From positions 1-28,551 of IMG/VR virus record IMGVR_UViG_3300006641_000129: a stretch of 28,551 nt of DNA. One strand, written 5' to 3'. The translations under genes were made by a program, and so were the position numbers. A model generated the notes under the pieces. It searched no databases. It was not told the origin of the DNA and saw only the letters and a program-made list of their open reading frames with translations. Shown one piece after another: positions 1-28,551 of the stretch. Numbering within the stretch: position 1 is the first letter of the stretch; every line of letters begins with the position of its first letter. Source of the stretch: a virus.

Positions 1-1
1 A

Positions 2-22
2 AACGGGGCTTCGGCCCCTTTC
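2..22 (+). terminator. Rho-independent terminator of the upstream (capsid-side) gene
   Basis: The stem GGGGC (5-9) pairs with GCCCC (14-18) around a TTCG tetraloop and is followed by TTT. The C(UUCG)G loop is an especially stable one. The gene it ends lies outside the window; by synteny with P22-like phages it should be the major capsid protein. The T-tract is short, so termination may be partial. Confidence 0.7.
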
Positions 23-52
23 ATTGTTCAATCTCTTTTAAGGAAAATTATC

Positions 53-463
53 ATGGCATTACCTAACGGCGCAGGCGGTTACCAAGTTGGTGACGGCAAC
101 CTTAACGAAGTCAACATGGGTGTTCAAGCTGCTCCTCCGACAGCTACTGTTACGGCCACTTTGACCACTGCTCAAATCACTGGCGGCATTTTGCTGGGTT
201 CTCCCGGTTCATCCGCTGCTGCTTACACTCTGCCCACAGGCACCAGCCTCGACGCAGCAGTGTCTAGCGCAAAAGTGAACAGCTCGTTCGACTTCAGCGT
301 AATCAACGTTGACGGTTCTTCTTCTGGCGTCATCACCATGACTGCTGGTACAGGTTGGACCATCGTCGGCTTGGCTACCATCGCCGCTACTGCTGGCACA
401 GCAGGTAAGTTCCGTTGCCGCAAAACTGGCGACGGTACTTGGACTCTGTACCGCTTGGCATAA
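53..463 (+). CDS. Small Ala/Thr/Gly-rich structural protein, decoration-like
   Basis: A 136-aa protein without recognisable enzyme motifs. It is rich in Ala, Thr, Gly and Ser with alternating hydrophobic positions, which suggests an all-beta fold. Residues about 25-136 resemble the beta-rich domains seen in phage head-decoration and tail-fibre proteins; the fibre at 2910-4682 ends in a similar TLPAA...SNG..W style. An AAGGAAA ribosome site (40-46) precedes the ATG. It sits between two UUCG-loop terminators, so it can be expressed as its own high-level unit just after the presumed coat gene. This position is typical of a capsid decoration or head-completion protein. The role is inferred from position and composition. 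Confidence 0.75.
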   Translation: MALPNGAGGYQVGDGNLNEVNMGVQAAPPTATVTATLTTAQITGGILLGSPGSSAAAYTLPTGTSLDAAVSSAKVNSSFDFSVINVDGSSSGVITMTAGTGWTIVGLATIAATAGTAGKFRCRKTGDGTWTLYRLA

Positions 464-467
464 ACCT

Positions 468-493
468 AAAGGGGGCCTTCGGGTCCCCTTTTT
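468..493 (+). terminator. Rho-independent terminator with UUCG loop
   Basis: AAAGGGG (468-474) pairs with CCCCTTT (485-491). The inner part continues with a G-T wobble and CC/GG closing a TTCG loop (478-481). A run of five Ts ends at 493. It lies 5 bp after the stop of the 136-aa gene and 12 bp before the next start, so it probably attenuates the downstream tail genes relative to the head genes. Confidence 0.8.
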
Positions 494-505
494 CAAGGAA
501 TCAAA

Positions 506-748
506 ATGGCAGTTATTTACATGACCCACCCTGTTCATGGCGCAAAGGTTGCGACTATGGAATTGGAAGCGGTTGCTGATGAAGCAAACGGCTGGGTGCG
601 ATATACTCCAGAAACGCCTTCCGTTGTAGAAGAAGCGGCTCCTGAGCAGGAAGTTAAAAAACGTGGCCCCAAAGCCGCTAAATCGAAACAACCCGCAGCC
701 GAAGAAGTGCCTGATTTTCTAGCACCACAGGCCGACCAAGGAGAGTAA
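506..748 (+). CDS. Small charged protein of the head region, unknown function
   Basis: An 80-aa protein with a folded-looking N-terminal half (residues 1-35) and a Lys/Glu/Ala/Pro-rich tail (about 36-80) containing the basic patch KKRGPKAAKSK. The tail is probably disordered. AAGGAA (495-500) lies 5 bp before the ATG, and the stop is one base before the gp4-like gene. Comparable small proteins lie between the coat gene and the gp4 homologue in many P22-like phages. I do not recognise a named family; a head-completion or DNA-contacting role would be a guess based on the basic patch. Confidence 0.7.
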   Translation: MAVIYMTHPVHGAKVATMELEAVADEANGWVRYTPETPSVVEEAAPEQEVKKRGPKAAKSKQPAAEEVPDFLAPQADQGE

Positions 749-749
749 T

Positions 750-1487
750 ATGGCAACGTATACCGCAGGCGATCAAATCAACCGGGCGTTGCGATTGCTG
801 GGTGTGCTTGCCGAGGGTGAAACGCCCTCTGCCTCCATGTCGCAAGACTGCCTGATGGCGCTCAATCAAATGATTGAGTCTTGGAACACTGAGCGCCTTT
901 CAGTTTTCTCGACGCAAGATCAAGTCACTCTGTGGCCCGTAGGCGAGATTAACGCCACTTTGGGACCCACAGGTACACTGACCCCTCTGAATCCTTCTCA
1001 GACGTTTACACGCCCCATCCTGATCGATGACGCGACCTATTTCCGTGACCCAAGCACCAATGTGTCTTACGGGATCAAGTTGATCAACCAGCAGCAGTAC
1101 GACGGCATCGCGGTCAAAACAGTGACCTCGACCTATCCGCAAGTCATGTTTGTAAACATGACGTACCCTGATTTGGACATCTACATTTATCCAAAGCCCA
1201 CTCGCTCGTTGGAGTTCCACTTCATCAGCGTAGAGCCTTTGGACCAGCCTGCCGACTTGGCAACAAACATCCTTTTCCCGCCCGGTTATTTGCGTGCTTT
1301 TGCGTACAACCTCGCGTGTGAAATTGCTCCTGAGTTTGGCGTAGAGCCAAGCCCCCAAGTGCAGCGCATCGCTATGACCAGCAAGCGCGATCTCAAGCGC
1401 ATCAACAACCCTGACGATGTGATGTCGATGCCTTACGCCATCGTGGCAACTCGCCAACGCTACAACATCTACGCTGGTAACTACTGA
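750..1487 (+). CDS. P22 gp4-like head-tail adaptor (tail accessory factor)
   Basis: A 245-aa protein. Its N-terminal 55 residues carry the gp4-family pattern: a helix with INRALRLLGVLAEGE, then helical SQDCLMALNQMIESWN, then a hydrophobic stretch. In P22, gp4 binds the portal ring after packaging and forms the first ring of the tail; P22 gp4 is 166 aa, so this homologue is longer. The next gene is gp10-like, exactly the P22 order, and the stop overlaps its start (TGATG, 1485-1489). AGGAGAG (about 740-746) precedes the ATG. Expected role: sealing packaged DNA and providing the docking surface for gp10 and the fibre. Confidence 0.85.
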   Translation: MATYTAGDQINRALRLLGVLAEGETPSASMSQDCLMALNQMIESWNTERLSVFSTQDQVTLWPVGEINATLGPTGTLTPLNPSQTFTRPILIDDATYFRDPSTNVSYGIKLINQQQYDGIAVKTVTSTYPQVMFVNMTYPDLDIYIYPKPTRSLEFHFISVEPLDQPADLATNILFPPGYLRAFAYNLACEIAPEFGVEPSPQVQRIAMTSKRDLKRINNPDDVMSMPYAIVATRQRYNIYAGNY

Positions 1488-2917
1488 TGAAGACGCCCAT
1501 CCTTGGCTCGACCTACGTGACCCGCAGTGTCAACGCTGCGGATTCGCGCATGGTGAACCTTTTTCCAGAGATCATTCCCGAGGGTGGCAAAGAGCCTGCG
1601 TTTTTGCAACGTGCTCCCGGGTTGCGTTTACTCGCAACAGTGGGTTTCGGTCCGATTCGTGGAGAGTGGTCATACGGTGGTTACGGCTACGTGGTGTCCG
1701 GCACAGAACTGTACAAAATCGACAGTTCCTACACTGCCACCAAATTGGGTAATGTGACAGGCACAGGTCCTGTCAGCATGGCCGACAACGGCACGCAGTT
1801 GTTTGTGGCTTGCAACGGTCCCTCGTACATCTACAACGCCACCACCAACGTGTTTGGGCAAATCACAGACCCCGATTTTCCCGGTGCTGTGACCGTGGGC
1901 TACTTAGACGGCTATTTTGTGTTCAATGAACCCAACAGTCAGAAAATCTGGGTGACGCAATTGCTTGACGGCACTTCGATTGACCCACTTGACTTTGCCA
2001 GCGCCGAAGGTTCTCCTGACGGCGTGGTGGGCATCATCGTGGACCACCGCGAGGTTTGGGTGTACGGCACAAACAGCGTTGAGGTTTGGTACGACACTGG
2101 CGCTACCGACTTTCCGCTTCAGCGCATCCAAGGCGCGTTTAACGAACTTGGTTGCGCTGCCACCTACTCGATTGCCAAGATGGACAATGGTCTGTTTTGG
2201 CTGGGCAAGGATGCCCGTGGTCAGGGTATCGTCTACCGCGCCAACGGTTACACGGGCACGCGCATTTCGACACATGCTGTCGAGTGGCACATCCAACAAT
2301 ATGGCGACTTGTCTGACGCCATTGGATACACCTACCAACAAGACGGCCACAGTTTCTACGTGCTGATTTTCCCAAGCGCCAATACGACTTGGGTTTACGA
2401 TGTGGCGACTCAGGCTTGGCACGAGCGTGCTGGCTGGTCCAATGGTTCGTTCACGCGCCACCGCAGCAATTGCCAAATGTTTTTCAACAACCAAGTGATT
2501 GTTGGCGACTACGAAAACGGCAATATTTACGCATTTGACCTTGATGATTTCTCGGACAACGGCAGCATTCAGAAGTGGTTACGCACATGGCGTGCGCTAC
2601 CCACGGGTCAGAACAATCTGAAGCGTACCGCGCACCACAGTCTCCAAATCGATATGGAATCGGGCGTTGGTCTGAACACTGGTCAGGGCAACGATCCCGA
2701 GGTCATGCTGCGCTGGTCGGACGATGGTGGTCATACGTGGTCCAACGAACACACCGCATCGATTGGCAAGATCGGCCAGTATTACCGTCGCGTGTTCTTC
2801 CGTCGCCTTGGCATGACGCTGAAGCTGCGCGACCGTGTGTATGAGTTGTCGATGACCGATCCCGTGAAGACGGCCATCATGGGCGCAGAACTTCTGATCA
2901 GTCCGACAAATGCCTAA
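1487..2917 (+). CDS. P22 gp10-like packaged-DNA stabilisation / tail hub protein
   Basis: 476 aa, almost the length of P22 gp10 (472 aa). The N-terminus has the family signature: MKTPILGSTYV, then SRMVNLFPE and residues PGLRLLATVG. The body is a series of beta-rich blade-like segments with repeated Trp/Tyr/Gly, such as GYVVSGTELYKI and GLFWLGKDARGQG. In P22, gp10 forms the tail tube below gp4. The start overlaps the gp4 stop by one base and its own stop overlaps the fibre start by 8 bp (2910-2917), so the three are probably translated in concert. Assignment rests on length, N-terminal signature and neighbours. Confidence 0.88.
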   Translation: MKTPILGSTYVTRSVNAADSRMVNLFPEIIPEGGKEPAFLQRAPGLRLLATVGFGPIRGEWSYGGYGYVVSGTELYKIDSSYTATKLGNVTGTGPVSMADNGTQLFVACNGPSYIYNATTNVFGQITDPDFPGAVTVGYLDGYFVFNEPNSQKIWVTQLLDGTSIDPLDFASAEGSPDGVVGIIVDHREVWVYGTNSVEVWYDTGATDFPLQRIQGAFNELGCAATYSIAKMDNGLFWLGKDARGQGIVYRANGYTGTRISTHAVEWHIQQYGDLSDAIGYTYQQDGHSFYVLIFPSANTTWVYDVATQAWHERAGWSNGSFTRHRSNCQMFFNNQVIVGDYENGNIYAFDLDDFSDNGSIQKWLRTWRALPTGQNNLKRTAHHSLQIDMESGVGLNTGQGNDPEVMLRWSDDGGHTWSNEHTASIGKIGQYYRRVFFRRLGMTLKLRDRVYELSMTDPVKTAIMGAELLISPTNA

Positions 2918-4682
2918 CCCAAGCGCAACCCCCACCCCAATTACGCCACCCCGAGTACCGCTGATTGATCAGCGTACCGGGTTGATTGATCGTTCGTGGT
3001 ACATGTTCTTCATCAGCATGTTTAATGCTGCCACGGCGGTCGTGGACGATGTTGTTGGGCCAAACGCTGACTCTTTGATTGCATCCTACGATGCGGCGTT
3101 GCGTGCGCTTGCCGATGAGGTCGGAACACAGCCGCCCGCGATTGACTACACCGAAGACATCACCAGCATCAAGCGAGAAGGCAACATTCAACCGCAGCCG
3201 CAGTTGGGCACGCTTTCCGCTGTCAACATTGACTCGGTTCCGTATTTAGGCTTTAGCGCCCCTCCTCCGTGGATTGGGTCAACTGCTGGACAATTTTGGT
3301 ATGACCCAACTACCGGGTCATTTAACGCCAAGATGGGCAACAACAACATCACTCAACAAGTGGGTGAGGAGTTGTTCATTTACGGCAAAGCGTCTGCCGC
3401 AATCACCGAAGGTCAATTGATTTGCAAGACGGGCACAGTTGGCGCATCGGGTGTCATTACGTTTGGTCCAAGCCCAACAGGATTGACAACCAACGATGGC
3501 ATCATTGGTATAGCCACGGAAAACATTGCACTCAACGCATTTGGTCGCATTACATCATTTGGTGTGGTTCATGGGATCAACACCACAGGATCAAGTGTTG
3601 GTGAAACTTGGGCCGACAACGACACGTTGTACTACAACCCGGCCTATGTAGGCGGGATGACGAAAGTCAAACCCTCCGCACCGTATGCCAAGTTTGAAGT
3701 TGGAACAGTCATCAATGCTGGCAGCGGCGGCTCTGGGTCAATTCAGGTTGACTTAATTCATGGCTCAACACTTGGCGGCACAGACTCAAACGTACAGTTT
3801 GGTACGCTTGCCAATTACGATTTGATTCAATACGACCTGACAGCGGGATATTGGAAAAACGTAGCGTACACCGCTATTACGGTGGGCACAGCCAACAACA
3901 TCGCTGGCGGCGCGGCCAACAGAATCGTCTATCAGACGGGCGCAGGCGCAACCAGTTTTATCACCGCGCCCACCGTCGATAACACTTTTTTAACGTGGAC
4001 CAGCGTAAGCGGGTTTGCGTGGGTTGCCAACCCCTTGGGTACGGTCACCAGCGTGTCCGTGGTGTCGGCCAATGGTTTTGCTGGCACTGTTGCAACGTCC
4101 ACCACCACACCCGCAATCACGCTGACCACCAGCATTACAGGATTGTTGTTTGGTAACGGTACAGCCCTTGCCGCAGCTACGATCAGTGCGCCCTTGGCCT
4201 ATTCCGCAGGCACACTTAGTTTGGCATCCGGCTACGGCGACACTCAAAACCCCTACGCATCCAAGACGGCCAACTATGTGCTGGCCGCGCCCAATGGTTC
4301 CGCTGGGCTTCCCACATTCCGCGCTCTTGTGGCCGCTGACATTCCTGCACTGCCTTATCAGGACGCAACAGCACCCGTGACCTATACGGCCAACTTCAGC
4401 GTTGCCGCCACGGATGCTTGGATCATCAACAACAAATCCGGGTCATCTTGCACGGCGACCCTGCCTGCCGCCTCGTCTTATTCAGGCCGGGTGCTGCACT
4501 TTCAAAACTATCAAGCGCAAACGCTGGTGTCGGCGTCTAGCAACGTCGTACCGCTGGCCGGAGGTGCTGCGGGAACGTCGATTCTCTTGGCAAGTTCCGG
4601 TGATTCTGCGACACTTGTGTCCAATGGCTCTAATTGGGTAATGACACAATATGTGCCCAACAATATCCTTCTTTTGGAGTAA
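2910..4682 (+). CDS. Tail fibre protein
   Basis: 590 aa in at least three parts. Residues about 1-60 are an attachment segment with VPLIDQRTGLIDRSWYMFF, a pattern common at the N-terminus of podovirus fibres. Residues about 165-290 resemble a widespread fibre domain (GRITSFGVVHGINTTG, GETWADNDTLYYNP, KVKPSAPYAKFEV). The rest is low-complexity Ala/Thr/Ser/Gly with fibre-like motifs LTGLLFGNGTA and FRALVAADIPALPYQ, ending in a TLPAAS...SNGSNWV domain. It likely binds the gp10-like hub and contacts the host surface. No reverse transcriptase or template repeat was seen, so there is no sign of a diversity-generating system. Confidence 0.8.
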   Translation: MPNPSATPTPITPPRVPLIDQRTGLIDRSWYMFFISMFNAATAVVDDVVGPNADSLIASYDAALRALADEVGTQPPAIDYTEDITSIKREGNIQPQPQLGTLSAVNIDSVPYLGFSAPPPWIGSTAGQFWYDPTTGSFNAKMGNNNITQQVGEELFIYGKASAAITEGQLICKTGTVGASGVITFGPSPTGLTTNDGIIGIATENIALNAFGRITSFGVVHGINTTGSSVGETWADNDTLYYNPAYVGGMTKVKPSAPYAKFEVGTVINAGSGGSGSIQVDLIHGSTLGGTDSNVQFGTLANYDLIQYDLTAGYWKNVAYTAITVGTANNIAGGAANRIVYQTGAGATSFITAPTVDNTFLTWTSVSGFAWVANPLGTVTSVSVVSANGFAGTVATSTTTPAITLTTSITGLLFGNGTALAAATISAPLAYSAGTLSLASGYGDTQNPYASKTANYVLAAPNGSAGLPTFRALVAADIPALPYQDATAPVTYTANFSVAATDAWIINNKSGSSCTATLPAASSYSGRVLHFQNYQAQTLVSASSNVVPLAGGAAGTSILLASSGDSATLVSNGSNWVMTQYVPNNILLLE

Positions 4683-4685
4683 CCC

Positions 4686-5021
4686 ATGACAGTGACCGTT
4701 AAAGTCCTCGTCCCCGCCAAGATTGTCGAGGCGACTCAAACTACTCAGTACACCGCGACTGGTGTGACCACGATCATCGACAAATTCACCGCGACCAACT
4801 ACAACTCGGCTGCGGCTACGATCAGCGTCAACTTGGTCACTTCGGCTGGCTCGGCTGGCAACCTGAACTTGATCACCAAGACCAAGACTTTACAGCCGTC
4901 CGAGGTTTACACGTTCCCCGAACTGGTGGGTCAAGTGTTGAACCCCGGTGACTTCATCTCTACAATCGCAGGTACTGCAACCTCGATCAACATGCGCGTC
5001 AGTGGACGTGAGGTGACCTAA
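4686..5021 (+). CDS. Small virion protein, beta-rich, unknown function
   Basis: 111 aa, Thr/Ala/Val-rich, with alternating polar and hydrophobic residues suggesting a beta-sandwich; no catalytic motif. TTGGAGTAACCC gives a GGAG site just before the ATG, 3 bp after the fibre stop. Its stop overlaps the next start (TAATG, 5019-5023). Placement between the fibre and the ejection genes suggests a minor tail protein or fibre accessory. I do not recognise the family by name. Confidence 0.7.
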   Translation: MTVTVKVLVPAKIVEATQTTQYTATGVTTIIDKFTATNYNSAAATISVNLVTSAGSAGNLNLITKTKTLQPSEVYTFPELVGQVLNPGDFISTIAGTATSINMRVSGREVT

Positions 5022-5485
5022 TGACTTTGACAAACGCTGAATCTTCTGATGTGGCTACGTCCAGCCCCATGTTGGACAAGGTGAAGGCACTTCAGGTGGA
5101 GTTGTCTAAGCTGCCTCAGTATCAGCCTGAAACAAAGCATTATTTTCATGGCGGCATGTATTGCCGTGAAGTGTTTCGTCATGCTGGTGTGCTGGTTGTT
5201 GGTGCTGTTCACAAAAAGGAACACATGTACCTTATCGTGTCAGGCACTGTGTCAATTACCACAGACGATGGTGTGCAGACTGTGACAGGACCACATTTAT
5301 TTTTGAGCAAACCGGGTACAAAACGGGCTGTCTTTGCCGAAACCGATGCGTTGTGCATGACGTTTCACGCAATGGAGGAAAAGTCGGTTGAGGAAGCGGA
5401 AGCCGAACTGGTTGAAGTAGAGGACAATACGATGTATTTACCGGGCAATGTAGTTAAACAAGAAGTTCTGGAGGTGTCGCCATGA
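5021..5485 (+). CDS. Cupin-fold phage protein of the tail region
   Basis: 154 aa. Residues about 43-118 read as a small cupin barrel: HGGMYCREVFRHAGVLVVG, then VHKKEHMYLIVSGTVSIT and a second half with GPHLFLSKPGTKRAVFA. The His/Glu positions in the HKKEHMY segment are where metal ligands sit in enzymatic cupins, but the set looks incomplete, so binding or structure is likelier than catalysis. The C-terminal 35 residues are acidic. Start and stop overlap both neighbours (TAATG and ATGA), placing it firmly in the late operon. I have seen similar proteins in other phages next to tail genes; their function is not established. Confidence 0.75.
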   Translation: MTLTNAESSDVATSSPMLDKVKALQVELSKLPQYQPETKHYFHGGMYCREVFRHAGVLVVGAVHKKEHMYLIVSGTVSITTDDGVQTVTGPHLFLSKPGTKRAVFAETDALCMTFHAMEEKSVEEAEAELVEVEDNTMYLPGNVVKQEVLEVSP

Positions 5486-6177
5486 CATTCTGGGTAGCAG
5501 GCGCAGTCGTCGTCAGTTCAGCAATTGGTGCAAATGCTGCGGGTGAAGCAGCAGGCACACAAGCCGCCGCAGCGGACCGCGCAGCCGATCTTCAATATAA
5601 ACAATGGCAAGAATCTGTCAAACTCCAAGAGCCTTGGCGACAAGCGGGTGAGCGTGCGTTGGGAAAACTCGAAGGTGCGGTAGATTACACGCCCTTCGGG
5701 ATGAATCAGTTTAACGCTGACCCCGGTTACGCTTTCCGTTTGGCAGAAGGTCAGAAAGCATTGGAACGCAGTGCTGCGGCTCGTGGTGGTCTGTTGTCAG
5801 GCGGCACGGGTAAGGCATTGACTCGGTATGGTCAAGAAATGGGTTCTCAAGAATACATGAACGCATTCAACCGTTACCAAACCGAGCGTGCTGCCAAACT
5901 TCAACCGTTGCAGTCATTGGCTGGCGTTGGTCAAACAACCGCACAACAACTTGGTCAAGCGGGTCAAACAATGGCGTCGAATGTTGGCGACACAATGCAG
6001 AGCGCAGCCGCTGCTCGTGCGTCTGGTTACGTGGGTGGAGCAAACGCTTTGACCAGTGGTTTGGGTACATATTTGAATTACTCCCAAGGTCAAAACATGA
6101 TCAACGCGATGAATCGACCAAACTACGGTCAGTTCACACCCGGGTCATCGACTTTTGTCGGCCCAATGCCACAGTAA
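5482..6177 (+). CDS. DNA ejection protein, P22 gp7-like position
   Basis: 231 aa, essentially the length of P22 gp7 (229 aa). It begins with a short hydrophobic helix (FWVAGAVVVSSAIGANAAG) followed by Ala/Gln-rich helices. The core has a strongly conserved phage motif: DPGYAFRLAEGQKALERSAA, ARGGLLSGGTGKAL and RYGQEMGSQEYMNAFNRYQ. Such proteins are packaged in the virion and expelled first to help form a conduit across the envelope. The start overlaps the cupin stop (ATGA, 5482-5485) and it is followed by two longer ejection-type genes, matching the gp7-gp20-gp16 order. Confidence 0.82.
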   Translation: MTFWVAGAVVVSSAIGANAAGEAAGTQAAAADRAADLQYKQWQESVKLQEPWRQAGERALGKLEGAVDYTPFGMNQFNADPGYAFRLAEGQKALERSAAARGGLLSGGTGKALTRYGQEMGSQEYMNAFNRYQTERAAKLQPLQSLAGVGQTTAQQLGQAGQTMASNVGDTMQSAAAARASGYVGGANALTSGLGTYLNYSQGQNMINAMNRPNYGQFTPGSSTFVGPMPQ

Positions 6178-6186
6178 GGACTGACT

Positions 6187-7545
6187 ATGCCCATCAATCC
6201 ATCAATCGCACTGGGTGTTCAACCCCTTCAATTGGCAGACCCACTTGCTCAGTACGGCAAGATTTCCGCTATTCAAAGCGCACAAAATCAAAACGCACTG
6301 GCTCAGTATCAGTTGAGCGCGGCTCAACGCGAAGACGCCACAGCAAACGCTCTCAACGAAGCGTACAAGAATGCGTACAACACAGGTACGGGTGAAGTCG
6401 ATGTAAACAAACTGCGTCAAAGTTTAGCCACGGGCGGCTTTGGTGCAAAACTACCCGGCATCGAAAAATCCTTGATCGAGTTGGAATCTGCTAAAACAAA
6501 AAGCGCAAAAGAGCGGACTGAGTTGGTTGATTCCAAATTGAAACAGTCGCGTGCCTTTTTGGAAAACATTGACCCCAGCGATCCAAACGCCCCTTCAATG
6601 TATTTGCAATGGCATCAGGCCAATCATGCCGATCCTGTTCTTGGCCCAGTGCTGGCATCTCGCGGCATTACTCCCGAGCAATCAATGAGCCGCATTCAGC
6701 AAGCGATCAGTCAAGGTCCGCAGGCTTTTGCTCAATTGCTCAATGAGTCCAAGCTGGGAACTGAAAAGTTCATGGAATTGAACAAGCCACAGATCAGCAC
6801 TCGCAATCTTGGCGCAACTACAGAAACCAGTCTTATTTCCCCACTCACGGGAAAGGTGCAAAAGATTGCCGCAGAAGTCAACACAATTGCCCCAGCCGAC
6901 GCAAAACGCATCGCGCAAGAAGGTCAACGTATTGGCTTGGAAGGCCGTCGAGTGGCTGTCATGGAGGAGGAAAACCGCCTCAAGAAAGACCCAGTGTTCC
7001 AGCAACAAATGGCTGCGGCCAAAGCAACGGGTGAAGCCCTTGCCAAAGGCAATGTGGCCGCACAGCAAGCATTGCCCGGTGTGATCTCGAACGCTCAAGA
7101 TGCCGTCAACCTCATTGATCAAATGGTCGGTAAGCAAGAAGTGCGTGACGCCAAAGGCAAAGTCATTCAAGCCGCTACGACCGCGCATCCCGGCTTTGAA
7201 AATGCCGTGGGTACAACTTGGAAACCCGGTTTCCGATTTATTCCCGGTACAGATGCTGCCGACTTTCAATCGTTGTTCGAGCAAGTCAAAGGTTCCGCAT
7301 TCTTGGAAGCATTCAACGTGCTCAAAGGTGCTGGCGCGATCAGTGAAAAAGAAGGCGAAAAAGCAACCGCTGCTCGCACTCGTATGTCCACCGCGCAAAG
7401 CGAGGGCGAATTTGTCAAAGCTGCTCGTGAGTATCAGGACGTGATTCGCAGAGGTGTGGAAGTCATGCAGAAGAAAGCTGGTCCCGCTGGCGCTGCTTCC
7501 GCTGGTGGCGGCGCTGTGGACACTACCAACCCATTGTTGAAATAA
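6187..7545 (+). CDS. DNA ejection protein, P22 gp20-like position
   Basis: 452 aa (P22 gp20 is 471 aa), mostly helical and rich in Ala, Gln, Lys and Glu, with a coiled-coil-prone stretch at about residues 225-265. The C-terminal quarter has the recurring phage pattern GAGAISEKEGEKATAARTRM followed by STAQSEGEF and a helix, ending in a flexible Gly/Ala tail. AAGGA (6176-6180) precedes the ATG 9 bp after the gp7-like gene. Expected to be a virion-internal protein injected with DNA. The assignment rests on position, size and the C-terminal motif rather than on clear similarity to gp20 itself. Confidence 0.75.
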   Translation: MPINPSIALGVQPLQLADPLAQYGKISAIQSAQNQNALAQYQLSAAQREDATANALNEAYKNAYNTGTGEVDVNKLRQSLATGGFGAKLPGIEKSLIELESAKTKSAKERTELVDSKLKQSRAFLENIDPSDPNAPSMYLQWHQANHADPVLGPVLASRGITPEQSMSRIQQAISQGPQAFAQLLNESKLGTEKFMELNKPQISTRNLGATTETSLISPLTGKVQKIAAEVNTIAPADAKRIAQEGQRIGLEGRRVAVMEEENRLKKDPVFQQQMAAAKATGEALAKGNVAAQQALPGVISNAQDAVNLIDQMVGKQEVRDAKGKVIQAATTAHPGFENAVGTTWKPGFRFIPGTDAADFQSLFEQVKGSAFLEAFNVLKGAGAISEKEGEKATAARTRMSTAQSEGEFVKAAREYQDVIRRGVEVMQKKAGPAGAASAGGGAVDTTNPLLK

Positions 7546-7554
7546 GGAGGCGTC

Positions 7555-9813
7555 ATGGCCGATTTAGCCGCGATCCTCACTGACCCCAACTTCGTCAATG
7601 CCAACCCTGCGACAAAGCAGGCGATCTTTGACAAATGGGCACCACAAGACCCAAACTTTGCAAATGCAAATCCTGCAACTCAGCAGGCCATCATGCAAAA
7701 GTTTGGCATTGCCCCCGCGCAACCTCAGTTGCCTGAATCGTTGCGTCCGTCAATTGCTCAAGCCACACCTAGCGAAGTACCCGGTGCACGCAAAGAACTG
7801 AGCACCGGGCAAAAGATTTACCAAGCCGTTCGCCCTTACGCTGTTCCTCTTGTGGAAGCGGGTGGTGCAATTGGTGGTGGTTTGCTTGGTGCAACCGCTG
7901 GCACATTCGGTGCTGGTCCCGTGGGCACAGCCGCAGGTGGTGTCGCTGGCGCTGGTTTGGGTTACGGTATTGCCAAAGAAGCCATTGAGGCCGCTGATGT
8001 GGCCGCAGGCGTAAAGGCCCCGCGCCAAGGCGCTGCACAGGTTGTAGAACCTGTTCGCAACATCCTCGAAGGTGCAACCTTTGAAGCGGGTGGGCGCGTT
8101 GCTGGCCCCCTAATTGCCAAAGGTGTGGGTGCACTGGTTGATTTGAAAAACATTCCCAAGAACAAAGCTGCGGACATCGCACGCAACGCTCTTGGTCCAG
8201 ACCTACCCGAAGTGCTCAACGCACTCAAAGCATCTCAGGGTGAGGGTGTCAGCGCAGCGCAAGCCACCGCGAACATCAATAGCCCCACATGGCAAGCGTT
8301 GCTGGATCGTGTGTCCAAACGCGACCCACGATTCCTTGCGGCGCTTGAAAAGTCTCAAGGTGAAGTGTCACTCAATGCGCTGGCTAAGTTGGCCGGAGGC
8401 GCTACGGCTGCTGAAGCCCGTGGCACTGTTGAGAGCGCCAAGAATGCGCTCAACGCCGTAACAGGGCCTCAACGTGAAACTGCTCTCAATCGTGCAAACT
8501 TGGGCAAGGCTGTGGCCGAATATGAGGCACAGGCTGGTAAATTGAGCGCAGAAGCTGCCGCCAAAGTGCAAGAGGTGCGCCGCCTTATTGAATTGGGCGA
8601 TGTTGCTGCTGCGGCTGCGCGATTGGAAACAATCAAAACGGGTATGCCTGCAAGTTCTCGTCTTGCTCCGGCTAAATCTCAAGCAGGTTTTGCGGATGAG
8701 TTTGCGGCGAAATTTACTTATCCGGGCAAACTGGCTCAAATGTCTGACGAGTGGGCAACGCAAGCGGCCAACGCATCCCTCGATCTGGGTCAAGGTGCAC
8801 GCTTTGCTCAAGGCGCTGCCGATGCTTTGCGATCTGTCGGCATCAAGCCGCTGGAAGGCGAATCCTTGGTTCGCAGCGTCAAAGCTATTGGTAATAACCC
8901 TGAGTTTGCTGGCAACGATATTGTCCAAGGTGCGCTCAAAAACGTGGCCGACGATATTGCCAAATGGACCAACAGCGGTGGTGTCATTGACGCCAAGGCG
9001 TTGGATGCCATTCGTAAGAACTCGGTCAATGCCGCAATCCAGCAACTTCGTCCCGGCATGGATGCCACCGCCCAGCGCAATCTGGCCGCTGGTGTGCTCA
9101 ACGACATCAAACCTGTACTTATCGATGCCATCGAGGGTGCTGGTGGTGCAGGCTATCGTCAATACTTGACTGACTACACCAAGGGTATGCAAAAAATTGC
9201 CGAACGTAAATTGTCCGGCGAAGCCTTAAAAATGTGGAAGACCAACAAGGACGAATTTGTGCGTTTGGTCACCAATGAAGCCCCTGAGACCGTTGAAAAG
9301 TTTCTCGGTAAGGGCAACTACAACATCGCGTCCGAGTTGGCTGACAGCACCATGTCTACGCTCAAAACTGAAGCGGAAAAAGTTGTGCGTGACGCCACTA
9401 TCAAATCGCAAGTTTCAGGCGGTCAAGAAGCCTTGAAGCAGTTGCTGTTGGAAAACATGTCTAAGCTGCGCGTGCCTTCGTATCTAAGCGCCGTGGCTGC
9501 GACAACCAACAAGGCTTTGAACATTTTGGAAAACAAGATTGGTGCAAAGACGATGCAGTTGTTGACCGAGGCATCAAAGACCCCCGAAGGTGCTGCGGCG
9601 TTGCTTGAAACCCTGCCTGCAACAGAACGTAGTCGTGTGCTTGGATTGATCGCTGACCCGAGCAAATGGTCGTCTGGTGCAAAAGCTGCGGTGACTGGGA
9701 CCACATCAATGGGAGTCAACGCACTTGCCCCTGATCGATACAATACCAACGCACTTGCCAATCAGCCAGTGCGCGTAATTGAACTCAACAATATGGCTCC
9801 GGGAAGACCATGA
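7555..9813 (+). CDS. Large DNA ejection protein, P22 gp16-like position
   Basis: 752 aa (P22 gp16 is 609 aa). Residues about 9-52 hold a duplicated unit: DPNFVNANPATKQAIFDKW, then DPNFANANPATQQAIMQKFG. Residues about 101-145 are a Gly/Ala-rich hydrophobic hairpin (GGAIGGGLLGATAG, then AGGVAGAGLGYGIA) of the glycine-zipper kind expected to enter membranes. The remaining 600 residues are long amphipathic helices. This is the largest ejection protein and the likely membrane-penetrating component. No lysozyme or transglycosylase motif was seen. AAGGAGG (7544-7550) gives a strong ribosome site; the stop overlaps the next start (ATGA, 9810-9813). Confidence 0.78.
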   Translation: MADLAAILTDPNFVNANPATKQAIFDKWAPQDPNFANANPATQQAIMQKFGIAPAQPQLPESLRPSIAQATPSEVPGARKELSTGQKIYQAVRPYAVPLVEAGGAIGGGLLGATAGTFGAGPVGTAAGGVAGAGLGYGIAKEAIEAADVAAGVKAPRQGAAQVVEPVRNILEGATFEAGGRVAGPLIAKGVGALVDLKNIPKNKAADIARNALGPDLPEVLNALKASQGEGVSAAQATANINSPTWQALLDRVSKRDPRFLAALEKSQGEVSLNALAKLAGGATAAEARGTVESAKNALNAVTGPQRETALNRANLGKAVAEYEAQAGKLSAEAAAKVQEVRRLIELGDVAAAAARLETIKTGMPASSRLAPAKSQAGFADEFAAKFTYPGKLAQMSDEWATQAANASLDLGQGARFAQGAADALRSVGIKPLEGESLVRSVKAIGNNPEFAGNDIVQGALKNVADDIAKWTNSGGVIDAKALDAIRKNSVNAAIQQLRPGMDATAQRNLAAGVLNDIKPVLIDAIEGAGGAGYRQYLTDYTKGMQKIAERKLSGEALKMWKTNKDEFVRLVTNEAPETVEKFLGKGNYNIASELADSTMSTLKTEAEKVVRDATIKSQVSGGQEALKQLLLENMSKLRVPSYLSAVAATTNKALNILENKIGAKTMQLLTEASKTPEGAAALLETLPATERSRVLGLIADPSKWSSGAKAAVTGTTSMGVNALAPDRYNTNALANQPVRVIELNNMAPGRP

Positions 9814-10043
9814 ACGCACCTGAAATTGATCCAGTGAAATACGGAGTCCTGTGGCAAAAAGTGCAGGACTATGAACGTCGCTTTGACCAAATGGAAACCA
9901 AGATGGACAAGATGGAAGACCAGCTTGAACACCTAGTCGCCCTTGCCAACCAAGGTCGCGGTGGGTTCTGGGCAGGTATGGCCTTTGTGTCGTTTATTTC
10001 CAGTGTTGTAGGCTTCGGTCTTAGCTGGCTCAGAGGGCACTAA
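9810..10043 (+). CDS. Coiled-coil plus C-terminal membrane helix protein, XhlA/holin-like
   Basis: 77 aa. Residues about 8-48 form a coiled coil (LWQKVQDYERRFDQMETKMD followed by KMEDQLEHL), then a Gly-rich turn and one transmembrane helix at about 53-73 (FWAGMAFVSFISSVVGFGLS), ending in WLRGH. This resembles the haemolysin XhlA-like proteins found beside endolysins. It overlaps the ejection gene (ATGA) and the endolysin (TAATG). It may help the holin or be an inner-membrane anchor for tail or lysis functions; a second, better holin candidate follows at 10420. Confidence 0.75.
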   Translation: MNAPEIDPVKYGVLWQKVQDYERRFDQMETKMDKMEDQLEHLVALANQGRGGFWAGMAFVSFISSVVGFGLSWLRGH

Positions 10044-10423
10044 TGCCTACTCTTGGCCCGCGCTCCGTGATGCGCCTCAGAGGCGTTCACTCTGATCTGG
10101 TCAAAGTGGTTCAACATGCTATCGAAATCAGCGAAGTGGACTTCACGGTGCTGGAGGGGTTACGGACCATCGAGCGTCAGCGAGAACTCGTCAAGGCTGG
10201 TTCAAGTCAAACTTTGAAATCGCGTCATTTGACGGGTCATGCTGTCGATTTGGGCGCATGGGTTGACAACCAAGTCGATTGGTCTTGGCCGCTATATTCC
10301 AAGATTGCCAAAGCCATGAAAGCGGCTGCGGCAGAATGCAATGTTCCTATTGAGTGGGGCGGGGACTGGAAGCAATTCAAAGACGGCCCCCACTTTCAAC
10401 TACCTTGGAAAAATTACCCATGA
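10043..10423 (+). CDS. Endolysin, peptidase M15 family (L-Ala-D-Glu endopeptidase type)
   Basis: 126 aa, close to T5 endolysin (137 aa). Zinc ligands of the M15 fold are visible: SRHLTGHAVDLGA gives His62 and Asp69, and DGPHFQLP gives His117, with the IEWGGDW segment (103-109) between them. FTVLEGLRTIERQRELV (34-50) is the usual substrate-side helix. It should cleave the peptide stems of peptidoglycan. It has no signal peptide, so it depends on a holin for export, and it lies between two small membrane-protein genes. Start TAATG and stop ATGA overlap both neighbours. Confidence 0.92.
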   Translation: MPTLGPRSVMRLRGVHSDLVKVVQHAIEISEVDFTVLEGLRTIERQRELVKAGSSQTLKSRHLTGHAVDLGAWVDNQVDWSWPLYSKIAKAMKAAAAECNVPIEWGGDWKQFKDGPHFQLPWKNYP

Positions 10424-10611
10424 ATGACGCAATCGTTTCCGCAATCGTTCGCCACTTATTGACCTCTGTCGGTGGTGGCTTTTTGATGTCGTTTGGACTC
10501 AGCGGCACAACACTCGATGCTGTGATCGGTGCTGTGTCCACATTGGCTGGTGTTGCTTGGTCGCTATACGACAAAAAGCAAAAACAATCCGCTGACCAGC
10601 CAGCACAATAA
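10420..10611 (+). CDS. Putative holin, Pam3-gp28-like
   Basis: 63 aa from the ATG at 10420, chosen because it overlaps the endolysin stop (ATGA); an upstream in-frame start at 10354 would only read the endolysin in another frame. The pattern of a helix AIVRHLLTSVGGGFLMSFGL, a short turn with SGTTLDAV, a second helix IGAVSTLAGVAWSLYD and a basic tail KKQKQ matches the small Pam3-gp28-type putative holins, with two membrane helices. It would permeabilise the inner membrane at lysis. The last 48 bp overlap the leftward gene at 10564-10767 tail to tail. Confidence 0.8.
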   Translation: MNDAIVSAIVRHLLTSVGGGFLMSFGLSGTTLDAVIGAVSTLAGVAWSLYDKKQKQSADQPAQ

Positions 10612-10767
10612 AACCGCCAACACGCACTTGGCCGCAGGGCGCAAATATTTGCGCCACTGCGAACCAATGCAGTTATGGCAGCGCGGATAACTCCACCCCA
10701 CCCGCGCCACTCTTACAGGGCAGTCACGTCCTTGATGACAGTTGCCGTACTCGTCGCAGCAGTTCAT
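10564..10767 (-). CDS. Small Cys-rich N-terminus, single-membrane-helix protein
   Basis: 67 aa. The N-terminus has six cysteines in the first 35 residues (MNCCDEYGNCHQGRDCPVR, then CHNC), suggesting metal binding. Residues about 47-67 are one transmembrane helix (AAKCVLAVLLCWLVSGLFLL). Similar MNCCDxYGxCxQGxDCPVR proteins occur in other phages of beta- and gammaproteobacteria, so I consider it real although it lies antisense to the holin's 3' end. Its start overlaps the stop of the 157-aa gene (ATGA, 10764-10767), making it the last gene of the leftward block. Function unknown. Confidence 0.75.
   Translation of the reverse strand: MNCCDEYGNCHQGRDCPVRVARVGWSYPRCHNCIGSQWRKYLRPAAKCVLAVLLCWLVSGLFLLFVV
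10638..10655. repeat. Perfect 18-bp palindrome between convergent units
   Basis: GGCGCAAATATTTGCGCC reads identically on both strands. It lies inside the leftward 67-aa gene, 27 bp past the holin stop. It could stop rightward late transcripts weakly as a loop-poor cruciform/hairpin, or bind a dimeric protein. No T-tract follows on either strand. Confidence 0.6.
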
Positions 10768-11237
10768 GTTTTCACCCTTGGTAAATTGGTTGATTGTTTG
10801 TGGCGCATTTTGGTGTCAATGAACTGAAGCGCCCGCTCCATGTCTTTAATAGTGATCACGTCCATTTGAGCGTCGTGCAGTTCCATCAATCGATTGAGTG
10901 CTTGAATCTCAGGACCTGTGGGTGTGAATCGCTTGTGTTCGACTGCGCGATACACGATTTTCAAAATGGCCTCACGCCCGTCAATCGCAACGTCTTCGTA
11001 ATCCTCACCAAACCCTAGCTGGTAAAGCGCCTCGGTGACGTTGCTCATGGCGACCAAAAGGTCCAGATCATCGTGAGTCGCGTTGCCGCGCAGCAATGCA
11101 ACCATTGCCTCACTGTTTTTGATCTTGAGATCGATCAGGTAACTCTCGTGGAAAGTCACTGGCTTGAGTGACTCAATGACGTAGCCGACTGGGTTCACCA
11201 GTGTCGGCTTTGGTCTGTACTTGCTGCGTTTTCTCAT
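10764..11237 (-). CDS. Conserved phage protein, helical, unknown function
   Basis: 157 aa. It starts with a basic segment (MRKRSKYRPK) and continues as amphipathic helices, with a central part (SEAMVALLRGNATHDDLDLL, then MSNVTEALYQLGFGEDYED) that I have seen in small hypothetical proteins of Burkholderiales phages. It has no membrane segment and no catalytic motif. Its start overlaps the stop of the 69-aa gene (ATGA, 11234-11237) and its stop overlaps the next start, so it is translated as part of the leftward replication block. Placement next to the helicase suggests an accessory early role. Confidence 0.8.
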   Translation of the reverse strand: MRKRSKYRPKPTLVNPVGYVIESLKPVTFHESYLIDLKIKNSEAMVALLRGNATHDDLDLLVAMSNVTEALYQLGFGEDYEDVAIDGREAILKIVYRAVEHKRFTPTGPEIQALNRLMELHDAQMDVITIKDMERALQFIDTKMRHKQSTNLPRVKT

Positions 11238-11443
11238 TTGAACTTCAACACATTGAATGCTGGTTCTTCGATGACCTTTTCCGGTGGTGGTGGGGTCATG
11301 TGCTCACTAGGTGGTGCCCATCCGTATTTGCGCCATGTGGCCTGCACATCGGCCCCGCTGGTCCACACGAAGCGTGGGTCATTGACGCCGACATAGGGTA
11401 ACGTGAGTTTTGTGCCGTGGGGTGGTATCCATTTGTTTTTCAT
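11234..11443 (-). CDS. Small Pro/Trp-rich hypothetical protein
   Basis: 69 aa. The ATG at 11443 was chosen because AAGGAG lies 6-8 bp upstream on the coding strand; a longer reading from 11515 would run into the helicase gene. The protein has IPPHGTKLTLPYVGVNDPRF and ATWRKYGWAPPSEHMTPPPP, with no motif I recognise. It is spaced 1 bp from the helicase stop (11445) and overlaps the following gene by ATGA. Confidence 0.7.
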   Translation of the reverse strand: MKNKWIPPHGTKLTLPYVGVNDPRFVWTSGADVQATWRKYGWAPPSEHMTPPPPEKVIEEPAFNVLKFK

Positions 11444-11444
11444 T

Positions 11445-12857
11445 TCAGACTCCTTTTTGTTGACGATATTGTTTGACTGCGTTGCGTAGACCTGCCTGCG
11501 TGGTGGCCTTCTCATCGAGTGCCAGCGCCTGCGCTTGATCCAATGTGTCCTGCATCAAGATGCGATGACAGATCACAGGCACACCCTGACCCTGACGGCG
11601 CACACGAGCGTTGAACTGCTCGTACAAGTCCAGCGACCAGTTGAGGCCGTACCACACCAAGATGTGACCGTTCTTTTGCAAGCCGTCGATGCCGTGACCC
11701 ATCGATGCCGGGTGGCCGATCATCAATGAACAGTCACCAGTTTTCCAGCGGTGCATGGCATTGGTCAGTGACGCTTCGCTCTTGCACTCGGTCAAGTTGA
11801 TCGGGTCAAGGTGCTTGAACTTTTCCATGATCCGCGCCGCATCGCTGCGGTAGGCGTAGGCGCACAGCACGGGCGACCCTTGGGCTTCGTCCAGAATCTC
11901 CTCAAGCGCCTCGAGTTTGAGATCGTGAATCGGTTCCCACAGTGGCATCCCGGCGATGGGGTACATGGCCCCGTTGGAGAACTGCAAACACTTGTTGGTC
12001 AGCGAGGCTTGGTTGAAGGCTTCGACCTCCTTGCCGCTGTCGAGCACCAAAAAGAACTCGCGCTCCATCTTGTCGTACTTGGCCCGCAGGTCGTCAGGCA
12101 TCTCGATCTCGACGTTGTTGACCATGAGGTCAGGCAGCGGGTTGTAGTCCTCTGCGCTCATCTCAAGCGTAATGTCACCGATCAGCTTTTTGATCGTGTC
12201 TTCGGTGTCCTCATACGGCACTTCTTTGTACGGCCCGACTTTCTTGTAAAAACGGGTGCGGAAGGCCGTCTTCGATGTGCCAAGGCGCTCACCCCTGTCG
12301 ACCACGAGAAACTGGCCGTGTAGGTCCTTGTAGCCATTGCTGGCAGGGGTTCCGGTGAGGCCCGTGGTCCAGTCGAACTTGTCAGCGATCTTGCGAAATG
12401 CTTTGACTCGGTTGGTGGCCGAGTTTTTCATCTTGCTGATCTCGTCCCACACGATTCCATTGAACGGCATCGGGCGGTCCTTTTTGACAAAGTAGGTCTG
12501 AAGCGTTTCGGCCAGCCAGCCAAGGTTTTCGTAGTTGATCATGTAGATGTCAGCCGGGCGCAGCAAAGCGCGGGTGCGCTGATCCTTTGTGCCCGTGACC
12601 ATGCTGAACTTGATGTGCTTGGTGTGTTCCCATTTGACAGCCTCTTGACGCCACACCAGACGGATAACCCGGATCGGGGCAACAATGATCACGCCGCGCA
12701 GGAAGCCCGTGTTGATGAGGTGCGCGAGGCTGGTCAGCGTAATGACAGTCTTGCCCAAACCCATGTCGAGCCACAGCATCGAGTTGGGGTGGGTGCACTG
12801 GAAGTTCACGGCTTTTTGCTGGTAACCGTGGAGCAGATCAGGTGTCAGCATGATCAA
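11445..12857 (-). CDS. SNF2-type superfamily 2 DNA helicase/ATPase
   Basis: 470 aa. Visible motifs: Q-like LHGYQQKAV (9-17), Walker A LDMGLGKT (30-37), motif II WDEISKMKN (137-145), motif III LTGTPASN (167-174), motif V GHPASMGHGIDGLQ (381-394) and motif VI QFNARVRRQGQ (414-424). This is the compact phage SNF2-like helicase usually found with replication genes, probably translocating on duplex DNA to unwind or remodel it. The longest reading uses TTG at 12857, overlapping the upstream stop (TTGA); an ATG lies at 12851, two codons in. There is no strong ribosome site, so coupling to the previous gene is likely. Confidence 0.92.
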   Translation of the reverse strand: MIMLTPDLLHGYQQKAVNFQCTHPNSMLWLDMGLGKTVITLTSLAHLINTGFLRGVIIVAPIRVIRLVWRQEAVKWEHTKHIKFSMVTGTKDQRTRALLRPADIYMINYENLGWLAETLQTYFVKKDRPMPFNGIVWDEISKMKNSATNRVKAFRKIADKFDWTTGLTGTPASNGYKDLHGQFLVVDRGERLGTSKTAFRTRFYKKVGPYKEVPYEDTEDTIKKLIGDITLEMSAEDYNPLPDLMVNNVEIEMPDDLRAKYDKMEREFFLVLDSGKEVEAFNQASLTNKCLQFSNGAMYPIAGMPLWEPIHDLKLEALEEILDEAQGSPVLCAYAYRSDAARIMEKFKHLDPINLTECKSEASLTNAMHRWKTGDCSLMIGHPASMGHGIDGLQKNGHILVWYGLNWSLDLYEQFNARVRRQGQGVPVICHRILMQDTLDQAQALALDEKATTQAGLRNAVKQYRQQKGV

Positions 12858-13060
12858 TACATCCAGACCAATATGTTGCGTTCTTTTTCAGACCACCATC
12901 CCGGATTACCACCTGTGGGTGCAAAAAATACTTCATGCACTTCATAGTGTTCTAACCAAACCCAATATTCCCCAACTCTTGTTTTCTTCCATGCGAATAC
13001 ACGACGGGTGCGTTCGTCGCCCCCTTTAGGTTGTGCTATTTTTTTAATTTTGAATTTCAT
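12854..13060 (-). CDS. Small Trp/Arg-rich phage protein
   Basis: 68 aa. N-terminal basic strand (MKFKIKKIAQPKGGDERTRR), then VFAWKKTRVGEYWVWLEHYE and a C-terminal GNPGWWSEKERNILVWMY. The regular aromatic pattern suggests a small beta-sheet domain. I have seen similar proteins in phage replication regions without a known role. It starts 1 bp after the VRR-NUC stop and ends overlapping the helicase start, so all three are coupled. Confidence 0.75.
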   Translation of the reverse strand: MKFKIKKIAQPKGGDERTRRVFAWKKTRVGEYWVWLEHYEVHEVFFAPTGGNPGWWSEKERNILVWMY

Positions 13061-13061
13061 A

Positions 13062-13346
13062 TCAGCATCCCATCACCATTAAGTCAATCATTGCCTTGCC
13101 AGCATCGATGTTGTCAATCACAAACACGTTTACTTTTTGTGCTCGGAGGCGGGTGTGTTCTCGGGCTTGGGCATCGGTTGGCTTTTGACCATCGCGTTTG
13201 AATTCGCAAAACCACACACGGCCATCAGGCGCGATGAACAAACGGTCAGGCACAGCAGCCCGTGCGGGGCTGGTGAATTTGTACGCAAGCACACCCTTTG
13301 ATTTTGCATAATCGCAGACCTTTGCTTCGATTTGTTTTTCAAGCAT
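13062..13346 (-). CDS. VRR-NUC domain nuclease
   Basis: 94 aa, the whole protein being one VRR-NUC module of the PD-(D/E)XK fold. Candidate catalytic residues are Asp34 in AAVPDRLFI, and Glu48 and Lys50 in WFCEFK; N-terminal Glu3/Glu7 and Gln60 flank them. The segment KFTSPARAAVPDRLF and the C-terminal VNVFVIDNIDAGKAMIDLM are typical. Family members are structure-specific nucleases, often paired with phage helicases; here the SNF2 helicase is two genes downstream. AGGAG precedes the ATG and the first 8 bp overlap the DUF3310 gene. Confidence 0.9.
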   Translation of the reverse strand: MLEKQIEAKVCDYAKSKGVLAYKFTSPARAAVPDRLFIAPDGRVWFCEFKRDGQKPTDAQAREHTRLRAQKVNVFVIDNIDAGKAMIDLMVMGC

Positions 13347-13581
13347 CGCCGCACTCCTGATCCAGTTTGCGGCCTTCCACCTCGATCAATTTGTCAAGGT
13401 AGTGTCGGGCTTTTTGCAAGTCTTGAATACCGCCCTTGTCGCGCCAGCGGCTCACATACTTGACCACGTTGCCTTCCAAGTACCCGAGGTTGTTACCGAT
13501 GATGTAGTCCCAAGGCTGCACCGCTTTGTCTTTGTAATGTGTGCCACCGTGCTGAATGTTGTTCACGCTAATCCCAGACAT
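13339..13581 (-). CDS. DUF3310 protein
   Basis: 80 aa matching DUF3310 (sometimes labelled nucleotide kinase-like from a staphylococcal phage protein): IQHGGTHYKDKAVQPWDYI (9-27), NNLGYLEGNVVKYVSRWRDK (30-49), then GIQDLQKARHYLDKLIE. The family is a small helical domain common in phage replication regions. No P-loop is present, so I would not infer kinase activity. GGAGAAG precedes the ATG; it overlaps the PolB 3' end by 19 bp and the VRR-NUC start by 8 bp. Confidence 0.88.
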   Translation of the reverse strand: MSGISVNNIQHGGTHYKDKAVQPWDYIIGNNLGYLEGNVVKYVSRWRDKGGIQDLQKARHYLDKLIEVEGRKLDQECGDA

Positions 13582-15416
13582 AACTTCTCCACTTCTCGAA
13601 TGTAATAATCAAAATCGACTGGCAACTTGCCAGCATTCTTAATGTTGTTGCAGGGCTGCACGCCCCAGCCGGACTCCACGCCAATCTTGCGCCAGATGCC
13701 GGGGTTCTTTGCAAGCGGTGGCATCCACTTAAACAGTCGGCCACCACCTTCAGCGATGTAGTAGCGCGTGACGTTTTGCAACTGCGATGTCACGCCATCT
13801 TTCTCAATCGCCAAGTAGCTGGACCGTGGCACTTTGGCGCGAAGCATGAAGTCCATGATGTCGGGCCACTGTTCCAAAGTTTGACGGATCGGTGCGTTCT
13901 CAAGAAGAACCTTTTCCGCGACTTTGGCGATCACCAAGCCGCCAGCGTTTTGATGCCACTCCATGTCGTATTCATACGCGCCCTTGCGCTTCACGGAACC
14001 GTTCTCGTACTGGGCAATATAGTTGTTGACATCGCGGATCATCATGGTCTTGTAGATGGCCTCCTCAAGCTGCAACCCGGTCGCCACCTCCCAGTGCTTG
14101 CGGGTTTTTTCCAAGTCGGGCAATTGGCTGCGCGGGATGCGAACGGTCAGGCCATCGGTGTTCACCTGAATCAATTGAGCCTCGGTCCACTTCATGATCT
14201 CTTCGGCCAGCCAACACAACAGCAGTTGCCCGTTAAGCGTGATCGACATGGTGAACAGCGGGTCATAGAACACACTGAACTGGTTGTTGCTGTCACCGTA
14301 GACGCCGTTAAGCGCCAGCTTCAGCATGGCCGATTCAGCCGACTTCTTGGGGTAGGTCTTGCGCTGCTCGTACAAGTTTTTGTAGATGACGCAAAACTCT
14401 TTGCCTAAGTGTTGCGGGAAGAATCCGTTAGAAATCGCCAGATTCGGGTAATAAGAAGCCACATCAAGATCAACGATGACATGGTCAGCGTCAGACTCAA
14501 CCACTTTAGATTCAAGGCTTCCGTGAATCCCGCCAAGACCGAACACAAAGCAAAACCCGTTAACAACAGCAGTGAGGTCATTGAAGACTCCTTTGGTTTC
14601 CGTGATGCTTTGCTCTTTGAGCCAGTTGAGCACACGGTTAAATTCTGGATGGTCAAATGTGATCCAAGGCAGGATCGCGTCCTTGAGGTGAATCACAGGG
14701 CGCTTGGTTTGGCGCGGCGTGCGACCCTTGGAACCGTAGTCGTAGCACGCGACACCAGCCTCCTCGAGTTTCATTGTGAAAAACTCTTTACCGATCTTGG
14801 TGTCGTTGTAGTTCAACCAGTCCTTGCCGGGGTACAGGGCGCACATCTTTTCGCGAAACGCGATCATGTCAGCCGTGTGCGTCAGGAACCTCTTGGTCTG
14901 AGACACGTCGTGCTTGTTGTACTTTTTAAGAATGCTGATCTGCTCGGCGTTGAGCGGTGTGCCCACGGGGAACGGCAGGTCCTCGATGTTGTCAGAGCGC
15001 ATGTTGAACTCAAGCACCTTGAGGCTTGTGGCGCGTGCTCTGTTGTCGAAGTGATGAATCTTGAACAGGTCAACCTGCTCAACGAATCGGTCACTCGGGT
15101 TGACTTGGTGCATCCAGCGGCTGTCGTCATCTTGCGAGTTGATGATCGACATGGCTTTTTGGTACAGCGTGTTCGCGTCACTCTTGCCCATGCGGATCAA
15201 GGTGTGGATCACAGGGTAATCGAACCCCAAGCTGTTAAAGCCAACCATGCGCGAGTTGGTATTCTTGAGGTACTGGAGGAACTCAACGATCTCACGACTG
15301 TCGTTGCGTAGGTCGCTGATCTCGAACATCCAAGACACAGGTGCTTCTGCGTGTTCCACCGCCAGTGTGAACACGTTGGGATAGGTTTCAATGTCAAACA
15401 CATAGTCATTACTCAT
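13563..15416 (-). CDS. Family B DNA polymerase with 3'-5' exonuclease domain
   Basis: 617 aa, compact for family B. Exonuclease motifs: Exo I FDIET (Asp8, Glu10), Exo II FNSLGFD (60-66), Exo III YNKHD (166-170). Polymerase motifs: YxGG-like FGLGGIHGS (292-300), motif A DVASYYPN (Asp318), motif B KLALNGVYG (366-374), motif C QVNTDGL, where the usual DTDS reads N419-T-D421-G. The key second Asp is kept. It replicates the phage genome, presumably from primers made by the Prim-Pol protein at 18504-20987. No terminal-protein gene is recognisable. It starts after a 148-bp structured leader, overlaps DUF3310 at its end, and has AGGT upstream of the ATG. Confidence 0.93.
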   Translation of the reverse strand: MSNDYVFDIETYPNVFTLAVEHAEAPVSWMFEISDLRNDSREIVEFLQYLKNTNSRMVGFNSLGFDYPVIHTLIRMGKSDANTLYQKAMSIINSQDDDSRWMHQVNPSDRFVEQVDLFKIHHFDNRARATSLKVLEFNMRSDNIEDLPFPVGTPLNAEQISILKKYNKHDVSQTKRFLTHTADMIAFREKMCALYPGKDWLNYNDTKIGKEFFTMKLEEAGVACYDYGSKGRTPRQTKRPVIHLKDAILPWITFDHPEFNRVLNWLKEQSITETKGVFNDLTAVVNGFCFVFGLGGIHGSLESKVVESDADHVIVDLDVASYYPNLAISNGFFPQHLGKEFCVIYKNLYEQRKTYPKKSAESAMLKLALNGVYGDSNNQFSVFYDPLFTMSITLNGQLLLCWLAEEIMKWTEAQLIQVNTDGLTVRIPRSQLPDLEKTRKHWEVATGLQLEEAIYKTMMIRDVNNYIAQYENGSVKRKGAYEYDMEWHQNAGGLVIAKVAEKVLLENAPIRQTLEQWPDIMDFMLRAKVPRSSYLAIEKDGVTSQLQNVTRYYIAEGGGRLFKWMPPLAKNPGIWRKIGVESGWGVQPCNNIKNAGKLPVDFDYYIREVEKLCLGLA

Positions 15417-15564
15417 TACGGTTACCTGATTGGTGGGGTACTTGCTGCACTGTTGCTCATCGCCAAATGTGCTTGGACCGGATTGTCCGCAGTGTTCCCC
15501 CGTTTAAGGTGGGGCTGATGTCCGGCCCTCTGGGAACCCCCAGAGGCATCAGCCCCGAAAACAA
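15417..15564 (-). promoter_or_regulatory. Structured leader of the polymerase gene
   Basis: A 148-bp gap in an otherwise gapless block. A long hairpin has an outer stem GGGGCTGATG (15511-15520) with CATCAGCCCC (15547-15556), and an inner stem CCTCTGGG (15527-15534) with CCCAGAGG (15539-15546). In the leftward RNA the CCCC arm can instead pair with a GGGG just downstream (about 15497-15501), giving two exclusive structures. No T-tract follows on either strand, so it is not a classic terminator. A 12-codon reading frame (start 15460, stop at 15422) lies between it and the polymerase start. Confidence 0.55.
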
Positions 15565-16254
15565 TTAACCTTGCATAAAGGGTGGCAGGCCAGCAGGTGC
15601 ACCGGGGAACGGTGCGGCAGGCATAGCGGGTGCTGGTGCAGCAGCGAAGCCGGGCATAGCAGCAGGAGCGCCAGCCACAGCACCGAACAAACCAGAGGCG
15701 TCCACGTTGCCTTCACCAAACGGTGCATCGTCTTGGAAGAACTGCACAGCGATCAAGTCGCAACGGATGCCACGACCATGCTTGTTGTCTTGCAACCAAG
15801 GCTTCACGGCTGCGTTGACTCGGCAACCACCGTACATCTTGCGTGCAAGTTGTTGGTAGGCCATCGAGTTGGCAGCGTCAACAGGTGATCCGTCAGCTTG
15901 GATCATCTGAGGCTGTGAGTCACGACCAGCAGTGATGAACACATGACCAGCGTAGCCGTCATAAGGTTGAAAGGTTTTCTTGTTGACCTTTTCCTCACCG
16001 CGACCGTAGCAGCGGGTCTTGCGATCCTGCTGGATCATTTGCATCACGGTGTTGGCGTGCTCTTTCCACTTCTCAAGTGCGAGTGCGCCGTAGCGTTGCA
16101 TAAACTGGGCAAAGCCAGCGTGATCCTGCGGCATGATGAACTCGCAGTTGTAGCTGACGCGCTCCTTACCCGTGGCTTCGTTGATTTGCTTTTGTGGTTC
16201 CGCGAGGTGTGGGAACGACAGACGCACGTTTGACAAAAAGATGATTTCGGACAT
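15565..16254 (-). CDS. Single-stranded DNA-binding protein, DUF2815 / T7 gp2.5-like
   Basis: 229 aa. Residues about 1-165 carry the DUF2815 pattern: IIFLSNVRLSFPHLAEP (4-20), SYNCEFIMP, then AGHVFITAGRDSQPQMI and GCRVNAAVKPWLQDNKHGRG with GIRCDLIAVQFFQDDAPFG. The C-terminal 60 residues are a Pro/Ala/Met/Phe-rich tail ending PPFMQG, not the acidic tail of T7 gp2.5. It should coat single-stranded DNA and recruit replication or recombination partners, and it lies between the nuclease and polymerase genes. TGGAG lies 8 bp before the ATG. Confidence 0.88.
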   Translation of the reverse strand: MSEIIFLSNVRLSFPHLAEPQKQINEATGKERVSYNCEFIMPQDHAGFAQFMQRYGALALEKWKEHANTVMQMIQQDRKTRCYGRGEEKVNKKTFQPYDGYAGHVFITAGRDSQPQMIQADGSPVDAANSMAYQQLARKMYGGCRVNAAVKPWLQDNKHGRGIRCDLIAVQFFQDDAPFGEGNVDASGLFGAVAGAPAAMPGFAAAPAPAMPAAPFPGAPAGLPPFMQG

Positions 16255-16269
16255 TACATTTACTCCAGT

Positions 16270-17568
16270 TTAAGAAAGCCATGAAGGCAGGGATTCGGCA
16301 GCGGGTGCTGCTTCTACTGCACTGAACATCGGTGCAGCATTCGTGATGACAGCGGGGCGGCTGTCAGATTCGGGGACCACGGTCAATTTGCCAGCCATCT
16401 TGACCACATACTCTTGCTCCATGCGGTTCAACTGGCGCTCGGTCAGCGTGACCTTTGTGCCGTCTTTTTTCTCCCACGTTAGCTTCTCAGCCTTCGCAGG
16501 TGTGACGAGTTTGGTCTCATAAACAGCGCCTTTGGGAATGCCCATCTTGACCAGTTTCTCAGCCATCTCGGCTTCGGGCAGCGCCCATGCGCGTGAGCCA
16601 CGACCGTTGACAAGTTTGAGTCCGGGGATAGATTGACCAGCCTGCAAGCGGCGCAGTGCTTCAGCTTCAACACCTTCAAGGAGTTGGCGCATCAGGGGTG
16701 CGGCTTCCATGATCTGACGAATCTGTGCATCGTCCATCGTGGTGGGGTCTTTATCGGCGCTTTGCTGCGCGACATCGAGTGGTTGCGTTACTGTTGGCTG
16801 GAACATGATCCCGACCTCCTTCATTACATTACCTGCCAGCGCGGCGCAATTACCCTTCGCACGGCAGAACTTACATTGACTGTCACCCGGCACCAGTGGT
16901 GCATTGGGGTCATCGCAGCGTTGGCCTTCGACAACCATTTTGCCAATCATATCGAGGATTGCTGACACGGGCATTTCATGCGATGTGATTGACTTCATGC
17001 CCTTGATCGCCAGCTTGGGCTGGATGACCGTCAGGCGAACCCTTTTCCAAGGGTACTGGCCGTTCACGGGCAGCTTGAGCATAGCCAAGCAACCCATCGC
17101 ATAGAGTTCGAGTTGGTGGTTGCCTTCGACCTCCACCACACCCATGCCGTCTTTGTAGTCGATGACTTCAAGAACATCAGTGCCGTGGATTTGAATGTCA
17201 ACCGTGCCGCTCATGTCATCACGACCAAGCAGGTGCGCGGGGTCAACCCGTGTCTCTGCGATCACATGACACATACCGTGTTGCTCAATGATGCGGTCTT
17301 TCACGTAGTCGGTGGCAACCTTGACTCGGGCGGCGCGGTCAGCGTCAACCTTGAACGAGCCATCGTCATCGCTCAACACTTGACCAATCATCGACTCAGG
17401 TGAGACACCTTCGCTGAGACAGTGCTCCAAGAGCGTGTGGGAATGCGTGCCGTCAATGGCCGCAGGACCGGATCGATCATCGGGGTACTTAGCCTCCTCG
17501 CGGATCGAGCCGGGACAAGCAGCCCAACGATGCCGCTTGCTAGGGCTTAGTTGGGAATGTTTTGTCAT
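16270..17568 (-). CDS. DUF2800 protein, Cas4/RecB-like PD-(D/E)XK nuclease
   Basis: 432 aa from the ATG at 17568, fixed by its ATGA overlap with the 57-aa gene; a longer frame from 17610 is less likely. The opening SPSKRHRWAACPGS is the DUF2800 hallmark. Nuclease residues: SGTVDIQI (Asp124), EVIDYKDG (Asp137, Lys139) and NHQLELYA (Gln152, Tyr156). One Cys near the N-terminus (Cys18) plus C-x2-C-x5-C at 232-241 (CKFCRAKGNC) matches the Cas4/AddB-type iron-sulphur arrangement. Probably a DNA end-processing exonuclease acting with the DUF2815 protein 15 bp downstream. It ends with an Ala-rich tail. Confidence 0.88.
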   Translation of the reverse strand: MTKHSQLSPSKRHRWAACPGSIREEAKYPDDRSGPAAIDGTHSHTLLEHCLSEGVSPESMIGQVLSDDDGSFKVDADRAARVKVATDYVKDRIIEQHGMCHVIAETRVDPAHLLGRDDMSGTVDIQIHGTDVLEVIDYKDGMGVVEVEGNHQLELYAMGCLAMLKLPVNGQYPWKRVRLTVIQPKLAIKGMKSITSHEMPVSAILDMIGKMVVEGQRCDDPNAPLVPGDSQCKFCRAKGNCAALAGNVMKEVGIMFQPTVTQPLDVAQQSADKDPTTMDDAQIRQIMEAAPLMRQLLEGVEAEALRRLQAGQSIPGLKLVNGRGSRAWALPEAEMAEKLVKMGIPKGAVYETKLVTPAKAEKLTWEKKDGTKVTLTERQLNRMEQEYVVKMAGKLTVVPESDSRPAVITNAAPMFSAVEAAPAAESLPSWLS

Positions 17569-17738
17569 AGCGCGTTCTCTTTGATCCACTTGTACTTGGC
17601 ACGACCGCACGACTGCTCAAGGGTTGCGTGACCCAAGAACAAACGAGATACGCCGACCAACTTGTACGAGGTTTCACGAATATTGACACCTGCTTTACGC
17701 AGACTCTTGCGAAGTGATTTGACTTTTTTGGCGTTCAT
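17565..17738 (-). CDS. 57-aa basic phage protein
   Basis: Found by following stop/start overlaps. It opens MNAKKVKSLRKSLRKAGVNI and ends with ATLEQSCGRAKYKWIKENAL. The N-terminal third is a strongly basic helix and the CGRAKY motif near the end recurs in small phage proteins. Its stop overlaps the DUF2800 start (ATGA, 17565-17568) and it begins 3 bp after the preceding stop with GAAGG upstream. Function unknown; the charge suggests nucleic-acid contact. Confidence 0.8.
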   Translation of the reverse strand: MNAKKVKSLRKSLRKAGVNIRETSYKLVGVSRLFLGHATLEQSCGRAKYKWIKENAL

Positions 17739-17741
17739 GGT

Positions 17742-18155
17742 TTACACCTTCAACGCTTCGATGCCACCGAACAACTGACCGTAGTGCTCGGGCTTCACAT
17801 CGTTAATGTTGGCGTAGCCCAATGCGGTCAGCACGCTTTGAATCTGTGCGCCCTTTTGTGGACCAAGGGCCTTGTACGAAGCCATCACGTAGTCGATCAA
17901 ACCCTTCGGATCGCTGAACGGAGCACCAGAGGGGGCCGCTGCTGGCGCTGCAACTGGGGGTTGAAAAGAAGGCGCAGCGGGCATCACGGGAGCGGCCACA
18001 GGTGCTGCAACGGGTGCGGGTGCTGGCGCAGGTGCGGCAACAGGAGCGGGTGCTTGTGCCACTGGTGCGGCTGGTGCTACATTGCTGGACTCAAGTTTGG
18101 CAGTAAGTGCAACGACTGCGGCGGTCAGTGCTTCAATTTTCGATTCGAGTGACAT
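17742..18155 (-). CDS. Coiled-coil, Ala/Pro linker and conserved C-terminal domain protein
   Basis: 137 aa in three parts. Residues 1-24 form a short coiled coil (LESKIEALTAAVVALTAKLE). Residues about 26-78 are almost only Ala, Pro and Val. Residues about 79-137 are a compact helical domain (LIDYVMASYKALGPQKGAQI, QSVLTALGYANINDVKPEHY). The build suggests an oligomerising adaptor with a flexible tether. I have seen the C-terminal pattern in other phages but know no function. AAAGGA lies about 8 bp before the ATG, inside the 3' end of the regulator gene (23-bp overlap). Confidence 0.8.
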   Translation of the reverse strand: MSLESKIEALTAAVVALTAKLESSNVAPAAPVAQAPAPVAAPAPAPAPVAAPVAAPVMPAAPSFQPPVAAPAAAPSGAPFSDPKGLIDYVMASYKALGPQKGAQIQSVLTALGYANINDVKPEHYGQLFGGIEALKV

Positions 18156-18336
18156 ATAACGATTCCTTTGGAGTTACGGGGGGTTGAATTACAAGACGGT
18201 CGGTATTGAACGCTTGCACTATTTCCCGAAGGACATCAGACGGTTGCCCGTACTTTTCTGCCTTTCGGTGAAATGCTTTGTGATCGTGAGGCGTAAGCCT
18301 GACGTTCAGAAATTTGGTGAGAGGTTTGGTAGCCAT
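18133..18336 (-). CDS. Ribbon-helix-helix (Arc/MetJ-like) regulator
   Basis: 67 aa from the ATG at 18336; a TTG ten codons upstream is possible but unneeded. After TKPLTKFLNVRLTPHDHKAF (a beta-strand then helix A) comes EKYGQPSDVLREIVQAFNTD (helix B), the compact ribbon-helix-helix pattern, followed by a Pro-rich tail. Such proteins are dimeric repressors that usually control their own promoter. It is the first gene of the leftward replication block and faces the primase operon across a 130-bp interval with overlapping divergent promoters and inverted repeats. No Shine-Dalgarno sequence is visible. Confidence 0.72.
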   Translation of the reverse strand: MATKPLTKFLNVRLTPHDHKAFHRKAEKYGQPSDVLREIVQAFNTDRLVIQPPVTPKESLYVTRIEN

Positions 18337-18358
18337 GATCAAATAAATTTTTGCTGCG

Positions 18359-18390
18359 TTGAACAAAGTGTAGCACAGTTGTGATACGAT
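18359..18390 (+). promoter_or_regulatory. Rightward promoter of the primase operon
   Basis: The extended -10 TGATACGAT (18382-18390) has TTGAAC at 18359-18364 as a poorly spaced (20 bp) -35. Transcription would start near 18397. Its -10 falls inside the spacer of the leftward promoter, so the two should compete. A CACAGTTGTG element (18374-18383) lies between them as a plausible operator for the ribbon-helix-helix protein. Confidence 0.5.
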
Positions 18391-18397
18391 TGTGCAA
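18367..18397 (-). promoter_or_regulatory. Leftward promoter of the replication block
   Basis: On the minus strand TTGCAC (18397-18392) is followed after 19 bp by TACACT (18372-18367), preceded by TG at the extended -10 position (TGCTACACT). The start point would be near 18360, giving about a 25-nt leader before the regulator ATG. The inverted arms TAGCACA (18371-18377) and TGTGCAA (18391-18397) lie within it. Confidence 0.55.
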
Positions 18398-18424
18398 CGG
18401 ATTCAAAAATATTTTGAAAAAGAA

Positions 18425-18451
18425 AAAGCCCCGTGGGTTAGACGGGGCTTT
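18425..18451 (-). terminator. Hairpin with leftward T-tract in the primase leader
   Basis: AAAGCCCCGT (18425-18434) pairs perfectly with ACGGGGCTTT (18442-18451) around a 7-nt loop. On the minus strand it is followed by a T-rich run (18424-18417), so it should stop leftward antisense transcription before the regulator operon. On the plus strand it sits in the 5' leader about 15 nt before the 13-codon leader ORF and could attenuate the primase transcript. Confidence 0.7.
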
Positions 18452-18465
18452 AAGAGGAGACTTCC

Positions 18466-18507
18466 ATGAAACAAGTGACAACTGCATTGTCAGGAAACAT
18501 TATATGA
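18466..18507 (+). CDS. 13-codon leader ORF coupled to the primase gene
   Basis: ATG at 18466 with a strong site AAGAGGAGA (18452-18460) encodes MKQVTTALSGNII. Its TGA (18505-18507) overlaps the primase ATG (18504) as ATGA. It is too short to have a confident protein function; the strong ribosome site and exact overlap suggest that its translation delivers ribosomes to the primase start. The AGGAAA at 18492-18497 inside it can also serve the primase directly. Confidence 0.55.
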   Translation: MKQVTTALSGNII

Positions 18508-20987
18508 GCACAGGGCAACAAGTACAAGCACATCCCGCATCGATTGATGCGTACATCAGATTCGGTTGGTCACTCGTTCCCATTCCCGCAGGAACCAAAG
18601 GGCCACGCACACCCGGCTGGAACCTCAAGCCCAACGCATTGAAATCACAGGCCGATCTGCCACCGGGCAACGGCATCGGTTTGGCCCACGCATATAGCGG
18701 CACGATGGCCCTTGACATCGATGACTGGGACACCACGGCCATGTTGCTCGGGCTGCAAGGCATCGACATTCAGGCGCTCTACAACGCCAACGATGCGGTG
18801 CACATTGACAGTGGGCGTGCGGGCCACGGCAAGCTGCTTTACGCGATGCCCTTGGGGCTGGCGCTGCCATCGAAAAAGATCATCACCAACGGTGAGACCA
18901 GCTACGAGTTGCGCTGCGCCACGGCCAACGGATTGACGGTGCAGGATGTGCTGCCCCCATCGATCCACCCCGACACCAAGCAGCCCTACTGCTGGGCAGG
19001 TAAGGGTCACTGGATGCGCCTTCCCACGATCCCACAGCCCCTGCTCGATCTGTGGCAGGGCATGATCGATCAGGACAAGGTTCGCAGCATCAGCACGGGC
19101 GACTCGATTGACGCATCATGGGACGAAATTCGCAACGCCATCGAGTGCATCAACCCAAGCTGCTCACGCGAGGAGTGGATCAGCGTGGGCATGGCCCTGC
19201 ACTGGGCTGGCACGCAGAGCGAACAACTCGATCAGGCATATCACCTTTGGCAAGAGTGGAGCGCACAAAGCGAGGCCAAGTATCCCGGTGACCGTGAGAT
19301 CGCGCATCAGTGGCTGTCGTTCAAGACGGACAAGGTCAACGCTGTCAAACTGGGGACACTGTTCCATATTGCCCGCAAGTCAGGATGGACGCGCCCACTG
19401 CCCGATGCGACATCGCTGTTTGCTGCTGTTGACACCGCACCCATCGCACCCAAGGACATCATGGCTGGCCTGCGTCCTGCACCACCGGACATGGACATAA
19501 GTGTTTTCCCTAGTATCTTGCAAACCCGTGCGAGTGAGATCAGCGACAGCGTGGGGTGTGACCCACTCGTGCCCCTGTTCGCTGGTTTAAGCGCGGTTTG
19601 CGGGGTCATTGATGCCCAGATGAGGCTTGAGTTGATGCCGGGCTTCAAAGTGCCCCCAGTGCTCTGGTTGATGACCTTGGGCGATCCTGCTGACAAGAAG
19701 TCACCCGGCTCACGCCCCATGCTGGCCCCGCTCAAGAATTTGGAAGCCGAAGATCGCCCACGCTACCAAAAGGAACTGCTCGATTGGGAGGGCAAAGAGG
19801 CAGCGTATGCGTCAGCCAAGAAGACATTCCTCGAGTGGTCCGCATCACCTGACGCCATCCTTGGTGGCGACCAAGCGCCAGTTGTGCCAGAGATGCCACC
19901 GCAGCCCGTGCCCGTCAAGATCACGGTCAGCGACATCACCAGTCAGAAGCTGGTGCGCCATGCGTCCGAGCGTCCCCGTGGCCTGTTGTGCCACCTTGAC
20001 GAGATGAACTCATGGGTGCGTAAGCTGACCGACAAGACCAGCGGCGAGGATCGCTCTGCGTGGGTGGTGTCCTATGAGGCCGAACGGTACGAGATGGACC
20101 GTGTGGGCGCGGGGTCGATCCACGCTGAAAACTTGGCCGTGTCGATTTACGGGAACATCCAGCCCACGGTGTTCAGACAAAGCATTGCCTCTCTCGCAGC
20201 GGATGGCCTGTTGCAACGATTTATACCAGCAATTTTGCGCGGCAACAAAACGCGCCTTGGTCACCCTATCCCCGAGTATTTGACAGCGGCTGCTGCGTGG
20301 GAAAACACGCTGCGGTTGACCTTTGCGCTGCCACCCCAGACATACAAGTTATCCCCTGAAGCATTCACAGCCTACCGTGAGTTCCAATCATGGTACGAAG
20401 GGGCCAAGCAGGATGAGCGGCTGCTGCACTCAGGTGACGTGTTTATGACGGCTTTCGGCAAGTTGGAGGGCACAGCGGGCCGATTGATCTTGCTGTTCCA
20501 CGTCATCGAGAACCCTTTCAACCTGATCGTGGCCGAGGATGTTGTCCACAGGGTGATCCGGTTCATCAAGGGCTACCTGATCCCAGCGTATCGCTATGCG
20601 TTTGGTGAGGTGGGTGGCACAAACACATTCGATGTGTGGGTCACGGACTACATCATCCACCATTGCGACAAACAGACGATCACGTTGTCAGAGATCAAGC
20701 GCGGTGGCCGCAGACAGTTTGATGGCATAAGCCCGTGGCAGCAGGATCAGTGGGTGCTCGGGGCCATGCAAATGCTCGAGACCGCCGGGTGGGTGGTTCG
20801 CATGGATGACGGATCGCGGGAGAACCAGCACCACGCACAGTGGGCCATCAACCCCGCACTGGCGACACAGTTTGCCGAGCACCGCAAGCAGGTGATCGCG
20901 GCCAAACAACGCCAGCTTGACGAAATCTACAAACTCAGCACAAAAGGAAAGCCCCGTGTGTACGGGGCCGATGAGTTGGACGATTGA
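18504..20987 (+). CDS. Prim-Pol / PriCT-2 / DUF3987 primase-helicase
   Basis: 827 aa from the ATG at 18504, which has AGGAAA upstream and overlaps the leader ORF; an earlier in-frame start would read through the terminator hairpin. Residues about 10-190 are the bifunctional primase-polymerase domain: LVPIPAGTKGPRTPGW, acidic motif LDIDDWD (70-76), SGRAGHGKLLY (103-113) and LPPSIHPDTKQPYCW. Residues about 206-292 are PriCT-2 (WDEIRNAIECINPSCSREEW). Residues about 330-800 match DUF3987, with a degenerate P-loop GDPADKKSPGS (393-403) and Walker B-like LLCHLDEMNSW. It should prime the PolB and may unwind the fork, although the P-loop is unusual. It is the only rightward gene between the two leftward blocks. 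Confidence 0.9.
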   Translation: MSTGQQVQAHPASIDAYIRFGWSLVPIPAGTKGPRTPGWNLKPNALKSQADLPPGNGIGLAHAYSGTMALDIDDWDTTAMLLGLQGIDIQALYNANDAVHIDSGRAGHGKLLYAMPLGLALPSKKIITNGETSYELRCATANGLTVQDVLPPSIHPDTKQPYCWAGKGHWMRLPTIPQPLLDLWQGMIDQDKVRSISTGDSIDASWDEIRNAIECINPSCSREEWISVGMALHWAGTQSEQLDQAYHLWQEWSAQSEAKYPGDREIAHQWLSFKTDKVNAVKLGTLFHIARKSGWTRPLPDATSLFAAVDTAPIAPKDIMAGLRPAPPDMDISVFPSILQTRASEISDSVGCDPLVPLFAGLSAVCGVIDAQMRLELMPGFKVPPVLWLMTLGDPADKKSPGSRPMLAPLKNLEAEDRPRYQKELLDWEGKEAAYASAKKTFLEWSASPDAILGGDQAPVVPEMPPQPVPVKITVSDITSQKLVRHASERPRGLLCHLDEMNSWVRKLTDKTSGEDRSAWVVSYEAERYEMDRVGAGSIHAENLAVSIYGNIQPTVFRQSIASLAADGLLQRFIPAILRGNKTRLGHPIPEYLTAAAAWENTLRLTFALPPQTYKLSPEAFTAYREFQSWYEGAKQDERLLHSGDVFMTAFGKLEGTAGRLILLFHVIENPFNLIVAEDVVHRVIRFIKGYLIPAYRYAFGEVGGTNTFDVWVTDYIIHHCDKQTITLSEIKRGGRRQFDGISPWQQDQWVLGAMQMLETAGWVVRMDDGSRENQHHAQWAINPALATQFAEHRKQVIAAKQRQLDEIYKLSTKGKPRVYGADELDD

Positions 20988-21013
20988 AAGGCCCCGCGAG
21001 GGGCTTTTTCTTT
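20987..21013 (+). terminator. Rho-independent terminator after the primase gene
   Basis: GCCCC (20991-20995), loop GCGA, GGGGC (21000-21004), then TTTTTCTTT, starting at the primase stop codon. It also forms on the minus strand just past the stop of the leftward 68-aa gene, with a shorter CCTTTC tail, so it probably separates the two converging units. Confidence 0.88.
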
Positions 21014-21218
21014 ACCCGTTTGGTAAAACTTTTTTGATGGCTGCAAGAGCCACCCGTTCTTTTTCGTTAAGTTGATACGGCATGTATTGCTCAAACGCTT
21101 CTTGCGCCAGCCTCAGTGCATCGTCTTTGCTGATCTTGTCTTCAATCTGACGCTTGCGCCAGCCCATCGCTTGCTCACGATCAATGCGGTCAAATTCCTC
21201 GTCTTCATAGTCTTTCAT
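21012..21218 (-). CDS. Small charged helical early protein
   Basis: 68 aa, very rich in Asp, Glu, Arg and Lys: MKDYEDEEFDRIDREQAMGW, then RKRQIEDKISKDDALRLAQE and a helix AALAAIKK-like near the end. It is probably all alpha-helical. The start overlaps the 32-aa gene (ATGA, 21215-21218) and it is the last gene before the bidirectional terminator. No family recognised. Confidence 0.7.
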   Translation of the reverse strand: MKDYEDEEFDRIDREQAMGWRKRQIEDKISKDDALRLAQEAFEQYMPYQLNEKERVALAAIKKVLPNG

Positions 21219-21313
21219 AGTGGTGCATCCTCAAAGTTGTCAGGGTTGAACTTGGGCACTTTTGTGCCCTTGTCGAGTGGGTTGGGGAATGGGGGAAAGG
21301 GCCAGTTAGTCAT
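21215..21313 (-). CDS. 32-aa proline-rich micro-protein
   Basis: MTNWPFPPFPNPLDKGTKVP followed by KFNPDNFEDAPL. Both ends are fixed by ATGA overlaps, with the 86-aa gene upstream (21310-21313) and the 68-aa gene downstream (21215-21218). A perfect small hairpin, GGGCAC-TTTT-GTGCCC (21254-21269), lies inside. The Pro/Trp/Phe composition suggests an extended binding peptide. Similar MTNWPF openings occur in other phage early regions as far as I recall. Confidence 0.65.
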   Translation of the reverse strand: MTNWPFPPFPNPLDKGTKVPKFNPDNFEDAPL

Positions 21314-21570
21314 GCTTCACCTCTTGCTCGGATTGCGTCAGCGACATCATTTAATGTTGATTGAAATCCCAACAACATCCGTTCAAACCAAACTTTGCCG
21401 TGTTCTTCACACACCCTTGCACACGCCTCACGTTCTTTGGCTGCTACCAGTTTGGCAAAGGCTTCAAGAAGTTCGGGCATAGCATATGCAAAAGTATTCT
21501 TCTGTATAGATTCATCCCATATTGCTAAACCAGCCTGTCTAGCCATTTCAATTATTTCATCTTGTGTCAT
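21310..21570 (-). CDS. Early protein, paralogue A of a tandem pair
   Basis: 86 aa. The N-terminus MTQDEIIEMARQAG, a central LEAFAKLVAAKEREACARVC and the C-terminus AIRARGEA are shared with the next gene upstream (21567-21791), so the two arose by duplication. The middle part differs. The layout resembles many small hypothetical proteins of Burkholderiales phages with an AKEREACAxxC helix. Start overlaps the partner (ATGA, 21567-21570) and stop overlaps the 32-aa gene. Function unknown. Confidence 0.78.
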   Translation of the reverse strand: MTQDEIIEMARQAGLAIWDESIQKNTFAYAMPELLEAFAKLVAAKEREACARVCEEHGKVWFERMLLGFQSTLNDVADAIRARGEA

Positions 21571-21791
21571 GCTTCACCTCTTGCTCGGATAACGCCTGCA
21601 TAGTACAAGCCTGCCAAGTCTTTGCCGTCTGTTTCACAAGCAATAGCACACGCCTCACGCTCTTTAGCTATCGCTTCGCTGGCTACCAGTTTGGCAAAGG
21701 CCACAAAGAACGGAATCCAAGGTTCTGGCAAAGCATGACTCTTAAAATTTCCCGCCTCTCTAGCCATCTCAATGATTTCATCTTGTGTCAT
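21567..21791 (-). CDS. Early protein, paralogue B of a tandem pair
   Basis: 74 aa. It shares MTQDEIIEMAREAG, FAKLVA, AKEREACAIAC and the ending VIRARGEA with its neighbour at 21310-21570. Even the DNA around both stop codons matches (CATGCTTCACCTCTTGCTCGG), which indicates a recent or constrained duplication. The unique segment NFKSHALPEPWIPFF replaces a longer stretch in the partner. Stop and start overlap the neighbours by ATGA. Confidence 0.78.
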   Translation of the reverse strand: MTQDEIIEMAREAGNFKSHALPEPWIPFFVAFAKLVASEAIAKEREACAIACETDGKDLAGLYYAGVIRARGEA

Positions 21792-22012
21792 TGCATCTTC
21801 TCCTGAATGTCCGATGGGTCAACCATCATCATGTTTTGAAAGTACACCGCGAAGCTGGCGCGTGTGTCATCGGGAAAGGGCATCGAGTTGACCCGCTGCA
21901 TGGCTTCTTGCATGGCGCTGTTCCAGCCGCTTACAAAGACAAACTTCGCAGCGTCTTGAGGGTTCAGGCCAAGGTCGCCATAGAGGCGGTCATAGTGGTC
22001 TAGTGCGTTCAT
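21788..22012 (-). CDS. Small early phage protein
   Basis: 74 aa: MNALDHYDRLYGDLGLNPQD, AAKFVFVSGWNSAMQEAMQR, then a Pro/Asp/Met-rich C-terminus. The F-x-x-G-W-N-x-A-M helix is common in small phage proteins whose function is unknown. AAGGAA lies 8 bp before the ATG, so this gene can start a new translation series after the 72-bp gap at 22013-22084. Its stop overlaps the tandem pair (ATGA). Two copies of GGTTGGATT lie in the leader just upstream. Confidence 0.72.
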   Translation of the reverse strand: MNALDHYDRLYGDLGLNPQDAAKFVFVSGWNSAMQEAMQRVNSMPFPDDTRASFAVYFQNMMMVDPSDIQEKMQ

Positions 22013-22084
22013 TGGTTGGATTCCTTAACGGTTGGTTGGATTACATATCCCGAGTGAAATTGAAACGGGGTCGATTGACATGAC

Positions 22085-22345
22085 TCAATCGGTTTTTGTT
22101 TTCGATGGGCGACCACGCTTGCCCGCCACCTTGGGTTCACTGGGCGCGGGCAAAAAAGAATCGTGAAGCGTTGGGTTCATGGCTTCGACCATGCCGAGCA
22201 CCTCGAGCAGTCGGGCGACAGCGGCGGTCGGTTTGCGGTCACCCGCCGCCCATTTGCGAAAAGTGAACACGGGCACGCCCAAATAAGCGGCGGCTTGGGA
22301 TTCGTCCAAATTGAGGCGGGTTTGTAGGGCTTTGAATGGGTTCAT
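22085..22345 (-). CDS. HTH (Cro/XRE-like) DNA-binding protein with AT-hook-like tail
   Basis: 86 aa. Residues about 4-50 are a helix-turn-helix: LQTRLNLDESQAAAYLGVPV then FTFRKWAAGDRKPTAAVARL, the usual recognition-helix layout of XRE/Cro proteins. The C-terminal KVAGKRGRPSKTKTD contains an RGRP AT-hook-like core. A small regulator of early or late transcription is likely; it is a candidate binder of the palindromes at 24211-24836, which is inference only. A terminator separates it from the upstream leftward genes; no ribosome site is obvious. Confidence 0.78.
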   Translation of the reverse strand: MNPFKALQTRLNLDESQAAAYLGVPVFTFRKWAAGDRKPTAAVARLLEVLGMVEAMNPTLHDSFLPAPSEPKVAGKRGRPSKTKTD

Positions 22346-22366
22346 GGGGTCGGGCTTTCACAGGGT

Positions 22367-22391
22367 CAAAAAAGCCCCAAGCGCGGGGCTT
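22367..22391 (-). terminator. Rho-independent terminator of the leftward early operon
   Basis: On the minus strand AAGCCCC (22391-22385), a GCGCTT loop and GGGGCTT (22378-22372) are followed by a six-T run in total (22373-22368). It lies 12-36 bp past the stop of the 20-aa gene and before the HTH gene. Confidence 0.82.
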
Positions 22392-22402
22392 GGGGTGCTG
22401 GG

Positions 22403-22465
22403 TTACAGGTCTAACAGGTGAGCGATTAGGGCGGCGATTATGAGGGCGGCAATCCCTGCAATCAT
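22403..22465 (-). CDS. 20-aa hydrophobic membrane micro-protein
   Basis: MIAGIAALIIAALIAHLLDL is essentially one membrane helix. The ATG overlaps the stop of the 59-aa gene (ATGA, 22462-22465), with GAGG about 7 bp upstream, and the stop lies just before the terminator. The protein is too short for homology arguments; the coupling, ribosome site and composition make translation plausible. A similar hydrophobic micro-ORF sits between the terminase genes. Confidence 0.55.
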   Translation of the reverse strand: MIAGIAALIIAALIAHLLDL

Positions 22466-22641
22466 CTTCGCGCCTCACTGCGCCCGATGTCGATTAGGCG
22501 GCGACACTCGGTCACATCTTTAGGGTTTTCACTGGTTAGCATGGCGCGGATGTGCTGCGCCTCTGCCCGTGCTTTGTCGGGGCTTTGGGCGCGTTCATAC
22601 CTGCGCCCCGCTTCGATGTATGCGCTTTCGGTGTGGTTCAT
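22462..22641 (-). CDS. 59-aa charged helical early protein
   Basis: MNHTESAYIEAGRRYERAQS, PDKARAEAQHIRAMLTSENP, then a Cys/Arg-rich end. It is entirely helical by composition, with a GRRYERA motif. Start and stop both form ATGA overlaps (22638-22641 and 22462-22465), which supports a real gene. No family recognised. Confidence 0.7.
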   Translation of the reverse strand: MNHTESAYIEAGRRYERAQSPDKARAEAQHIRAMLTSENPKDVTECRRLIDIGRSEARR

Positions 22642-22904
22642 TTATGCACCCCCAAAGCCTCAAGGCGGGCGATGCAGTTTTGCAACGGGTCAATGGCGTC
22701 TGATGGGTCGCCCTCGGTGATGTCAAACAATGCGGCGTTGATCTGCTCCCATACGACCTGCAAACTTTGCGCGGTCTGATCTGCGGTCACTTCGCGCTCA
22801 GTTGTCAAATCGTCAATTTCCGCAAACAGAGCGGCGGCTTTGGTGTAGCCCTCGGCATAGCACAGGCGTTCACGCTCGGCGGGGGTCATTGTTTCTAAGT
22901 TCAT
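22638..22904 (-). CDS. Helical acidic early protein
   Basis: 88 aa from the ATG at 22904, 4 bp after the upstream stop with GGAG about 9 bp before; a longer frame to 22973 only reads back into the previous gene. MNLETMTPAERERLCYAEGY, then KAAALFAEIDDLTTEREVTA and a helix-rich acidic end. It is probably a coiled, dimeric protein. Unknown family; the stop overlaps the 59-aa gene by ATGA. Confidence 0.75.
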   Translation of the reverse strand: MNLETMTPAERERLCYAEGYTKAAALFAEIDDLTTEREVTADQTAQSLQVVWEQINAALFDITEGDPSDAIDPLQNCIARLEALGVHK

Positions 22905-22908
22905 GGGT

Positions 22909-23238
22909 TCATTCTCCAAAATGTGCATAGTGTTCGCCCATAGCGCGTGCCATAAGTGTGAGGATTCGGGCATTTTCTGCGCCGTAGATTTCGGGTCGAT
23001 CCCAAAAGCCCGCGCCGTGACCGTTACGGGTCAGCCATAAATCGTGCCCAAGCTGCGCGGGGTCGTACTGGGTCAAATCGATCTCACCCGAGCACGCCAA
23101 GCGCAGCCGATGGCACGCGCTCCACGCTTCAAGTTTTGTTTCAGGGCTTAACGGCTCATCGGGTGAGGGCTGCTCATCTTCGCCGGTTTCGGTGAAATAC
23201 ACCGCTTCAATATAGGCGGCGGTCATTGCGTCATTCAT
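22909..23238 (-). CDS. Conserved phage protein with LWLTRNGHGAGFWDR motif
   Basis: 109 aa from the ATG at 23238 (GGAAAG about 8 bp upstream); a TTG five codons earlier is less likely. The hallmark is HDLWLTRNGHGAGFWDRPEI at about residues 77-96, a motif that recurs in small hypothetical proteins of many unrelated phages. The N-terminal half is acidic (GEDEQPSPDEPLSPETK). The conservation suggests a useful early function, but I know of none demonstrated. It starts 2 bp after the stop of the 52-aa gene. Confidence 0.82.
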   Translation of the reverse strand: MNDAMTAAYIEAVYFTETGEDEQPSPDEPLSPETKLEAWSACHRLRLACSGEIDLTQYDPAQLGHDLWLTRNGHGAGFWDRPEIYGAENARILTLMARAMGEHYAHFGE

Positions 23239-23240
23239 TT

Positions 23241-23399
23241 TTAATCTTTCCAATGGTTACAGGGTCGGGTGCTGGTGTAGTAATGGGCGCTTGGGTCGCT
23301 CATGCGGTATTCGATCAACATGGCGCGGGCTTCGCGCATCGTTGGGAATTCGTCCACGGTCTCGAGGTCTCTACCATCGCGGCGTTGTATGTAGATCAT
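23241..23399 (-). CDS. 52-aa conserved phage protein
   Basis: MIYIQRRDGRDLETVDEFPT, MREARAMLIEYRMSDPSAHY, then YTSTRPCNHWKD. The strand-helix build with an N-terminal IYIQRRDG, a central EARAMLxEYR helix and a final YxSTRPCxxW is a pattern I recognise from many small phage proteins. The start overlaps the upstream stop (ATGA, 23396-23399) and the TAA stop is 2 bp before the next ATG. Function unknown. Confidence 0.82.
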   Translation of the reverse strand: MIYIQRRDGRDLETVDEFPTMREARAMLIEYRMSDPSAHYYTSTRPCNHWKD

Positions 23400-23719
23400 T
23401 CGTCCACCCTTTCGGTTTCTTCGATGTACTCGCCCTGAGTCAACTCATTGGCGACCCATTCAGCACCAAGCCATACGAGCGAGTTCATAAAAGCGCGGTA
23501 ATTGTCTAGATCGTTCAAAAGATAAGAGGGCAATTCACCCGTTACATCTTTGTATTCAGCCACGATTTCGTGCAAATCTTCGGCAAATTGTTTGTAGAGT
23601 GCCTCGGTCTCGGTGTAGTAAATCATCCCGCTCACACCACCGCTGCACCCGTGGTTCGCAATGTCTGCGAGTTCATTGTGCGAGTAGTTGTCAATCATCC
23701 ATTGTTTGAAGTCAGTCAT
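23396..23719 (-). CDS. Conserved phage protein, probably DUF7222-like
   Basis: 107 aa. NYSHNELADIANHGCSGGVS (11-30), then GMIYYTETEALYKQFAEDLH and a C-terminal VWLGAEWVANELTQ. The HGCxxGVxGMIYYxET core is typical of a small phage family that I associate, with moderate certainty, with DUF7222. It has no known function. AAGGA lies about 9 bp upstream of the ATG, after three tandem GGGTTAC-type repeats. The stop overlaps the 52-aa gene by ATGA. Confidence 0.78.
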   Translation of the reverse strand: MTDFKQWMIDNYSHNELADIANHGCSGGVSGMIYYTETEALYKQFAEDLHEIVAEYKDVTGELPSYLLNDLDNYRAFMNSLVWLGAEWVANELTQGEYIEETERVDE

Positions 23720-23731
23720 TTTGAAAAGTCC

Positions 23732-23755
23732 TTACGGTTACGGGTTACGGGTTAC
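23732..23755. repeat. Short tandem repeat TTACGGG
   Basis: TTACGG, TTACGGG, TTACGGG and TTAC follow one another. The block covers the stop codon of the 47-aa gene and sits just upstream of the ribosome site of the DUF7222-like gene. A GTTACAGGTTAC-like pair also lies upstream of the first gene of this operon (24193-24204). Confidence 0.7.
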
Positions 23756-23895
23756 AAGGAAAAGGCAAACACGGTCAAAAGGTACAGGGCGACAGCGGCA
23801 ACGGCTGCGCCGCCAATAACCGACCACTCCGAAGGCTCGGCGGGTGTCACTGGGTCGGGTGTGTAGTTTTCGCGGAATTTATCGAATGAGTTCAT
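23752..23895 (-). CDS. 47-aa single-pass membrane protein
   Basis: MNSFDKFRENYTPDPVTPAE, then PSEWSVIGGAAVAAVALYLL and TVFAFSL. A polar N-terminal half with several Pro residues is followed by one transmembrane helix at about residues 26-46 reaching the C-terminus. The start overlaps the upstream stop (ATGA, 23892-23895). It is likely an inner-membrane early protein; function unknown. Confidence 0.72.
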   Translation of the reverse strand: MNSFDKFRENYTPDPVTPAEPSEWSVIGGAAVAAVALYLLTVFAFSL

Positions 23896-24176
23896 GCTGT
23901 CACCCCTTCCACGGTGGCGGCAACTTCGCCCAGCTGTCGCACGATGTCGTAATAGTCACCATACGACATGTCGACCTCGTTGGGAAATGTGTACCAATTG
24001 TTGTCATAGGCTTCCAAGATGCCAGCGGGTGTGAACTCCACGCCAGCAATCAACATCACATCAATGTGACGATCAATGTCCATCAGCACAATGTGACCGT
24101 TCTTAAGTTGAGTTGCCGCAATTCGTTGACCATTGGCTGTGTAGGTTCTGCCAGTGTTGAATTTGATTGTTTCCAT
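23892..24176 (-). CDS. First gene of the leftward early operon, conserved small protein
   Basis: 94 aa. METIKFNTGRTYTANGQRIA, then LKNGHIVLMDIDRHIDVMLI and a C-terminal part with MSYGDYYDI. The FNTGRTYTANGQRIAA opening is a beta-rich pattern I have seen in small phage early proteins. AAAGGA lies 8-9 bp before the ATG. It is the promoter-proximal gene of the operon, 55-60 bp downstream of a TTGACA promoter covered by palindromes, so it should be among the first expressed. Function unknown. Confidence 0.8.
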   Translation of the reverse strand: METIKFNTGRTYTANGQRIAATQLKNGHIVLMDIDRHIDVMLIAGVEFTPAGILEAYDNNWYTFPNEVDMSYGDYYDIVRQLGEVAATVEGVTA

Positions 24177-24230
24177 TTGTCTATCCTTTACTGTTACAGG
24201 TTACTGTCTCACCCCCGTGGGTGAACCACT

Positions 24231-24258
24231 AGGTTATCACAGATTCTGCGAATGTCAA
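24231..24258 (-). promoter_or_regulatory. Leftward early promoter with overlapping operator palindromes
   Basis: On the minus strand a perfect TTGACA (24258-24253) is followed by a 16-bp spacer and TAACCT (24236-24231). The -10 overlaps the palindrome AACCACTAGGTT (24224-24235), the -35 abuts ACCCACTGGGT (24258-24268), and ACCCCCGTGGGT (24211-24222) lies just downstream of the expected start point. Three copies over one promoter suggest repression by the palindrome-binding protein. Confidence 0.6.
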
Positions 24259-24587
24259 CCCACTGGGTGCATTTATTTTCTAGGTACTTTCCCTACCCGC
24301 TGGGTATCAGTTAACCCAATGTGTCGCGGATTCCTCAAGGGTGTGACAACTGTGACTGAAACGGGGGGTAAGGATTCTGGAAAACTGAAAAGTTTGTGCC
24401 TTTTTAAAAAGTCGTAAATTTTTGGTCTCCTGCGCGGAGACACTTTGTCACACCTGCCCCCAAAAACCCACGGGGTCGGGGTTTCTTTTGACCCAGCGGG
24501 GTGAAATCCCCCGATTCCGTGACCCACTGGGTCAGTTTGCCCCCGTTTAATTGGTTTCCGCTGGGTTTCCTTTTCCCACTGGGTTTT

Positions 24588-24611
24588 TGTCACTCTGTCA
24601 CATTGTCACAC
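24588..24611 (+). repeat. Three tandem octamers TGTCACNN
   Basis: TGTCACTC, TGTCACAT and TGTCACAC lie head to tail at 24588, 24596 and 24604. Further TGTCACA-type copies occur at 24446-24454 and, inverted, at 24341-24348. They resemble short iterons or an operator for a helically phased protein. Confidence 0.6.
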
Positions 24612-24881
24612 CCTGACGCAATGACCCAGCGGGTCACCAATGACCCACGGGGTCGGGCGTCTGCGCTGCCGTGGTGCTCGGTGCAAAGCGCCCAGCGCCG
24701 CCGGATTTACCCGCGATTCTGGAAACTGGATTCAGGGCACATGGGGTGGGTGTGGTCCCGCGACCCTCCGGTCCCGGCGACGGCGGTATCGCGAACAATT
24801 TTTTATTTTTTCAAATTAACCCGAGACCCAGTGGGTTCACATAACTCACATGATTCCTTTTCCCCACGCAGCACAAACATG

Positions 24882-24890
24882 TGGTAGATT
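24882..24890 (+). promoter_or_regulatory. Extended -10 promoter of the late/packaging operon
   Basis: TGGTAGATT fits the TGN-TANNNT extended -10 pattern; no -35 is found at the proper distance. The start point would be near 24896-24898, only a few bases before the terS ATG at 24900, so the transcript would be almost leaderless. No ribosome site precedes the ATG. Confidence 0.45.
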
Positions 24891-24899
24891 CACAGCACT

Positions 24900-25469
24900 A
24901 TGGAAACAAGGCAACCCTCATCCGTAGGCGCAGTTGTCACACCCGAACAATCCGTCAGCAACGGCGACAACCTCGAATTGCCCCAGTGGCTCTCTGTGCC
25001 TGACCCAAAACCCATCGCACCGTCCCGTGTGATGCGTGACCTCGTCCATTCCCAATACGCCAGCATCTTTGAGCGAGTCATCGAGCAGATTTACCGTGGG
25101 CGCTCACTTGCCTCACTCCTCGAAGACGATCATCGTGAAATCAGCTACGAGGATTTCCTGCGCTGGGTCAAGCGTGACCCGATGCGCCATGAGCGGTTCA
25201 AAGAAGCGCAGGAGTCGCGGACCGAGTTCATCGCTGGTGAGATTCTCGAGATTGCCGATGCCGAGGACTCGATAGAAGATGTGCAGAGGAGTCGTCTAAA
25301 GATCGACACTCGCAAGTGGCTCATGGGTGCTTGGAACAGGAAACGCTACGGCGAGACCAAGACACTTGAGATGGCCGGATCGATCTCGATCACTGGTGCG
25401 CTGGCTGCGGCCCGTGAGCGCATGATCGAGGGTGAGGTGATTGACGTGACACCGAAGGAGATTGAATGA
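24900..25469 (+). CDS. terS: Terminase small subunit
   Basis: 189 aa (P22 gp3 is 162 aa). After a Pro-rich N-terminus of about 40 residues comes a DNA-binding type helical region (VIEQIYRGRSLASLLEDDHR, EISYEDFLRWVKRDPMRHER), then AQESRTEFIAGEILEIADAE and the TerS signature LKIDTRKWLMGAWNRKRYGE. It would recognise the packaging site and hand DNA to TerL. The start has no ribosome site and lies right after an extended -10 element. The preceding repeat region may contain the packaging start. The stop overlaps the 22-aa micro-gene (ATGA, 25466-25469). Confidence 0.86.
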   Translation: METRQPSSVGAVVTPEQSVSNGDNLELPQWLSVPDPKPIAPSRVMRDLVHSQYASIFERVIEQIYRGRSLASLLEDDHREISYEDFLRWVKRDPMRHERFKEAQESRTEFIAGEILEIADAEDSIEDVQRSRLKIDTRKWLMGAWNRKRYGETKTLEMAGSISITGALAAARERMIEGEVIDVTPKEIE

Positions 25470-25534
25470 CTATTTTGTACGCTGTTCTTTTCGTCGTTGC
25501 AGCACGGCTCCTGATTGACCTGTGGTTTGACTGA
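25466..25534 (+). CDS. 22-aa membrane micro-protein between terminase subunits
   Basis: MTILYAVLFVVAARLLIDLW then FD: one hydrophobic helix with a central Arg and an acidic end. It overlaps terS by ATGA (25466-25469) and terL by TGATG (25532-25536), filling the gap exactly. AAGGAG (25455-25460) lies 5 bp upstream. The perfect fit and hydrophobic pattern argue that it is translated; at the least it couples terL translation to terS. No homology can be judged at this length. Confidence 0.6.
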   Translation: MTILYAVLFVVAARLLIDLWFD

Positions 25535-27075
25535 TGCAGCGCCCCATTTACTCACCCGAAGAAGAACAACTGCTGATGACGCAGCTTTGGTCACCGCAGA
25601 TTTCGGATGACCCTGAGAACTTCGTCATGTTTTGCTTCCCGTGGGGGCAGACCAACACACCGTTGGAGAAGTTCAAAGGACCGCGCAAGTGGCAACGCCG
25701 GGCACTGAGAAGGATCGCAGAATTCATCAAAGCCAACCGGGGCAAACTCGACGCTGGTGAACTCATCGAAGCACTGCGCCGCGCTGTGTCATCGGGCCGT
25801 GGTGTGGGTAAGTCCGCACTCGTGTCGTGGCTGGTGCTGTGGATGCTAAGTACGCGCATCGGATCGAGCGTGGTCGTGTCGGCCAACAGCGAGACACAGT
25901 TGAGAACGGTCACATGGGGTGAGTTGACCAAGTGGGCCACGATGTCCATCAACTCGCACTGGTGGGAGCCAAGCGCGACCAAGTTGTCCCCCGCCTCGTG
26001 GTTGACTGACCTTGTCGAGCGTGATCTGAAGAAGGGCACGCGCTACTGGGGAGCCGAGGGGAAACTGTGGAGTGAAGAAAACCCAGACGCCTACGCTGGT
26101 GTGCACAACATGGACGGCATGATGGTGATCTTCGATGAAGCGTCCGGTATCCCTGACGGCATCTGGTCGGTGGCTGCGGGCTTCTTTACCGAAAACATCT
26201 TGGATCGCTACTGGTTCGCGTTCTCCAACGGTCGTCGCAACACTGGGTACTTTTACGAGGCGGTGGACGGCAACAAGCGTGACTTCTGGGAAAGCGAGAA
26301 GATCGATGCACGCACCGTCGAGGGCACGGACAAGTCGATCTACGAGCAGATCATCGCTGAGTACGGAGAAGACAGTGACGAGGCCCGAGTCGAGGTGTAC
26401 GGCGACTTCCCCAAGAGCGGCGATGACCAGTTCATCATGCCCTCGACTGTGGACGACGCCATGAAGCGACCCAAGTACAAAGACATGACCGCACCCGTGG
26501 TGCTCGGTGTTGACCCGGCCCGTGGGGGCATGGACAGCACGGTCATCGTGGCCCGCCAAGGGCGTGACATCCTTGCGATCCGACGGTTCAAGGGCGACGA
26601 CACCATGACCACCGTGGGCCATGTGATCGATGCTATCGAGGAGTTCAAGCCAACGCTGACTGCCATCGATGAGGGCGGCCTCGGGTACGGGATACTTGAC
26701 AGGCTCACCGAGCAGAGGTACAAAGTGCGCGGGGTGAACTTCGGTTGGAAAGCCAAGAACCCTGTGATGTGGGGCAACAAACGAGCCGAGATGTGGGGCA
26801 CGATGCGCGAATGGTTGAAGACCGCCTCGCTGCCGCAGGACAGACAGTTGAAAGCTGATCTGGTCGGTCCGATGAAGAAGCCCAACTCCGCAGGCACGAT
26901 CTTTTTGGAGGGGAAAAAGGAAATGAAAGCCCGTGGACTGGCGTCACCTGATGCCGCCGATGCACTGGCCGTGACTTTTGCTTTCCCTGTGGCACATCGC
27001 GAGTACAATGACCGAACAACCCTGCGACGTAATGCTCAAAACGGCACCGTTGCAACTTCATGGATGGGAGCCTAG
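25534..27075 (+). CDS. terL: Terminase large subunit
   Basis: 513 aa (P22 gp2 is 499 aa). ATPase: Walker A SGRGVGKS (87-94), Walker B MVIFDEAS (197-204), coupling-type FSNGRRNTGYFYEA (230-243). Nuclease: GVDPARGGMDST (Asp327), LTAIDEGGLGYG (Asp379) and SPDAADALAV (Asp473/Asp476). It is the packaging motor, translocating DNA into the procapsid and cutting it at the end of a headful or at a site. The start overlaps the 22-aa micro-gene by one base (TGATG) and no separate ribosome site is strong, so coupled translation is likely. Confidence 0.96.
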   Translation: MQRPIYSPEEEQLLMTQLWSPQISDDPENFVMFCFPWGQTNTPLEKFKGPRKWQRRALRRIAEFIKANRGKLDAGELIEALRRAVSSGRGVGKSALVSWLVLWMLSTRIGSSVVVSANSETQLRTVTWGELTKWATMSINSHWWEPSATKLSPASWLTDLVERDLKKGTRYWGAEGKLWSEENPDAYAGVHNMDGMMVIFDEASGIPDGIWSVAAGFFTENILDRYWFAFSNGRRNTGYFYEAVDGNKRDFWESEKIDARTVEGTDKSIYEQIIAEYGEDSDEARVEVYGDFPKSGDDQFIMPSTVDDAMKRPKYKDMTAPVVLGVDPARGGMDSTVIVARQGRDILAIRRFKGDDTMTTVGHVIDAIEEFKPTLTAIDEGGLGYGILDRLTEQRYKVRGVNFGWKAKNPVMWGNKRAEMWGTMREWLKTASLPQDRQLKADLVGPMKKPNSAGTIFLEGKKEMKARGLASPDAADALAVTFAFPVAHREYNDRTTLRRNAQNGTVATSWMGA

Positions 27076-27076
27076 T

Positions 27077-27226
27077 ATGCCTCTTGTAAAGTCACCCAGC
27101 AAAAACGCATTTCGTGCGAATGTCAAAGCTGAAGTCAAGGCCGGAAAGCCTGTAAAACAAGCCGTTGCGATTGCTTATTCAGTCAAACGCGAAGCCCAAA
27201 AACCAGCCCCAAAAAGCAAAAAATGA
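27077..27226 (+). CDS. 49-aa basic phage protein, DUF6496-like
   Basis: MPLVKSPSKNAFRANVKAEV, then KAGKPVKQAVAIAYSVKREA and a KPAPKSKK tail. The ATG at 27077 was chosen for GGGAG 8 bp upstream; a longer frame back to 26978 would overlap terL out of frame. The MPLxKSxSKxAxxxNVxxE...GKPxKQAVAIA pattern is widespread in phages next to terminase or portal genes and resembles DUF6496. It is highly basic, so nucleic-acid or scaffold contact is possible; the role is unknown. The stop overlaps the co-chaperonin start (ATGA). Confidence 0.85.
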   Translation: MPLVKSPSKNAFRANVKAEVKAGKPVKQAVAIAYSVKREAQKPAPKSKK

Positions 27227-27468
27227 CTCTCAAGGCCAACCAAAACTGCGTCATCATCGAGCCGGATGTTGAAAAACACGAACTGTTTATCATCCCGCCC
27301 GGCGACAAGTGTGAAACTGGCATCGTTGTTGCCATTGGTCCAAATTGCACAGATGTTGTGGTTGGCGACCACGTATACTTTGGCGTGGGTCAGGAATTTA
27401 AGTATGAAGGCAAAGAATACGTCGTCATGCGTGAACCCCACATATTAGGAGTTTTGGAACATGGCTGA
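27223..27468 (+). CDS. GroES-like co-chaperonin
   Basis: 81 aa (GroES 97, T4 gp31 111). VIIEPD (10-15) starts the barrel; HELFIIPP (19-26) takes the place of the mobile loop and carries the hydrophobic FII where GroES has IVL; ETGIVVAIGP (31-40), VGDHVYFGVG (47-56) and YEGKEYVVMREPHILGVL complete the Cpn10 pattern. It probably works with host GroEL to fold the coat or other virion proteins, as T4 gp31 does. It lies between terL and portal in the head-assembly part of the operon. The start overlaps by ATGA, and the stop overlaps the portal start by 8 bp. Confidence 0.85.
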   Translation: MTLKANQNCVIIEPDVEKHELFIIPPGDKCETGIVVAIGPNCTDVVVGDHVYFGVGQEFKYEGKEYVVMREPHILGVLEHG

Positions 27469-28551
27469 TCCAACAGGAATCACGGCTGCGGCAGCAGTCG
27501 CAGTAGGCGGCTCAACCAAGGACAAAAGCAACGCTAGTGTTCTTGCCACCGCACGCACACGACTTGACATGGCAATCTCGGCTTTGTCCGAGTCCCGCGA
27601 AGACGAACTCGACGATCTGCGGTTCTACGCAGCATCCCCAGACAACCAATGGCAGTGGCCCGCCGACGTGCTGGCGACCCGTGGCGCGGTGCAGGGTCAA
27701 ACGATCAACGCCCGCCCTTGTCTGACCATCAACAAGCTGCCGCAACACGTTCACCAAGTCACAAACGAGCAGCGCCAGAACCGCCCACAGCCCAAAGTCA
27801 TTCCTGCTGACGATGCAGCCGATGAAGAAGTGGCAGAGGTCTACAACGGCGTGATTCGTCACATCGAATACATCTCCGATGCCGATGTGGCCTATGACAC
27901 AGCGTGCGAAAACCAAGTGGCATACGGTGAAGGTTACGTGCGTATCCTGACCGAGTATTGCGACGAGAAATCATTCGACCAAGACATCAAGATTGGCCGC
28001 ATCCGCAACAGTTTCAGCGTCTACATGGACCCGCTGATCCAAGACCCTTGCGGTGCAGATGCCGAGTGGTGCTTTATCACCGAAGATTTGCCCCGTTCCG
28101 AGTACGAGCGCCTGTATCCCAACGCTGTGCCCATCACCACCTTGCAAACGTTGGGTGTCGGTGATCAAGAAATCTCCCAATGGCTCAATGAAGACACTGT
28201 TCGCATTGCCGAATACTTCTACAAAGAGTACATTAATGAAAAGCTGAACCTGTACCCCGGCAACGTGACCGCATTTGAAGGCACGCCCGAGGACAAGATG
28301 TTGAAATTGCAGTTTGGTGCACCCGTAAAAAGCCGTAAATCTGAGCGTTGCAAGGTCAAATGGCTCAAAATCAACGGTTACGAGGTGCTTGAAGAAGCCG
28401 ACTGGGCTGGTGTCCATATCCCCGTGATTCGCTGCGTTGGCAACGAATTTGAGGTCGATGGCCGCTTGTATGTGTCCGGTTTGGTCCGAAACGCCAAAGA
28501 TGCCCAGCGCATGTACAACTACTGGGTGTCGCAAGAAGCTGAAATGCTGGC
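27461..28551 (+). CDS. Portal protein, P22 gp1-like (3' end beyond window)
   Basis: The first 363 codons are present and the frame is open at the window edge; P22 gp1 is 725 aa. ATG at 27461 has AGGAG 9 bp upstream. After an Ala-rich start the sequence reads LATARTRLDMAISALSESRE, DDLRFYAASPDNQWQWP, NARPCLTINKLPQHVHQVTN and EQRQNRPQPKVIP, the P22-type portal signature, then AYGEGYVRILTEY and SFSVYMDPLIQDP. It would form the dodecameric DNA channel that binds TerL and later the gp4-like adaptor at 750-1487. Scaffold and coat genes should follow outside the window. Confidence 0.9.
   Translation, partial: MADPTGITAAAAVAVGGSTKDKSNASVLATARTRLDMAISALSESREDELDDLRFYAASPDNQWQWPADVLATRGAVQGQTINARPCLTINKLPQHVHQVTNEQRQNRPQPKVIPADDAADEEVAEVYNGVIRHIEYISDADVAYDTACENQVAYGEGYVRILTEYCDEKSFDQDIKIGRIRNSFSVYMDPLIQDPCGADAEWCFITEDLPRSEYERLYPNAVPITTLQTLGVGDQEISQWLNEDTVRIAEYFYKEYINEKLNLYPGNVTAFEGTPEDKMLKLQFGAPVKSRKSERCKVKWLKINGYEVLEEADWAGVHIPVIRCVGNEFEVDGRLYVSGLVRNAKDAQRMYNYWVSQEAEML

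Follow-up and report, generated by a model that had tools for sequence, protein, structure and literature searches.

The early protein p4 of Bacillus phage phi29, together with p6, works through dimeric inverted-repeat sites between divergent early and late promoters, repressing A2b and A2c and activating A3; p4 has a unique fold, and its sites follow the pattern 5'-CTTTTT-15 bp-AAAATG (PMC3100819). MqsA reads the palindrome AACCT-N3-AGGTT (PMC4894380), and the small phage helix-turn-helix (HTH) dimers Aca2 and Aca10 bind inverted repeats in the promoter of their own operon (PMC8434428, PMC9410881). In addition, Corndog-type 17-bp dyad repeats occur in 34 copies over the whole genome in Cluster O mycobacteriophages, which carry no integrase (PMC4351075).

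We compared these systems with a palindrome array in a window of 28,551 nucleotides, an incomplete IMG/VR record of a P22-like podophage. As in phi29, the proposed regulator gene lies in the early operon, and dyad sites lie over the early promoter and upstream of the late promoter. In contrast to p4, the candidate regulator is a small XRE/MqsA-like HTH protein, its putative sites are 6-12 copies of an 11-bp palindrome located in the early promoter spacer, and no p6-like partner was identified here. The likeness therefore appears to be a functional analogy with no sign of homology, the XRE-type HTH fold being set apart from that of p4 by the description of the latter in PMC3100819. MqsA contains the closest solved HTH by sequence and shares the palindrome architecture (A)ACC[T/C]-N3-[A/G]GGT(T), whereas its zinc-binding N-terminal domain and toxin partner were not seen here. 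Similarly to the Aca autorepressors, of which Aca2 and Aca10 are weak structural neighbours, the HTH protein has a putative operator in its own operon promoter; no acr gene was evident here, however, and Aca proteins are not known to govern a late promoter through phased sites. The array resembles the Corndog-type repeats in its many copies of a phage-specific palindrome and in the absence of an integrase, but all copies here are in one promoter region. Among known late activators, none with exactly this arrangement was found.

The comparison names a regulator, a DNA code and two target promoters, all of them proposed, for a large family of aquatic podophages that are uncultured and about whose gene timing nothing was known before. 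The relatives also provide a natural experiment, since the terS-proximal site has moved many times, by whole turns of the helix, and changes in the recognition helix go together with changes in the motif. This yields testable predictions on how about 90 residues may suffice for both repression and activation and on the co-evolution of regulator and sites.

Palindrome array upstream of terS

The record is a fragment when compared with relatives of about 37 kb. It encodes an Sf6-type TerS (PF20901), TerL, a DUF3987 primase-helicase, a SNF2 helicase and an Enc34-type ssDNA-binding protein, and its early genes are small; no portal, scaffold or capsid gene was found in the window (ends 1-53 and 27468-28551). 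The full gene order was supplied by the complete relative DSL-LC05 (OR003940, 37.6 kb), in which the early genes point in one direction and the terS, terL, portal, capsid and tail genes in the other. In the window, the leftward early run ends at the gene start at 24176, and the palindromes occupy the gap between this position and terS (Table 1).

The original prediction described about a dozen near-palindromes within about 625 bp of a gene-free stretch, and both parts were borne out. The interval 24177-24899 is without a credible ORF and contains nine strict ACCC-N3/4-GGGT palindromes, compared with 0.23 expected and a maximum of three in 5000 order-2 Markov simulations; weaker copies bring the number to about 12, spanning 24211-24836 (about 626 bp). 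The strict density was 12.4/kb inside the interval and near zero (0.036/kb, one match) in the rest of the window, whereas an equal density elsewhere had been named as refuting the prediction. When sites were scored against ACCCANTGGGT, a match of at least 9/10 was found at nine sites inside and one outside, and a match of at least 8/10 at 12 inside and 18 outside. The core is 11 bp, ACCC-N3-GGGT, and 314 unique sites from relatives gave the consensus ACCCASTGGGT. The extended form TGACCCA-N-TGGGTCA, also predicted, was present as a flank preference, but the preference was only mild. The look of the sites agrees with the suggestion that their symmetric halves serve a dimeric protein. A DNA search of the array among phage records and an Rfam search returned no match.

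We assessed conservation in 80 loci obtained by a TerS scan, 70 of which were examined first for the array, and in about 240 further loci fetched with the HTH profile and TerL profiles. The array lay directly upstream of terS in 70/70 relatives, with 3-11 palindromes within 900 bp, and palindromes were almost absent elsewhere in the same relatives. It was present in 14 of 16 near-complete or long records, whereas a reversed-pattern control gave 0-2 matches. The other refuting outcome named in the prediction, no conservation of the sites in close relatives, did not occur either: the sites persisted in relatives whose TerS was as little as about 42% identical, with diverged sequence between them. 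In four loci with TerS identity of 45-51%, one palindrome is within the terS reading frame (L110 2124, L108 160, L111 2768 and L112 1406).

Many operator-like copies together with a repressor-like HTH could also represent stoperator-like silencing sites of a temperate repressor, as originally suggested. However, the sites here are symmetric and clustered in one intergenic region, unlike the asymmetric, transcription-oriented stoperators of Cluster A mycobacteriophages (PMC4351075); no integrase or resolvase was found in the 15 records searched, and DSL-LC05 is predicted to be virulent (PMC10611076). We therefore consider this explanation highly improbable.

Table 1. Features of the locus and their positions in the window
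Feature	Coordinates	Strand	Remarks
XRE/MqsA-like HTH protein, 86 aa, leftward early operon	22085..22345	-	C-terminal KRGRP AT-hook-like tail; proposed palindrome reader (co-occurrence, helix/motif covariation)
Palindrome ACCCCCGTGGGT (N4)	24211..24222	.	Just downstream of early start site
Early leftward promoter, -10 TAACCT	24231-24236	-	Upstream TG; predicted start near 24224
Early leftward promoter, -35 hexamer TTGACA	24253..24258	-	From sequence
Palindrome ACCCACTGGGT	24258..24268	.	Adjoins early -35; centre -39
Palindrome ACCCGCTGGGT	24295..24305	.	Putative second early operator, 37 bp upstream; centre -76
Weak copy ACCCAATGTGT	24314..24324	.	9/10
Conserved central block	24339..24460	.	No perfect palindromes; bounded by inverted GGTGTGACAA (24340-24349) / TTGTCACACC (24445-24454)
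Palindrome ACCCACGGGGT	24466..24476	.	Middle cluster
Palindrome ACCCAGCGGGGT (N4)	24491..24502	.	Middle cluster
Palindrome ACCCACTGGGT	24522..24532	.	Middle cluster
Palindrome TCCCACTGGGT	24574..24584	.	Middle cluster; 9/10
Palindrome ACCCAGCGGGT	24624..24634	.	Middle cluster
Palindrome ACCCACGGGGT	24643..24653	.	Middle cluster
Strongly conserved block	24740..24825	.	GC-rich, then A/T-tract, before last palindrome; by eye also in motif-swapped relatives
Last palindrome ACCCAGTGGGT	24826..24836	.	Centre 69 bp before terS ATG; predicted phased late-promoter site
Predicted terS promoter, extended -10 (TG-G-TAGATT)	24885..24890	+	Poor -35; 9 nt before ATG
terS, Sf6-type small terminase (PF20901)	24900..25469	+	First late gene

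Candidate reader of the palindromes

The HTH protein and TerS had been named as the local candidate binders. The HTH gene lies within the leftward early run on the minus strand and occupies the same place in relatives. It was found in 14/14 array-bearing records tested and was absent from both array-less records. Among loci with enough flank, 123 had TerS, the HTH gene and the array, and 71 had none of the three; four had TerS and the HTH gene with a reduced array, two had TerS and the array without the HTH gene, and one had TerS only. In both loci with an array and no HTH gene (L013 and L272), the contig ends inside the early operon.

Changes in the recognition helix, GVPVFTLRKW in its standard form, accompanied changes in the motif. 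The helix was GVKITTWRNW in L279, which carries AACCCATTG 13 times, and GVSVFTLRHW in L277, which carries CACCCAG-type sites; in L294 (GVPVPTLRKW) and L288 (GVPMPTIRKW), where P replaces F/Y, the sites were of the ACCCANTGG type. In L278, the 37.4 kb record contained no HTH gene and the motif was AAACATC, although its TerS was 63% identical with a near-identical DNA-binding region. As the motif was replaced or altered with HTH loss or helix change while TerS was conserved, these sequence comparisons indicate that the motif is tracking the HTH protein, not TerS. MW202483 cannot separate the two, because both are replaced there. Two observations count against the model: L268 has a standard helix yet a degraded array, and L277 and L278 are without a terS-proximal site. 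Taken with the co-occurrence, the covariation of helix and motif supports the HTH candidate; we infer that this protein binds the palindromes and, in all likelihood, reads them.

We rejected TerS as the reader because of L278. The same locus bears on the proposal that the palindromes are pac sites, recognized by TerS at the start of packaging. Their position directly upstream of terS in every relative would suit such a role; however, the repeat in L278 is unrelated at a conserved TerS, and conversely the motif is unchanged in relatives in which TerS identity falls to 42-50%. A packaging function of the palindromes is therefore extremely improbable.

The best PDB sequence match of the HTH protein was the MqsA HTH (3fmy, E 0.0035), and the cut-offs of the MqsA family were not reached (PF15731, 20.2 bits vs 30; TIGR03830, 18.8 vs 61.8). 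The predicted structure was a compact five-helix XRE fold (pLDDT 88.8) with a low-confidence basic tail. A structure search returned XRE-type neighbours only, all with E >0.1, and the match to MqsA was weak (E 0.81, TM 0.52). HTH homologues in reference genomes amounted to one short match, which therefore provides no host or prophage evidence. A weak resemblance to VC1465/XafT-type Xer-recombination activation factors was also seen in the family (10/16 members, below the cut-off).

Sites at the early and terS promoters

The leftward promoter of relatives is near-consensus, with the arrangement TTGACA-[spacer holding ACCCANTGGGT]-TATAAT. Among 43 promoter-like matches scoring at least 10, a site was present at -45..+10 in 35, compared with 13.3 expected; in 31 of these it was at -17..-19, all leftward. 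The sites were in the -35/-10 spacer or overlapped or abutted the -35 hexamer; in the window, a site abuts the -35, with more copies upstream and just past the start (Table 1). Coverage of the leftward promoter was thus as predicted. The spacing of the first two operators clustered near 37, 48 and 59 bp, that is, in one-turn steps. In L279, the altered motif of that phage is in the early promoter spacer, and in L278, the unrelated motif is just past the early start. A generic promoter and terminator scan of the window missed the promoters because the window copies are degenerate. The early-side sites are very probably operators, and their classical geometry suggests that binding would repress the early promoter.

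At the other end of the array, the distance from the centre of the last palindrome to the terS ATG was 48-50 bp in 19 loci, 57-60 bp in 33 and 67-69 bp in 21, with none between. Phasing was strong near 10.2 bp (R = 0.89); 22 dissimilar spacers gave R = 0.875, and none of 20000 uniform draws was as high. The distance classes changed at least 29 times on the TerS tree, although exchange of this region by recombination between phages could mean fewer independent events. Distances of 49, 60 and 68 bp, counted by hand, were kept with altered motifs in L288, L286 and L279, respectively. The predicted extended -10 is only 9-10 nt ahead of a conserved CACTATG. A Shine-Dalgarno sequence before terS was absent in 74/80 relatives, and none was found in the window; terS seems near-leaderless (24885-24902). 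The late -35 averaged 3.4-3.8/6, compared with 5.9/6 at operator-bearing early promoters, the early set having been selected for high scores.

When a site keeps to one helix face ahead of a weak promoter, it usually marks an activator that touches polymerase. Because the phased site at terS sits in this way, we infer activation rather than repression there, and a polymerase-contacting repressor would also fit.

We propose that the array supplies the cis-acting part of an autoregulated early-to-late transcription switch in a family of virulent P22-like podophages. The strong leftward early promoter would be fired first, by host sigma70-type RNA polymerase, and the early operon would make the HTH protein, whose accumulating dimers would bind to palindromes of the form ACCCASTGGGT. 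Dimers at the leftward end would occupy the -35/-10 region and silence the early operon, the HTH gene itself included. At the rightward end, the weak terS promoter with its extended -10 would have a dimer bound just upstream, in one of three positions one turn apart; this dimer would contact polymerase and activate terS and, probably, the late genes that follow. The middle cluster would probably aid loading or bridging or act as a reservoir. This proposal draws on site conservation, the link to the HTH gene, the operator geometry at the early promoter and the helical phasing at terS. Since the sites are on the early promoter and at one-helix-turn distances from the terS promoter, we consider the switch the most likely reading and its full dual action, early repression with activation of terS and late genes, reasonably probable.

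Alternatively, the HTH protein may be a repressor only, which blocks both the early and the terS promoters until replication multiplies the 6-12 sites per genome, titrates the protein and frees the late genes as a copy-number timer. Classical operators at the early promoter are consistent with this, the many extra sites could serve as a sponge, and phasing at terS could likewise come from a repressor in contact with polymerase. However, the terS-proximal site lies ahead of the core promoter instead of covering it, one-turn steps are typical of activators, and the terS -35 is weak. We regard repression only as unlikely and retain the early-to-late switch.

Middle sites, conserved blocks and the slot in the wider family

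The statement that most copies lie far from promoters held for the middle copies, which are without a promoter, but not for the first two or three, which are putative early-promoter operators, or for the last, which is phased to the terS promoter. The middle cluster comprises 4-7 copies between the two conserved blocks (Table 1). These sites were neither phased nor at recognised promoters, and the spacing analysis found no phasing among middle pairs. They may serve cooperative loading, DNA bridging or titration.

The inverted repeat that bounds the central block showed compensatory changes across relatives. The block may be an origin, a cruciform or an RNA element, and its folding energy was not unusual. 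As a folded RNA it gave z values of -1.1 and +0.1 on the two strands, and covariation was limited to the outer inverted repeat; the RNA reading is therefore unsupported. The block at 24740-24825 may be a pac site, a DNA unwinding element or part of a promoter.

A covarying inverted repeat in a conserved central block and a conserved A/T tract between the sites would suit a replication origin, with the palindromes as initiator or iteron sites, as was originally suggested. However, the sites are palindromes rather than regularly spaced direct repeats, the middle ones are irregularly spaced and unphased, the outer ones are fixed to promoter geometry, and composition shows no clear skew switch. 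Iterons are thus a very unlikely explanation of the array; an origin could still reside in the conserved blocks, in which case the palindromes would be regulatory.

MW202483 and L183 hold a different palindrome, GTTTA-N2-TAAAC, in 6-7 copies in the same slot, and other TerL relatives have weaker candidate repeats there, which suggests that the slot rather than the motif is conserved in the wider family. In L087, the GTTTA-N2-TAAAC array in this slot is at 28220-28579, and a DnaA-domain-IV-like protein is encoded at 31423-31719. In a more elaborate, and quite unlikely, scheme, the switch would be coupled to copy number: the phased outer sites would set early repression and late activation, the conserved, unphased middle cluster would act as a built-in titrator linked to the number of replicated genomes, and the slot would be an exchangeable regulatory cassette with different repeats (GTTTANNTAAAC, AAACATC, AACCCATTG) for different regulators.

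A second repeat, TTGTCAC(A), occurs at 24340-24349, 24445-24454, 24587, 24603 and 24934. In relatives, its density was 1.88 per kb in the 800 bp upstream of terS and 0.16 per kb elsewhere, a difference of about 12-fold; it is also present in relatives with swapped palindromes and is the main repeat in L281. Among the early genes, two similar tandem small genes at 21310-21791 both begin with MTQDEIIEMAR, an apparent duplication. In addition, a repeated leader, GTAACCCGTAACCGTAAGG-like and kept in relatives, precedes early genes at 23733-23757 and 24187-24204 on the minus strand.
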